A stretch of DNA of 64,000 nucleotides from Tepidimonas sediminis. GTDB lineage: Bacteria; Pseudomonadota; Gammaproteobacteria; Burkholderiales; Burkholderiaceae_C. Below the pieces are notes generated by a model. The model was not told the origin of the DNA and did not search any database. It saw only the letters and a program-made list of their open reading frames with translations. The first letter of the stretch is position 1, and each line of letters begins with the position of its first letter. Both the position numbers and the translations under genes were made by a program. This document shows, piece after piece, positions 1-64,000 of this stretch. Location of the stretch: assembly GCF_007556605.1 (NCBI RefSeq), contig NZ_VJND01000013.1, positions 1-64,000 of the forward strand, written 5' to 3'.

Positions 1-2
1 GC

Positions 3-1652
3 ACCGGCAGCGGCGCCCCGCCCCCGCCGTGCCCGACCGAGCCGCCACCGTGGCTGGCGCCGGTGGCCGCGGCGCCGCTGCCGGTGCTGCTGGACGATGC
101 AGCGCTGCAGGCCGTGCTGGACGAGGAGGCCACCGGCCATGCGCTGGCCGCGCGGCTGCGCGCCGATCCGCCGCTTGGGTTGCGGCTGATCGCCGCCGCG
201 CAGCGCCACGTGCGCGGCGGGCTGCGCATCACGCACCTGGAGCACGCGCTGGGGTTGCTCGGGCTGGGGCGTGCGCAGGCGCTGGTGCGGCAGGCGGCGG
301 CGCGGCGCTTCGACCCGCGCGCGCCGGGCCACCTGGCCTACGCCAACGCCGTGGCCACCAGCCTGCTGGCGGCGCACTGGGCCCAGGCGTGCGCGCGCAT
401 CGACGGCCGCGGCGACCACGCCACGGTGTTCTGGACCACCGTGCTGCATGGCATCACGCACTGGCACTGGGCGCTGGCGCAGCCGGCGCGCGCCGAGGCG
501 TGGCGGGCGCGCGTGGCCGCCGGCGAGCGCGGCGAGACGCTGGAGCGCGCCTGGCTCGGCCGCGCGCTGGCCGACTGGGACCGCGCGCTGGCCTGCCACC
601 TGGGGCTCGCGGACGCCGACGACCTGCCGCTGGCGCCGGTGCTGGACCGGCGCCACCTGAAGCGCGCCGCCCGGCTGGCGTGGACCGGCGCCAACCCGGC
701 CACGGTGGAGGGCGAGCTGGGCCGCTGGCTGCACCAGCCGGCGCTGGCGCCGCTGCTGTGGTTCCTGCTGGCGCGCGAGGCGATGGCCGACTGGCACGGC
801 CCCCGCACCGCGCTGCTGCTGCGCGCGCTGGCCACGCTGCGCGGCTGGCGGCTGGACGACACGATCGCGTTCGCGCACCGCCACGCCGCCGAGGCCAGCC
901 GCGGCCTGACATGGGCGGTGTGGGACGGCGCGCCGGCGGCGCGGCTGTTCTGGGCGCGCCCGCCGGCGCGCCGGCTGGCCGTCGCGGCGGCCGAGGAGGT
1001 CGCCGCACCGGCCACCGCGGCACCAATGCAGACGGCGGCCCCGCAGACCCCCGCCCCGTCCGCGCCGACGGCGTCCGCTCCCGCCGGCGCGGCGCCGGCA
1101 TCGGCCCCGGCGGCGCCGCTGTCGCTGGACGACTTCGTCGAGGCCTGCCAGGCGCAGCGCTTCGGCACGCTCACCGGGTTCCTGCAGGCGTTCGCGCTGA
1201 CGCTGCGGCAGTCGCTCGGGCTGGCGCGCTTCGCGCTGCTGATGCGCACCACCGACCCCGGACGGCTGGTCTGCATCGCCGCGCACGGCTTCGGCGCCGC
1301 GGTGCAGCCGCGCCGGCTGCAGGTGCCGCTGGCGCAGGCGCCGCTGCTGGCGCGGCTGATGGAGCAGCCCGGCGCCTTTCTGCGCGTGGCGCCGGGGCAG
1401 GTGCCCACCGCGCGCGCGCAGCTGCCGGCGCCGCTGGACGGCGAGCTGCCCGCCGGTGGCGTGGCGCTGGCCACGCTGACGGTGCGCGGCCGCGCCGCCG
1501 GCATCCTGTGGGCCGACGCCGGCGCCTGGGGGCAAGGGCTGGACGATGCGCAGTACCAGGGCATCAAGCGCGTCACGCTGCACTTCGCGCGCGAGCTGAC
1601 GCGGCTGCTGGTGCTGCAGCAGCGCCGCGCCGACGAGGCGGCCGCCGGCTAG
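3..1652 (+). CDS. HDOD-domain protein with C-terminal GAF-like region, 5' end outside window
   Basis: The reading frame is open from the left edge to a TAG at 1650-1652, so the N-terminus probably lies outside the window; a GTG at 63 is the first internal start. Residues after that GTG show the leucine/alanine-rich helical layout of an HDOD domain (stretches GLRLIAAAQ, LEHALGLLGLGRAQAL, TVLHGITHWHWAL). An Ala/Pro-rich linker follows, then about 170 residues that look like a GAF-type sensor (LARFALLMRTTDPGRLVCIAAHGFG). HDOD proteins commonly act in signalling linked to motility and c-di-GMP; no catalytic residue supports an enzyme role. The gene runs towards pomB and their 3' ends overlap by 4 bases. 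The HDOD call is good, the GAF call moderate, the function unknown. Confidence 0.7.
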   Translation, partial: TGSGAPPPPCPTEPPPWLAPVAAAPLPVLLDDAALQAVLDEEATGHALAARLRADPPLGLRLIAAAQRHVRGGLRITHLEHALGLLGLGRAQALVRQAAARRFDPRAPGHLAYANAVATSLLAAHWAQACARIDGRGDHATVFWTTVLHGITHWHWALAQPARAEAWRARVAAGERGETLERAWLGRALADWDRALACHLGLADADDLPLAPVLDRRHLKRAARLAWTGANPATVEGELGRWLHQPALAPLLWFLLAREAMADWHGPRTALLLRALATLRGWRLDDTIAFAHRHAAEASRGLTWAVWDGAPAARLFWARPPARRLAVAAAEEVAAPATAAPMQTAAPQTPAPSAPTASAPAGAAPASAPAAPLSLDDFVEACQAQRFGTLTGFLQAFALTLRQSLGLARFALLMRTTDPGRLVCIAAHGFGAAVQPRRLQVPLAQAPLLARLMEQPGAFLRVAPGQVPTARAQLPAPLDGELPAGGVALATLTVRGRAAGILWADAGAWGQGLDDAQYQGIKRVTLHFARELTRLLVLQQRRADEAAAG

Positions 1653-2530
1653 CGCCGCCAGCCCAGGCGAGTCAGGTCGCCGCCGGCCTCCAGCAGCTTG
1701 AGCGCCTCGGCCTCGAACTCCGCCGCCGGACCGGCCAGGTCGATCACGATCTCGACGCGCCGGTTGCGCGCGCGGTGCTCGGCGCTGTCGTTGGGCACCA
1801 GCGGCTGCGTCTCGGCGTAGCCCGCCACGCGCAGGCGCTGCGGCTCCACGGCCTTCTGCTCCAGCAGCACGTTGGCCACCGCGGCGGCGCGCGCCGCCGA
1901 CAGGTCCCAGTTGGACTGGAAGCGCGCGGTGTGGATCGGCACGTCGTCGGTGTGCCCCTCCACCGCCACCTGACCCGGGATCGTCGTCAGCGCCTCGCCG
2001 ATGCGGCGCAGCATGTCGCGAAACGCCGGCGTGACGTCGGCCGAGCCGGAAGGAAACGACCCCCGCTCCTCGATGCGGATCACCAGCCGCTTGTTGCCCT
2101 GCTCCAGCTGCAGCAGGCCCTTGCCGAGCTCCTGCTGCAGCGCCTGCGCCAGCTGCTGCGCGCTGCGCTCGATCTGCTGCTGCAGCGCCTGCTGCACCTG
2201 GTGGAGCGCCTCGGCGCTGTGCGTGGCCAGGCGCGGGTCCTGCTGGCTCGTCTGCTGGCGCACCTCGTCCAGCACGGTCGGCTCCGGCTTGCCGGGGGAG
2301 AACTTGTCGAACACGGGGCTCGTGCCCATCGGGATCTGGTCGGCCGCCACCTGCCGCTGCACGCCGAAGGCCTTTTCCAGCGACTGGGCGATCTGCTTGA
2401 ACTTCGTCGCGTCCATCTCCGCGAACGACAGCAGCAGCACGAAGAAGCACATCAGCAGCGACATCAGGTCGGCGAACGTGCCCATGTAGGCCGGCAGGCC
2501 CGGTTTGCACTCGTCGGCTTCGTCGTCCAT
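1649..2530 (-). CDS. pomB: Flagellar stator protein, PomB/MotB family (probably Na+ type)
   Basis: Peptidoglycan-anchoring half of the flagellar stator. One membrane helix lies near residues 17-38, with the ion-carrying aspartate D21 in the segment GTFADLMSLLMCFF. The wording of this segment and of the plug region after it (EMDATKFKQIAQSLEKAFGV) matches Vibrio-type PomB much better than proton-type MotB. A Gln-rich region (about 90-140) leads to an OmpA-like peptidoglycan-binding domain (about 150-275) with GHTDD at 192-196 and RARNRRVEI near 253-261. Length (293 aa) suits the family. It lies 42 bases downstream of pomA, presumably in one transcript. Use of sodium is inferred from similarity. 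Confidence 0.92.
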   Translation of the reverse strand: MDDEADECKPGLPAYMGTFADLMSLLMCFFVLLLSFAEMDATKFKQIAQSLEKAFGVQRQVAADQIPMGTSPVFDKFSPGKPEPTVLDEVRQQTSQQDPRLATHSAEALHQVQQALQQQIERSAQQLAQALQQELGKGLLQLEQGNKRLVIRIEERGSFPSGSADVTPAFRDMLRRIGEALTTIPGQVAVEGHTDDVPIHTARFQSNWDLSAARAAAVANVLLEQKAVEPQRLRVAGYAETQPLVPNDSAEHRARNRRVEIVIDLAGPAAEFEAEALKLLEAGGDLTRLGWRR

Positions 2531-2572
2531 CGCCGTGGCTCGGGATTCGAAGGTTCGCGGGATCGCGCGGCG

Positions 2573-3328
2573 TCAGGCCTCGGCCTTGCGCAGCTTGGGC
2601 GGCAGGTAGCTGTTGAGCAGCGTCTCCACCACGCGCGGATTGACGCCGTTCTGGATGCTGGTGATGGCGTCCAGCAGCATGGCCTGCTGGCGCGCCTCCT
2701 CGGTCATGCGCAGGTTGAGCTTGTCGGCGATCGGGATGGCCACCATGTTGGCCAGGATCGCGCCGTACAGCGTCGTCAGCAGCGCCACCGCCATCGCCGG
2801 GCCGATGGCCTTGGGGTCGTCCATGTTGGACAGCATCTGCACCAGGCCCACCAGCGTGCCGACCATGCCCATCGCCGGGGCCACATCCCCCAGCGCGGTG
2901 AACACCTTGGCGCCCCACTTGTGGCGCTCCAGCGTCAGCAGGCGCTCGCGCTCCAGCACCGTGCGCACGACCTCGGGCGGGTGGCCGTCGACCATCATCT
3001 GGATGCCGAGCTTGAGGAACGGCGTGGAATACTCGCGCCCGTCCAGCGCCAGGAACCCCTCCTTGCGCGCGATGCGGGCGATCTCGGTGACCTCGTCGAT
3101 CAGCGCCTGGCTTTCGAGCAGCTTGAACTTGAACGCCTTGGCCGCCACCCCCACGGCCGACAGGAACTGCTTGAGCGAGAACTTCATCAGCACGACGAAC
3201 AGCGAGCCGACGACGACGATCAGGATCGACGGCACGTCGATGAACATGCCGGCCGAGCCGCCGACCAGGATGGCCGCCAGCACGATGAGGAAGCCGCCGA
3301 TCAGGCCGACGAGGGTGGCGAGGTCCAC
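2573..3328 (-). CDS. pomA: Flagellar stator protein, PomA/MotA family (probably Na+ type)
   Basis: Membrane channel half of the stator (251 aa, four predicted helices: about 5-25, 30-50, 147-168, 178-200). The start MDLATLVGLIGGF and the block GDVAPAMGMVGTLVGLVQML followed by NMDDPKAIGPAMAVALLTT are near-identical to PomA of Vibrio-type Na+ motors. The large cytoplasmic loop (about 55-145) carries the charged residues expected to contact FliG. It starts with GTG at 3328, preceded by the ribosome site GGGAGAA. It forms a two-gene unit with pomB. A perfect palindrome lies upstream (3367-3381). Stator identity is very secure; ion type is inferred. Confidence 0.94.
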   Translation of the reverse strand: MDLATLVGLIGGFLIVLAAILVGGSAGMFIDVPSILIVVVGSLFVVLMKFSLKQFLSAVGVAAKAFKFKLLESQALIDEVTEIARIARKEGFLALDGREYSTPFLKLGIQMMVDGHPPEVVRTVLERERLLTLERHKWGAKVFTALGDVAPAMGMVGTLVGLVQMLSNMDDPKAIGPAMAVALLTTLYGAILANMVAIPIADKLNLRMTEEARQQAMLLDAITSIQNGVNPRVVETLLNSYLPPKLRKAEA

Positions 3329-3366
3329 GAACCGTTCTCCCGCAAACGCTGTCCCGGATGTGACGA

Positions 3367-3381
3367 GGTAACGATGTTACC
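3367..3381. promoter_or_regulatory. Perfect 6-3-6 palindrome upstream of pomA
   Basis: GGTAAC-GAT-GTTACC is an exact inverted repeat about 40 bases upstream of the pomA start codon, in the only AT-containing patch of the short gap between pomA and topB. A dyad of this size is operator-like. No regulator can be assigned from sequence, and chance occurrence in one genome is possible. Confidence 0.4.
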
Positions 3382-3410
3382 GGAGGCTCCCGACGGCGGT
3401 CTGACAGCCG

Positions 3411-6044
<2,634 letters not shown>

Positions 6045-6170
6045 TGTTCCTACAATGCTCGTGACGCGGGCCGATGCCGGCCGCCGATGCCGGCCCGCCA
6101 CCTCCCCGCTCGCGCGCACGCGCGCGCCTGCACACACACAGCTACGTTAGCAAACTTTCGGACGACGACG

Positions 6171-6989
6171 ATGGCCGAGGTCGATCCCGCAGCCCGCACC
6201 GCCCCGGCGGCACTGGCCGCGCTGCAGCAGGGCGCGCGCCGGCTGGCGCACGCGCTGGGGGCGCCAGCCTCGGGCTGGGAGGTGGAGGTGGCCGCAACCC
6301 TCGACTCCACCAACGCCGAGCTGCTGCGCCGGGCGCGCGCCGGCGTGACGCGGCCGACGGTGCTGGCGGCGGCGGCGCAGACCGCCGGGCGCGGCCGGCG
6401 CGGCCGGCCGTGGGTCACGCTGCCCGGGCAATCGCTGGCGTTCTCGGTCGGGCTGCCGCTGGCGCCGGCGGACTGGTCCGGCCTGTCGCTGGTGGTGGGC
6501 GTGGCCGTGGCGCAGGCGCTGCCGACGGGGGTACGGCTCAAGTGGCCCAACGACCTGTGGTGGCAGGGCCGCAAGCTGGGCGGCATCCTGATCGAGACCG
6601 CGGGGGCGGCCGGCTCCGGGTCGCGCTATGCGGTGATCGGCGTGGGCGTCAACCTCGCCACGCCGGCGCTGCCCCCCGACGCGGCGCTCGACGCGCTGCC
6701 GCCGGCGGGCCTGCACGAGCTGCCCGGCACGGCCGTCGATCCCGGCGCCTGGCTGGCCGTGCTGGCGCCGGCGGTGGTGCAGGCGGTGCGCCGCTTCGAG
6801 CAGGACGGCTTTGCGCCATGGCAGGCACGCTACGGTGCGCTGGACGCCCTGGCTGGCCGGCCGGTGCGCACCAGCGATGGCGTGGAGGGCGTGGCCGATG
6901 GCGTGGATGCCGACGGCGCGCTGCGGCTGCGCACCGCGCAGGGGCTGCGGCGCGTACAGGCCGGTGAGGTGAGCGTGCGGCCATGCTGA
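6171..6989 (+). CDS. birA: Biotin--[acetyl-CoA-carboxylase] ligase, monofunctional
   Basis: Activates biotin to biotinyl-AMP and transfers it to the biotin carboxyl carrier protein of acetyl-CoA carboxylase. The biotin-adenylate loop GRGRRGRPW is at 73-81, KWPNDLWWQGRKLGG at 124-138 with the key lysine K135, and a small C-terminal barrel (about 225-270) follows. At 272 aa it lacks the N-terminal helix-turn-helix of E. coli BirA, so it should be a class I ligase without repressor function. The ATG at 6171 is the plausible start; the ribosome site is weak. The 3' end overlaps the next gene by 7 bases, suggesting translational coupling. Confidence 0.95.
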   Translation: MAEVDPAARTAPAALAALQQGARRLAHALGAPASGWEVEVAATLDSTNAELLRRARAGVTRPTVLAAAAQTAGRGRRGRPWVTLPGQSLAFSVGLPLAPADWSGLSLVVGVAVAQALPTGVRLKWPNDLWWQGRKLGGILIETAGAAGSGSRYAVIGVGVNLATPALPPDAALDALPPAGLHELPGTAVDPGAWLAVLAPAVVQAVRRFEQDGFAPWQARYGALDALAGRPVRTSDGVEGVADGVDADGALRLRTAQGLRRVQAGEVSVRPC

Positions 6990-7753
6990 GGGGACTGGTG
7001 CTGGCGCTGCTGCTGGCCAACGCCGGGCTGGCGGCGTGGCAGGCGGGGTGGCTCGGCCCCGCGCCCGGCGGACTGGAGGAAGCCGCGCGCGAACCCGAAC
7101 GGCTGGCGCAGCAGCTGGAGCCGCAGCGGCTGCGGCTGCTGAACCCTCCGGGGGCGGCGGCGGCCGACCCGTCGCCCGCTGCCGCGGCCCCGCGGCCAGC
7201 CGCCGACGGCACCGGCGCCGCCGGCGAGGCCCCCGCCGCGCCGACCGAGGCCCCCCCGCCACCCACGCCGCCGGCCACCATGGCCACCGCCAGCCGTGAA
7301 CCGCGGCGCTGCTGGCAGCTGCCGGCTGCGCCGCCGGCGCAGGCGCAGGCCTGGCGGCGCGCGGCGGAGGCGCAAGCCGGCCTGCGCGGCCGTCACACGG
7401 AGGGGTTGAGCCGCCTGCCGCCGCGCTGGCTGGTCTACGTCGGGCCGCTGACCGATGCCGCGGCGCTGGCGGCGCGCCGTGCGGCCCTGCGCCAGGCGGG
7501 CCTGGACCAGCGCAGCGTGGACGTACCCGACGTCGGCCCCGGGCTGGCGCTGGGCACCTACTCCACCGAGGAGGCGGCGCGCAAGGCGCTGGCCGAGGCG
7601 CAGCAGCGCGGCGTGCGCGACGCGCGCGTGGTGCGCGAGCGGCCGCCCAGCGAGCTGCTGACGCTGCGCTGGCCGGACCTGACCGCGGCCGAGACCGCGG
7701 CGCTGCGCGAGGCGCTCGGCCCGGCGGCGCGTCAACTGGTGGCCTGCCCCTGA
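6983..7753 (+). CDS. SPOR-domain envelope protein
   Basis: A 256-aa protein with an N-terminal hydrophobic segment (about 2-19), a low-complexity Ala/Pro linker (about 50-100) and a C-terminal SPOR-like fold (about 145-220: WLVYVGPLTDAAALAARRAALRQAGLD, then GLALGTYSTEEAARKALAEAQQRGV). SPOR domains bind denuded septal peptidoglycan, so a cell-envelope or division role is likely. It starts inside the end of birA (7-base overlap) and converges on pdeM (22-base overlap). The domain call rests on the beta-alpha pattern and the F/YSTEEAA motif. Confidence 0.8.
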   Translation: MLRGLVLALLLANAGLAAWQAGWLGPAPGGLEEAAREPERLAQQLEPQRLRLLNPPGAAAADPSPAAAAPRPAADGTGAAGEAPAAPTEAPPPPTPPATMATASREPRRCWQLPAAPPAQAQAWRRAAEAQAGLRGRHTEGLSRLPPRWLVYVGPLTDAAALAARRAALRQAGLDQRSVDVPDVGPGLALGTYSTEEAARKALAEAQQRGVRDARVVRERPPSELLTLRWPDLTAAETAALREALGPAARQLVACP

Positions 7754-8499
7754 GGCTCGTCGGCGGCCGCCACCGGCTGCCACGGCGCCGGCCATTGCTG
7801 CGGCAGCGGCCACACGCGCCCGTCGGCCAGCACGGCGCGCGCCGCCTCCGCGCCCGCCGGCACGGCCCAGCCGCCGGTGAAGGCGCCGAACGCCGGCAGC
7901 ACCAGCGCGCCGCGCCGCAGCACGAAGCACGGCAGGCGCAGCCGCTCGTGCCCCGGCCCGCGCAGCACCGCCACCGGGTGCACGTGGCCGCACAGCACCG
8001 GCGCGGCCTGCGGCGCGAGCGCCCGCGGCGGCGCGTGGCAGGCGCGCCACGGGCCCAGCGGCCACGGCTCGTCCACCACGTCGAAGCCCAGCTCCGGGGG
8101 CGGGTCGCCGGCGCGGTCGTCGTGGTTGCCGCGCACCAGCACCATCCGCACGTCGGCATGCGCGTGGCGCCAGGCGTGCAGGGCCGCCCGCAGCGCCGCG
8201 GTGCGGCCGGTGCGCGCGTGCAGCCAGTCGCCCAGCACCACCAGCCGGCGCGCGCCCAGGGCGCGCAGCAGCGCGCCGAGCCGCTCGAGGTCGGCGGCGG
8301 AGCTGCCCGCCGGCACCGCCACCCCCGCCGCGCGCAGCGCCGCCCCCTTGCCGAGGTGCACGTCGGCGACGAACAGCGTGGCCTCCCGCGGCCACCAGGC
8401 GGCGCGCTGCGGCAGCAGCCACAGTTCCGCCGCCGGGTCGGGCGCCGCCCGCACGCGCAGCGCGCCGGCCAGCGCGTCGGCTTGCGCCGGCTCAGCCAT
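7732..8499 (-). CDS. pdeM: Ligase-associated DNA damage response phosphoesterase PdeM
   Basis: Calcineurin-like metallophosphoesterase (255 aa) with the metal-binding series DVHLGKG (about 47-53), GDWLH (about 94), GNHDD (about 125) and CGHVHP (about 171). Members of this family are manganese-dependent nucleases or phosphodiesterases encoded with the Lhr-type helicase and an ATP-dependent ligase. It is the last gene of the four-gene repair operon and its ATG at 8499 overlaps the helicase stop by 8 bases. The family assignment comes from sequence plus this neighbourhood. Confidence 0.9.
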   Translation of the reverse strand: MAEPAQADALAGALRVRAAPDPAAELWLLPQRAAWWPREATLFVADVHLGKGAALRAAGVAVPAGSSAADLERLGALLRALGARRLVVLGDWLHARTGRTAALRAALHAWRHAHADVRMVLVRGNHDDRAGDPPPELGFDVVDEPWPLGPWRACHAPPRALAPQAAPVLCGHVHPVAVLRGPGHERLRLPCFVLRRGALVLPAFGAFTGGWAVPAGAEAARAVLADGRVWPLPQQWPAPWQPVAAADEPQGQATS

Positions 8500-11029
8500 G
8501 GTCGCCCTCCGGCGTCGCCCGGACGCGGCGGCGCGGACGCGCCTCGGCGTCGGCGGCGCGCTCCAGCTGCGCCACCAGGCGCTGCAGGCGCACCGCCAGC
8601 GTCTCGCTGGAGAGCCGCTCGCGCAGCCGCTCCACCATCAGCGGAAAGGCCAGCGGCGTCGGACGCGCGATCGCGCGCAGCTGCAGCCGCCAGCCGCGCA
8701 GGCGCTGCAGGCAGGCGTGCAGGGGCTCGAAGGCCAGCTCGTGCGCCAGCACCTCGTCGCGCGCCTGGCGCAGCAGGCGGTTGTCCGGGTCGTGGCGTTC
8801 GAACACCTGCCACAGCAGGCTGGCGCCGACCTGCAGGTCGCGCGCGCGGCGGTGCCGGCCCGGCGCATCCGGCTCCAGCAGCCCGGCCACGCGCGCGATC
8901 TCGCGGAAGCGCCGCTGCGCCAGCTCGGCGGCGTTGAGGCTGGCCAGCAGCTGTGCCGCCAGCGCCGCCGGCTCCGGGGGCTCGAGCGCCTGCGGCAGCC
9001 AGGCAGCCCAGTCCACGGCCTGGCTGACCAGCAGCTCCAGCCCCCAGTCGTTGGCCGCCAGCGCCACCGTGCACGGCTGGCACTGCGTGAGCTGCCAGGC
9101 CAGCCAGCCGCCCAAGGCCAGGTGCACGTCGCGCCCCGCCAACGGGTAGAGGAACAGGTGGTGGCCGTCGCGGTCGCGCAGCGTTTCGGCCACGAGCAGG
9201 CCCGGCTGCGGCAGCGCCGACCAGCGCGCCTGCAGCGCCAGCAGCGGCTGCGCGACGCGCAGCTCGGGGTCGTCGCCGGCGCGGCCCTGCGCGCAGGCGT
9301 GCAGACGCTCGAGCACCGCATCGGCCAGCAGCGTGGACAGCGGCAGGCGCCCGCCCTGCCAGCGCGGGATCGCCGCGCGCGCTGCCGCCGCGGCCGGACG
9401 CACCCAGGCCACCAGGTCGCGCAGCCGCACCAGCTCCAGCGTGCGCCCGGCCAGCGTGAACACGTCGCCGGGGCGCAGCCGCGCGACGAACCCCTCTTCG
9501 ACGAGGCCGAGGCGGCGGCCGTTGAGGAAGCGCACCTCCAGCTGCGCGTCGCCGACGATGGTGCCGATGGAGAGCCGGTGCCGCCGCGCCAGCCGCGCAT
9601 CCGGCACGCGCCAGACGCCGCTGGCGTCCGGCTCCACGCGGCGATACTGCGGATACGCCTGCAGCGACGGCCCGCCGCGGCGCACGAAGTCCAGGGACCA
9701 GCGCCAGTCGTCGTCCGAGAGCCGGGCGTAGGCGTGCGTCGAGCGCACCTCGGCCAGCAGGTCGTCGGGCAGGAAACCGCCGCCCAGCGCCACCGTCACC
9801 AGATGCTGCACCAGCACGTCCAGCGGCGCCTGCGGGGGGCGGCGCGGCTCCACCAGCCCGGCGGCCACGGCGTGCCGCGCGGCGGCGGCCTCCACCAGCT
9901 CCAGCCCGTGCGTCGGCACCAGCGTCAGCCGCGACGGCCGCCCCGGGGCGTGGCCGCTGCGCCCGGCGCGCTGCAGCAGCCGCGCCACGCCCTTGGGCGA
10001 GCCGATCTGCAGCACGCGCTGCACCGGCGCGAAATCGACGCCCAAGTCGAGGCTGGAGGTGCACACCACGACGCGCACCGCGCCGCGCTTCAGCCCCTCC
10101 TCGACCCAGCGGCGCACGCCGGCATCCAGCGAGCCGTGGTGCAGCGCCAGGCTGCCGGCCCAGTGCGGGCGCAGCGCCAGCAGCGCCTGGTACCACCATT
10201 CGGTCTGCGCGCGGGTGTTCGTGAAGACGAGCGCGCTGCCGCAGCCGTCCAGCTCCGCGGCCACGAGCGGTGCCATCGCCGCGCCGAGGTGTCCGGCCCA
10301 GGCGAAGCGCTCCACCACCGGCGGCAGCAACGCCTCGACGACGAGGGTCTTGGGCAGCGCGGCGCGCATCAGCGCCGCCTCGGCGGCCCGCGCCGGACCG
10401 ACGAGGGCCGCCAGGGCTTCCTCCAGGTTGGCCAGCGTCGCCGACAGGCCCCAGACCTGCAGCCCCGGCTGCCAGCGCCGCAGCCGCGCCAGCGCCAGCT
10501 GCACCTGCACGCCGCGCTTGCCGCCGAGCAGCTCGTGCCACTCGTCCACCACCACCGCCTGCACACCGGCCAGCCGCTGCCGCGCGTCGGCGCGCGCCAG
10601 CAGCAGCGACAGGCTCTCCGGCGTCGTCACCAGCGCCTCGGGGAAGCGGCGCTGCTGGCGCGCGCGCTCGGCGGTGGGCGTATCGCCGGTGCGCACGGCC
10701 AGGCGCCAGCCCGGCGCCAGCATGCCCAGCGGCGCCCGCAGCGCCTGCGCGGTGTCGGCCGCCAGCGCCCGCAGCGGCGTCACCCACAGCAGCCGCGGGC
10801 CGCTGGCCACCGGCGGCGGCGCCGTGCCGTGGCGCGCCAGCAGGCCGAGCCACACCGCGTACGTCTTGCCGGCGCCGGTGCTGGCGTGCAGCAGGCCGCT
10901 GTGCCCGGCGGCGATGGCGCGCCAGGCCGCGCGCTGGAAATCGAACGGCGCCCAGCCCTGCGCGCGCAGCCACGCCTCGGCGCGCGCCACCGCGTCCTGC
11001 CCCCCGGCGTCGACGGCGAGCGCGCTCAC
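8492..11029 (-). CDS. Ligase-associated DEXH-box DNA helicase, Lhr type
   Basis: Superfamily 2 helicase of 845 aa. Walker A is ASTGAGKT (49-56), the DEXH-type box is VVVDEWHELL, and motif III is LSATLANLEEAL. Motif VI lies in LLQRAGRSGHAPGRPS. A C-terminal region follows with the layout of the Lhr-Core winged helix and accessory domains. It is probably a 3'-to-5' translocase acting in DNA repair, by analogy with Lhr-Core. The GTG start at 11029 is part of GTGA, overlapping the ligase stop by 4 bases. The length matches the short ligase-associated form and not the roughly 1500-residue full Lhr. Confidence 0.93.
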   Translation of the reverse strand: MSALAVDAGGQDAVARAEAWLRAQGWAPFDFQRAAWRAIAAGHSGLLHASTGAGKTYAVWLGLLARHGTAPPPVASGPRLLWVTPLRALAADTAQALRAPLGMLAPGWRLAVRTGDTPTAERARQQRRFPEALVTTPESLSLLLARADARQRLAGVQAVVVDEWHELLGGKRGVQVQLALARLRRWQPGLQVWGLSATLANLEEALAALVGPARAAEAALMRAALPKTLVVEALLPPVVERFAWAGHLGAAMAPLVAAELDGCGSALVFTNTRAQTEWWYQALLALRPHWAGSLALHHGSLDAGVRRWVEEGLKRGAVRVVVCTSSLDLGVDFAPVQRVLQIGSPKGVARLLQRAGRSGHAPGRPSRLTLVPTHGLELVEAAAARHAVAAGLVEPRRPPQAPLDVLVQHLVTVALGGGFLPDDLLAEVRSTHAYARLSDDDWRWSLDFVRRGGPSLQAYPQYRRVEPDASGVWRVPDARLARRHRLSIGTIVGDAQLEVRFLNGRRLGLVEEGFVARLRPGDVFTLAGRTLELVRLRDLVAWVRPAAAAARAAIPRWQGGRLPLSTLLADAVLERLHACAQGRAGDDPELRVAQPLLALQARWSALPQPGLLVAETLRDRDGHHLFLYPLAGRDVHLALGGWLAWQLTQCQPCTVALAANDWGLELLVSQAVDWAAWLPQALEPPEPAALAAQLLASLNAAELAQRRFREIARVAGLLEPDAPGRHRRARDLQVGASLLWQVFERHDPDNRLLRQARDEVLAHELAFEPLHACLQRLRGWRLQLRAIARPTPLAFPLMVERLRERLSSETLAVRLQRLVAQLERAADAEARPRRRVRATPEGDHG

Positions 11030-12714
11030 CCCGCCTCCCCTGCGCCGCCGCCTGCGGCACCGTCCAGCAGCGCGTGCAGCGCCGCCAGCGTGTCGGCCTC
11101 CTCCACCGGCTTGTCGGTGCGCCAGCGCAGGATGCGTGGAAAGCGCACCGCCACGCCGCTCTTGTGGCGCGCGCTGCGCGCCAGCCCTTCGAAGCCGAGC
11201 TCGAACACCAGCGTCGGCTCCACCGCGCGCACCGGGCCGAAGCTGTCGCGCGTGGTGCGGCGGATGATGGCGTCCACCCGCGCCAGCTCCGCGTCGCTCA
11301 GGCCCGAATACGCCTTGGCGAACGGCACCAGCTGGCGGCGCGCGTCGCCGGGCGGGTGGCTCCACAGCGCGAACGTGTAGTCCGAGAACAGCCCGGCGCG
11401 CCGCCCGTGGCCGCGCTGCGCATAGACCAGCACCGCATCCACCGTCCACGGGTCGGCCTTCCACTTCCACCACAGGCCGTCGCGGCGCGTGCGGCCCACC
11501 CCGTAGACGCCGTCGCGGCGCTTCAGCATCAGCCCCTCGGCGCCGACCGTGCGGGCGCGGCGACGCTCGCCGTCGAACCACGCCCAGTCCGCCCCCGGCG
11601 GGGCGATGAGCTCGGGGCTGAGCAAAAGGCGCGCATCGGCCACGGCCTGCACCAGCGCCTGCAGGCGCGCGCGGCGTTCGTGCTGCGGGCGTGTGCGCAG
11701 GTCGGCGCCGTCCTGCTCCAGCAGGTCGTAGGCCAGCAACGCCACCGGCAGCGCGCGCCGCAGCGCCGCGCCGACGCGCTGCCGCCCCAGCCGCCGCTGC
11801 AGCGCCGCAAACGGCTGCGGCGCGCCGTCGCGCCAGACGACGATCTCGCCGTCCAGCACGGTGCCGGGCGGCAGCCGCGCGCCGAGCTCGGCCAGCTCGG
11901 GAAAGCGCTCGGTGATCAGTTCCTCGCCGCGCGACCACAGCGCCACGCCGCCGCGGCGCACCAGCTGCGCGCGGATGCCGTCCCACTTCCATTCGACCAG
12001 CCAGTCCGGCACGGCGCCGAGCTGCGCCGCGGCGGCCTGCGCATCCGCCGGCAGGGCGTGCGCGAGGAAGAACGGATACGGGTGCGCGTCCGGCACGCCG
12101 GCGGCGGGGCCGACCGGCGCCGGCGCGGCCGGGGCCACCAGCGCGCGCCAGTCGTCGGGGCCGGGGCTGGCGTCGGCGTGCGTGTAGCCGATCAGCCGCT
12201 GCGCCACCAGCGCCGGCGGCACGCCGGCCAGCGCCGCCAGCGCCTGCGTCACCAGCAGGCGCGAGACGCCGACGCGCAGCGCGCCGGTGATCAGCTTGCC
12301 GTGCAGCAGCCGCTGCTCCTGCGGCAGGCGCGCCCACTGCGCCTTGAGCCGGGCTGCGCGCTCGTCGGGCGGCAGCCCGCGCAGCGCGCGCACCTGCGCC
12401 ATCCACGCCGCCAGCGGCTGCTGCAGCGGCTGCGCCGGCGGCGGCAGCAGCAGCGCCACCGTCTCGGCCAGGTCGCCCACCGCCTGGTGACACTCGTCGA
12501 ACAGCCACTCGGGCAACCCGGCGACTTCGCGCGCCAGCGCCTTGAACTCGCGCGTCGGCACCGCCTGGCGCGGCTTGCCCCCGGCCAGCAGGTACACCGC
12601 CCAGGCGGCGTCCGCCGCGTCCGCCTGCGCGAAGTAGGTCTGCAGCGCCTGCAGCCGCGCCTGCGTCGAGGTGGTGGCGTCCAGCGCCGCGCAGAGGGCG
12701 GCGAAGTCGTTCAT
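11026..12714 (-). CDS. ATP-dependent DNA ligase, cluster-associated type
   Basis: Seals DNA nicks using ATP. The adenylated lysine is K243 in EWKWDGIR. Downstream nucleotidyltransferase motifs are visible: WSRGEELITERFPEL, VLDGEIVVW, EGLMLKRRDGVYGVGRTRRDGLWWKWKAD. An N-terminal helical DNA-binding domain (about 1-200) and a C-terminal OB domain complete 562 aa. It starts at ATG 12714, overlapping the exonuclease stop by 4 bases (ATGA), and ends in a 4-base overlap with the helicase. It is distinct from the NAD-dependent replicative LigA and from LigD: no polymerase or phosphoesterase domain is fused. Confidence 0.94.
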   Translation of the reverse strand: MNDFAALCAALDATTSTQARLQALQTYFAQADAADAAWAVYLLAGGKPRQAVPTREFKALAREVAGLPEWLFDECHQAVGDLAETVALLLPPPAQPLQQPLAAWMAQVRALRGLPPDERAARLKAQWARLPQEQRLLHGKLITGALRVGVSRLLVTQALAALAGVPPALVAQRLIGYTHADASPGPDDWRALVAPAAPAPVGPAAGVPDAHPYPFFLAHALPADAQAAAAQLGAVPDWLVEWKWDGIRAQLVRRGGVALWSRGEELITERFPELAELGARLPPGTVLDGEIVVWRDGAPQPFAALQRRLGRQRVGAALRRALPVALLAYDLLEQDGADLRTRPQHERRARLQALVQAVADARLLLSPELIAPPGADWAWFDGERRRARTVGAEGLMLKRRDGVYGVGRTRRDGLWWKWKADPWTVDAVLVYAQRGHGRRAGLFSDYTFALWSHPPGDARRQLVPFAKAYSGLSDAELARVDAIIRRTTRDSFGPVRAVEPTLVFELGFEGLARSARHKSGVAVRFPRILRWRTDKPVEEADTLAALHALLDGAAGGGAGEAG

Positions 12715-13814
12715 GCCGCCGCCTCCTCGGGCTCGCCCTCGACCGCCTGCGCCGGCGCCGCCCCGGGGGCCGGCGCCGCGGCCGGCAGCGCTGCGTCGTC
12801 TCCGGCCTCGTCGCCGCCGAACGCGGTGGCCAGCGGCTGCGCCTCCAGGCCCTGCTCCTGCAGGTGGCGCACCAGCGGCATCACGTGGCCGTGCGTCACC
12901 CGCACGCACCCGGCGCCGCTGGCCTCAATCGCGCGCAGCAGCGCCGGCCAGTCGGCGTGATCCGACAGCACGAAGCCCGCGTCCACCCCGCGGCGGCGGC
13001 GCTGGCCGCGCACCAGCATCCAGCCGCTGACGTGCGCGTCGGCCTGCTCGCCCAGGCGCCGCAGTGCGCGCCCGCCCTGCGCCGCCGGCGGCGCCAGCAC
13101 CAGAGCCCCGGCGGCCTGCGCCCGGCCCGTCGCGGCGGTCAGCGGCTGCGTCGGCGCCAGCGCCACGCCCAGCGCCCGGTGCACGGCGTTGAGGGGCTCC
13201 ACCGCCGGATGCACCAGGATCGGCCCCGGCAGGGCCGAGCCGGCGCGGGCCAGCGCCGCCAGCAGCCGCTGCGCCTTGCCCAGGCCGTAGGCGTAGACGA
13301 CGCTGACGCGCCCGGCCTCGGCGTGGCCCCGCCACCAGCTGAGCAGCCGCGCCAGCTCCTCATTCGGGTCGGGCCAGCGGTAGATCGGCAGCCCGAAGGT
13401 CGATTCGGTGATGAAGGTGTGGCAGCGCACCGGCTCGAACGGGGCGCTGACGCCGTCGGCGTCGAGCTTGTAGTCGCCGGAGACGACCCAGACCTCGCCG
13501 CGGTGCGCCAGCCGCACCTGCGCCGAGCCGAGCACGTGCCCGGCCGGATGCAGCGACACGCGCACCGCGCCGATCGTCAGCGCCTCGCCGTAGCGCAGCG
13601 GCTGCACGGCGAGGTCCTCGCCGAGCCGGGCGCGCAGCAGCGGCGCGCAGTGCTCGTGCGCCAGGTAGGCCGCATGGCCGCGGCGCGCGTGGTCCGCATG
13701 CGCGTGCGTGATGACGGCGCGCGCCACGGGCCGCCAAGGATCGATGTAGAAGTCTCCCGCTGGGCAATAAAGCCCCTCGGGACGCACCGTCACCAACGCC
13801 TGCCGCTGCGCCAT
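12711..13814 (-). CDS. Ligase-associated exonuclease, metallo-beta-lactamase/beta-CASP fold
   Basis: First gene of the repair operon (367 aa). The metallo-beta-lactamase signature HAHADHARRG is at 37-46, followed by HPAGHVLGSAQV, SGDYK, and the C-terminal beta-CASP-like motifs SDHADW and THGH. This family (mRNA 3'-end-processing-factor-like) is found encoded next to Lhr-Core, ligase and PdeM. It should be a metal-dependent nuclease. The C-terminal Ala/Pro/Glu tail after about 330 is low complexity. The ATG at 13814 faces thpR, leaving about 90 bases for the operon promoter. Confidence 0.92.
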   Translation of the reverse strand: MAQRQALVTVRPEGLYCPAGDFYIDPWRPVARAVITHAHADHARRGHAAYLAHEHCAPLLRARLGEDLAVQPLRYGEALTIGAVRVSLHPAGHVLGSAQVRLAHRGEVWVVSGDYKLDADGVSAPFEPVRCHTFITESTFGLPIYRWPDPNEELARLLSWWRGHAEAGRVSVVYAYGLGKAQRLLAALARAGSALPGPILVHPAVEPLNAVHRALGVALAPTQPLTAATGRAQAAGALVLAPPAAQGGRALRRLGEQADAHVSGWMLVRGQRRRRGVDAGFVLSDHADWPALLRAIEASGAGCVRVTHGHVMPLVRHLQEQGLEAQPLATAFGGDEAGDDAALPAAAPAPGAAPAQAVEGEPEEAAA

Positions 13815-13903
13815 CGGCGCGCAGTGTAGCCAGACGCGGCACGGGCGTGCGCCGCGCGCTACAGTAGCCCCGCATCCCGCCCGTGCCGCATCCGCCCGTC
13901 GCC

Positions 13904-14464
13904 ATGATTCCCGCCGCCGACGCCACGCTGCGCCTGTTCGTCGCCCTGTGGCCGGACGAAGCCACGCGCGCGCGGCTGCAGGCGCTGGCCGACGCCTGGC
14001 ACTGGCCGCCGGGCGTGCGCCGCTGCGCGCCGGCGGACTGGCATGTCACGCTGCACTTCCTCGGCGCGGTGCCGGCGGCGCGGCTTGCGGCGCTGCGCGC
14101 CGCGCTGGCGGTGCCGTGGACGCCGTTCACGCTGACGCTGACCAAGGCGCAGCGCTGGCCGCGCGGGCTGGCGGTGCTGACCGCCGCGGCGGTGCCGGCG
14201 CCGCTGGCGGCGCTGCACCGCCGGCTCGGACAGGCCCTGACGGCGCTGGCGCTGCCGGTGGAGCGCCGGCCGCTGCGCCCGCACGTCACGCTGGCGCGCC
14301 GCGCCGAGGAGGCCGAGCCGCCGCCGGCCGTCGCCCCGCTGGCGTGGCCGGTGACCGCCTACGCCCTCGTGCAGTCCACCGGCGAGCCGGCGCGGCGCTA
14401 CCGCATCCTGCAGCGCTACGCGCCGCCGGCAACCGGTACCATCGCGCCGCCGACATCGGCGTAA
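13904..14464 (+). CDS. thpR: RNA 2',3'-cyclic phosphodiesterase
   Basis: 2H phosphoesterase (186 aa) with the two HxTx signatures: HVTLHFLG at 47-54 and HVTLAR near 126. It opens cyclic phosphates on RNA ends and was formerly called 2'-5' RNA ligase. The ATG at 13904 (MIPAADATLRLFVALW) fits the family N-terminus; an in-frame GTG at 13883 would add seven residues. It is divergent from the repair operon, which may be relevant because both act on nucleic-acid ends, although co-regulation is only a guess. Confidence 0.9.
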   Translation: MIPAADATLRLFVALWPDEATRARLQALADAWHWPPGVRRCAPADWHVTLHFLGAVPAARLAALRAALAVPWTPFTLTLTKAQRWPRGLAVLTAAAVPAPLAALHRRLGQALTALALPVERRPLRPHVTLARRAEEAEPPPAVAPLAWPVTAYALVQSTGEPARRYRILQRYAPPATGTIAPPTSA

Positions 14465-14503
14465 CCGGATTTCATCCCGACACCCCAACGAGGTTGCATT
14501 CCC

Positions 14504-15316
14504 ATGGGCATGGACGTCATCGACTACGAGATCCGCGGCGCGGAGATGCAGTTCGTCGAGATCGAGCTCGACCCCGGCGAGGCCGCCATCGGCGAGGCCG
14601 GCAGCCTGATGATGATGGACGACGGCATCGTCATGGACACCGTCTTCGGCGACGGCAGCGCGCAACAGGGCGGCTTCTTCGGCAAACTGCTGGGCGCCGG
14701 CAAGCGCCTCATCACCGGCGAGTCGCTGTTCACGACCGTCTACGTCAACCAGGGCGCAGGCAAGCGCCGCGTGGCGTTTGCCGCCCCGTACCCCGGCAAG
14801 ATCCTGCCGATGGATCTGAAGGCGCTCGGCGGCACGCTGATCTGCCAGAAGGACGCCTTCCTGTGCGCCGCGCGCGGGGTCAGCCTGGGGGTGGCGCTGC
14901 AGCGCAAGCTGTCGGTGGGTTTCTTCGGCGGCGAGGGCTTCATCATGCAGCGTCTGGACGGCGACGGACTGGCGTTCGTGCACGCCGGCGGCACCGTCGT
15001 GCGGCGCGAACTGGCCGCCGGGCAGGTGCTGCGCGTCGACACCGGCTGCGTGGTGGCCTACACGCCGCAGGTCGACTTCGGCATCGAATATGTCGGCAAG
15101 ATCAAGACCGCGCTGTTCGGCGGCGAGGGGCTGTTCCTGGCCACGCTGCGCGGCCCCGGCACCGTGTGGCTGCAGAGCCTGCCGTTCTCGCGCCTGGCCT
15201 CGCGCGTGTTCGCCGCCGCGCCGCAGCTCGGGGGCCGGCGCGAGGAAGGCTCGCTGCTGGGCGGCTTTGCCGCCGGCGGTCTGGCCGGCGGGTTGCTGGG
15301 CGGCGACGACGAGTGA
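14504..15316 (+). CDS. AIM24 / TIGR00266 family protein
   Basis: A 270-aa beta-rich protein beginning [36 protein letters not shown]-like, the typical opening of the AIM24 family. Internal repeats of the family appear ([41 protein letters not shown]). The tail is rich in Gly, with GGF/GGL repeats that could insert or pack in a membrane. Bacterial members have no firmly known function. It starts at ATG 14504, with ATG 14510 two codons on as an alternative, and ends before a strong hairpin that separates it from the convergent threonine ammonia-lyase gene. Confidence 0.88.
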
Positions 15317-15322
15317 GGCGGC

Positions 15323-15341
15323 CGCCCCGCCGCGCGGGGCG
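15323..15341. terminator. GC-rich hairpin between convergent genes
   Basis: CGCCCCGC and GCGGGGCG form a perfect 8-base-pair stem with a 3-base loop. It lies between the stop codons of the AIM24-family gene and the threonine ammonia-lyase gene. No T-run follows on either strand, so any termination would be U-tract-independent. Confidence 0.5.
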
Positions 15342-16541
15342 CTAGCGCGGCGCCACCTCGAAGCCCGCGGCGCGCAGCGCCGCCAGCACCTCCTGCACAT
15401 GCCGGGACCCGCGCGTCTGCAGCACCAGCTCGATCTCGACGTTCTGCGCCGCCAGCAGCGTGAAGGCGCGCTGGTGGTGCACCTGGTCGATGTTGGCGCC
15501 GGCCTCGGCCACCACCGCGGCGATGCGCGCCAGCTGCCCGGGCAGGTCGCGCGTGCTGACCACCAGCCGCGCCAGCCGCCCGGCGCGCACCATGCCGCGC
15601 TCGATGATCGAGGCCAGCAGCAACGGGTCGAGGTTGCCGCCGCACAGCACCAGCCCGACGCGCCGCCCGGCAAAGCGCTGCGGGTGCTTCAGCACCGCCG
15701 CCAGCCCGGCGGCGCCGGCCCCCTCGACCAGCGTCTTCTCGATGTCCAGCAGCAGCACGATGGCCTGCTCCAGGTCCTCCTCGTCCACCACCAGCCAGTC
15801 GTCCACGTGGCGGCGCGCCAGCGCCAGCGTGCGCTGCCCCGGGGCGGCCACCGCGATGCCCTCGGCGATGGTGTTGCCGCCCACCGGCCAGTGGCTGCCG
15901 GTCAGCGCGTTGACCATCGCCGCGAAGCGCCGCGTCTGCACCCCCACCACCTCGATGTCGGGCTTGAGCGCCTTGGCCACCAGCGCCATGCCGCCGATCA
16001 GCCCGCCGCCGCCGGCGGCCACCACCAGCACCTCCAGCTGCGGCTGCGCGCGCAGCATCTCCAGCGCCACCGTGCCCTGGCCCGCGATCACCGCCTCGTC
16101 GTCGTACGGGTGCACGAAGGTCAGCCCCTGCTCGGCGGCCAGCCGGTCGGCGTGCTCGCGCGCCTGCTCCAGCGTCTCGCCGTGCAGCACCACCTCGGCG
16201 CCCAGCGCGCGCGTGCGCTCGACCTTGACGCCCGGCGTGAAGCGCGGCATCACGATCACCGCCCGCATCCCGAGCCGCTGCGCATGGTAGGCCACCCCCT
16301 GCGCATGGTTGCCGGCCGACATCGCCACCACGCCGCGCGCACGCTCCTGCGGGCCGAGCTGCGCCAGCTTGTTGCACGCACCGCGCTCCTTGAACGAGGC
16401 GGTGTACTGCAGGTTCTCGAACTTCAGGAACAGCTGCGCCCCGGTGATCTGCGACAGCGTGCGCGATTCCAGGCACGGCGTCTCCAGCACCTGCCCCTCG
16501 AGGCGACGCGCCGCCGCCTGCACATCCGCCAATTCCACCAT
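15342..16541 (-). CDS. ilvA: Threonine ammonia-lyase (threonine dehydratase) with ACT domain
   Basis: PLP enzyme deaminating L-threonine to 2-oxobutanoate. The PLP lysine is in TASFKERGACNKL (about 56), the phosphate-binding glycine loop is AAGGGGLIGGMA (about 182), and the C-terminal catalytic serine region is VLCGGNLDP. One ACT-like domain (about 325-399, LARLVVSTRDLPGQLARIAAVV) follows, giving 399 aa. This is the shorter single-ACT form, not the 500-residue biosynthetic IlvA with two ACT repeats, so a catabolic role is possible. The ATG at 16541 has GGAGGAGA upstream. It is divergent from the glutamine-synthetase-like gene. Confidence 0.9.
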   Translation of the reverse strand: MVELADVQAAARRLEGQVLETPCLESRTLSQITGAQLFLKFENLQYTASFKERGACNKLAQLGPQERARGVVAMSAGNHAQGVAYHAQRLGMRAVIVMPRFTPGVKVERTRALGAEVVLHGETLEQAREHADRLAAEQGLTFVHPYDDEAVIAGQGTVALEMLRAQPQLEVLVVAAGGGGLIGGMALVAKALKPDIEVVGVQTRRFAAMVNALTGSHWPVGGNTIAEGIAVAAPGQRTLALARRHVDDWLVVDEEDLEQAIVLLLDIEKTLVEGAGAAGLAAVLKHPQRFAGRRVGLVLCGGNLDPLLLASIIERGMVRAGRLARLVVSTRDLPGQLARIAAVVAEAGANIDQVHHQRAFTLLAAQNVEIELVLQTRGSRHVQEVLAALRAAGFEVAPR

Positions 16542-16642
16542 CGCCCTGTCTCCTCCGATCGGCGGCCCCGCGCCGCCCCTCGGCCGCCATTGTGCCGGCG
16601 CGCCGGCGGCAGTGGCGCTGCCCGCGCGCGCCGGCGTGGCCC

Positions 16643-16670
16643 TTGCGGCGGCGCCACCCGTGCGCATACT
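16643..16670 (+). promoter_or_regulatory. Possible sigma-70 promoter of the glutamine-synthetase-like gene
   Basis: TTGCGG and CATACT are separated by 16 bases, ending 31 bases before the ATG at 16702. The -10 element sits in one of the few AT-containing patches of the divergent intergenic region. Spacing is slightly short and the match only fair. Confidence 0.35.
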
Positions 16671-16701
16671 GTGCGCTCCATCCCATCCCGACACGACGGC
16701 C

Positions 16702-18048
16702 ATGCAAAGCGACGACGCCTCCACCATCGAGCGCTGGCTCGACCAGCACCGCATCACCGAGGTCGAGTGCCTGATCCCGGACATGGCCGGGCAGGCGCGC
16801 GGCAAGATCGTGCCGCGCCACAAGTACCGCCCCGCCGAAGGGTTGCGGCTGCCGATGGCGGTGCTGGAGATGACCGTCACCGGCGCCTACCCGGAGGAAG
16901 ACTTCACCCCGGTGGCCGACCCCGACATGCGGCTGCTGCCCGACCCGGCCGCGCTGCGCCTGGTGCCGTGGGCCAAGGAGCCCACGGCGCAGATCATCCA
17001 CGACTGCGTGCGCTTCGACGGCACGCCGGTGGAGCTGTCGCCGCGCAACGTGCTGCGCCGCATCGTGGCCGAATACGAGCGCGACGGCTTCAAGCCCATC
17101 GTCGCGCCGGAAATCGAGTTCTACCTCGTGCAGATCGAGCCGGACGAGGACATCCCGCTCAAACCCCCGGTGGGGCGCACGCAGCGCACCGAGGCCGGCA
17201 TGCAGAGCTTCTCGATCGACGCCGTCAACGAATACGACGACATCTTCGACGTCATCTACGACTGGTGCGAGGCGCAGGGCCTGCAGCTCGACACCCTGAT
17301 CCACGAGATGGGCACGGCGCAGATGGAGGTCAACCTCGACCACGGCGAGCCGCTGGCGCTGGCCGACCAGGTGTTCCTGTTCAAGCGCACCGTGCGCGAA
17401 GCCGCCATCCGCCACGGCATGTACGCCACCTTCATGGCCAAGCCGATGCAGGGCCAGCCCGGCAGCGCGATGCACATCCACCAGAGCGTGCTGGACCTGG
17501 CCAGCGGCCGCAACGCCTTCTCCAACCCCGACGGCAGTCCCTCGGACGCGTTCTTCCACTTCATCGGCGGGCTGCAGACCTACCTGCCGGAGGCGATGCC
17601 GTTCTTCGCCCCCTACATCAACAGCTACCGGCGCCTGAGCCGCTACACCGCCGCGCCGATCAACCTCAGCTGGGGCTACGACAACCGCACCTGCGGCCTG
17701 CGCGTGCCCAATGCCGCGCCGCAGGCGCGCCGCGTCGAAAACCGCCTGGCCGGCGTGGACGCCAACCCCTACCTGGTGATCGCGGCCAGCCTGGCGTGCG
17801 GGCTGCTGGGCATGCGCCAGCGCCTGCAGCCCAGCGAACCGCTGGCCGGCAGCGCCTACGAGCAGCCGCACCAGCTGCCGCGTCACCTCGACGATGCGGT
17901 GGAGCGCCTGATGCGCTGCGAGCCGCTGGCCGAGCTGTTCGGCGCGCACTTCATCCGCACCTACGGCGCCATCAAGGCCGCCGAGTACGCCGAATACTTC
18001 GACGTCATCAGCCCGTGGGAGCGGCGTTACCTGCTGCTCAATGTCTGA
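16702..18048 (+). CDS. Glutamine synthetase family protein (gamma-glutamylpolyamine synthetase-like)
   Basis: 448-aa ATP-dependent ligase of the glutamine synthetase fold. Metal and substrate ligands are visible: PEIEFYLV (about 139), HEMGTAQMEVNLDHG (about 205), GSAMHIHQSV (about 256), NRTCGLRVPNAAPQARRVENRL (about 332-352) and GVDANPYLVIAAS. The adenylylation-site sequence NLYDLPPEE of housekeeping GlnA is not present; the equivalent area reads SAYEQPHQLP. This and the length point to the PuuA/GlnA-like branch acting on polyamines or other amines rather than nitrogen assimilation. Substrate cannot be fixed from sequence. The ATG at 16702 was chosen from the family start. Confidence 0.88.
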   Translation: MQSDDASTIERWLDQHRITEVECLIPDMAGQARGKIVPRHKYRPAEGLRLPMAVLEMTVTGAYPEEDFTPVADPDMRLLPDPAALRLVPWAKEPTAQIIHDCVRFDGTPVELSPRNVLRRIVAEYERDGFKPIVAPEIEFYLVQIEPDEDIPLKPPVGRTQRTEAGMQSFSIDAVNEYDDIFDVIYDWCEAQGLQLDTLIHEMGTAQMEVNLDHGEPLALADQVFLFKRTVREAAIRHGMYATFMAKPMQGQPGSAMHIHQSVLDLASGRNAFSNPDGSPSDAFFHFIGGLQTYLPEAMPFFAPYINSYRRLSRYTAAPINLSWGYDNRTCGLRVPNAAPQARRVENRLAGVDANPYLVIAASLACGLLGMRQRLQPSEPLAGSAYEQPHQLPRHLDDAVERLMRCEPLAELFGAHFIRTYGAIKAAEYAEYFDVISPWERRYLLLNV

Positions 18049-18063
18049 GACAGGGCAGCGCTT

Positions 18064-18513
18064 TCAGGTGCGCGCCACCGGCGGGGCGCCATCGCCGGCG
18101 GCCGCCCCGTCGGGGTGATCGCGCTCCCAGTGCCAGCGCGCCACTTCCAGCCACACCGCCGCGCGCGCGAACAGCTCCGGGCGGCGCCGCTGCAGCGCCA
18201 CCAGGTGGACGTCATCGGGATTGAGCCGCACCAGCAGCTCCAGGTGGTGTTCGACGTACAGCGCGGCCTGCGCAGGCGGCCACGCACCGAGGTTGGCCGG
18301 CACCCCGACCAGCGCGCCTTCGCGCGCGTGCTGCAGCACGCGCTGCAGATCGGCCAGCGCGTGCTCCAGCAGCAGCGCCAGCGAGCGGCCCTCGGCGCGC
18401 AGCCCGGCATCGTGATCCTGCAGCAGCTGGCGCGCCACCCGCTGCACGTCGGCCAGCGAGCGCAGGTGCCGCGGCCCGTCGTCACCCTGCAGCGTCCCGT
18501 CGTCGCGTTCCAT
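18064..18513 (-). CDS. Conserved-looking hypothetical protein, mostly helical
   Basis: 149 aa starting MERDDGTLQGDDGPRHLRSL at ATG 18513. The body is amphipathic helix (LADVQRVARQLLQDHDAGLRAEGRSLALLLEHALADLQRVL), followed by a Pro/Trp-containing C-terminal half (LYVEHHLELLVRLNPDDVHL, VALQRRRPELFARAAVWLEVARWHWERDHP). There is no signal peptide, membrane helix or known motif. It converges on the glutamine-synthetase-like gene with a 15-base gap and lies downstream of the diguanylate cyclase on the same strand. I do not recognise the family. Confidence 0.6.
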   Translation of the reverse strand: MERDDGTLQGDDGPRHLRSLADVQRVARQLLQDHDAGLRAEGRSLALLLEHALADLQRVLQHAREGALVGVPANLGAWPPAQAALYVEHHLELLVRLNPDDVHLVALQRRRPELFARAAVWLEVARWHWERDHPDGAAAGDGAPPVART

Positions 18514-18635
18514 GGCCCGTCCCCCGGCGCGGCAGCCGCGCCGCACCCGCTGGCGCGACCGCCTGCACCGCATTGTCCGCGGCGAGGCGGCGCGCCGCAC
18601 TCCGCGTTTGCCCCAACCCCCACCGCCGCGCGGCT

Positions 18636-19553
18636 TCACGCCGGCGCGGTGCGGCCGCGCGCGCCCTTGGCGCGGTACAGCGCCGCATCGGCGCGGCGCA
18701 CCAGGTCGCCGCCGCCGCGGTCGCCGGGCTCGCACTCGGCCCAGCCGATGCTCACCGACGCCGGCTCCCCATCGCCGAGCGCGAACGCCGCCAGCGCCCG
18801 ACGCACCGGCGCGACCAGCCGCCGTGCCAGCGCGGCGGCCTCCCCCAGCCCGGTGTGCGGACACAGCAGCGCGAATTCGTCGCCGCCCAGGCGGGCGGCC
18901 AGATCGGTGCGGCGCCGCGCCCCTTCCAGCACCGCCGCCACCGCCCGCAGCGCCTCGTCGCCGCGCTCGTGCCCCAGCTGGTCGTTGATCGCCTTGAAGC
19001 GGTCCAGGTCCAGGTACAGCAGCGCCACCGGCTGGCCGTAGCGCGCCCACGCCTCGTAGCATGCCTGCAGCTCGGCGCGGAAGCGGCGCCGGTTGGCCAG
19101 CCCGGTCAGCTCGTCGGTCTCGCTGAGCGCGCGCAGCCGCTCCTGCAGCTGGCGCCGGTGCGTGATGTTGCTGGCCACCCACAGCACCACCGCCTCGCCC
19201 TCGACGGTGAACGGCAGCGGCATGACGCGCCCCTCGAACCAGATCGGCTCGGCCGGCCCGACGTCCGACAGGCCGCGCACGTCGCGGTTGCTCAGCTCGT
19301 ATTCGACGATGCGCAGCCCGCCGTCGCGCAGCGCGGCCCGGATGTCGGCCAGGAACGCCTCGGCGCGCGCCGGCACCAGCACCTCGTGCAGCGTGCGCCC
19401 CACCAGCGGACTGCCGTCGTGGTAATAACGCGTGTCGGCGCCGCCGAACACCGCCACGTAGCGCCCGGAGGCGCTCAGCACGAACGCCGGATCCGGCAGG
19501 CTGCGCAGCAGCGCCTGCAGCTGCTCGGCGTCGAACCGGATGCTCACGCGCAT
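18636..19553 (-). CDS. PAS-GGDEF diguanylate cyclase
   Basis: Makes c-di-GMP from two GTP. The N-terminal PAS-like sensor (about 10-135: SLPDPAFVLSASGRYVAVFGG, ending VASNITHRRQLQERL) is joined to a GGDEF domain (about 145-305). The latter has DELTGLANRRRF, the intact signature RLGGDEF and an upstream inhibitory RxxD site (RRTD) five residues before it. The protein should therefore be active and product-inhibited. No membrane helix is seen, so it is probably cytosolic. ATG 19553 is preceded by GAGGAGA. It adds to the several c-di-GMP-related genes in the window. Confidence 0.93.
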   Translation of the reverse strand: MRVSIRFDAEQLQALLRSLPDPAFVLSASGRYVAVFGGADTRYYHDGSPLVGRTLHEVLVPARAEAFLADIRAALRDGGLRIVEYELSNRDVRGLSDVGPAEPIWFEGRVMPLPFTVEGEAVVLWVASNITHRRQLQERLRALSETDELTGLANRRRFRAELQACYEAWARYGQPVALLYLDLDRFKAINDQLGHERGDEALRAVAAVLEGARRRTDLAARLGGDEFALLCPHTGLGEAAALARRLVAPVRRALAAFALGDGEPASVSIGWAECEPGDRGGGDLVRRADAALYRAKGARGRTAPA

Positions 19554-19772
19554 GCTCTCCTCGGCCGCGCGCCGCGGCGCCGACCCGGCATCGCCGCCGC
19601 CCCGCTGGCGCCGGCCCGTCTGGGTCGCCAATCTAGCGCATCGCCGCCACTGTCGAGCCGCGGCGAGCAGTCGACGGGCGGCGCTTGCCGAGGCACGCGC
19701 CACCGACTACGCTATGCCAGGTGGGCCGGCCGCGGCCGGCCGCCCGTCGTGCTTTTCGGGGCCGCGCAAGCC

Positions 19773-19997
19773 ATGGACGTCACTTCTTCCTCGCTGGTCA
19801 CCCAGGCCGCCACCTCCGCCGCGCAGGGACCGATGGCGGCGCAGATCCTGACGCTGCGCAAGGCGCTGCAGCTGCAGCAGCAAGGCGCGCTGGCCCTGCT
19901 GCAGGCGCTGCCGGCTCCCACCTCCACGCCCGCCACCGGGCCGCAGCCGCTGGCGCGCGAAGGCACGCTGGGCACGCGCCTCAACGTGATGGTCTGA
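19773..19997 (+). CDS. Small YjfB-like putative motility protein
   Basis: 74 aa from ATG 19773. The pattern (start MDVTSSSLVTQAATSAAQG, central QILTLRKALQLQQQGALALLQALP, end GTRLNVMV) matches the small YjfB family, annotated as putative motility proteins with unknown mechanism. It stands alone, divergent from the diguanylate cyclase and convergent on the tRNA gene. The ribosome site is weak. No flagellar operon is adjacent. Confidence 0.7.
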   Translation: MDVTSSSLVTQAATSAAQGPMAAQILTLRKALQLQQQGALALLQALPAPTSTPATGPQPLAREGTLGTRLNVMV

Positions 19998-20074
19998 ACG
20001 GGAGGGGGCGCCCGCTGCCGGCCTGGTTTCGGCGCCAAGCCGGGCCGCCGCGGCGGCCGAGGGGCGAGCGAAGA

Positions 20075-20150
20075 TGGCGCGGCTGGCGGGGATCGAACCC
20101 ACGACCTTCGGCTTCGGAGGCCGACACTCTATCCACTGAGCTACAGCCGC
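20075..20150 (-). tRNA. tRNA-Arg (anticodon CCG)
   Basis: Read on the minus strand, the acceptor arms GCGGCTG and CAGCCGC pair perfectly. The D stem, the anticodon stem TCGGC/GCCGA with loop CTCCGAA, and the T arm with GTTCGATC are all present. The anticodon is CCG, reading CGG arginine codons. Discriminator G and the 3' CCA are encoded. A TAGAAT-like -10 box on the minus strand (20167-20162) lies about 12 bases upstream of the mature 5' end. Confidence 0.96.
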
Positions 20151-20201
20151 TCGAGGGCCGCATTCTAGCAGCGGCGGCCGCAAGCGGCTCGGAGCGGCTC
20201 G

Positions 20202-20207
20202 TATAAT
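20202..20207 (+). promoter_or_regulatory. Consensus -10 box upstream of cytochrome c5
   Basis: A perfect TATAAT lies 75 bases before the cytochrome ATG, in otherwise GC-rich DNA. No good -35 hexamer is found 16-18 bases upstream. Two near-copies of CGGCTCGGAG/CGGCTCG precede it. It is a likely promoter for the cytochrome-aroQ unit. Confidence 0.45.
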
Positions 20208-20281
20208 CGCCCGAATCTGGAAGCCGGCGAGCGGCCCGCGCGCCGGCGCAGGCCAGCACTGTCGATCTCCGAAGGGACATC

Positions 20282-20788
20282 ATGAGCGAGCACGCCCACG
20301 ACGCGCACACCGGCCCCATCAAGACCCCCAGACAGCTGTGGTGGACCGCCCTGGCCTCCTTCGTCGTGCCGGTGGCGCTGATCATGGCGCTGGTGGCCTA
20401 CGTGAGCCGCGACGTCAAGCCGCAGGCCGGGGTGGCCAACCCTGAGCTGGCCACCGCCCAGCGCATCCAGAAGGTCGGCACGGTCGAGCTGCGCGACGCC
20501 AACCGCCCGCTGGCCGCCGGCGCCGACGTCTACAAGGCGCAGTGCGCGGCCTGCCACGGGGCGGGCCTGGTGGGGGCGCCGAAGTTCGGCGACAAGGCGG
20601 CGTGGGCGCCGCGCCTCGGCCAAGGCTTCGACGCGCTGGTGCAGTCGGCGCTGAAGGGCAAGGGTGCGATGGGCGCGCAGGGTGGCGGCGCGTTCCGCGA
20701 CCTCGAGATCGCGCGTGCGGTGGCCTACATGGCCAATGCCGTCGGCGCCAGCTTCCCCGAGCCCGAGGCGCCGGCCGAAGGCAAGTGA
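20282..20788 (+). CDS. Membrane-anchored cytochrome c5 family protein
   Basis: 168 aa. A membrane anchor lies near 21-42, then a periplasmic haem domain with the haem attachment site C88-A-A-C91-H92 and a probable axial methionine in [13 protein letters not shown] (about 127). The single class I haem with the MGAQGG signature fits cytochrome c5. It transfers electrons, probably to a terminal oxidase. The ribosome site GAAGGGAC precedes the ATG. It overlaps the start of aroQ, which is unrelated in function. Confidence 0.92.
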
Positions 20789-21303
20789 GCCCGAACCCCG
20801 CCCCCGCGGCTGCCGGCTCCGCCGCGACGGAGCGGGCAGCCCGCGTGCTCGTGCTCAACGGACCGAACCTCAACCTGCTGGGCACGCGGGAGCCGGGGGT
20901 CTACGGGGCGCTCACCCTGGCGGAGCTCGAGGCGCGCTGCCGCGCCCACGGGGCGGCGCTGGGTCTGCAGGTCGAGTGCTTCCAGAGCAACCACGAAGGC
21001 ACCCTGATCGAGCAGATTCACGCGTGGGGCTTGGCGCACCGCAGCGGGCAGGCCCTCGGCGTGGTCTTCAACCCCGGCGCCTACACCCACACCTCGATCG
21101 CGCTGCACGACGCCATCAAGGGGGTCGAGCCGCTGCCGGTGATCGAGGTCCACCTGTCCAACGTCCACGCGCGCGAGGCGTTCCGCCACCACTCCTGGAT
21201 CGCGCCGGTGGCGGCGGGCTCCATCATCGGGCTGGGCCCCGACGGCTACCTGCTGGCGCTGGAGGCGCTGGCGCGGCGTGCCGGACTGCGTTCGAACCCA
21301 TAA
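20785..21303 (+). CDS. aroQ: 3-dehydroquinate dehydratase, type II
   Basis: Third step of the shikimate pathway. Type II signatures are clear: [21 protein letters not shown] with the catalytic Tyr, [33 protein letters not shown] and [22 protein letters not shown] at 20785 overlaps the cytochrome stop and has GAAGG just upstream, giving 172 aa with a 20-residue Ala/Pro-rich extension. GTG at 20845 would give 152 aa, closer to the usual 145-150. The 3' end overlaps the convergent neighbour by 58 bases. Confidence 0.95.
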
Positions 21304-21818
21304 CGCTGCGGCAGCTCGTCGGCGCGCACCCCGGCGGGCTCGGCCAGCCCCCAGCGCCCCTGCTCGAGCGCCTCGGCCGCCAGGGCCACGTCCTGGCTGT
21401 GCACCAGACCGACCCCGAGCGGCGTGACCAGGTACAGCCGCCCCTCCTCGTCCAGCAACGCCGCCGTCGGCACGCCGGCCGGCGCGCCGGTGTGCGCGCG
21501 CACGGTGGCGTCGGGCTGCACGCGCCAGATCCACGGCGTGGCCGCCAGCTCCACGTATACCCGCTGCGGTCCGTTCTGAAAGAACCACTGTCCCTCGGCG
21601 TCGGCCTCGTAATTGCGGCCGATGAAGGCGATCAGCCCCTCGTGCCGCAGCTCGGCGCCGCGGCTGGCCGCGCTGGCACCCGGCCCGGCGAACGGCCCCG
21701 CGGCCTGCGCGGCGGCATCGCGCATCCACCAGCGGCCGCGCTCGTCCAGCCCCAGCCAGCCGTAACAGTGCGGCACGTTGGGCCATTTGGCCAGAGCGGC
21801 CTTGACGATCGCGTCCAT
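21246..21818 (-). CDS. Conserved betaproteobacterial protein of unknown function (DUF2946-like)
   Basis: 190 aa. The opening [20 protein letters not shown] and the following [14 protein letters not shown] are a pattern I associate with a conserved family in Burkholderiales carrying a DUF29xx label; I am not sure of the exact number. Further blocks are [40 protein letters not shown] and [17 protein letters not shown]. The mixed aromatic-rich beta pattern, without signal or membrane segments, suggests a cytosolic protein. The last 19 codons overlap the 3' end of aroQ on the opposite strand. Function unknown. Confidence 0.8.
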
Positions 21819-21854
21819 GCGCTGCGACTCCCTCGAAGCCTCGACGTCACGGCG

Positions 21855-22799
21855 CTATCGTAGCGCCGCGGCGGCCTGCAGCCAGTCCGACACGTGTTCC
21901 CAGACGCCCCATACCTGGCCGCGCGGATCGCCGCGAAAACGCGGCTCGGCAAAGCCGACGTGGCCGCCCTGCGCCGGCTGCCACAGGCGTACCCAGGGGC
22001 CGACCTCCTCCGGCGTCGGCAGGCTGGCGGCCGGCACGAACGGGTCGTTGCGCGCGTTGAGCACCAGCGTCGGCACGGCGATGCGCGCCAGGTGCGGCCG
22101 GCTCGATGCCCGCTGCCAGTAATCGTCCACCCCCGCAAAGCCGTGCAGCGGCGCGGTGAAGGCGTCGTCGAAGGCGCGCAGCGTGCGCGCCCGCATGGCG
22201 CGCGCGGCGTCGATGCGTCCCGGGTGGGCGCGGGCGAACGCCGCCGCCTTGGCGCGCATCGTGCGCAGGAAGTGCCGCGCGTACAGCCAGCGGTTGAGGC
22301 CGCGGTCGATCGCGGCGCCGGCGGCGGCCAGATCCAGCGGTGCCGACACCGCCGCGGCGGCCTGCACCACCGCGCCCGCGTGGTCACCGTGCTCCTGCAG
22401 CCAGCGCAGCAGCGCGTTGCCGCCCAGCGACACCCCCACCGCGCGCAGCGGCACCCCGGCCAGCGCGCGGGCCGCCTGCCGCAGCATCCCGTCGATCTCG
22501 GCGTGGTCGCCGCTGTGGTAGGCGCGCGGCGCGCGGTTCGGCTCGCCGGAGCAGCCGCGGAAGTGCGGCACGATCAGCGCCCAGCCGCGCCGCAGGGCCA
22601 CCCACGCCAGCGCCTGCGCGTAATGGCTGCGCGAGGAGCCCTCCAGCCCGTGGAACAGCACCACGGCCGCACGCGGGGCCGCGGCGCGCGGCAGCCAGAG
22701 GTCGGCGTCGATGAAATCGTCGTCGGGGGTATCCCAGCGCAGCCGCCGTGGCGGAGGCAGCGGCTCGGGAGTGCGGCAGGCCAGCAGCGCGGCGGCCAC
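21855..22799 (-). CDS. YheT-type alpha/beta hydrolase
   Basis: Alpha/beta hydrolase of the YheT group. HGLEGSSRSHYAQALA forms the oxyanion region, GVSLGGNALLRW holds the nucleophile serine, RNDPFVP the acidic residue and GGHVGF the histidine. The annotated GTG at 22799 gives 314 aa. The same frame continues upstream without a stop and encodes PPAWQRGGHRQT, the N-terminal motif of YheT proteins (PPxWxRxGHxQT), but has no ATG or GTG there. The true start may be an unusual codon such as the CTG at 22898, which overlaps the atpC stop. The substrate is unknown, probably a lipid or ester. Confidence 0.85.
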   Translation of the reverse strand: MAAALLACRTPEPLPPPRRLRWDTPDDDFIDADLWLPRAAAPRAAVVLFHGLEGSSRSHYAQALAWVALRRGWALIVPHFRGCSGEPNRAPRAYHSGDHAEIDGMLRQAARALAGVPLRAVGVSLGGNALLRWLQEHGDHAGAVVQAAAAVSAPLDLAAAGAAIDRGLNRWLYARHFLRTMRAKAAAFARAHPGRIDAARAMRARTLRAFDDAFTAPLHGFAGVDDYWQRASSRPHLARIAVPTLVLNARNDPFVPAASLPTPEEVGPWVRLWQPAQGGHVGFAEPRFRGDPRGQVWGVWEHVSDWLQAAAALR

Positions 22800-22894
22800 G
22801 GTCTGCCGGTGCCCGCCGCGCTGCCAGGCCGGAGGTCGCGGCCACGCATCCGGCGGCGCCGGAGCGGCGGGCAGGGAAAGCCGATCGGTGCGGT

Positions 22895-23311
22895 TCAGCG
22901 CTTCTGCCGGTACTTGCGCAGCGCCGCGATCTGCGCGGCCATGATCGCCAGCTCCGACTGCGCCTTGGCCAGATCGATCTCGCTCTTGGCGTTCTTCAGC
23001 GCCTCCTCGGCCGCCTTGCGCGCCTCCATGGCCTTGGCTTCGTCGAGATCCTTGCCGCGGATGGCGGTGTCGGACAGCACCGTCACCACCTTCGGCTGGA
23101 CCTCCAGAATGCCGCCGGCCACGAAGACGAACTCTTCCTCACCGTCGGGCTTCTCGATGCGCACCGCACCCGGCTTGATGCGCGTGATCAGCGGCACGTG
23201 CCCGGGCAGGATGCCCAGCTCGCCGGCCTCGCCCGGCAGCGCCACGAAGGTCGCCGGGCCGCTGTAGATCGACTCCTCGGCGCTGACCACCTCGACCTGG
23301 ATGGTGTTCAT
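22895..23311 (-). CDS. atpC: ATP synthase F1 epsilon subunit
   Basis: 138 aa. The N-terminal beta sandwich contains [28 protein letters not shown], and the C-terminal helical hairpin ([40 protein letters not shown]) can inhibit ATP hydrolysis. The ATG at 23311 has GGAGACGAG upstream. It is the last gene of the operon, followed by the YheT-like frame with almost no gap. Confidence 0.97.
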
Positions 23312-23381
23312 CTCGTCTCCTGGGGACTGCGGCGCGGGGCGCACGCGCTGCGCGCGCCCGCGTCGGCCGCGGTTGCGGGGA

Positions 23382-24794
<1,413 letters not shown>

Positions 24795-24838
24795 TCAAAC
24801 CTTGTTCGATTGCGAGAATGACGGGAACCCGGTTGGCG

Positions 24839-25708
24839 TCACACCGCCGCGGCGCCGGCGACGATTTCCGACAGCTCCTTGGTGATGCCGGCCTGACGCG
24901 TCTTGTTGTAGACCAGCTTGAGCTCGTTGATGAGGTTGCCGGCGTTGTCGGTGGCGGCCTTCATGGCCACCATGCGGGCCGACTGCTCCGAAGCCATGTT
25001 CTCGGCCACGGCCTGGTAGATCAGCGCCTCCACGTAGCGCACCAGCAGCTCGTCGATGACGCTTGGCGCGTCGGGCTCGTAGATGTAGTCCCAGTCGTAG
25101 CCCGGCGCGCCGGTCTCCAGGTCGCGCGCCGACAGTGGCAGCAGCTGCTGCACCACCGGCTCCTGCTTCATCGTGTTGATGAAGCGCGTGTAGCACAGGT
25201 ACACGGCGCTGAGCTTGCCCTCGGCGTAGGCATCCAGCAGCACCTTCACCGGCCCGATCAGGCGCTCCAGGTGCGGCGTGTCACCCAGGCCGGTGACGTG
25301 CGAGACCACCTTGGCGCCGATGCGGTTGAGGAACCCCAGGCCCTTGTTGCCGATGGCCACCACCTGCGCGCTCTTGCCTTGGCCCTGCAGCTCGCGCAGA
25401 TGGTTGGTCACCGCGCGCAGCAGGTTGGTGTTCAAGCCGCCGCACAGGCCCTTGTCGGTGGTCACCACGATCATGCCGGCCACCGGGGCATCGGCGTGCT
25501 CGACCATGAACGGATGCACGTACTCCGGGTTGGCGCGGCTGAGGTTGGCCGCGATCTGGCGCACCTTCTCCGCGTACGGCCGCGCCATGCGCATGCGCTC
25601 CTGCGCCTTGCGCATCTTGGAGGCGGCGACCATCTCCATGGCCTTGGTGATCTTCTTGGTGTTTTCCACCGACTTGATCTTGCCGCGTATTTCCTTGCCT
25701 GCTGCCAT
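24839..25708 (-). CDS. atpG: ATP synthase F1 gamma subunit
   Basis: Central rotor shaft (289 aa). The N-terminal helix [20 protein letters not shown] and the C-terminal helix ([41 protein letters not shown]) form the coiled coil turning inside alpha3beta3. GAGGAGTT precedes the ATG. Confidence 0.99.
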
Positions 25709-25749
25709 CGCAACTCCTCGGAATCAGGGTCAGGGCTGCAAGCGGCCGC

Positions 25750-27306
<1,557 letters not shown>

Positions 27307-27358
27307 GACGCGTTTCCTTTGCGCAATGTTCTCGCGGGCGTTGGGGGGCGGCGGCCGT

Positions 27359-27889
27359 TCAGGCCGTCAGCGCCACGCGCATTTGTTCCAGACGGGCCTT
27401 GACGGAGGTGTCCAGCACCTCGTCGCCGACCACCACGCGCACGCCGCCGATCAGCTCGGGGCGCAGCTCCACCTGCAGCCGCAGCTGGCGGCCGAAGCGC
27501 TTCTCCAGCACGGCCTTGAGCTCCTGCAGCTGCGCGCCCTCGATCGGGAAGGCGCTCTCGACGCGCGCGTCGGCCACGCCGTGCTGCGCGTTGAGCAGGG
27601 CGCGGAACTGGCGCGCGATCTCGGGCAGCGCGCGCAGGCGGTCGTTGTCGATGACGGTGCGCAGGAAGTTCTGGCCCAGCGGCGGCAGCGGCGTCTTGAG
27701 CACGCCGGTGACGACGTCGTAGACCTGCTGCGCCGTGACCTTCGGGTCGGCGGCGAAGGCCAGCAGCTGCTCATGCGCGGCCACGGTGGCCAGCGCCTCG
27801 AGCCACTCGGCGGTCTCGGGGCCGTGCGCACCGGCGGCCTTGAACAGCGCCTCGGCGTACGGACGGGCAATGGTGGCGAGTTCTGCCAT
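27359..27889 (-). CDS. atpH: ATP synthase F1 delta subunit
   Basis: Stator link between F1 and the b dimer (176 aa). The opening [15 protein letters not shown] and the C-terminal [24 protein letters not shown] with [18 protein letters not shown] are the OSCP/delta signatures. Confidence 0.98.
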
Positions 27890-27930
27890 GGTTCAACCTC
27901 GGGGGCGCGGGGACGGCGCGCGGCGCCGCG

Positions 27931-28401
27931 TCACAGCTCGGCCTTCAGCCGCTCGAGCAGCTCGGCGTGGGTGCGCGCGTCGACCTCGCGGCGCAGGATC
28001 TGCTCGGCGCCCTTGACGGCCAGCATCGCCACCTGCTCGCGCAGCGCCTCGCGCGCCTGCACGGCCTGCTGCTCGGCCTCGGCCTTGGCCGCGGCGACGA
28101 TCTTGGCGGCTTCCTCGGAGGCGCGGGCCTTGGCCTCCTCGATGATGGCGTGGGCGCGGCGCTCGGCATCGGCCAGGCGCGCGGCGGCCTCGTTGCGCGA
28201 CTGCGCCAGCGTGTCTTCGATGCGCTTGTTGGCCACGGCCAGCTCGGTCTTGGCCTTCTCGGCGGCGGCCAGACCTTCGGAAATCTTCTGCGCACGCTCG
28301 TCCAGCGCCTTGGCGATCGGCGGCCACACGAACTTCATCGTGAACCACACCAGGATCGCGAAGACGATGGCCTGCGCAAAGAGGGTTGCATTGATGTTCA
28401 T
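27931..28401 (-). CDS. atpF: ATP synthase Fo b subunit
   Basis: Peripheral stalk subunit (156 aa). One N-terminal membrane helix (about 7-25: [20 protein letters not shown]) is followed by a long charged coiled coil rich in Ala/Glu/Lys. [10 protein letters not shown] is typical of proteobacterial b subunits. Confidence 0.98.
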
Positions 28402-28515
28402 CGCAACGCCTTTCGGACGGGGTATGCGGATGGGGCTGCGTCGGGGGGCCGGGTGGTGCGGCGTGCGCCCGCGGCCTGCCGGCCGCCGGGCGCACCCTTC
28501 CTCACGTCGGGGCGA

Positions 28516-28773
<258 letters not shown>

Positions 28774-28822
28774 TTAGGTTACAGAGGAAGGTTGGGGGAA
28801 ACGGTTGCGAGGCGCGCCTCTG

Positions 28823-29695
<873 letters not shown>

Positions 29696-29731
29696 TCATT
29701 CCCACGTTCGTTGATCGAAACGAGTCTTCCG

Positions 29732-30292
29732 TCAGCGGATGCGTGCCAGCCACCAGGCCAGCACGTATCCCTTGAGCACCACCGCCAGCCCGACCAGCAG
29801 GCCGGGCCAGCTCAGATCCGGCACCAGGCGCGGCGCGGCGACCAGCATGGTCAGCGCGAGCAGCACCTTGATCCCCTCCCACACCAGCCAGCGGGCGAGC
29901 GCCGAGCGCGCCGGCTGCACCGCGGCGGCCCGCCGCCAGCGACCGCGCAGACCGCCACCCATGCCCCAGGCCATCACCAAGGCAGGCACGAAGGCACAGG
30001 CGCCACCCCACGCCACCGAGGCGACCAACCCCGCCCGCTGCGGCCAGACGAACCGCCACGCCAGCCACGCCCCGACGATCGCCAGCACCCAGACCAGGAC
30101 CTGGGCCGCCAGCACATGCCGCATCCCCGGCATCCGCTGGCGCCGGCGCCACGCCTGTGCCTCCTCGCGGCTGAGGGGCTTGCATCCGGCCGCAGCGCCC
30201 TCATCTGGCTCGTCGTCGGCCCAGACACGCCAGCGTCGCGCACCGGCTGCCTGATCCTCGGCCCGCTCGACGGACGGCTGAGGGTTCGCCAT
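29732..30292 (-). CDS. atpI: ATP synthase-associated protein I
   Basis: 186 aa, first gene of the ATP synthase operon. A hydrophilic N-terminal 60 residues lead into four hydrophobic helices (about 61-80, 86-108, 139-155, 160-182). AtpI proteins help assembly of the c-ring or supply ions. Sequence conservation is low in this family, so the call relies on position and topology. The N-terminal extension is longer than in E. coli. ATG 30292 was chosen over an upstream start that has no ribosome site. Confidence 0.85.
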
Positions 30293-30364
30293 TGTCTCGT
30301 GCCCCCTTGACGCACGCCTGACGCGGCGCTTGGCGCCCCAGGCCACGTTGACAAAAAGCTCTTT

Positions 30365-30370
30365 ATTATA
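30365..30370 (-). promoter_or_regulatory. Consensus -10 box for the ATP synthase operon
   Basis: On the minus strand positions 30370-30365 read TATAAT, 73 bases upstream of the atpI start and the only AT-rich patch between divergent atpI and ybeD. No clear -35 hexamer is found at 16-18 bases. The plus strand of the same patch may serve ybeD-lipB-lipA, so this could be a shared divergent promoter region. Confidence 0.5.
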
Positions 30371-30408
30371 CGGACAAACCCCAGCCCACCACGCATCGAG
30401 GACCGCCG

Positions 30409-30681
30409 ATGGCCGATCCCGCCCCCGCCTCGCCCCTGACCTTTCCGTGCCGCTTCCCGATCAAGGTGATGGGCGCGCACGCCGATGGCTTCGTCGCCGC
30501 CGTCGCGCACGTGGCGCGCGGCTTCGATCCCGGCTTCGACGAGACCACCATCGAGGTGCGCACCAGCCGCAACGGCCGCTACCTGGGCCTGACGCTGAAC
30601 GTGCACGTGACCTCGCGCGAACAGCTCGACGAGCTGTACCGCACCCTGACCACGCATCCGATGGTCAGCGTGGTCCTGTGA
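30409..30681 (+). CDS. ybeD: YbeD/DUF493 family protein
   Basis: 90 aa with the DUF493 pattern [27 protein letters not shown], ending [13 protein letters not shown]. It is a small ACT-like fold conserved upstream of lipB in proteobacteria. Its biochemical role is unclear. The stop overlaps the lipB ATG by one base (TGATG), implying translational coupling. Confidence 0.95.
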
Positions 30682-31355
30682 TGGAACTGCGCCACCTGGG
30701 CCGCGTGCCCTACGAGCCCACCGTGGAGGCGATGCGCGCCTGGACCGAGGCGCGCGGGCCCGGGACGGCCGATGAGCTGTGGCTGTGCGAGCACCCGCCG
30801 GTGTTCACGCAGGGCCAGGCGGGCCGGCCGGAACACGTGCTGGATCCCGGCGACATCCCCGTGGTGGCCACCAACCGGGGCGGCCAGGTCACGTACCACG
30901 GCCCGGGCCAGGTGGTGGCCTACCCGCTGCTGGATCTGCGCCGCGCCGGCTTCTTCGTCAAGGAGTACGTGCACCGGCTGGAGGAGGCGGTGCTGCGCAC
31001 GCTGGCGGACTGGGGCGTGACCGGCCACCGCGTCGCCGGCGCCCCGGGCGTGTACGTGCGGCCGGACGATCCGCACGGCCACGCCGCGCTGCACGGCCCG
31101 CGCCCCGGGAACGACCCATGGGCGGGGCTGGCCAAGATCGCCGCGCTGGGCATCAAGGTGCACCGCCACTGCACCTACCACGGACTGGCGCTCAACGTCG
31201 CGATGGACCTGAGCCCCTTCCTGCGTATCAACCCCTGCGGCTACGCCGGCTTGCGCACCGTCGACCTTGCTACGATCGGCGTGACGGCCGACCCGGCCGA
31301 GGTCGGCGACGCGCTGGCCGACCACCTGCGGCGGCTGCTGGCGCCGCGCGCCTGA
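30681..31355 (+). CDS. lipB: Lipoyl(octanoyl) transferase
   Basis: Transfers octanoyl from acyl carrier protein to lipoyl domains. The catalytic cysteine lies in [16 protein letters not shown] and the lysine in [44 protein letters not shown] is the family block. 224 aa from ATG 30681, which shares a base with the ybeD stop. Confidence 0.97.
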
Positions 31356-31390
31356 GCGCCCGAACCACCGCCCCAACCGGATCCGATGCC

Positions 31391-32365
31391 ATGACTCCCG
31401 CCACCGACACCCCCTACGACCCCACCGCCAAGCAGAAGAGCGCCGCCAAGACCGCGCGCATCCCGATCAAGGTCGAGCCGGCGCCGCTGCTGCGCAAGCC
31501 CGAATGGATCCGCGTCAAGGCCGGCAGCCCCAGTTCGCGCTTCTACGAGATCAAGGACATCCTGCGCGCCAACCGACTGGTCACCGTGTGCGAGGAGGCC
31601 TCCTGCCCCAACATCGGCGAGTGCTTCGGCAAGGGTACGGCCACCTTCATGATCATGGGCGACAAGTGCACGCGGCGCTGCCCGTTCTGCGACGTCGGCC
31701 ACGGCCGGCCGGACCCGCTCGACCCCGACGAGCCCGAGAACCTGGCGCGCACGATCGCGGCGCTGAAGCTGAAGTACGTCGTCATCACCAGCGTCGACCG
31801 CGACGACCTGCGCGACGGCGGCGCGGCGCACTTCGTGGCCTGCATCCGGCGCGTGCGCGAGCGCTCGCCCGGGACGCGCATCGAGATCCTGACACCGGAC
31901 TTCCGCGGCCGCGACGATCGCGCGCTGGCGATCCTGGCGGAGGCGCCGCCGGACGTCATGAACCACAACCTGGAGACGGTGCCGCGTCTGTACAGGCAGG
32001 CACGCCCCGGCTCGGACTACGCCTTCAGCCTGAACCTGCTGCGCAAGTTCAAGGAGCGCTTTCCCCACATCCCCACCAAGAGCGGGCTGATGGTCGGCCT
32101 CGGCGAGACCGATGAGGAGATCCTGCAGGTGATGCGCGACCTGCGCGCGCACGGCGTGGACATGCTGACCATCGGCCAGTACCTGGCGCCGAGCACGCAC
32201 CACCTGCCGGTGCGGCGTTACGTCGAGCCGGCCACCTTCGCGATGTTCGAGCGCGAGGCCTACGCGATGGGCTTCACGCACGCCGCCGTCGGCCCGCTGG
32301 TGCGCAGCAGCTACCACGCCGACCGGCAGGCGCACGCCGCCGGCGTGGTCGACGGCTCGGCCTGA
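31391..32365 (+). CDS. lipA: Lipoyl synthase
   Basis: Radical SAM enzyme inserting two sulfurs into octanoyl groups. The auxiliary cluster motif is [12 protein letters not shown], the radical SAM motif [10 protein letters not shown], and the C-terminal RSSYHA supplies the serine ligand. 324 aa from ATG 31391. It lies 35 bases after lipB and ends at a 10-base-pair hairpin shared with the convergent TolC-OmpA gene. Confidence 0.98.
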
Positions 32366-32371
32366 CCCCGC

Positions 32372-32402
32372 CGGCGGCCGGCAGAACAGCCCCCGGCCGC
32401 CG
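32372..32402. terminator. 10-bp hairpin between lipA and the TolC-OmpA fusion
   Basis: CGGCGGCCGG (32372-32381) and CCGGCCGCCG (32393-32402) form a perfect stem with an 11-base loop, exactly between two convergent stop codons. No T-run follows. It could stop transcription from both sides. Confidence 0.55.
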
Positions 32403-32404
32403 CC

Positions 32405-34318
32405 TCAGCGCGCCGGGCGGCGCGTCTCGATGATCGTGACCTCCACGCGGCGGTTCTTCGCGCGTCCCTCGCGGGTGGCGTTGTCAGCGATCGGCTCGCG
32501 CTCGCCGCGGCCCTCGGTGCGGATCTTGTCAGCCGGGATGCCCTTGCTGACCAGATACGCCTTGACCGCCTCGGCGCGGCGCAGCGACAGACGCTCGTTG
32601 TAAGCCTCGGGGCCGACGCTGTCGGTGTGACCGACGGCGATCGCCAGCTCCAGGTCGGTGGCCTTGATCTTGGCCACCAGCTCGTCCAGCCGCGCCTTGC
32701 CGTCGGCGCGCAGCTCCGCCTTGTCGAAATCGAACAGCGCGTCCGACTGGAACGTGTACGTCTGCGGCGCAGCCGCCGGCTTCGGCGCCGCTGCCGGGGC
32801 GGGCGGCGGAGCGGCCGGGGGCGTCGGCCGGGCACGCACCGGTGCCTCGGCCACCGCCTTGGCCTTGTCGATCTCGAACAGTTCAGGCGTGTCGAACGGG
32901 CACAGCTCCTCCGGTGGCAGCTCGCCCCGATCCTGCCCGGCCTCGGCGGCGCTGGGCTGGTCCGGTCGCGCCACGCCCAGAGCCGCCGTCAGCCGACCCA
33001 TGCTGGCCAGCGTGCGCGCCTGCGCCAGCAGCTCGTTGTACTGCGCGTTGATGTAGGCACGGCTGGCCTCGAAGTATTCGTTCTGCGTGTCCAGCAGGTC
33101 CAGCAGCGTGCGCTGGCCGATGTCGAACTGCTGCCGGTAGGCCTCGCGCGCCACTTCGGTGGACAGACGGTGCTGGTCGAGGTAGCCCAGCTGCTCGCGC
33201 AGCCGCACGACGTCGTTGTAGGCGATCGCCAGCGTCTGGCGCACGTCGCGGCAGGCCTTTTCCTGCAGGTCGCGCGCCTGCTTGTGCAGCTCCACCGCCT
33301 GCCGCTCGCGCGCCTGATCGGCGCCGCCGCGGTACAGGTTGTAGTTCATGATGACCTCGGCCGTGAGGTCGCGCGTGCGGCCGTTGACGCCGTTGATGTC
33401 GTTGCCCCAGGTCTGGCGGATGCGGAAGTCCACGCGCGGCCAGTAGGCGGCCTTGCGGGTTTCGATCTCCTGGCGCTGGGCGCGCACGTTCTCGTACGCG
33501 GCGTTGATGGTCGGGCTGTTGGGCAGGCCCTGACGCATCGCCTCGGCCATCGAGCCCGGCAGGCCGGCCAGCCGCAGCCCCTCGCGCAGCGGCGGCAGCG
33601 TGGCCGGCGGCTTGACGCCCATGATGCGCTGGTAGCGCGCGCTGACGTCGTGCAGGTTGGCGATCTCGGTCAGCAGGTTGGACTCGGCCAGCGCCAGACG
33701 GCCGGCAGCCTGGTCCATGTCGACGCGCCGGCTCACGCCAGCCTTGGCGCGCTCCTCGATCTGCTGCGCGGTCAGCTTGTGCTCGACGTAGTTGGCCTTG
33801 GCCTCCTGCACCAGCGCCGAGTAGCGCGCCACGTCGACCCAGGCGCGCACCGCCTCCAGCGCAATGGTCTCGGCCGCCTCCAGCAGCTCGTAGTAGCGCG
33901 TCAGCTTGGCGTAGCTGAGACGCTGCACCTCGCTGCGGGTGAAGAAGCCGTCGAACAGCACCTGGTTGAGCGTCAGCGTGGTGGCCGAGCGGTTGAAGCG
34001 ACGCTCCGGCGTGCCGGGCGGATCGACCAGGTGCTGACGACCGATGCCGACGCTCAGGTCGACCGTCGGGCGCCAACCGGCAGCGGCCACGTCCTTCTGC
34101 GCGTCGGCGGCAGTGAAGGCATGCCAGCGCGCCTGCACCTCGGGGTTCTGCACGATGGCGTTGCGCACCGCCTCGATCAGCGGCGCCGGCAGGCCCGAGG
34201 CCGCGGGGTTGGCGACGGCGGCAACGGCAGGCGTGGCCGGCGCCTGGGCCGCGGCCGGCGCCGCTGCCAAAGCCAGGGCGGCGGCCGCGACGGCTGTCAG
34301 CATGGGGATGGTTCTCAT
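32405..34318 (-). CDS. TolC-family outer-membrane protein fused to a C-terminal OmpA domain
   Basis: 637 aa. The signal peptide (about 1-24, ending APAAAQA) is followed by a TolC/AggA-type channel region (about 45-465). Recognisable blocks are LFDGFFTRSEVQRLSYAKL, AERAKAG-like ERAKAGVSRRVDMDQA, NYNLYRGGADQARERQA and QFDIGQRTLLDLLDTQNEYFEA. A Pro/Ala linker (about 495-525) joins it to an OmpA peptidoglycan-binding domain (about 530-632; GHTDSVGPEAYNERLSLRRA, GRGEREPIADN, GRAKNRRVEV). Its neighbours are lapG and lapD, so it is probably the outer-membrane exit of a type I secretion system for a giant adhesin. In related loci I know (Shewanella bpf), the TolC and OmpA proteins are separate genes. 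The ATG at 34318 has GAGGACC upstream. Confidence 0.93.
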   Translation of the reverse strand: MRTIPMLTAVAAAALALAAAPAAAQAPATPAVAAVANPAASGLPAPLIEAVRNAIVQNPEVQARWHAFTAADAQKDVAAAGWRPTVDLSVGIGRQHLVDPPGTPERRFNRSATTLTLNQVLFDGFFTRSEVQRLSYAKLTRYYELLEAAETIALEAVRAWVDVARYSALVQEAKANYVEHKLTAQQIEERAKAGVSRRVDMDQAAGRLALAESNLLTEIANLHDVSARYQRIMGVKPPATLPPLREGLRLAGLPGSMAEAMRQGLPNSPTINAAYENVRAQRQEIETRKAAYWPRVDFRIRQTWGNDINGVNGRTRDLTAEVIMNYNLYRGGADQARERQAVELHKQARDLQEKACRDVRQTLAIAYNDVVRLREQLGYLDQHRLSTEVAREAYRQQFDIGQRTLLDLLDTQNEYFEASRAYINAQYNELLAQARTLASMGRLTAALGVARPDQPSAAEAGQDRGELPPEELCPFDTPELFEIDKAKAVAEAPVRARPTPPAAPPPAPAAAPKPAAAPQTYTFQSDALFDFDKAELRADGKARLDELVAKIKATDLELAIAVGHTDSVGPEAYNERLSLRRAEAVKAYLVSKGIPADKIRTEGRGEREPIADNATREGRAKNRRVEVTIIETRRPAR

Positions 34319-34337
34319 GGTGGTCCTCGTCGGTTGG

Positions 34338-34360
34338 GTGGGAGCGGCCTCCGCCCCCAC
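34338..34360 (-). promoter_or_regulatory. Leader hairpin upstream of the TolC-OmpA gene
   Basis: Ten paired positions (nine matched) around a 3-base loop, 20 bases upstream of the start codon on the transcript side. It could affect translation initiation or be incidental in GC-rich DNA. No T-run follows, so it is not a canonical attenuator. Confidence 0.3.
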
Positions 34361-34528
34361 GGGTCTTACGCACGCAACCGCGATCGGTATCATCCGGATC
34401 ACTTTGCCCATCCATTGTCGGCACGGGCCCGGGTCGGCGTCAAGCACGGCGCGCAGGATCGCACCGACGGCGTGTTTTCTGCGATGATCGGTCGCCAGCC
34501 CCGTCGCGCCGCGTTGCTCGCCGAACAC

Positions 34529-35203
34529 ATGTCCCGCCCCGCCGCCGCCTCGCGCCTGGCGCCCTCGTGGCGTCTGCTGGCGCTGGCGCTCGTGCTGCTG
34601 CTCGGCGCGGCGCTGGCGGCGGCCGACTTCGACCGCCTGCAGCGCCTGGCGCGCGAGCGCTACGGCAGCGTCGCCGAGGAGACCGTGCAGGCTTGGCGGC
34701 GCCTGGTGGCCGAGCAGCGCGGGCGTCCGGTGGAGGAGCAGCTGGCCGCGGTCAACACCTTTTTCAACCGCCGTCTGCTCTACGAGCTGGACCCGGTGGT
34801 GTGGGGCCAGGCCGACCACTGGGCCACCCCGCTGGAGTTCATCGGCCGCGGCGCCGGCGACTGCGAGGACTTCGCCATCGCCAAGTACGTGACGCTGCTG
34901 GAACTGGGCGTGCCGGACGAGCGGCTGCGCCTGATCTACGTGCGGGCCCGCACCGCCGGCGCCAAGACCGAGGCGCACATGGTGTTGGGCTACTATGAGG
35001 ATCCGGCCGAGGAGCCGCTGATCCTGGACAACCTGATCACCAGCGTGCGCCCGGCGTCACGCCGGCCCGACCTGACGCCGGTGTTCAGCTTCAACCGCCA
35101 GGGGCTCTGGGTCGCGGGCCAGGCCCAGTCCGCCGCCGATCCGACGGCGCGGCTGTCGCGCTGGCGCGAGGTGCTGGAGCGCATGCGGCAGGAGGGGCTG
35201 TGA
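34529..35203 (+). CDS. lapG: Periplasmic transglutaminase-like cysteine protease LapG
   Basis: Cleaves the N-terminus of cell-surface RTX adhesins of the LapA type, releasing biofilm cells. The signal peptide is about 13-31 (LLALALVLLLGAALAAA). The catalytic triad is visible as C112 in GAGDCEDFAIAKY, H150 in KTEAHMVLGYY and D167 in LILDNLI. The Ca2+-binding acidic residues near DCEDF are retained. 224 aa from ATG 34529; an in-frame ATG at 34484 would add 15 residues before the signal. It lies 36 bases before lapD. No adhesin gene is in the window. Confidence 0.95.
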   Translation: MSRPAAASRLAPSWRLLALALVLLLGAALAAADFDRLQRLARERYGSVAEETVQAWRRLVAEQRGRPVEEQLAAVNTFFNRRLLYELDPVVWGQADHWATPLEFIGRGAGDCEDFAIAKYVTLLELGVPDERLRLIYVRARTAGAKTEAHMVLGYYEDPAEEPLILDNLITSVRPASRRPDLTPVFSFNRQGLWVAGQAQSAADPTARLSRWREVLERMRQEGL

Positions 35204-35239
35204 GGCACGGCTCCGCCACACCACCCGAGGGGTAGGACC

Positions 35240-37180
35240 ATGTCACTCGTCAAACAACTGTGGCTGGCCGTGCTGGTCGTCATGGCCGTGGCGTTCGGCG
35301 GCAGTCTGGTGCTGAGCGTGCTGTCGGCGCGGCACTACCTGCAGCAGCAGCTGCAGGTCAAGAACTTCGACAACGCCACCGCGCTGGCGCTGGCGCTGAC
35401 GCAGCTGGACAAGGATCCGGTCACGATCGAGCTGCAGGTTTCCGCGCAGTTCGACGTCGGCCACTACAAGTTCATCCGCGTCAGCCGCCCCACCGGCGAG
35501 GTGCTGGCCGAGCGCGTCTATGAAGGCCGCCTGGAGGGGGCGCCGCAGTGGTTCGCCGACCTGATCCCGATTCGCACCCAGCCCGGCACGGCGGTGGTGC
35601 AGGACGGCTGGCGGCAGTTCGCCACCGTCACGCTGGCCAGCCACGACCAGTACGCCTACCAGTCGCTGTGGCAGGCCACGCAGCAGCTGCTGGCCTGGTT
35701 CGCCGTCGGGGCGCTGGTCGTCGGCACGCTGGGCACGCTGGCGCTGCGCCTCATCCTGCGCCCGCTGCACGACGTGGTCGACCAGGCGCAGGCGATCGCC
35801 GAGCGCCGCTTCGTCACGGTGGAGGAGCCGCGCACGCCGGAGCTGCGTGCGGTGACGCGCGCGATGAACGACATGGTGCGCCGGCTCAAGGCGATGTTCG
35901 CCGAGGAGGCGGCGCGGCTGGAGTCGCTGCGCGAGCGCGTCAACCACGATCCGGTCACGGGCGTGGCCAACCGCGAGCACTTCCTGGCGCAGCTGCGCGA
36001 CATCCTGCAGGGCGAGGAATGGGGCTCGCGTGGCTCGTTGGTGGTGGTGCGGCTGGCCTACCTGAACGAGCTCAACGCCCGTCTAGGCCGGCAGCGCGCC
36101 GACGAGCTGCTGCAGAGTCTGGCGCACACCCTGACCGCATGCGGCGACGGCCCTCCCGGCCAGCGCGTCGGCCGCCTCAAGGGGGGAGAATTCGCGCTGG
36201 TCTGCCCGAGCCTGGCGCAGCCGGCCGAGGCGGCGCGGCGCGTGCACGAGCGGCTGATGCACGACTGGGCGCCACGCTGGCTGCCCGATGTACCTGACCT
36301 GTTTCACCTGGCGGCGGTGGACTACGCGCGCGGCGAGCCGGTGGGCGAAGTACTGGCGCGTGCCGACCAGGCGCTGGCGCAGGCGCAGGCGCGCGGTCCC
36401 AACGGCTGGCACGCGGTGGAGGACGCCGCCGCGCCCGGCCTGACGCTGCCGGCCGAGCGCTGGCGCACGCTGCTGACCGAGGCCGTCAGCGGCGGCCGGC
36501 TGAGCCTGGCGTTCTACCCGGTGGTGAAGAACGACCCGAAGCGGCCGCTGCACGAGGAGGGCGTGATCCGGCTGCAGGTGGATGCCGGGGGCCGGCTGCT
36601 GACCGCCGGTGACTTCATGCCGATGGCCGCGAACCTGAACCTGACGGCGCCGCTGGATCTCGGCGTGGTGCGGCTGGCCATCGAGCACCTGCGCCAGGTG
36701 CAGGGCGACGTGGCGGTGAACCTGTCGGCCGAGACGATTGCCGATTTCGGTTTCCGCAACCAGCTGGTGCAGCTGCTGCAGCAGTATCCCGACCTGTGCC
36801 GGCGTCTGCTGTTCGAGGTGCCGGAGTACGGCGTCTACCGGCAGTTCGACGCCTTCCGCGACCTGGTGCGCAGCCTCAAGGCGCTGGGCTGCCGCGTCGG
36901 CATCGAGCACTTCGGCCAGCGCTTCGCCGGCAGCGACCAGCTGGCCAGCCTGGGGCTGGATTACATCAAGGTGCACCCAAGCTACGTGCGCGGCATCCGC
37001 GACAACCCCGGCAACCAGGAATTTCTGCGCGGTCTGTGCAGCATGGCGCACGCGCTGGGCATCACGGTGATCGCGCTCGGCGTGGAGAGCCGCGACGACC
37101 TGCCGCTGCTGGCGCAGCTGGGCTTTGACGGCGCCACGGGGCCGGGCATCGGGCGCGACGCCGGCGCGCCGGCCGGCTGA
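35240..37180 (+). CDS. lapD: c-di-GMP receptor LapD (degenerate GGDEF-EAL)
   Basis: Inner-membrane receptor that binds c-di-GMP and sequesters LapG. Membrane helices lie at about 6-29 and 152-173 and flank a periplasmic LapD/MoxY-N-type domain with W124 in QDGWRQFATVTLASHDQYAY, matching the tryptophan that docks into LapG. HAMP (about 173-225) is followed by a GGDEF domain with degenerate signature LKGGEF and an EAL domain beginning FYPVVKN with no EAL triplet. Catalysis is therefore unlikely in both, as in known LapD. 646 aa; a GAGG-type site precedes ATG 35240. Confidence 0.96.
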   Translation: MSLVKQLWLAVLVVMAVAFGGSLVLSVLSARHYLQQQLQVKNFDNATALALALTQLDKDPVTIELQVSAQFDVGHYKFIRVSRPTGEVLAERVYEGRLEGAPQWFADLIPIRTQPGTAVVQDGWRQFATVTLASHDQYAYQSLWQATQQLLAWFAVGALVVGTLGTLALRLILRPLHDVVDQAQAIAERRFVTVEEPRTPELRAVTRAMNDMVRRLKAMFAEEAARLESLRERVNHDPVTGVANREHFLAQLRDILQGEEWGSRGSLVVVRLAYLNELNARLGRQRADELLQSLAHTLTACGDGPPGQRVGRLKGGEFALVCPSLAQPAEAARRVHERLMHDWAPRWLPDVPDLFHLAAVDYARGEPVGEVLARADQALAQAQARGPNGWHAVEDAAAPGLTLPAERWRTLLTEAVSGGRLSLAFYPVVKNDPKRPLHEEGVIRLQVDAGGRLLTAGDFMPMAANLNLTAPLDLGVVRLAIEHLRQVQGDVAVNLSAETIADFGFRNQLVQLLQQYPDLCRRLLFEVPEYGVYRQFDAFRDLVRSLKALGCRVGIEHFGQRFAGSDQLASLGLDYIKVHPSYVRGIRDNPGNQEFLRGLCSMAHALGITVIALGVESRDDLPLLAQLGFDGATGPGIGRDAGAPAG

Positions 37181-37196
37181 GTCGCCGCGCCACCGC

Positions 37197-38480
37197 TCAG
37201 CCGTGCAGGTCGTCGCGGCGCGCGATCTCGAACAGGCGCGCCAGCTCGTGCGGGTGGCGGCGCAGGTTGCGCCGGTGCCACAGGGTGATCAGCACCATCA
37301 CCGCGGCCACCAGCAGCCCGAAGGCGGTGATGGCGCCGAACGCCGACAGCCCCGCGCCGGTGGCGGCGCTGTAGAGGAAGCCCAGGCCCAGGATGCAGGC
37401 CTGCTCGTTGAAGTTCTGCACCGCGATCGAGCGGCCCGCGCCCATCAGGTTGTGGCCGCGGTGCTGCAGCAGCGCGTTCATCGGCACCACCAGAAAGCCG
37501 CCCAGCGCCCCCAGCAGCACCAGGAACGGCGCGGCCACCCAGACGTCGCGGATGAGCACCATCAGCACCACCAGCAGCCCCATCGCCACCCCCAGCGGCA
37601 TCACGCGCGGGGCCTGGTCGATGCGCATGCGCACCGAGGCCACCACCGCGCCCACCGCCGTGCCCACCGCCACCACGCCGACCAGGCTGGAGGCCTGCGT
37701 GGTGTTGTAGCCCAGCGCCGCGGCGGCCCAGGCCAGCACGATGTAGCGCAGGTTGCCGCTGACGCCCCAGAACAGGGTGGTGGTGGCCAGCGAGATCTGG
37801 CCCAGATGGTCGCGCCACAGGCGCAGGTTGCAGCGCCAGAAATCCGGCAGCAGCGCCAGCGGATTGGGCGGCAGGTGGCGCAGCGGCGCGGTGGTGCGCG
37901 GGATGCGCAGGTTGAACGCCGCCGCCAGCCCGTACACCGCCACCAGGCCGACGATGGCCAGCTCCGCCGCCGTCGGCAGCCAGGCGCGCAGCCACGCCGC
38001 CTCGTGCGCCGCCAGCCACGCCGCCACCGCGGGCGAGACGAGCTGGCCGCCCAGCACGACGCCGAGGATGATGGAGGCGATCGTCAGCCCCTCGATCCAG
38101 CCGTTGGCCTTGACCAGCTGCGACGGCGGCAGCAGCTCGGTGAGGATGCCGTACTTGGCCGGCGAATACGCCGCCGCGCCCAGCCCCACCAGGCTGTAGG
38201 CCAGCAGCGGGTGCACGGGGGTCAGCATCAGCACGCAGCCCACCACCTTGATGGCGTTGCTGATGAACATGACCTGTCCCTTGGGCCGCGAGTCCGCGAA
38301 CGCCCCGACCCATGGCGCCAGCAGCACGTAGAACAGCGCGAACATCGGCACCAGCGCGGCGGCCTGCCACTCCGGCGCGCCGCGGCCGCGCAGCAGCTCC
38401 ACCGCCACCACGAACAGCGCGTTGTCGGCCAGCGAGCTGCAGAACTGCGCCGTCATGATCGTGTAGAAGCCGCGCTTCAT
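37197..38480 (-). CDS. lplT: Lysophospholipid transporter LplT (MFS)
   Basis: 427-aa major facilitator with about 12 membrane helices. The N-terminal MKRGFYTIMTAQFCSSLADN, PWVGAFADSRPKGQVMFISNAIKVVG and SPAKYGILTELLPPSQLVKANGWIEGLTI are LplT signatures. It flips lysophospholipids inward for reacylation. It is divergent from alr, a pairing common in Burkholderiales. An acyltransferase partner (Aas) is not fused or adjacent here. ATG 38480 is the family start. Confidence 0.93.
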   Translation of the reverse strand: MKRGFYTIMTAQFCSSLADNALFVVAVELLRGRGAPEWQAAALVPMFALFYVLLAPWVGAFADSRPKGQVMFISNAIKVVGCVLMLTPVHPLLAYSLVGLGAAAYSPAKYGILTELLPPSQLVKANGWIEGLTIASIILGVVLGGQLVSPAVAAWLAAHEAAWLRAWLPTAAELAIVGLVAVYGLAAAFNLRIPRTTAPLRHLPPNPLALLPDFWRCNLRLWRDHLGQISLATTTLFWGVSGNLRYIVLAWAAAALGYNTTQASSLVGVVAVGTAVGAVVASVRMRIDQAPRVMPLGVAMGLLVVLMVLIRDVWVAAPFLVLLGALGGFLVVPMNALLQHRGHNLMGAGRSIAVQNFNEQACILGLGFLYSAATGAGLSAFGAITAFGLLVAAVMVLITLWHRRNLRRHPHELARLFEIARRDDLHG

Positions 38481-38619
38481 CGGAGCGAAAAATCCAGCTG
38501 GCAGGATCGGGGGCTGCGCACGTGGCGCGGCTCTGTGCGAAAGTCGCGGCTGGCGCAGGGTGCGCGGTTTATAGCACGCGCTCCACCTGCCCTCCGTCAC
38601 GCCATCACGCCCGCCGACC

Positions 38620-39786
38620 ATGCCGCGCCCGATCCTGGCCACCGTGCACCTCGACGCCCTGCGCCACAACCTGCAGCGCTGCCGCGCCGCCGCCGGCGAG
38701 GCACGCGTGTGGGCGGTCGTCAAGGCCAACGCCTACGGCCACGGCCTCGAGCGCGTCTGGCCGGCGCTGCGCGGCGCCGACGGCTTCGCGCTGCTGGACC
38801 TGGCCGAGGCCGAGCGGCTGCGCGCGCTGGGCTGGCGCGGCCCGATCCTGCTGCTGGAGGGGTGCTTCGAGCCGCGCGACCTGGAGACCTGCTCGCGCCT
38901 CGATCTGTGGCACGTCGTCCACACCGAGGAGCAGATCGACTGGCTGGCGGCGCACAAGACCCACCAGCCGCACCACGTGTTCCTGAAGATGAACTCGGGC
39001 ATGAACCGGCTCGGCTTTCGGCCGGAGGCCTACCGCGCCGCCTGGGCGCGGCTGCAGGCGCTGCCGCAGGTGGGCGAGATCGGGCTGATGACGCACTTTT
39101 CCGACGCCGACGGGCTGCGCCGCGGGCGCGAGGGCGTGCTGCACCAGGTGGAGGCGTTCGTGCGCGCCACGCGCGACCTGCCGGGCGAGCGCAGCCTGTG
39201 CAACAGCGCCGCCACGCTGCGCCACGCCCTTCGGCTGCGCCTGGGCGACGACGGCGGGACGCTGGCCGCCGACTGGGTGCGCGCCGGCATTGCGCTGTAT
39301 GGCAGCGCGCCCGACCACCCGGCGCACGCCGCCGCCGACTGGGGCCTGCGGCCGACGATGACGCTGGCCAGCCGGCTGATCGCCATCCAGCCGGTGGCCG
39401 CCGGCGAGACGGTCGGCTACGGCTCGATCTACACCGCGCCGCGCGCCATGCGCGTGGGCATCGTCGCCTGCGGCTACGCCGACGGCTACCCGCGCCACGC
39501 CAGCCTGTCGCAGGACCACGGCGCGCCGGTGCTGGTGCGCGGCGTGCGCACGCGGCTGGTCGGCCGCGTCAGCATGGACATGCTGGCGGTGGACCTGACC
39601 CCCGTGGAGGCCGCCGGCGGCCCGTGCCGCCCCGGCGACGAGGTGGTGCTGTGGGGCCGCAGCGCCAGCGGTGCGGTGCTGCCGGTGGACGAGGTGGCGC
39701 AGGCTGCCGGCACCATCGCCTACGAGCTGCTGTGCGCGGTGGCCGCGCGCGTGCCGTTCGCCGTGGATGGCGCCGACACCCCCTAG
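38620..39786 (+). CDS. alr: Alanine racemase
   Basis: PLP enzyme interconverting L- and D-alanine for peptidoglycan. The PLP lysine is K35 in [10 protein letters not shown]. The second catalytic base is the tyrosine in [16 protein letters not shown] (about 267). [12 protein letters not shown] and [13 protein letters not shown] are also typical. 388 aa. It could equally be a catabolic DadX, since dadA occurs 15 kb away, but there is no direct linkage. Confidence 0.97.
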
Positions 39787-39789
39787 CCC

Positions 39790-39818
39790 TTGTACTCCGG
39801 GGGGTATGACGCTATACT
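39790..39818 (+). promoter_or_regulatory. Sigma-70 promoter of the RND/DUF2892 operon
   Basis: TTGTAC (39790-39795) and TATACT (39813-39818) are separated by exactly 17 bases. This is the best promoter match I found in the window. It begins 4 bases after the alr stop and ends 23 bases before the start codon of the membrane fusion protein. Confidence 0.75.
39793..39806. promoter_or_regulatory. CsoR/CstR-family-like operator inside the promoter spacer
   Basis: TACTCCGGGGGGTA is a pseudo-palindrome with five of seven pairs matched, of the TACC(C/G)-G-tract-GGTA type bound by CsoR-family repressors, which sense copper or persulfide. It starts inside the -35 hexamer and runs into the spacer, so a bound repressor would block RNA polymerase. 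No CsoR-family gene is in the window. The match was judged by eye. Confidence 0.5.
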
Positions 39819-39841
39819 CGCGTCCAATGGAGGATCAAGCC

Positions 39842-40945
39842 ATGGATCGACGCACGACGCCCTTCCCCCCGCTGGCCCGCCGGCGCTGGCTCGGCGCGGC
39901 CGCAGCCACCGCGCTGCTCGGCGGCGCGCTGCTCGCCCCCGCCTGGGCGCAGGGCGAGGCCGCCGGCCCGCGCGTGCCGGTGGCCGAGGCCGCCCGCCGC
40001 CCGGTCGGCCAGGCGCTGCTGCTGGACGCCACGATCGAAGCGCAGCAGCAGGCCACGCTGGCGGCCCAGGCCAGCGGCCGCATCGTGCAGCTGCACGTCA
40101 AGGCCGGTGACCGCGTGCGCGCCGGGCAGGTGCTGGCGGTGATCGACGACCGCGAGACCACCGCCGGCGTGCAGCGCGCCGGCGGCGCGGTGGCGCAGGC
40201 CGAGGCCGAGCTGCGCAACGCCGAGGCGCACGCCAGGCGCACGCGCGAGCTGCGCGCGCAGGGTTTCGTCTCGCAGGCGGCGCTCGATGCCGCCGAGGCG
40301 CAGGCCGCCGCCGCGCGCGCCGCGCTGCAGCAGGCCAAGGCCGCGCAGTCGCAGGCCGCGCTGGCGCAGGGCTTCACGCGCCTGACCGCGCCGTTCGACG
40401 GCTTCGTGCTGGCCACGCACGCCGAGGCGGGCGACCTGGCGGCGCCGGGCCGTCCGGTGCTGACGGTGTACGCGCCGCAGCCGCTGCGCGCCACCGTGCA
40501 CGTGCCGGCGTCGCAGTCGGCGCTGGCGGAGCGCGCGCAGCGCGTCGAGGTACGCCTGCCCGATGGCCGCTGGGTGCAGCCGGCCGGTCGCAGCCGCCTG
40601 CCGGCGGCCGATCCGGTGGCGCAGACGGTGGAGTGGCGCCTGCCGCTCGTGGCCGCCGATGCGCAGGGCGTGCTGCCGGGGCAGGCGGTCAAGGTGCGCT
40701 TTGCCGCCGGCAGCGACGAGCGGCTGGTGGTGCCGGCCAGCGCCCTGCTGCGTCGCGGCGAGCTGACCGCGGTGTACGTGGCGGCACCGGCCGGGGCGCC
40801 GGCGGGCTTCGTGCTGCGCGCGGTGCGCGTCGGCGCCGACCACGGCGAGGCCGGGATCGAGATCCTGTCGGGCCTGCAGCCGGGCGAGCGCGTGGCGCTC
40901 GATCCGGTGCGCGCGGGGCTGCGCGGTGCGCAGCCGGCGCAGTGA
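39842..40945 (+). CDS. Efflux RND periplasmic adaptor (membrane fusion protein)
   Basis: 367 aa. The twin-arginine-like signal (RRRWLGAAAATALLGGALLAPAWAQ) ends near residue 38. The lipoyl/barrel-sandwich halves are ATLAAQASGRIVQLHVKAGDRVRAGQVLAVID and LTAPFDGFVLATHAEAGDL, separated by a helical hairpin (about 110-180). Beta-barrel and membrane-proximal domains follow (LLRRGELTAVYV, LRAVRVGADHGEAGIEILSGLQPGERV). The ATG at 39842 is preceded by GGAGGA. It bridges the RND pump to an outer-membrane channel not encoded beside it. Confidence 0.94.
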   Translation: MDRRTTPFPPLARRRWLGAAAATALLGGALLAPAWAQGEAAGPRVPVAEAARRPVGQALLLDATIEAQQQATLAAQASGRIVQLHVKAGDRVRAGQVLAVIDDRETTAGVQRAGGAVAQAEAELRNAEAHARRTRELRAQGFVSQAALDAAEAQAAAARAALQQAKAAQSQAALAQGFTRLTAPFDGFVLATHAEAGDLAAPGRPVLTVYAPQPLRATVHVPASQSALAERAQRVEVRLPDGRWVQPAGRSRLPAADPVAQTVEWRLPLVAADAQGVLPGQAVKVRFAAGSDERLVVPASALLRRGELTAVYVAAPAGAPAGFVLRAVRVGADHGEAGIEILSGLQPGERVALDPVRAGLRGAQPAQ

Positions 40946-40985
40946 TCGGCCATCGTCCCTTTCCCCGCATGCAGGAGAACGGCCG

Positions 40986-44282
<3,297 letters not shown>

Positions 44283-44333
44283 GTCCCGTATTCCCGCAAC
44301 CCTGTCCCAACCCTTGCAAGTGAGGAGAGCATC

Positions 44334-44561
44334 ATGACCGTCGAGCGCTGGATCCGTGTGATCGCGGGCCTGTTCGTGTTCCTGTCGGTGGCGCTGGGCG
44401 CGCCGGCCAGCCCGCTGTTCGTCAGCGAGTGGTTCCTGGCCTTCACGGCCTTCGTCGGGCTGAACCTGTTCCAGTTCGGCTTCACCAACTTCTGCCCGCT
44501 GGCCATCATCCTGAAGAAGCTGGGCGTGCCCGAGGCCGCCATCCCGTGCAAGGCCTGCTGA
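44334..44561 (+). CDS. DUF2892 (YgaP-type membrane) protein
   Basis: 75 aa with two hydrophobic helices (about 7-25 and 28-50), followed by NFCPLAIILKKLGVPEAAIPCKAC. This cysteine-containing ending (CPLA and CKAC) is typical of DUF2892 proteins, which accompany rhodanese and sulfur-handling genes. It may sense or carry persulfide in the membrane; that is inference. GAGGAGAG precedes the ATG. Confidence 0.92.
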   Translation: MTVERWIRVIAGLFVFLSVALGAPASPLFVSEWFLAFTAFVGLNLFQFGFTNFCPLAIILKKLGVPEAAIPCKAC

Positions 44562-44581
44562 GGCCCGAGACGGAGCGCACG

Positions 44582-45598
44582 ATGAACGGTGCCCATCCCA
44601 CCCCGCTGAAATTCCTGCACCCGGGCTGGTTCACGCCGGTGATGGGCCTGAGCGGCCTGGCGCTGGCGTGGCACGCCGCCGGCCCCGTGCTGGGCCCCTG
44701 GGCCGAGGGCGCGGCGCTGGTCATCGGCGCGCTGGCCGCGGCGGTGTTCGTCGCGGTGCTGGCCGGCTCGCTGCTGCGCTGGCGGCGCCACCCCGAGGCC
44801 GTCGCCGAGGACCTGCGCCACCCGGTGCGGCACGCCTTCGTCGCCGCCGCCCCGGTGGGCCTGCTGCTGCTGGCCACTTGGCTGCAGGCCGTGGGGCTGG
44901 CGCTGCCGCTGGCGCACGCGCTGTGGTGGATCGGCTCGATCGGCCAGCTCGGCGTCACCGTCTGGGCGCTGGGGCGGTGGCTGGCGCCCACCGTGGCGCA
45001 CGCGCCGGATGCGCAGTCGCTGTGGAACGGCATCACGCCGGTGCTCTACATCCCGGTGGTCGGCAACGTCGTGGCGCCGCTGGCCGGCGTCGGCTTCGAG
45101 CACGCGATGTGGTCGGCGGTGCACTTCGGCATCGGGGTGTTCTTCTGGCCGGTGGTGTTTGCGCTGCTGGTGGCGCGGCGCCTGGCGCACGGGCCGATCC
45201 CGCCGCGGCTGCACCCGACCTGGTTCATCTCGCTGGCGCCGGCGGCGGTGGTGGGGCTGGGCGCGCTGCGCTTCGGCTGGCCGCCGGGGGTAGCCGCCGC
45301 CGTGTGGGGCGTGGGCCTGTTCATGCTGCTGTGGGTCGGCACGCAGGCGCGGCGCTTCTTCGCCCAGCCGTTCGCGCTGCCGTTCTGGGCGGTGTCGTTC
45401 CCGCTGGCGGCCTTCACCAGCCTGAGCTTCAAGCTGGCCGCGGCGCTGGCGCTGCCCGCGCTGCAGGGGGCGGCGTTGGCGCTGCTGGCGCTGGCGTCGG
45501 TGGTGATCGCGGCGCTGGCCCTGGCCACCGTCAAGGGGCTGCGCGAGGGCACCCTGCTGGCACCGGAGCCGGTGGCGCCGGTGGTGGCGGCGCCGTGA
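44582..45598 (+). CDS. TDT/SLAC1-TehA family anion channel or exporter
   Basis: 338 aa with about ten membrane helices. The opening FLHPGWFTPVMGLSGLALAWHAAG is the TDT signature (F-x-P-x-WF-x-x-VMG-x-x-GL). Members carry tellurite, C4-dicarboxylates, sulfite or small anions; the sulfur-linked neighbours favour sulfite-like substrates here. It begins 20 bases after the DUF2892 gene and ends at a hairpin. Confidence 0.9.
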   Translation: MNGAHPTPLKFLHPGWFTPVMGLSGLALAWHAAGPVLGPWAEGAALVIGALAAAVFVAVLAGSLLRWRRHPEAVAEDLRHPVRHAFVAAAPVGLLLLATWLQAVGLALPLAHALWWIGSIGQLGVTVWALGRWLAPTVAHAPDAQSLWNGITPVLYIPVVGNVVAPLAGVGFEHAMWSAVHFGIGVFFWPVVFALLVARRLAHGPIPPRLHPTWFISLAPAAVVGLGALRFGWPPGVAAAVWGVGLFMLLWVGTQARRFFAQPFALPFWAVSFPLAAFTSLSFKLAAALALPALQGAALALLALASVVIAALALATVKGLREGTLLAPEPVAPVVAAP

Positions 45599-45617
45599 GA
45601 CGGCCGCTCCGGCCGTC
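45599..45617 (+). terminator. 7-bp hairpin after the TDT gene
   Basis: GACGGCC and GGCCGTC flank a GCTCC loop immediately after the stop codon of the TDT gene. No T-run follows. It may mark the operon end; a TAGCAT box at 45659-45664 could be a separate promoter for the next gene. Confidence 0.4.
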
Positions 45618-45671
45618 ACCCGTGCGACGCGGACGCGGCGTGCGCCCGCGCCGCGCGGCTAGCATCGCACG

Positions 45672-46424
45672 ATGGACCTGCCTCACGCCGCGCTGCTGAC
45701 GGCGGCCGCCTTGGCCGCCGGCGCGCTCAACGCCATCGCCGGCGGCGGCAGCTTCCTGACCTTTCCGGCGCTCGTCTTCACCGGCGTGCCGCCGATCGTG
45801 GCCAACGCCACCAGCGCGCTGGCGGTCAGCCCCGGCTACCTCGGCAGCACGCTGGGCCTGCGGCGCGAGCTGGGCGCGCTGCCGGCCGCGCGGCTGCGCC
45901 GGGAAGCGCTGCTGGCCGCCGGCGGGGGCGTGCTCGGCGCGCTGCTGCTGCTCGTCACGCCGCCGGCGGCGTTTCGCGCGCTGGTGCCATGGCTGCTGGC
46001 GCTGGCCACCGCGGTCTTCGTCGCCGGCCCGCACCTGGTGCGGCGGCTCACCCGCGGCGACGCCCGCGACCATCCGCGCGCGCGCGCCTGGGGCCTGCTG
46101 GCGGTGGCGGTCTACGGGGGCTACTTCAACGGCGGCCTGGGCATCCTGCTGATGGCGCTGTACGCCGCCACCGGGGAGACCGACGTCCACCGCGCCAATG
46201 CGCTGAAGAACCTGAACTCGCTGGTGCTGTCGCTGCTGTCGGTGGCCACCTTCGCGCTGGCCGGGGCGATCGCCTGGGGGCCGGCGCTGCTGATGGCCGC
46301 CGCCGCCACGGCCGGCGGCTACCTGGGCGCGCGCGGGGCGCGGCGCCTGCCCGCGCGCGCGGTGCGCGCGGTCGTCATCGTCACCGGGCTGGCGATGACG
46401 GCGGCGTTCGCGTGGCGCGGCTGA
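45672..46424 (+). CDS. TauE/SafE family sulfite/anion permease
   Basis: 250 aa with about eight membrane helices in two related halves. AAGALNAIAGGGSFLTFPALVFTGVPPIVANATSALAV and GGYFNGGLGILLMALYAATG are the paired TauE/SafE motifs. The family exports sulfite or sulfoacetate-like anions. It is on the same strand as the preceding RND/DUF2892/TDT genes with a 73-base gap, possibly with its own promoter. Confidence 0.93.
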   Translation: MDLPHAALLTAAALAAGALNAIAGGGSFLTFPALVFTGVPPIVANATSALAVSPGYLGSTLGLRRELGALPAARLRREALLAAGGGVLGALLLLVTPPAAFRALVPWLLALATAVFVAGPHLVRRLTRGDARDHPRARAWGLLAVAVYGGYFNGGLGILLMALYAATGETDVHRANALKNLNSLVLSLLSVATFALAGAIAWGPALLMAAAATAGGYLGARGARRLPARAVRAVVIVTGLAMTAAFAWRG

Positions 46425-46434
46425 GGCAGGGAGA

Positions 46435-46455
46435 ACCCTGGACACTCGTCAGGGT
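46435..46455. repeat. Inverted repeat after the TauE gene
   Basis: ACCCTG and CAGGGT flank nine bases just after the TauE stop codon. It could be a weak terminator or an operator for the next gene. Limited support. Confidence 0.25.
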
Positions 46456-46536
46456 CACTCCCATGACATTGATCACGATGAGATGGTATGGTTATTTGAT
46501 TGACGTTTCAGGACGCACGCTTTTTACGCTCCCATC

Positions 46537-46863
46537 ATGCAACGGCACCCCGACGTCCTCGAAGGACGGCTCGACAAGATCGCCTATCCCCACATCCGCG
46601 AGCGGCTGCAGGCGCTGCGCCACGACCTGCCGGCCATGCTGGAGTATGTCAATCACCTGTTCCTCGACACCCGCGACGGGCAGCGGCGCGGCTTCGATTT
46701 CACCACCGCTTCGACGCTGATGGAAATCAAGCACGACCTGATGCTGCAATTGGACGAGTACACGCGCTTGAAGCGCCATGTCCTGCCGTGGGAGCAGGAA
46801 TTCCGCGTCGCCTCGCCCGGGCGGCCCTACCAGCCGCCGGTGAAGCTGCCGAAGAACTGGTGA
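46537..46863 (+). CDS. Hypothetical protein of 108 residues
   Basis: Starts MQRHPDVLEGRLDKIAYPHI and ends PGRPYQPPVKLPKNW. It is charged and helical, with no signal peptide, membrane helix or known motif. The upstream 70 bases are clearly AT-richer than the surroundings and contain TTGAT/TTGACG-type hexamers, so it may have its own promoter. The following GMC gene begins 17 bases later. I do not recognise the family; the coding call rests on a compact frame with natural codon use. Confidence 0.6.
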   Translation: MQRHPDVLEGRLDKIAYPHIRERLQALRHDLPAMLEYVNHLFLDTRDGQRRGFDFTTASTLMEIKHDLMLQLDEYTRLKRHVLPWEQEFRVASPGRPYQPPVKLPKNW

Positions 46864-46879
46864 GCCGAGGGACGGGCGC

Positions 46880-48553
46880 GTGGACGGACCGGTCTTCGAC
46901 CACGTCATCGTCGGCGCCGGCACGGCCGGCTGCCTGCTGGCCAACCGCCTGAGCGCCGACCCGGCGCGGCGCGTGCTGCTGCTGGAAGCCGGCGGACGCG
47001 ACGACTACCTCTGGATCCACATCCCGGTCGGCTACCTGTACTGCATCGGCAACCCGCGCACCGACTGGCTGTACCAGACCGAACCCGACGCCGGCCTCAA
47101 CGGCCGGCGGCTGCGCTACCCGCGCGGCAAGGTGCTGGGCGGCTGCTCCAGCATCAACGGCATGATCTACATGCGCGGCCAGGCGCGCGACTACGACGGC
47201 TGGGCCGCGCACACCGGCGACGCGGCGTGGTCGTGGGCGAACTGCCTGCCCGACTTCAAGGCGCACGAGCAGCACTGGCGGCTCGACGTCGGCACGGACG
47301 AGGCCTTCGCCGCGCTGCACGGCCACCGGCGTACCGGCAGCACCGGCGAATGGCGCGTCGAGCGCCAGCGCCTGCGCTGGGCGATCCTCGACGCCTTCGC
47401 GCAGGCGGCGCAGCAGGCCGGCATTCCCGCCACCGACGACTTCAACCGCGGCGACAACGAGGGCGTCGGCTACTTCGAGGTCAACCAGCGCGCCGGGTGG
47501 CGCTGGAACGCGGCCAAGGCCTTTCTGCATCCGGTGGCGCGGCGACCCAACCTGACGGTGTGGACCGGCGCCCACGTGGCCGGCCTGCGGCTGGAGGGAG
47601 GCGAGGGCGCGCCGCTGCGCTGCACCGGCGTGGAGGTGGTGCGCGACGGCCAGCGCCTGACGGTGCACGCGGCACGCGAGGTGACGCTGGCCGCCGGCGC
47701 GATCGGCAGCCCGCAGATCCTGCAGCTGTCGGGCATCGGGCCGGCGGCGTGGCTGCGGCCCCTGGGCATCCCGGTGCGCGCGGACCTGCCCGGCGTCGGC
47801 GCCAACCTGCAGGACCACCTGCAGATCCGCGCGGTCTACCGCGTCCATGGCGCACGCACGCTCAACACGCTGGCCCACAGCGCCTGGGGCCGGCTGCGCA
47901 TCGGGCTGGAGTACCTTTTGTGGCGGCGCGGCCCGATGAGCATGGCGCCGAGCCAGCTCGGCGCCTTCACGCGCAGCCGGCCGGACCGCCCCTGGCCCGA
48001 CGTCGAGTTCCATGTGCAGCCGCTCAGCCTCGACGCCTTCGGCGAACCGCTGCACCCCTTCGACGCCATCACCGCCAGCGTCTGCAACCTCAACCCGGGC
48101 AGCCGCGGCACCGTGCGCATCCGCAGCCCGCGCTGGGAAGATGCGCCGGCCATCGCACCGAACTACCTCTCCACCGCCGAAGACCGGCAGGTCGCCGCCG
48201 ACAGCCTGCGGCTGGCGCGGCGCATCGTCACCCAGCCGGCGCTGGCACGCTACCGGCCGGAGGAAATCCGTCCCGGCCCGCAATACCAGACCGACGAGGA
48301 GCTGGCGCGGCTCGCTGGCGACATCGGCACCACCATCTTCCACCCGGTCGGCACCACCGCGATGGGGCCGGACGGCGACCCGATGGCCGTCACCGACAGT
48401 CGCCTGCGCGTGCGCGACGGCCGCGGCGGCCGCATCGGCGGCCTGCGCGTGGTCGACGCCGGCATCATGCCCACCATCACCAGCGGCAACACCAACAGCC
48501 CGACGCTGATGATCGCCGAAAAGGCGGCGCGCTGGATCCTGGCCGGCGACTGA
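46880..48553 (+). CDS. GMC-family FAD-dependent oxidoreductase (choline/alcohol dehydrogenase-like)
   Basis: 557 aa from GTG 46880. The FAD-binding motif DHVIVGAGTAGCLLANRLS is at about 7-25, then YPRGKVLGGCSSINGMIYMRGQ, GAIGSPQILQLSGIGP, and the C-terminal active-site region FHPVGTTAMG with TNSPTLMIAEKAA. It oxidises an alcohol (choline, a polyethylene glycol or another primary alcohol) to an aldehyde. No betaine-aldehyde dehydrogenase is adjacent, so choline is not specially supported. Confidence 0.92.
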   Translation: MDGPVFDHVIVGAGTAGCLLANRLSADPARRVLLLEAGGRDDYLWIHIPVGYLYCIGNPRTDWLYQTEPDAGLNGRRLRYPRGKVLGGCSSINGMIYMRGQARDYDGWAAHTGDAAWSWANCLPDFKAHEQHWRLDVGTDEAFAALHGHRRTGSTGEWRVERQRLRWAILDAFAQAAQQAGIPATDDFNRGDNEGVGYFEVNQRAGWRWNAAKAFLHPVARRPNLTVWTGAHVAGLRLEGGEGAPLRCTGVEVVRDGQRLTVHAAREVTLAAGAIGSPQILQLSGIGPAAWLRPLGIPVRADLPGVGANLQDHLQIRAVYRVHGARTLNTLAHSAWGRLRIGLEYLLWRRGPMSMAPSQLGAFTRSRPDRPWPDVEFHVQPLSLDAFGEPLHPFDAITASVCNLNPGSRGTVRIRSPRWEDAPAIAPNYLSTAEDRQVAADSLRLARRIVTQPALARYRPEEIRPGPQYQTDEELARLAGDIGTTIFHPVGTTAMGPDGDPMAVTDSRLRVRDGRGGRIGGLRVVDAGIMPTITSGNTNSPTLMIAEKAARWILAGD

Positions 48554-48587
48554 CGACCCGCCCGGATGAGGCCGCCCGCCTCCCCTG

Positions 48588-48740
48588 CCCTAGGGGTTAG
48601 TCCGGAAGCGCGCGGCCGGCCGCGCTGTCTAGAATGGCCGCAACGCGAGCGCTGGCGGCCAGCGCCACCGGGACTCGCGGGGGCTCGAGGAGACGACACA
48701 CACGATGCGCGGACGCCGGCCACGTGCCGGCGTCGTTTTT
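48588..48740 (+). other. Leader-like non-coding segment: palindrome, promoter-like boxes, terminator
   Basis: The gap after the GMC gene holds, in order, the palindrome CCCTAGGG (48588-48595), a GGAAGC box near 48603 and GTCTAGAAT near 48628. A GAGGAGA ribosome-site-like stretch is followed by ATG at 48704-48706, and a terminator comes directly after. This arrangement looks like the start of a transcription unit that stops almost at once: a small RNA, a leader peptide, or the scar of a deleted gene. Confidence 0.4.
48712..48740 (+). terminator. Rho-independent terminator
   Basis: GACGCCGGC (48712-48720), loop CACGT, GCCGGCGTC (48726-48734), then G and five T. A perfect 9-base-pair stem with a T-run makes it the only fully canonical intrinsic terminator I found in the window. 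It points along the plus strand. Confidence 0.85.
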
Positions 48741-48760
48741 CGTGGATCGCCAAGGCGGCT

Positions 48761-49063
48761 TCAGGCGCGGGTGTCGAGCAGGCTGCCGGCCATGCGGTCG
48801 GCGGCCTTGAACACCTGCAGGTTGGCGGCGAATGCCGTGGCGGCCATCTTCTGCTCGATGAGGTCGGCCGGCAGATCGGCACCCGGCACGGGCATACGCT
48901 CGGCCTGAGCGCGCACGCCACCCTGCGGCTGCGCCTCGGCACGCGCCTCGACGCGCCGGTAGCCCTCCGTCGGCAGGTTGGCGACGTTGGAAGCCGCCGC
49001 CTGCAGCCGCGTCTGCGCGGCAGCCATGCCGGACGTGGCGATGGAGCTGACGTTGCCGATCAT
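48761..49063 (-). CDS. Minimal flagellar rod-like protein (FlgC/FlgB-type)
   Basis: 100 aa. The N-terminus MIGNVSSIATSGMAAAQTRL with QAAASNVANLPTEGYRRVEA is the flagellar basal-body rod signature (SGM...Q..L...A.N.AN..T.GY). The C-terminus LIEQKMAATAFAANLQVFKAADRMAGSLLDTRA matches the rod/hook C-terminal helix. The middle is only about 40 residues, so the protein consists almost solely of the two helical ends. It is not in a flagellar operon: its neighbours are a permease and the leader segment. It could be a rod accessory or an orphan. Confidence 0.85.
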   Translation of the reverse strand: MIGNVSSIATSGMAAAQTRLQAAASNVANLPTEGYRRVEARAEAQPQGGVRAQAERMPVPGADLPADLIEQKMAATAFAANLQVFKAADRMAGSLLDTRA

Positions 49064-49125
49064 GGCCGCAGTGTAGCCCCGCGGCCGCCACCGGATCAGT
49101 GGCCGCCGACGGACGGCGGCGCGCG

Positions 49126-50412
49126 TCAGGCCCGGCGGCCGCGCTGCAGCAGCGCGTGCAGCAGGATGGCGCCGAACGTCGCGGTGCCGATGCCGCCGAG
49201 CGCGAAGTCGCCGAACTTCAGCGTGAAGTCGCCGGTGCCCAGCACCAGCGTGATCGCCGCCACCAGCAGGTTGCGGTTGTCCGAAAAGTCCACCTGGTTG
49301 TCGACCCAGATCTTGGCGCCGGCCACCGCGATCAGGCCGAAGACGACGATCGAGACGCCCCCCATCACCGCCAGCGGAATGGCCTGGATCAGCGCGCCGA
49401 ACTTCGGGCTGAAGCCGAGCAGGATCGCCATCAGCCCGGCGACGACGAAGATCGCGGTGGAATAGATCTTGGTGGCGGCCATCACGCCGATGTTCTCGGC
49501 GTAGGTGGTCACGCCGGTGCCGCCGGCGCTGCCGGCCACCATCGTCGCCAGCCCGTCGCCCATGAAGGCGCGCCCCATGAAGCGGTCGAGGTCGCGTCCG
49601 GTCATCGCCGTCACCGCCTTGATGTGGCCGAGGTTTTCCGCCACCAGGATGATGGCCACCGGCGCGATCAGCACGATGGCCGGCGCGCTGAACACCGGCG
49701 CGCTGAACTGCGGCAGCCCGAACCACGGCGCCGCCGCCACGCCGGACAGGTCCAGCGGCTTGCCCAGCCCCAGCCCGTTGGCCAGCACCGCGTAGACGAT
49801 GCTGGCCACGATCAGCCCCATCAGGATCAGCAGCCGCTGCACCATGCCGCGCGTCAGCACCGCCACCAGCCCGACGCAGACGAACGTGACGGCCTGCATC
49901 CAGGCGTCGAACGGCGTCGGCGCCATGTTCTTGACCGGGATGTGCGCCAGGTGCAGGCCAATGACGGCCACCACCGAGCCGGTCACCACCGGCGGCATCA
50001 GGCGCTCGATCCAGCCGGTACCGACCGCGTGCACGACGGCGCCGATCAGGAAGTACAGCAGCCCGCAGGCGACGATGCCGCCCAGCGCCACGCCGAGGTT
50101 GGCGTTGGGCCCCTGGCCGGCGTAGCCGGTGGCGGCGATCACCACGCCGATGAAGGCGAAGCTCGAGCCGAGGTAGCTCGGCACCTGCCCCCCGGTCATC
50201 AGGAAGAAGATCAGCGTGCCGATGCCGCTCATCAGCACCGCCACGTTGGGGTCGAAGCCCATCAGGATCGGCGCCAGCACCGTCGCGCCGAACATCGCGA
50301 TCAGGTGCTGCACGCCCAGCAGCGCGGTCTGCGGCCACGGCAGCCGCTCATCGGGTGCGATGACGCCGCCGTCGCGCAGCACGGCGTCGGACTTCTCGGT
50401 CCACTGGAACAT
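49126..50412 (-). CDS. Uracil/xanthine permease family transporter
   Basis: 428 aa, nucleobase:cation symporter-2 family with about 14 helical segments. GVQHLIAMFGATVLAPILMGF, AENLGHIKAVTAMTG, and the conserved GSAGGTGVTTYAENIGVMAATKIYS block (substrate Glu in AENIG) identify it; UraA/RutG are the closest named types. It probably imports uracil with protons. The ATG at 50412 was chosen because FQWTEKSDAVL directly precedes the conserved core. Confidence 0.92.
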   Translation of the reverse strand: MFQWTEKSDAVLRDGGVIAPDERLPWPQTALLGVQHLIAMFGATVLAPILMGFDPNVAVLMSGIGTLIFFLMTGGQVPSYLGSSFAFIGVVIAATGYAGQGPNANLGVALGGIVACGLLYFLIGAVVHAVGTGWIERLMPPVVTGSVVAVIGLHLAHIPVKNMAPTPFDAWMQAVTFVCVGLVAVLTRGMVQRLLILMGLIVASIVYAVLANGLGLGKPLDLSGVAAAPWFGLPQFSAPVFSAPAIVLIAPVAIILVAENLGHIKAVTAMTGRDLDRFMGRAFMGDGLATMVAGSAGGTGVTTYAENIGVMAATKIYSTAIFVVAGLMAILLGFSPKFGALIQAIPLAVMGGVSIVVFGLIAVAGAKIWVDNQVDFSDNRNLLVAAITLVLGTGDFTLKFGDFALGGIGTATFGAILLHALLQRGRRA

Positions 50413-50557
50413 GGCGGTTCTCACTCCTGGCGTCGATGCAAATGGGCGCGATTGTGCCTGCGCGGGCGCCGGCACCGCAAGCCTGGCGTCAGCGGCGCAG
50501 CGGCGTCCGCACCGCCGCCGCTGACACCCAGGTGACGGCGCCGACGTCCCGGCCTTC

Positions 50558-50563
50558 CATAAT
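50558..50563 (+). promoter_or_regulatory. Possible -10 box for acetoacetyl-CoA synthetase
   Basis: CATAAT lies 31 bases before the ATG, in the divergent region between the permease and the synthetase. No convincing -35 was found. Confidence 0.3.
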
Positions 50564-50593
50564 CGGCGGCGTCCCCGTCTGGGTCGAACCGCG

Positions 50594-52705
50594 ATGCCCG
50601 CTTGCGCCCTTCCGCCCCACGAACCGCAGCTCGACCGCTACCAGCGCTGGCTGCGGCAGCACCATGGCCTGCGCTTCGACGACTACGATGCACTGTGGCG
50701 CTGGTCGGTGACGGACCTGCCCGCGTTCTGGCAGAGCGTGTGGGACTATTTCGGTCTGCACTCGCCCACGCCGCACCGCGCGGTGCTGGAGGGCGGCCCG
50801 ATGCCGCACGTGCGCTGGTTCCCGGGGGCGCAGCTCAACTACGTGCACCAAGTCTGGCGCCACGTCGAGGCCGCCGAGGCCGCCGGCCAGCCGGCGCTGA
50901 TCGCCGAGGACGAGCTCGGGCGCGTGCGCACGCTGGGCTGGCGCGAGCTGCGGCGCCAGGTGGCCGCGCTGGCGGTGGGCCTGCAGGCGCTGGGCGTGCG
51001 CGCCGGCGACCGCGTCGTGGCCTGCCTGCCCAACCGCGCCGAGACCGTGGTGGCTTTCCTCGCCTGCGCCAGCCTGGGCGCGGTCTGGAGCGTGTGCGCG
51101 CCGGACATGGGCACGCCGGCGGTGCTGGACCGCTTCGGCCAGATCGAGCCGAAGGTGTTGATCGCCGCCGACGGCGTGCACTACGGCGGCCGCCCGCTGG
51201 ACCGCAGCGCCACGGTGCGCGCGCTGCGCGCCGGGCTGCCGACGCTGCAGCACGTCATCACGCTGCGCACGCCGTACGCGGCCGAGCGCGTCGAGGACAC
51301 GCTGGACCTGGCGGCGCTGCTGGACCGCGACGACGCCGCGGTGCGCGCGTTCGAGCCGGCCTGGCTGCCGTTCGACCACCCGCTGTGGATCGTCTACTCC
51401 AGCGGCACCACCGGGTTGCCCAAGCCGATCGTGCACGGCCACGGCGGCATCGTGCTGATGGGTCTGGTGCTGGGCGTGCTGCACAACGACCTCGGTGCCA
51501 GCTACGACGCCAACAGCCTCGGCGAGCGCTTCCACTGGTACAGCTCCACCGGCTGGGTGATGTGGAACGCGCAGGTCGGCGGGCTGCTGGGCGGCACGAC
51601 GATCGTGCTCTACGACGGCAGCCCCGGCGGGCGGCGCGACGAGCCGGACTGGAGCGTGCTGTGGCGCTTCGCGTCGCGTCACCGCGTGACCTTCTTCGGC
51701 GCCGGCGCGGCGCTGTACGCCAGCATGATGAAGGCGGGCGTGGACCTGGAGGCGCTGCAGGCGGCCGGCTGCGATCTGAGCTCGATCCGGGCGCTGGGCT
51801 CGACCGGCTCGCCGCTGCCACCAGACGTGCAGCGCTGGGGCAGCGAGCAGTTCGAGCGCGTGCGCGCGCGTGCGGGCCGGCCCATCCAGCCCGGGGCACT
51901 GCCCGGCGGGCCGGACGGGCCGCCGTGGTGGTGCAACATCTCCGGCGGCACCGACTTCTGCGGCGCCTTCATCGGCGGCAACCGGCGCCTGCCGCAGGTG
52001 CCGGGGCAGATGCAGTGCCGCCAGCTGGGCTGCGCGGTGCAGGCCTGGGACGAGCACGGCCGCAGCGTGGTGGGCCAGGTCGGCGAGCTGGTGTGCACGC
52101 GCCCGCTGCCCTCGATGCCGCTGTGCTTCTGGAACGACCCGGGCGATGCGCGCTACCTGGCCAGCTACTTCGACACCTACCCCGGGGTATGGCGCCACGG
52201 CGACTGGCTGGAGATCCGCGCCGACGGCGGCTGCGTGATCCACGGCCGCAGCGACGCGACGCTGAACCGCCACGGCCTGCGCATGGGCACCGGCGAAGTC
52301 TACGCCGCGGTGGAGGCGCTGCCGGAGGTGCTCGACAGCCTGGTGGTGGACGTGCCGCTGCCCGGGCGCGGCGACTTCATGCCGCTGTTCGTCGTGCTGC
52401 GCGAAGGGCTCGTGCTGGACGAGGACTTGCGCGCGCGCATCCGCGAGGCGATCCGCACGCGCCTGTCGCCGCGCTTCGTGCCCGACGCCATCGAGCAGGC
52501 ACCGGCCATCCCGCGCACGCTCAGCGGCAAGAAGCAGGAGCTGCCGGTCAAGCGGCTGCTGCAGGGCCAGCCGCTGGCGCGCGTGGTCAACCGCGACGCG
52601 ATGGCCAACCCCGAAAGCCTGGCGTGGTACGTCGACTACGCCGCGCGGCTCGGGGCCGCAGCCGCCGCCGTGGGCGGAGACGGTCGCGGCGGCGCGCTAC
52701 CATAA
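50594..52705 (+). CDS. Acetoacetyl-CoA synthetase
   Basis: 703 aa, acyl-adenylate-forming enzyme activating acetoacetate with ATP and CoA. The adenylate P-loop-like motif is IVYSSGTTGLPKPIVHGHGG, then STGWVMWNAQVGGLLGG, GSTGSPLPPD, HGRSDATLNRHGLRMGTGEVY and the catalytic lysine near SGKKQELPVKRLL. The N-terminal domain (FDDYDALWRWSVTDLPAFW) is the form found in acetoacetate- and acetate-CoA ligases. It may link ketone-body or polyhydroxybutyrate breakdown to acetyl-CoA. Confidence 0.95.
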   Translation: MPACALPPHEPQLDRYQRWLRQHHGLRFDDYDALWRWSVTDLPAFWQSVWDYFGLHSPTPHRAVLEGGPMPHVRWFPGAQLNYVHQVWRHVEAAEAAGQPALIAEDELGRVRTLGWRELRRQVAALAVGLQALGVRAGDRVVACLPNRAETVVAFLACASLGAVWSVCAPDMGTPAVLDRFGQIEPKVLIAADGVHYGGRPLDRSATVRALRAGLPTLQHVITLRTPYAAERVEDTLDLAALLDRDDAAVRAFEPAWLPFDHPLWIVYSSGTTGLPKPIVHGHGGIVLMGLVLGVLHNDLGASYDANSLGERFHWYSSTGWVMWNAQVGGLLGGTTIVLYDGSPGGRRDEPDWSVLWRFASRHRVTFFGAGAALYASMMKAGVDLEALQAAGCDLSSIRALGSTGSPLPPDVQRWGSEQFERVRARAGRPIQPGALPGGPDGPPWWCNISGGTDFCGAFIGGNRRLPQVPGQMQCRQLGCAVQAWDEHGRSVVGQVGELVCTRPLPSMPLCFWNDPGDARYLASYFDTYPGVWRHGDWLEIRADGGCVIHGRSDATLNRHGLRMGTGEVYAAVEALPEVLDSLVVDVPLPGRGDFMPLFVVLREGLVLDEDLRARIREAIRTRLSPRFVPDAIEQAPAIPRTLSGKKQELPVKRLLQGQPLARVVNRDAMANPESLAWYVDYAARLGAAAAAVGGDGRGGALP

Positions 52706-52712
52706 CCGCACC

Positions 52713-53582
52713 ATGAGCGATGCCTCCGTCGAAACCGAGCTGGACCGGGCGCGCACGCGCGGCCCGGTGCGCGACATCGTCATTCCGCCGTGCCCGGAGC
52801 TGCTGCGCCGGCTGCAGGAGGCCACCGCGCACGGCGACCCGGAGCCGGCCACGCTGGAAGCCATCGCCAGCGCCGACGTCGCCATGGCCGCGGCGCTGAT
52901 CCGGCAGGCCAACGGGCCGCTGTACGGCCTGCGCACGCCGGTGACGACGGTCGGACAGGCGCTCACCGTGATGGGGGTGCGGCCGGCGGTGCGGCTGCTG
53001 ACCGGTTTTCTGACGCGGCAGGCGCTGCAGGTGCACTCGCCGGCGCTGGCGCACTTCTGGGAGACCTCGACACGCCGCGCCATCGCCTGCGAGCACATCG
53101 GGCTGCAGCTCTACGGCATGGACACCGGGCTGGCCTACACCTTCGGGCTGTTCTGCCACGTCGGCCTGCCGGTGCTGCTGCGTGGCGTGCGCGGCTACGC
53201 CGCCACGATCACCGAGGCGCTGGCGCGCAAGGACCGCACCTTCACCCAGACCGAGAACGCCAACCACCGCACCGACCACGCCGTGGTCGGCGGCATCGTG
53301 GCACGCGCCTGGCGGCTGCCGCCCCCGGTGGCGGTGGCGATCCGCCTGCACCACGACTTCACCTGCCTGGAGGACACGCGCTTTTCCGAGACGGTGCGCC
53401 ACCTGGTGGCGATGGCGCTGATCGCCGACCGGCTGGTGCTGCTGCACGAAGGCGTGGCCGAGCCGCAGGACTGGGCCGCGCACGGCGCGGCGTGCCTGCG
53501 CCACCTGCAGGTCGGCGAGGCCGAGCTGGACTACTGGCTCGACGCGCTGCACCCGGCGTTCGAGGCGGTGCAGGTCGACTGA
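52713..53582 (+). CDS. HDOD-domain protein
   Basis: 289 aa. A full HDOD domain occupies about 20-215: IPPCPELLRRLQE, ADVAMAAALIRQANGPLYG, VGQALTVMGVRPAVRLLTGF, GLFCHVGLPVLLR, and HHDF near 213. There is no attached output domain. HDOD proteins act in signal transduction by protein contact. It lies 7 bases after the synthetase gene and overlaps the convergent flavin reductase gene by 52 bases. Confidence 0.92.
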   Translation: MSDASVETELDRARTRGPVRDIVIPPCPELLRRLQEATAHGDPEPATLEAIASADVAMAAALIRQANGPLYGLRTPVTTVGQALTVMGVRPAVRLLTGFLTRQALQVHSPALAHFWETSTRRAIACEHIGLQLYGMDTGLAYTFGLFCHVGLPVLLRGVRGYAATITEALARKDRTFTQTENANHRTDHAVVGGIVARAWRLPPPVAVAIRLHHDFTCLEDTRFSETVRHLVAMALIADRLVLLHEGVAEPQDWAAHGAACLRHLQVGEAELDYWLDALHPAFEAVQVD

Positions 53583-54061
53583 CCCGGCGCCAGCGCCGCA
53601 AACGCGCCGCGGTGGTAGAGCAGCGGTTCGCCCTCGGCGCTGCGGCAGCGCAGCACCTCGCCGAGCAGGATCAGATGGTCACCGCCCGGCAGGATCTGCA
53701 CCGCCCGGCACTCGAACCAGGCCAGCGCCTGCGGCAGCAGCGGCACGCCGCCGGCGCCCTCGGTCCACGCCACGCCGGCCCAGCGGTCGGCGTCACGGCG
53801 CGCGAAGCGCTGCGCCAGCGCGCGCTGGTCGGCGCGCAGCACGTGCACCGCCCAGTGGCTACCGGCCTCGAACACCACCCGTGCGCGCGAGGCCCGCGCC
53901 AGGCTCCACAGCACCAGCGGCGGCTGCAGCGACACCGAGTTGAACGAGTTCACCGTCAGGCCCACCGGGGCGCCGTCCGGCGCGCGCGTGGTGACGATGG
54001 TCACGCCGGTGGCGAAACGGCCGAGGGCGGCCCGCAGCGCGGCGGAGGTGGGGGCATCCAT
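53531..54061 (-). CDS. Flavin reductase family protein (FMN-binding split barrel)
   Basis: 176 aa. FATGVTIVTTRAPDGAPVGLTVNSFNSVSLQPPLVLWSLAR, CRAVQILPGGDHLILLGEVL and a C-terminal GEPLLYHRGAF are the HpaC-like signatures. It reduces free FMN/FAD with NAD(P)H for a partner monooxygenase, which is not adjacent. The last 17 codons lie opposite the end of the HDOD gene. ATG 54061. Confidence 0.9.
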   Translation of the reverse strand: MDAPTSAALRAALGRFATGVTIVTTRAPDGAPVGLTVNSFNSVSLQPPLVLWSLARASRARVVFEAGSHWAVHVLRADQRALAQRFARRDADRWAGVAWTEGAGGVPLLPQALAWFECRAVQILPGGDHLILLGEVLRCRSAEGEPLLYHRGAFAALAPGQSTCTASNAGCSASSQ

Positions 54062-54162
54062 GGGCGGGCATTGTGCCGCGCCGCGCGGACCCACGGCACC
54101 GCGGCCGGCCAAGGCCCCATCGGCGGCGCAGCCCGCCGCCGCGCGGTCCGCCGCAACCGGCG

Positions 54163-55503
54163 TCATGCCGCGGCCGAGGCGGCCGCGCCGCTGCCCGGCC
54201 GGTGCGCCGGTTCGTCGAAGCCGACGAAGCGCAGCGCCAGCGCCGGGCGCTGGCCGCTCATCAGCTCGGCCAGCGCCCGGCCCGAGCCGGCGCCATGCGT
54301 CCAGCCCAGCGTGCCGTGGCCGGCGTTGATCCACAGACGCCGCACGGGCAGCCGGCCGATCAGCGGCACGTTGGTCGGCGTCGCGGGCCGCAGCCCGCAC
54401 CAGAAGTTCGGCTCGCCGCCCTGCTCGGGCGCGCGCGTGTCGGCCACGCCGGGGAAGAGCTCCTCGATGCGCTGCAGCAGCATGCGGCAGCGCGCCTGCG
54501 CCACCGGGGTATCCAGCCGCAGGTCGAAGCCGGCCAGCTCGATCGTGCCGGCCACGCGCAGGCGCTCGCCGAGACGCGAGATCGCGATCTTGCGCGCGTC
54601 GTCGATCAGGCTGACCTGCGGCGCGCGCGCCGGTTCGCGCAGCGGCAGCGTCGCGCTGTAGCCCTTGCCGGGGTAGATCGGCACGCGGATGCCGACCGTG
54701 GCCAGCAGAGGGGCCGTGTAGGAGCCGCACGCCACCACGTAGGCGTCGGCCTGCAGCGCGCGCGTCTGGCCGGTCGTGCGGCAGCGCAGGTGCACGCGCT
54801 GCACCGCGCCGCCGGCCACCTCCAGCCGCTCGACGTCGTGGCTGAACAGCAGCTGGGCGCCGCGGCGCGCGCAGTCGCGCGCCAGCGCCTGCGTGAACAC
54901 ACGCGCATCCCCGTGCTCGTCGGTGGGGGTGTAGGTGCCGCCGACGATGCGTTCGGCGCAGGCGGTCAGCGCCGGCTCGAGGCGCAGCAGCTCGTCGCGC
55001 CCGACCACCTGCCGCTGCACGCCGTGGCGGCGCATCAGCTCGGCGGCGGCGGCGGCTTCCTCGAACGCACGCGTGTCGCTGTAGACGTGCGCGATGCCGC
55101 GCTGGCTGCGGTGGAAGTCGATGCCGGTGGCGGCCACCATCTCGTGCAGCGTGGCGTGGCTGTAGCGCCCCAGCGCCACCAGCTGCGCCACGTTGCGCGC
55201 GAACGCCCGGTCGGTGCACTGGCCGAGGAACCGCAGCAGCCAGCGCCACTGCGCCGGATCCAGCTGCGGCCGCCACAGCAGCGGCGCGGTGCGGTCGGCC
55301 ATCCACTTCAGCGCCTTCCACGGCGCCTGCCGGTTGGCCCACGGCTCGCAGTAGCTCACCGAGATCTGCGCCGCGTTGGCAAAGCTCGTCTCCAGCGCCG
55401 CGTCGGGCTGGCGGTCCACCAGCACCACCTCGTGCCCGCGCTGCAGCAGGTGCCATGCCGTCGACGTGCCGATGATGCCGGCACCCAGGACGACCACGCG
55501 CAT
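54163..55503 (-). CDS. dadA: D-amino acid dehydrogenase
   Basis: 446-aa membrane-associated flavoprotein oxidising D-alanine and other D-amino acids. The dinucleotide motif VVVLGAGIIGTSTAWHLLQRGHEV is at about 3-26; LETSFANAAQISVSYCEPWAN and GLRPATPTNVPLIG with INAGHGTLGWTHGAGSG near the C-terminus are DadA signatures. AAGGAG precedes ATG 55503. A divergent ArgP-type regulator starts 165 bases away, suggesting control by a basic or D-amino acid. Confidence 0.95.
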   Translation of the reverse strand: MRVVVLGAGIIGTSTAWHLLQRGHEVVLVDRQPDAALETSFANAAQISVSYCEPWANRQAPWKALKWMADRTAPLLWRPQLDPAQWRWLLRFLGQCTDRAFARNVAQLVALGRYSHATLHEMVAATGIDFHRSQRGIAHVYSDTRAFEEAAAAAELMRRHGVQRQVVGRDELLRLEPALTACAERIVGGTYTPTDEHGDARVFTQALARDCARRGAQLLFSHDVERLEVAGGAVQRVHLRCRTTGQTRALQADAYVVACGSYTAPLLATVGIRVPIYPGKGYSATLPLREPARAPQVSLIDDARKIAISRLGERLRVAGTIELAGFDLRLDTPVAQARCRMLLQRIEELFPGVADTRAPEQGGEPNFWCGLRPATPTNVPLIGRLPVRRLWINAGHGTLGWTHGAGSGRALAELMSGQRPALALRFVGFDEPAHRPGSGAAASAAA

Positions 55504-55525
55504 GTCGCACTCCTTGCGGCCGCGC

Positions 55526-55546
55526 GCCCCGCAACCCCTGCGGGGC
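55526..55546 (-). promoter_or_regulatory. Leader hairpin of dadA
   Basis: GCCCCGCA and TGCGGGGC form a perfect 8-base-pair stem with a 5-base loop, 22 bases upstream of the dadA start. It would lie in the 5' untranslated leader and could influence translation. No ligand-binding architecture is visible. Confidence 0.35.
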
Positions 55547-55627
55547 CACCGGCGCGGCCCTTGCTCGAAGGGCGAGTGTGCGCGCACGCCATCCCCGTGT
55601 GAAGCCTCATTGACGAAAACCGGCGTT

Positions 55628-55644
55628 CATCAGAAACTCTAATG
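55628..55644. promoter_or_regulatory. LysR-type (T-N11-A) box between dadA and argP
   Basis: CATCAGAAACTCTAATG has six of seven matched dyad positions and contains T-N11-A (T at 55630, A at 55642). It lies 23 bases upstream of the argP start in the divergent region, the usual place for a LysR-type regulator to control itself and its target. Probable ArgP site by position and pattern. Confidence 0.5.
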
Positions 55645-55667
55645 CAAGCCCTTCGATCGCGACGACC

Positions 55668-56600
55668 ATGGCCAGCGCCACCTTCGACCCCGACGCCCTC
55701 GAGTGCCTGGCCGCCATCGTCGAGGAAGGCGGCTTCGAGCGCGCCGCGCAGCGCCTGTCGATCACGCAGTCGGCGGTGTCGCAGCGGCTGCGCGCGCTGG
55801 AGGCGCAGGTGGGCACCGTGCTGCTGGTGCGCAGCCGGCCGGTGCGTCCGACGCCGGCTGGTCAGCGCCTGCTCAAGCACGCCAAGATGATGCGGCTGCT
55901 GCGCGCGGATCTGGAGCGCGAGCTGCGCGAGCTCGACCCGACGCTGGCGCGGCGCGCGCGCGACGAGGGACGCATCTCGATCGCGATCAACGCCGACAGC
56001 ATCGCCACCTGGGCACTGGCAGCGCTGACGCCGCTGGTGCGCGATGGCGTGGCGCTGGAAATCATCCACGACGACCAGGATTTCACGCACGAGTGGCTGC
56101 GCGAGGGCCAGGTGATGGGCTGCGTGACCACGCTGGCGCAGCCCCTGCGCGGCTGCCGGCTGGAGCCGCTGGGCCGCATGCCCTACGTCGCGGTGGCCAG
56201 CCCGGCGCTGGCGCAGCGGGTGCTGGGCGGGCGGCTGACGGCGCACAATTTCCACCGCGTGCCGTTCGTCGCCTTCAACCGCAAGGACGACCTGCAGCGC
56301 GACTTCGTCTGCCACGCCTTCGGCCTGACGCAGGTGGGCCTGCAGCAGACTTACGTGCCCTCCTCCGAGGGGCAGGTGCGCGCGGCGCAGGCGGGCTGGG
56401 GTGTGACGGTGGTGCCGCGGACGCTGGCCGAGCCGGCGCTGGCCGAAGGCTCGCTGGTCGACGTGGCCCCGGGCGTGCGCTATGGCGTGCCGCTGCACTG
56501 GCACTGCTGGAGCCTGGCCTCCGAGGCACTGGCGCGCATCAGCGCGGCGCTGCGCGAGGCCGCGCGGACGCGGCTGGAACCGATGCAGGCGGCGGCCTGA
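55668..56600 (+). CDS. argP: ArgP-type LysR-family regulator
   Basis: 310 aa. The N-terminal winged helix (about 8-65: ALECLAAIVEEGGFERAAQRLSITQSAVSQRLRALEAQVG) is followed by a periplasmic-binding-like effector domain with ArgP/LysG features (INADSIATWALAAL, EIIHDDQDFTHEWLREGQVMGCVTT, PYVAVASPAL, FNRKDDLQ). Family members sense lysine or arginine and usually control the exporter argO/lysE. Here the divergent gene is dadA, so control of D-amino acid breakdown is inferred. Confidence 0.93.
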   Translation: MASATFDPDALECLAAIVEEGGFERAAQRLSITQSAVSQRLRALEAQVGTVLLVRSRPVRPTPAGQRLLKHAKMMRLLRADLERELRELDPTLARRARDEGRISIAINADSIATWALAALTPLVRDGVALEIIHDDQDFTHEWLREGQVMGCVTTLAQPLRGCRLEPLGRMPYVAVASPALAQRVLGGRLTAHNFHRVPFVAFNRKDDLQRDFVCHAFGLTQVGLQQTYVPSSEGQVRAAQAGWGVTVVPRTLAEPALAEGSLVDVAPGVRYGVPLHWHCWSLASEALARISAALREAARTRLEPMQAAA

Positions 56601-56603
56601 CCC

Positions 56604-57854
56604 TCAGGCGGGGGCCGACTGGCGCCCCAGGCCCGGGATGCCGGACCAGATCTCGTCCAGATCCGGAATCTTCCACTGCGCCGGGTCCTCGCGCTGCTCG
56701 ATGCCGACGCGGCAGGACGGCGCGGCCAGGTCGATGCGCTCGGGCACCAGACGCTCGCCGCTGCGCAGCGACAGCACCGTCTTGACCACCGGCTTGAGCA
56801 GGTTGCCGGGATTCTGCTCCACCACCACCGCCAGCCGCTGGTTGGACAGGCGCACCAGCGAGCCCACCGGGTAGATGCCCAGGCTGCGCACGAAGGCCTG
56901 GAAGATGCGCTCGTCGAAATGGCCCTTCCAGCTCGCCATGCGCTTGAGCGATTCGGCCGGATCCCAGCCGGCCTTGTACGGGCGGTTGGAGGTGATGGCG
57001 TCGTAGACGTCGCACACGGCGCCCATGCGCGCCAGCAGCGTCAGCGCCTCGCCCTTGAGACCGTCCGGATAGCCGCCGCCGTCCATGCGCTCGTGGTGGT
57101 GCAGGCACACCTCCAGCGCCGCCTCGTCCTCGATGCCGGCGGCGCGCAGGCGCTGCCAGCCCTTGCGCGGGTGCTCGCGCACGATGGCGAACTCCCCCTC
57201 GGTGAGCCGGCCGGGCTTGTTGAGGATCTCCAGCGGGATGTCGGCCTTGCCGACGTCGTGCAGCAGCCCGGCAAAGCCCGCCGCGCGCACCTCCTCGTCC
57301 GGCAGGCCGAGCTGGCGTGCCAGCGCCACCATCAGCGCGCACACCGCCACCGAGTGCATGTAGGTGTACTCGTCGGCGGTCTTGACGCGCGCCAGGCTGA
57401 TCAGCGCGCCGGCGTTGCGCGTGACGCTGTCGGCGATGTCCTCGGCCACCGCGCGCATGACCTGGCGGTCGATGGCGCGGCCCATGCGCGCGTCCTGGAA
57501 CATGTCCTTGACCGCGCCGCGCGCGCTGGCCAGCAGCCGCGCGGCGCGCTGCAGCTCCTCGGACTGGCTCACCGGCTGCAGCAGCCGCTGCACGCGCTCG
57601 TCGTAGGCGCGCAGCGGCTCGGCCTCGTCGGCGGCCTCCACCGCCTCGGCCACCGGTGCCTCGGGCGGCACGTCGGCGCCCCGGCTGACGTCGATCCAGA
57701 CCTCGCGCACGGCGCTGGCGCGGATGCGCGCCAAGTCCTCCGGGTCTTCCAGCAAAAAGCGGTTGCGCCAGAACGGGTGATCCAGCCACGAGCCGACGAA
57801 GCCGTGGATGTACATGCCGAGGCGGACGTCCTCGACGCGGATGCGCTTGAGCAT
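56604..57854 (-). CDS. HD-GYP c-di-GMP phosphodiesterase with DUF3391
   Basis: 416 aa. The DUF3391-type N-terminus (about 1-110: IRVEDVRLGMYIHGFVGSWLDHPFWRNRFLL) is followed by an HD-GYP domain (about 155-340) with intact metal ligands: YMHSVAVCALM, LLHDVGKADIP, HHHERMDGGGYPDGL and the GYP triplet. It should hydrolyse c-di-GMP to GMP. It ends 3 bases from the convergent argP stop. Confidence 0.95.
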   Translation of the reverse strand: MLKRIRVEDVRLGMYIHGFVGSWLDHPFWRNRFLLEDPEDLARIRASAVREVWIDVSRGADVPPEAPVAEAVEAADEAEPLRAYDERVQRLLQPVSQSEELQRAARLLASARGAVKDMFQDARMGRAIDRQVMRAVAEDIADSVTRNAGALISLARVKTADEYTYMHSVAVCALMVALARQLGLPDEEVRAAGFAGLLHDVGKADIPLEILNKPGRLTEGEFAIVREHPRKGWQRLRAAGIEDEAALEVCLHHHERMDGGGYPDGLKGEALTLLARMGAVCDVYDAITSNRPYKAGWDPAESLKRMASWKGHFDERIFQAFVRSLGIYPVGSLVRLSNQRLAVVVEQNPGNLLKPVVKTVLSLRSGERLVPERIDLAAPSCRVGIEQREDPAQWKIPDLDEIWSGIPGLGRQSAPA

Positions 57855-57886
57855 GGGTCGATGATACCCCGGGGGGGCTGCGCACG

Positions 57887-58747
57887 TCAGGCCGTCCAGG
57901 CCAGCGTCACCACGCCCAGCGGATCATGGCCGGCCTGCTCGCCCTTGTCGGCGTAGCCGAGCGGGTTGGCCACCACACGGCAGCGGCCGGCGCGGTAGTC
58001 GTGGCGGCAGTGCACGTGGCCGTGCAGCCACAGGTCGGCCTGCTCCAGCAGGTCGTCCAGCGCGTTGCAGAAGCCCGCCGTGCCCGGTTGCACGCCGTAG
58101 CGCGGATCGGCGCTGCGCAGGCTGGGGGCGAAGTGCGTCACCACCACCGTGGGGCCGGCGAACGGTTCGGCCAGCGCCGCGGCCAGCCAGCGCTGGCATG
58201 CCAGCGCCTGCTCGCGCATCGCCGCGGCGTCGAACAGCGCGCCGTGGCGCTGCGTGGCCGCCTGCGCCAGGTAGTGGTTGGCGGCGCGGAAGGCGCGTTC
58301 GCGCTGGCGCTCGCGGTGGCGCAGCGGATCGGCGATCGGCCGCGCCTTGCCCTTGCGCCGCTCGGGCACCTCGGCCAGCGCGTCGTAGTCGGCCCACAGC
58401 GTCGTGCCGACGAAGCGCACGCCGCGCAGCACGTGCGTGGCGCACTCCAGCCACACCAGACCGTGACGCGCGCACGCCGCGCGCAGCCCGGCGTGGGCCT
58501 CGTCCCAGTCGAGCGCGTCGTACTCATGGTTGCCGGGCACGAACAGCACCGGCACCGGCCAGCCGGCAAAGCGCGCCAGCCCCCAGTCCGGCTCGGTCAT
58601 CTTCACCTGCCCCGTGCGGTCGCGCTGGTAGGAGCCGATGTCGCCGGCCAGCACCAGCACGTCGGCGCCGGCGGCCGGGCGCGGCTGCCAGTCCGGGTGG
58701 GCCTCCAGGTGCAGATCCGACAGCAGCTGAATGCGCAGCTCAGGCAT
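57887..58747 (-). CDS. Metallophosphoesterase
   Basis: 286-aa calcineurin-like phosphoesterase. Metal ligands are SDLHLEAH (about 10), LAGDIGSY (about 33), VPGNHEYD (about 70), VVVTHFAPS (about 200) and LHGHVHCRHDYRAG (about 240). The substrate is unknown. The ATG at 58747 overlaps the end of the LysR gene by 8 bases; a GTG three bases earlier is possible. It is probably co-transcribed with that regulator. Confidence 0.92.
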   Translation of the reverse strand: MPELRIQLLSDLHLEAHPDWQPRPAAGADVLVLAGDIGSYQRDRTGQVKMTEPDWGLARFAGWPVPVLFVPGNHEYDALDWDEAHAGLRAACARHGLVWLECATHVLRGVRFVGTTLWADYDALAEVPERRKGKARPIADPLRHRERQRERAFRAANHYLAQAATQRHGALFDAAAMREQALACQRWLAAALAEPFAGPTVVVTHFAPSLRSADPRYGVQPGTAGFCNALDDLLEQADLWLHGHVHCRHDYRAGRCRVVANPLGYADKGEQAGHDPLGVVTLAWTA

Positions 58748-59711
58748 CACGCGCCTCCAGCCCGGCGGCGGCCACCGCGCGCTGCACCGCCGCGCGCAGC
58801 CAGCGCTGCGCCGCGCTGCCCTCGGTGCCGCGGTGCCACAGCATGTCCACGTGCACCGGCGGGACCGGCAGCGGCAGCGGCTGCGTGGCCAGCGCCTCGG
58901 CGTGGCCGGTGGCGCTCAGGAAATGCTGCGGCAGCACCGTCAGCAGATCGGAGCTGGCCACCACCTGTCCGGCGGTGAAGAACTGGTTGACCGTCAGCAC
59001 GATGCGGCGCCGGCGCGACAGCGCCGCCAGCGCCTCGTCGACGAAGCCAAACGGCCGCCCGGAAAAGCTCACCAGCAGGTGGCGCGCGGCGCAGTAGGCG
59101 TCCAGCGTCAGCGGCGCCTGCGCCAGCGGATGCCCGCGGCGCATCGCCACCACGTAGCGACCGTGGTAGAGACGCCGCCACAGGAAGCGCGGCACCTGCT
59201 CCTGCAGATGCGTGGCGCCGAGCTCGGCCAGCACGCCGGGAAAGTAACCGATCGCCAGGTCCACGCCGCCGCCGTCCAGCAACGGCCGCGGGTCGCGCGT
59301 GGTCAGCGGCAGCACGCGCAGCGTCACCCCTGGGGCTTCGGCGTCCAGGATCGCCACCAGCCCCGGGATCACCTTCGACGCCGTGGCATCGGCCATCGCC
59401 AGCACGAAGGCGTCCTGGGCGCGCGCCGGCTCGAACGGCCCCGGCGCCAGCGATTCACGCAGCCGCTGCAGCGCCTCGCGCACCGCCGGCCACAGCTGCA
59501 GCGCATACGGCGTCGGCTCCACCCCGTAGCCACTGCGGCGCACCAGCTCGTCGTCCAGCAGCACGCGCAGGCGCCGCAACGCGTTGCTGACCGCCGGCTG
59601 CGACAGCGCCAGGTTGTGCGCCGCCCGCGTCAGGCTGCGCTCGGCCATCACTTCGTCGAAGACGCGCAGCAGGTTGAGGTCCAGCGTGCGGAAGTTGACC
59701 TTTTGTATCAC
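58740..59711 (-). CDS. LysR-family transcriptional regulator
   Basis: 323 aa from GTG 59711. The helix-turn-helix is at about 12-60 (LDLNLLRVFDEVMAERSLTRAAHNLALSQPAVSNALRRLRVLLDDELVRR), close to NodD/LeuO-type sequences. The effector domain carries MRRGHPLAQAPLTLDAYC and VVASSDLLTVLPQHFL. The target is unknown: the divergent gene encodes a membrane protein. The ribosome site for the GTG is weak, but no better start precedes the conserved helix. Confidence 0.92.
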   Translation of the reverse strand: MIQKVNFRTLDLNLLRVFDEVMAERSLTRAAHNLALSQPAVSNALRRLRVLLDDELVRRSGYGVEPTPYALQLWPAVREALQRLRESLAPGPFEPARAQDAFVLAMADATASKVIPGLVAILDAEAPGVTLRVLPLTTRDPRPLLDGGGVDLAIGYFPGVLAELGATHLQEQVPRFLWRRLYHGRYVVAMRRGHPLAQAPLTLDAYCAARHLLVSFSGRPFGFVDEALAALSRRRRIVLTVNQFFTAGQVVASSDLLTVLPQHFLSATGHAEALATQPLPLPVPPVHVDMLWHRGTEGSAAQRWLRAAVQRAVAAAGLEARDA

Positions 59712-59743
59712 CAGGATGAATGTAAGGCATTCCCAATCAAAAG

Positions 59744-59772
59744 TTGAAAAACATACGGGAAAACCCTAACCT
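59744..59772 (+). promoter_or_regulatory. Possible sigma-70 promoter of the small membrane protein gene
   Basis: TTGAAA and TAACCT are separated by 17 bases in the AT-rich gap between the divergent LysR gene and the membrane protein gene. The -10 match is weak. A TTCCC...GGGAA dyad overlaps it, a possible LysR binding site. Confidence 0.45.
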
Positions 59773-59814
59773 ACGGCCATCCCCATGTTGCATCGCATCA
59801 AGCAGGAGATCGCC

Positions 59815-60366
59815 ATGAGCACGATCCTGACCTCCGCCGCCGCCCCCCTCCCCACCCGGGAGGATGGCCGCGGCTCGCACGTCGACGCCGCGCGCCACGC
59901 GGTGGCCCCGCGCGCGCTGGCCACGCTGCTGCTGGCCGCCGGCGTGGCGGCACTGGCCGTCGTCACCGACCGTCTGGTCGACACATGGGCCGACGGGCAC
60001 CTGCTGGCCGCCTGGGTGCTGATGTGGGCCGTGGTGTTCCTCGGCAGCGTGCTGCTGGCCTCGCCGGCGCGCCACGCGGCGCAGCGCGTCGGCCAGTGGG
60101 CGGACGCCTGGGCCCGCCAGCGTGCGCTGGCCCGCGCCGAGGCGCGCACCGCCGCGCTGGCGCGGCGCGACGCCCGCCTGCAGGCCGAGCTGGAGGCGCT
60201 GCGCACGCGCGCCGAATCGGCACCGCAGGCGTGGCACGAGGCGCTGGCGCCGCTGGGCCCGTCGCTGGATGTCGAGGCCACCGCCGCGGCGGCACGCTGG
60301 GCGCTCAGCGACGCCGAGCTGGTGGCGATGCCCGACGGCCGCCGCTACAGCCTGTACTACGTCTGA
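59815..60366 (+). CDS. Hypothetical membrane protein with coiled coil
   Basis: 183 aa. Two membrane helices (about 36-52 and 65-82: LATLLLAAGVAALAVV and LAAWVLMWAVVFLGSVLL) are followed by a charged coiled coil (about 95-142, QRALARAEARTAALARRDARLQAELEALR) and a C-terminal conserved-looking part ending MPDGRRYSLYYV. AGGAGA precedes ATG 59815; an upstream ATG at 59785 lacks one. It is divergent from the LysR regulator, which may control it. The family is not recognised. Confidence 0.75.
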   Translation: MSTILTSAAAPLPTREDGRGSHVDAARHAVAPRALATLLLAAGVAALAVVTDRLVDTWADGHLLAAWVLMWAVVFLGSVLLASPARHAAQRVGQWADAWARQRALARAEARTAALARRDARLQAELEALRTRAESAPQAWHEALAPLGPSLDVEATAAAARWALSDAELVAMPDGRRYSLYYV

Positions 60367-60370
60367 AACC

Positions 60371-60409
60371 GGCGCCGCCGCAGCCGGTCGGCACCGCTGC
60401 GGCGGCGCC
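60371..60409. terminator. 14-bp perfect hairpin between convergent genes
   Basis: GGCGCCGCCGCAGC (60371-60384) and GCTGCGGCGGCGCC (60396-60409) pair perfectly around an 11-base loop, 5 bases from each stop codon of the membrane protein gene and pckG. There is no T-run on either side. It probably acts in both directions. Confidence 0.65.
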
Positions 60410-60413
60410 AGCA

Positions 60414-62285
60414 TCAACCCAGGATGCGGCGCGCCATGCGGGCGCGCACTTCCTCCAGCTCGGCTGGCAGGCGCGGGGCCAGGCGCTCGAACAGCTCCGC
60501 GTGCTGGGCCAGCTCGCGCGCCCAGTGCGCCGGCACCATGTCGGTGACGGCGGCGAAGCGCTCGCGCCCGAAGTCCAGCCCCTCCCAGTGCATCTCGTCG
60601 TAGACGGGGCTGAGACCGAAGGCGTGATCCTCGCCGGCGACGCGCCCCTCCAGGCGGTCGATGATCCACTTCAGCACCCGCATGTTCTCGCCGTAGCCCG
60701 GCCAGATGAAACGCCCTTCGGCATCCTTGCGGAACCAGTTGACGCAGAAGATGCGCGGCAGCGTGCGGCCCGACTCCTCCAGCCGGTGCTCGACGTCGAG
60801 CCAGTGGCGGAAGTAGTCGCCCATGTGGTAGCCGCAGAACGGCAGCATGGCGAAAGGATCGCGCCGCACCACCCCCTGCGCGCCGAACGCCGCCGCGGTG
60901 GTCTCCGAGCCCATCGTGGCGGCCATGTAGACGCCCTCCATCCAGGTGCGCGCCTCGGTGACCAGCGGCACGGTGTCGCTGCGCCGCCCGCCGAAGACGA
61001 AGGCATCGATCGGCACACCCTCCGGATCGTCCCACTGGGCGTCCAGCGCCGGGTTGTTGGTGGCCGCGACAGTGAAGCGGGCGTTGGGGTGCGCGGCCTT
61101 GCGCCCGGCGGCCCCGTCGGCCGGCGTCCAGTCCTTGCCCTGCCAGTCCAGGCAGTGCGCGGGCGCCGGACCCATGCCTTCCCACCAGACGTCGCCGTCG
61201 TCGGTCAGCGCCACGTTGGTGAAGATGACGTCGCGCCGCAGGCTGGCCATGCAGTTCGGGTTGGTGGCGTCGTTGGTGCCGGGCGCGACGCCAAAGTAGC
61301 CGGCCTCGGGGTTGATGGCGTAGAGCCGCCCGTCCGCATGCGGCTTGATCCAGGCGATGTCGTCGCCGATGGTGGTGACCTTCCAGCCCTCGAAGCCCTT
61401 GGGCGGCACCAGCATCGCGAAGTTGGTCTTGCCGCAGGCGCTCGGAAACGCCGCGGCGATGTGGTACTTGCGCCCCTCGGGGCTGGTGACGGCCAGAATC
61501 AGCATGTGCTCGGCCAGCCAGCCCTCGTCGCGCCCCATGACCGAGGCGATGCGCAGCGCCAGGCACTTCTTGCCCAGCAGCGCGTTGCCGCCATAGCCCG
61601 AGCCGTAAGACCAGATCTCGCGCGTCTCGGGATAGTGGACGATGTACTTGGTGGTCGGGTTGCACGGCCACGGCACGTCGGCCTGCCCCGGCGCCAGCGG
61701 GGCGCCCACGCTGTGCACGCACGGCACGAAATGGCCGTCGCTGCCCAGCACGTCGTAGACGGCGCGCCCCATGCGGGTCATGAGCCTCATGCTCACGACG
61801 ACGTACGGGCTGTCGGTCAGCTCCACGCCGATCTGCGCGATCCGCGAACCCAGCGGCCCCATGCTGAAGGGCACCACGTACATGGTGCGGCCGCGCATGC
61901 AGCCGTCGAACAGGCCCGGCTGACCGTCGCGCCCGTGCTGCAGGATGGCGCGCATTTCGGCCGGATCGACCCAGTTGTTGGTCGGCCCGGCGTCCTCGCG
62001 CCGCGCGCTGCAGATGAAGGTGCGATCCTCCACGCGCGCGACGTCGGAGGGATCGGTCCACGCCAGGTAGGCGTTGGGGCGCTTGGCCGGGTCGAGCCGC
62101 CTGAGCGTGCCGGCGGCCACCATCTGCTCGCACAGGCGGTCGTACTCGGCCTGGCTGCCGTCGCACCACACGATGCGGTCGGGCTTGCACAGCGCGGCCA
62201 TCTCGGCCACCCAGGCGATCAGGCGGGCATGCTGGACGCAGGACGGGGGATGGAGCTTGACCCCCGGCATCATCGGAGCGTTCAT
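60414..62285 (-). CDS. pckG: Phosphoenolpyruvate carboxykinase (GTP)
   Basis: 623 aa. Converts oxaloacetate to phosphoenolpyruvate with GTP in gluconeogenesis. The nucleotide P-loop-like motif is [13 protein letters not shown] (about 280-292); the substrate and metal sites include [29 protein letters not shown] and [13 protein letters not shown]. The ATP-type enzyme of enterobacteria is unrelated. ATG 62285 was chosen from the family start. The upstream gap holds a TACAAT -10 and a strong palindrome. Confidence 0.97.
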
Positions 62286-62359
62286 CGGCGCGGGTACCTC
62301 GACACGGACACGAATGGCGTCGGCGCTCGGCAACCCCGGCACCGGACGGCGGCGCGTCC

Positions 62360-62365
62360 ATTGTA
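62360..62365 (-). promoter_or_regulatory. -10 box of pckG
   Basis: The minus strand reads TACAAT at 62365-62360, about 75 bases upstream of the pckG start. The -35 region at the correct distance (GATGTT) is a poor match, which would suit an activator-dependent promoter. Confidence 0.4.
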
Positions 62366-62406
62366 GGCACGGACCCGGCACGAACATCAGCCGGATCGCG
62401 GCCGTC

Positions 62407-62425
62407 TCATGCAAAACGTGCATGA
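62407..62425. promoter_or_regulatory. Perfect 7-5-7 palindrome upstream of pckG
   Basis: TCATGCA-AAACG-TGCATGA lies about 42 bases upstream of the pckG -10 box. The site is operator-like and well placed for an activator or repressor of gluconeogenesis. The rest of this 290-base gap (62286-62575) shows no further coding or RNA signal. Confidence 0.5.
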
Positions 62426-62575
62426 AGGCATGACGATCCGATGACGCCGACGCGACGGAACCGCGGCACGGCGCCGCGCGCCGCCCCGACCACGACGTGC
62501 CCCCAAAACGACACCACCCCGGCGGCCGGACGGCACGCCGGGGTGGCATTCCGAAGCAAGGAGACGGCGCCGGCC

Positions 62576-62716
62576 TCAGCCCATCATCACGGCGATGAAG
62601 GCCAGCAGGAACATCAGGATCGCCCCCGCCAGCGGGATCAGCCAAGGGATCACGTGTACGATCGACTCGGCCACGTCGGGCTCGTGTTGCGGCGCGGGCG
62701 CGTGGGCGTGTGCCAT
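62576..62716 (-). CDS. Small single-helix membrane protein
   Basis: 46 aa: His/Ala/Pro-rich N-terminus, then one membrane helix (about 23-45, [26 protein letters not shown]). ATG 62716 has AGGAG about 10 bases upstream. It starts 15 bases from the divergent nucleotidyltransferase start. Such short membrane peptides can be accessory subunits of oxidases or transporters, but none is adjacent. Family not recognised. Confidence 0.65.
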
Positions 62717-62731
62717 GGTGCGGGGGCTCCT

Positions 62732-63529
62732 GTGTCGTTGTCCAACCCGGTTGATTTTAGTCAAAAGCCTGCGCGCGCGGCATGCGCGCAAACCCTGCCC
62801 GCGCAGGCGCTGGTGCTGGCCGCCGGACGCGGGCAGCGCATGCGGCCGCTGACCGACCGCACGCCCAAGCCGCTGCTGACGGTGCGCGGCCGCCCGCTGC
62901 TCGTGTGGCACCTGCACGCGCTGGCGCGCGGCGGCGTGCGGCGGGTGCTCGTCAACACCGCCTGGCTGGGCGAGCAGATCCCGGCCGCACTCGGCTGCGC
63001 GCACGCCACGCCGTGGGGCGAGGTGGCGCTGGCCTACTCGATGGAGGGCGAGGACTTCGGCCACGCGCTGGAGACCGCCGGCGGCATCGCGCGCGCGTTG
63101 CCGCGGCTGGAGGATCCGTTCTGGCTGGTGGCGGGCGACGTGCACGCGCCCGACTTCCCGTTCGACGAGGCCCGGCGCGCCGCCTTCGCGCGCGGCGACG
63201 ATCTGGCGCACCTGTGGCTGGTGGCCAACCCCCCGCACCACCCGGGCGGCGACTTCGGGCTCGACGGCGGACGGGCCCTGGACCTGCCCGAGGACGATGG
63301 GCGGCCGCGCTGGACCTACAGCACGATCGCGCTGCTGCGCCATGCGCTGTTCCACCCCCCCTGGTGCGACATCCCGCCTGGCAACCCCCACGGCGTGGTG
63401 GCGCCGCTGGCACCGCTGCTGCGCCGCGCGATGGCCGCCGGCCGCGTCGGCGCCGAGCGCTGGCCGGGCACCTGGACCGACGTCGGCACGCCGGAGCGCC
63501 TGGCGGCGTTGCAGGCCGCCCCGGACTGA
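62732..63529 (+). CDS. Sugar-phosphate nucleotidyltransferase (MurU-like)
   Basis: Nucleotidyltransferase fold. The signature [35 protein letters not shown] starts near residue 28, and the metal aspartate is in [12 protein letters not shown]. MurU of cell-wall recycling and sugar-1-phosphate nucleotidyltransferases share this form. Family members start right before the signature, but no ATG or GTG occurs there. GTG 62732 gives 265 aa with a 28-residue extension; TTG 62738 is possible. It precedes pepP. Confidence 0.85.
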
Positions 63530-63591
63530 GACCGGCGGAGGTCACCCGCGCCGGCCGGGCGGCGCCCGCGGGGCCCGCCTATCATTGGCGC

Positions 63592-64000
63592 ATGACCACG
63601 CCCATCCCCCACCAGGCGCTGTACGCGCAGCGCCGCGCCCGCCTGGCCGCGCAGCTCGGCGAGGGCGGCATCGCCATCGTGCCCACCGCACCGGTGCGGC
63701 CGCGCAACCGCGACAACGACCATCCCTACCGCTTCGACAGCCATTTCCACTACCTGACCGGCTTTGCCGAACCCGAGGCGTGGCTGGTGCTCACCGCCGA
63801 GGGGCGCAGCATCCTGTTCTGCCAGCCCAAGGATCCGGAGCGCGAGATCTGGGACGGCTACCGCCTCGGACCGGAGGCCGCCCCCGCCTCGCTCGGCGTG
63901 GACGAAGCCCACCCCGTGACCGAGCTCGACGCCCGCCTGCCCGCCCTGCTGGAAAACCGTCGCAGCGTCTGGTGGCCGTTCGCCACCCACGAAGGGCTGC
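63592..64000 (+). CDS. pepP: Xaa-Pro aminopeptidase P, 3' end outside window
   Basis: The first 136 residues of a metallopeptidase removing N-terminal residues before proline. ALYAQRRARLAAQLGEGGIAIVPTAPVRPRNRDNDHPYRFDSHFHYLTGF and EPEAWLVL are the aminopeptidase P N-terminal domain. The catalytic pita-bread domain lies beyond the edge. A TATCAT box at 63580-63585 may be the -10. It starts 62 bases after the nucleotidyltransferase. Confidence 0.93.
   Translation, partial: MTTPIPHQALYAQRRARLAAQLGEGGIAIVPTAPVRPRNRDNDHPYRFDSHFHYLTGFAEPEAWLVLTAEGRSILFCQPKDPEREIWDGYRLGPEAAPASLGVDEAHPVTELDARLPALLENRRSVWWPFATHEGL

Follow-up and report, generated by a model that had tools for sequence, protein, structure and literature searches.

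A CsoR-type box in front of an RND pump operon of Tepidimonas sediminis points to likely induction by sulfane sulfur

The operon described here, found in Tepidimonas sediminis within the window (the whole 64,000-nucleotide stretch of DNA analysed in this study), is likely an envelope detoxification operon induced by sulfane sulfur (persulfide/polysulfide) and controlled by a CsoR-family repressor. Sulfur-linked control of the operon is well supported by sequence comparison, and related loci tie the pump to sulfide-oxidizing enzymes; therefore, the operon probably serves to shield the cell against reactive sulfur. We infer the pairing of repressor and box, the inducer, all of the cargoes and the role of the DUF2892 protein. 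The relevant features are as follows:

39790-39818, + strand: promoter read from the sequence, with -35-like TTGTAC at 39790-39795, -10-like TATACT at 39813-39818 and a spacer of 17
39793-39806, unstranded: candidate CsoR-type operator TACTCCGGGGGGTA, which overlaps the -35 and spacer; palindromic frame TACYCC-NN-GGRGTA
39842-40945, + strand: MFP (RND periplasmic adaptor subunit), 367 aa, Pfam HlyD-type
40986-44282, + strand: RND permease, 1098 aa, Pfam ACR_tran
44334-44561, + strand: DUF2892 / YgaP-like transmembrane protein, 75 aa, Pfam YgaP-like_TM
44582-45598, + strand: TDT family anion channel (SLAC1/TehA-like), 338 aa, Pfam SLAC1
45672-46424, + strand: TauE/SafE-family permease, 250 aa, accessory fifth gene, Pfam TauE
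15688-16011 of contig C32: CsoR1 gene

The initial annotation had named MFP, RND, DUF2892, TDT and TauE genes running in one direction, and all five were found in that order on the + strand (39842-46424), with Pfam in agreement; the TauE protein scored 129.8 bits against PF01925 (gathering score 32.6), placing it in the TauE/SafE family. The complete order lies on a single contig in 7 of the 11 genus genomes, so the conservation of gene order that had been proposed as a check was observed. The operon is truncated in two of the other four genomes, split across two contigs in one, and in one has its TDT and TauE genes separated by HDOD and EAL ORFs. Only in the genus (to which L007, the same genome as G006, belongs) and at one other locus (L009) does TauE come immediately after TDT, so the fifth gene is weakly tied to the operon. 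Cys54 of the DUF2892 protein is invariant in all 46 aligned sequences, the window's included. No cysteine occurs in the window's MFP or RND permease, and 57 of 80 RND sequences (the window's included) and 67 of 76 MFP rows, counted after residue 35, are likewise cysteine-free. Persulfide adaptation as an explanation was dropped, and the feature is kept as a remark, because RND proteins in general tend to be cysteine-poor and the comparison with paralogues was rough, involving ORFs with an extra N-terminal frame.

The promoter had been described as near-consensus, with a repressor-type box in its -35 and spacer. The box is indeed where it was said to be, with TACTCCGGGGGGTA overlapping the -35, but the promoter is weaker than claimed, as 3 of 6 positions of the -35 (TTGTAC versus TTGACA) and 5 of 6 of the -10 (TATACT versus TATAAT) match and a sigma-70 scan made no call at 39790-39818. 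The -10 reads TATACT in 9 of 10 aligned genus promoters and TACACT in the remaining one. The box, which begins 7 bases beyond the alanine racemase stop codon, is the sole full match to TACYCCNNGGRGTA within the 64-kb window. Read as a predicted operator, TACTCC-GG-GGGGTA has both the pseudo-palindrome and the run of at least four G or C by which CsoR-family operators are defined in PMC10318464.

Ten of the 11 genus genomes have the box in front of MFP; these are all 10 that have promoter sequence (the contig of the eleventh begins within the operon), and the box stands amid poorly conserved intergenic DNA. Among related loci, 73 of 80 could be scored by matches to 12 consensus positions. Scores of at least 11 were found at 9 of the 17 loci with RND identity of at least 70%, at none of the 56 loci below 70%, and in 6 of 3650 random stretches; of the near loci, the 14 that have no ArsR gene upstream all score at least 9, as do 296 of 3650 random stretches. 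In a second sample, drawn from the family and partly overlapping the first, all 21 scorable near loci score at least 9 and 8 score at least 11. Judged by its recurrence across the genus, the box at this promoter is more than chance. Genome-wide enrichment was dropped as an argument since matches did not exceed those of reversed controls, either for the pattern in the 11 genus genomes (20 versus 27) or for palindromic sites in 150 family genomes (40 versus 41); the signal of the box is its position rather than its genome-wide number. Seven of the 40 family-wide sites fall 1.1-1.25 kb upstream of the start of an RND match. Genus matches in G002, G004 and G006 fall about 2.1 kb beyond the CsoR1 gene, probably in coding sequence.

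The proposed link to sulfur was strengthened by the genes found near orthologous pumps. The fetched flanks of the 80 related loci contain SQR genes at 23, rhodanese at 11, thioredoxin at 11 and PDO-like MBL genes at 9, while ArsR-type genes occur at 32; one flavoprotein (L013) matches a solved sulfide-quinone reductase at 6.6e-181. An ArsR-family gene lies within 1.5 kb upstream of the pump at 30 of 73 scored loci; those that may respond to sulfane sulfur were singled out by visual inspection. A CsoR gene stands beside the operon at 9 of 80 loci, on its downstream side at 8 and on its upstream side at 1, and in one case (L022) is followed by PDO-rhodanese; loci with a neighbouring CsoR often have a degenerate site (scores of 9 or 10 at L014, L017, L018, L022 and L086). 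A box score of at least 11 and an upstream ArsR gene occur together at none of the 73 loci (Fisher p=0.0085). Distant relatives lack the box and frequently have an upstream ArsR gene, and one genome (L016) has an ArsR gene but neither the box nor a detectable CsoR. Comparison of the loci shows the candidate CsoR-type box and an upstream ArsR gene to be mutually exclusive at the pump. An ArsR-type repressor at the operon, as in BigR/SqrR-type operons, was not found in the window, and tblastn at E <= 1e-3 with two ArsR, three CsoR and two SQR queries gave no match in the 64 kb; the window's operon is without SQR. The host genome encodes the sulfur-oxidation genes SoxB and FCSD; a 120-residue fragment of SQR finds FCSD as its top match there (28% identical), which is not claimed as SQR.

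A CsoR-family gene elsewhere in the genome, with the same box at its own promoter, was what the initial annotation had proposed to look for; two CsoR-family genes were found, one of them with a similar box at its promoter. These genes, CsoR1 and CsoR2, score 72.0 and 66.0 bits against PF02583 (gathering score 22.8), placing them in the CsoR/RcnR (DUF156) family. The CsoR1 gene has a divergent DUF302-FadL neighbour, and the two share a box resembling that of the pump; this intergenic box is kept in 9 of 9 aligned genus regions, and outside the genus a TAC-N8-GTA site is absent from 2 of 8 CsoR1-type regions (L158 and L161). The cognate repressor of the pump box is not certain because the right half of that box also resembles the CsoR2 box. 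Control by CsoR2 instead of CsoR1, with the system otherwise unchanged, is a rather unlikely alternative that draws on the position of CsoR2 immediately 5' of a persulfide-dioxygenase/rhodanese (PDO-rhodanese) fusion gene, on the GRGTAT right end shared by the two boxes, and on a draft genome (L020) in which the only CsoR gene detected is CsoR2-type. However, the CsoR2 box is kept in 10 of 10 aligned genus regions, and its left half reads TACCAT (TACTAT once), unlike the TACYCC of the pump. In addition, the draft genome L009 has identical pump and CsoR1-type (L166) boxes, both TACCCTAGGGGGTA, with a CsoR1-type gene as its sole detected CsoR. In a further draft genome (L021), an 11/12 site is present and CsoR was not detected.

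The two cysteines of these repressors are spaced as C-x23-C in 43 of 47 CsoR rows. The persulfide sensor CstR has 28 residues between its cysteine pair, a spacing absent from CsoR1 and CsoR2 and found in only two of the 47 rows (L125 and L169), both copper-type by pattern. A formaldehyde reading was rejected, as was a copper one; the NCBIfam models for RicR, FrmR and RcnR match CsoR1 far under their cut-offs. We read the CsoR1/CsoR2-type proteins as an unusual CsoR subfamily whose spacing is unlike that of both copper sensors and CstR.

Several other explanations for the operon have to be weighed. It is improbable, though conceivable, that the pump is an ordinary multidrug or lipophile RND pump with an organic cargo and that sulfane sulfur serves as a general thiol-stress alarm. 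The best PDB matches of the permease are multidrug pumps, among them MexK, MdtB, MdtF, CmeB and AcrB, and MarR-family repressors with a link to drug resistance are reported to be targets of sulfane sulfur. However, in many genera the pump sits in operons with SQR and near PDO-like and sulfur-type regulator genes, a setting that would not be expected for a generalist pump; it is also present as a single copy (E <= 1e-290) in 59 of the 61 family genomes bearing the ortholog. Efflux of metals or metal sulfides, in which the pump would clear sulfide-complexed metals, is very unlikely. ZneA (CzcA-like) is among the weaker PDB relatives, and 5 of the 80 loci have a cation P-type ATPase cluster in their flanks; most neighbour clusters are unannotated, so further metal genes may be present. 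The window's permease, however, contains no cysteine, and its D442, D443 and R1001, found without exception in all 80 aligned sequences (the window's included), presumably correspond to D407, D408 and K940 of AcrB; adjacent TM4 aspartates with a basic TM10 residue are what we take to mark HAE-type RND permeases. A copper-responsive operon with a true CsoR, which the initial annotation had hinted at through the CsoR-like operator and which the regulator family and G-tract would suit, is highly improbable, as alignment of CsoR1 with a solved CsoR (4m1p) keeps the first cysteine but has Ser in place of the His and second Cys that we take to be copper ligands, and the C-x24-H-x3-C/H pattern is confined, among the 47 rows, to two other CsoR genes, L125 and L169.

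The initial annotation knew of no described system of this kind, which is true in part. An operon of like make-up (MFP, SQR, RND pump and a small unknown gene; Dsui_3440-3443) is described for Azospira suillum PS in the main text of PMC5358917, where it shows high expression with H2S and was picked out by Tn-seq; the association of the pump with sulfur is thus partly in print. According to the same text, its deletion left the H2S oxidation rate unchanged and the authors favoured metal-sulfide export; neither "CsoR" nor "repressor" appears there. The corresponding order MFP-SQR-RND-DUF2892 was found at L031, L051 and L064, whereas the window's operon lacks SQR, adds TDT and TauE, and has a CsoR-type box in front. 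According to PMC12423496, the sulfane-sulfur ArsR repressors BigR, SqrR, SoxR and sHdrR act on sqr, pdo and rhd, with membrane proteins such as RND pumps and TauE as likely further targets. The upstream ArsR genes noted above resemble this arrangement, but across most of the clade to which the window's locus belongs, the place of ArsR is taken by a CsoR-type box. A CsoR-family parallel is the cst operon of Staphylococcus aureus, where CstR has TauE, persulfide dioxygenase/rhodanese and SQR targets, a pattern with which the gene context and boxes seen here are consistent; here the main presumed targets are the RND pump, TDT and DUF2892, the spacing is C-x23-C rather than C-x28-C, and the presumed regulon spans at least two promoters, with a third under CsoR2. 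TTHA1953 of Thermus thermophilus, as presented in PMC10318464, is also a CsoR-family repressor tied to sulfur oxidation and not copper, but differs in its C39/C68 spacing and its operator TACNNTACNNNNGTANNGTA, which has no G-tract. The protein behind CsoR2, encoded on a contig other than that of the window's operon, matches the persulfide dioxygenase-rhodanese fusion 5ve3 (BpPRF) over residues 5-335 (E 6.7e-67). A limited literature search of titles and abstract openings found no description of a CsoR-controlled RND operon, of this CsoR regulon or of the ArsR/CsoR exchange.

Under the preferred reading of a sulfane-sulfur-inducible operon, a CsoR-family repressor, most likely CsoR1, would occupy TACTCCGGGGGGTA in the resting state and block the -35. 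Oxidation of sulfide or thiosulfate (the genome encodes FCSD and SoxB) would raise persulfides, which would react with the two cysteines of the repressor and release it from DNA, allowing transcription of the operon and likewise of DUF302-FadL. PDO-rhodanese, probably induced through the sibling repressor CsoR2, would convert sulfane sulfur to sulfite and thiosulfate, and TDT and TauE may give one or the other a way out through the inner membrane. Working with a TolC encoded elsewhere, the MFP-RND pump would move a sulfur species from the periplasm or membrane to the outside, with polysulfide, glutathione polysulfane or S0 as candidate cargo, and DUF2892 may hand on sulfur at the membrane via its invariant Cys54. 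The pump sequence by itself does not disclose the substrate.

To our knowledge, the route by which polysulfide or elemental sulfur leaves sulfide-oxidizing bacteria is unsettled. A pump found repeatedly in SQR operons and near sulfur-type repressors is a direct candidate for this exit. We suggest, tentatively, that the MFP-RND pump may supply the missing export route for zero-valent sulfur or polysulfide, taking the product of SQR or FCSD from membrane or periplasm to the outside via TolC, and may have been re-wired in Proteobacteria between ArsR-type and new C-x23-C CsoR sulfane-sulfur sensors. The operon looks like an exchange of regulators, ArsR for CsoR, acting on one pump, and the C-x23-C CsoR subfamily would add to the likely persulfide sensors of Proteobacteria.

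In the genome of Tepidimonas sediminis (2.53 Mb in 35 contigs, with the window on contig C5), the pump operon comprises five genes that all lie on the + strand in MFP-RND-DUF2892-TDT-TauE order, confirming the single direction initially assigned to them. The operon, its promoter and its neighbours are as follows:

38620-39786: alanine racemase gene, upstream neighbour
39790: -35-like TTGTAC of the operon promoter
39793-39806: box TACTCCGGGGGGTA, overlapping the -35 end and part of the spacer
39813: -10-like TATACT of the operon promoter, spacer 17
39842-40945, + strand: MFP gene (Pfam, NCBIfam)
40986-44282, + strand: RND permease gene (Pfam, NCBIfam)
44334-44561, + strand: DUF2892 gene (Pfam, NCBIfam)
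44582-45598, + strand: TDT gene (Pfam, NCBIfam)
45672-46424, + strand: TauE gene (Pfam, NCBIfam)
46880-48553: GMC oxidoreductase gene, downstream neighbour

The promoter begins immediately past the alanine racemase gene end (39786), and GGAGG precedes the MFP ATG. Its earlier description as near-consensus was not borne out, as the -35 matches at 3 of 6 positions and the -10 at 5 of 6, and a sigma-70 scan gave no call. Because the box spans the -35 end and spacer, a repressor bound there would block RNA polymerase, making the box a candidate operator. ORF clusters matching alanine racemase and GMC oxidoreductase are each found again in 5 of the 80 related loci (GMC on the same side in 4); the operon site is thus partly conserved.

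The operon with its box is real and well conserved. All 11 genus genomes contain an RND ortholog, and in 10 of these the MFP promoter carries the box, some 1.2 kb ahead of RND (the contig of the eleventh, G007, starts at RND). TACTCC-NN-GGGGTA is identical in all ten aligned promoters, with a -10 of TATACT in nine and TACACT in one, and the intergenic DNA around the box is variable. In the suggested survey of gene order, 7 of the 11 genomes (G000, G001, G002, G003, G005, G006 and G010) have all five genes complete and in sequence on a single contig. HDOD and EAL ORFs interrupt the run between TDT and TauE in G004 (L147, 7068-8791), the G008 operon is split across two contigs, and those of G007 and G009 are truncated. 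Locus L007 has CsoR coordinates identical to those of G006; it is therefore the same genome and not independent.

The initial annotation had also called for a CsoR-family gene with a like box at its own promoter, and the genome encodes two CsoR-family proteins, both on contig C32:

C32:15688-16011: CsoR1, with a DUF302 gene and a gene for a FadL-type porin running divergently
C32:30281-30523: CsoR2, directly before a persulfide dioxygenase (PDO)-rhodanese fusion gene

The CsoR1/DUF302-FadL intergenic region contains TACCCTAGGGGGTA. This divergent pair with its palindromic box (L003, 7689-10129) is conserved across the genus: an island around ACCCTACCC-CTAGGGTAA occurs in 9 of 9 aligned CsoR1 regions, with the exact 14-mer TACCCYCTAGGGTA in six and one or two changes in the other three. 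CsoR2 has its own distinct box upstream of PDO-rhodanese (ATACCAT..GRGTAT; L004, 6241-7670), the second CsoR-type box in this genome, and an ATACCAT-NN-GRGTAT-like island is found in 10 of 10 aligned CsoR2 regions. DUF302 adjoins CsoR1 in 9 of 10 genus genomes with a CsoR1 match (the remaining one, L133, lies at the end of a contig), and PDO-rhodanese adjoins CsoR2 in 10 of 10. The fusion matches solved BpPRF at 6.7e-67 and human ETHE1 at 2.7e-65; DUF302-FadL might conceivably serve hydrophobic sulfur transport. A third CsoR type adjoins pump genes in relatives. Two cysteines lie 23 residues apart in 43 of 47 collected CsoR rows. Of the other four, L125 and L169 are other genes showing the copper-type C, H, C pattern, L181 has lost its second cysteine, and the ORF of L178 is badly delimited. 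In the 45-row tree, the DUF302-linked type A and PDO-linked type B each form one side of a branch (support 97/93 and 93/89, respectively); pump-linked type C was not resolved as a clade. Aligned to 4m1p, CsoR1 has Ser at two CsoR copper-ligand positions, His61 and Cys65.

Sequence comparison favours CsoR1 as the regulator of the pump box. In its C/G tracts, the pump box is closer to the CsoR1 box than to the CsoR2 box, and in the draft genome of L009 (G013) the pump box shares all 14 bases with the CsoR1-type box at L166, and no CsoR other than the CsoR1-type gene was found. Outside the genus, eight regions of CsoR1 type were compared: a G-tract-bearing TACCC...GTA site occurs in five (L162, L163, L166, L170 and L174), L168 carries TACCCCTTACGGTA, and no such site was found in L158 or L161. 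CsoR2 is a live rival for this role. Searches of 19 genomes found no CsoR in two: that of L016 lacks the box and carries an ArsR gene, and that of L021 has an 11-of-12 site.

Among wider relatives, 80 loci were compared, the top-ranked of at least 594 stretches, with MFP starts extrapolated from tblastn; 73 could be scored (L023 and L048 are cut upstream, and L033, L055, L057, L069 and L084 have no MFP call) against the 12 informative positions of TACYCCNNGGRGTA. Scores of 11 or 12 occurred in 9 of 17 loci with RND identity of at least 70% versus 0 of 56 more distant loci, a line set after the pattern was seen. Random stretches of the same loci reached 11 in 6 of 3650 cases and 9 in 296 of 3650. 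The 14 near loci that have no ArsR gene upstream all score at least 9, and the three that do (L013, L015 and L016) score 7 or 8; L022, below the line at 69.9%, scores 9 and has a CsoR gene. No locus among the 73 combines a box of at least 11 with an ArsR gene in the 1.5 kb upstream (ArsR alone in 30, box alone in 9, neither in 34; Fisher p = 0.0085, p values being only indicative since the loci are related by descent). A second, family-drawn and partly overlapping sample had an ortholog (E <= 1e-290) in 61 of 150 genomes, and 28 loci were inspected (L205 has no MFP). Of 23 loci at about 70% RND identity or more, L183 and L189 were unusable, and all 21 usable ones show a site of at least 9, which reaches 11 or 12 in 8. 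In the four more distant loci (L206-L209) the score is 7 or 8, and an ArsR gene lies upstream of each on the other strand. Within the near clade, L013 (5442-6738) and L015 (5449-6745) have, directly upstream of the pump, a PDO-like metallo-hydrolase gene and, divergent from it, an ArsR gene that looks BigR-like by eye; both genomes retain CsoR1-type genes elsewhere (L174 and L170, respectively).

ORF clusters found around the 80 loci, on both strands and within at most 8 kb on either side (one representative per cluster Pfam-checked), include ArsR (32 loci), SQR (23), OEP/TolC (19), rhodanese (11), thioredoxin (11), PDO-like metallo-hydrolase (9), TDT (8), OsmC (7), glutaredoxin (5) and CsoR (8 by clustering, 9 by tblastn). 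An SQR gene lies between MFP and RND in L031, L051, L054 and L064, and between RND and DUF2892 in L013, L014, L015, L018, L019, L022 and L086; the protein encoded in L013 has matches to solved sulfide-quinone reductases at 6.6e-181, and L022 has the order MFP-RND-SQR-DUF2892-CsoR-PDO/rhodanese. The window's operon contains no SQR, though with SoxB (above the curated cut-off) and FCSD in the genome, reduced sulfur is probably oxidized by the host. A second, different DUF2892/YgaP-TM gene flanks six loci (L058, 6263-6514, and five others), on the opposite strand in five.

The view that this is not a described system holds in part. In published work, a similarly composed operon of Azospira suillum shows high expression with H2S and was picked up by Tn-seq, and its authors favour metal-sulfide export and report a roughly tenfold increase for a separate DUF2892 gene (PMC5358917). 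Likely targets of sulfane-sulfur ArsR repressors include RND pumps and TauE (PMC12423496), a cst-like gene set is described (PMC7315123), an RND MFP and a pump that may belong to this family are raised in Allochromatium on pyrite (PMC11267869), and a CsoR-family protein, differing in both cysteine spacing and operator from those here, regulates sox genes (PMC10318464). The pump-sulfur association is thus partly known; the literature searched yielded no CsoR-type operator at the pump, no C-x23-C subfamily with three gene contexts and no ArsR exchange.

D442, D443 and R1001 of the RND permease are kept in 80 of 80 sequences, window included; given the roles of their AcrB counterparts, the permease should be proton-driven. 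Cys54 of DUF2892 is kept in 46 of 46, window included. In the proposed mechanism, sulfide or thiosulfate oxidation would yield persulfides that react with the repressor cysteine pair, freeing the operator so that pump, DUF2892, TDT and TauE are made. PDO-rhodanese, as the enzyme arm, would convert sulfane sulfur to sulfite and thiosulfate, for which TDT and TauE are candidate cytoplasmic exits, and the pump would move something from the periplasm or membrane to the outside; we infer its substrate, the inducer and the repressor-DNA contact. Judged from its genes and sites, this is probably a sulfane-sulfur-responsive detoxification operon, a variant with a distinctive repressor subfamily and an RND pump whose cargo is of particular interest.
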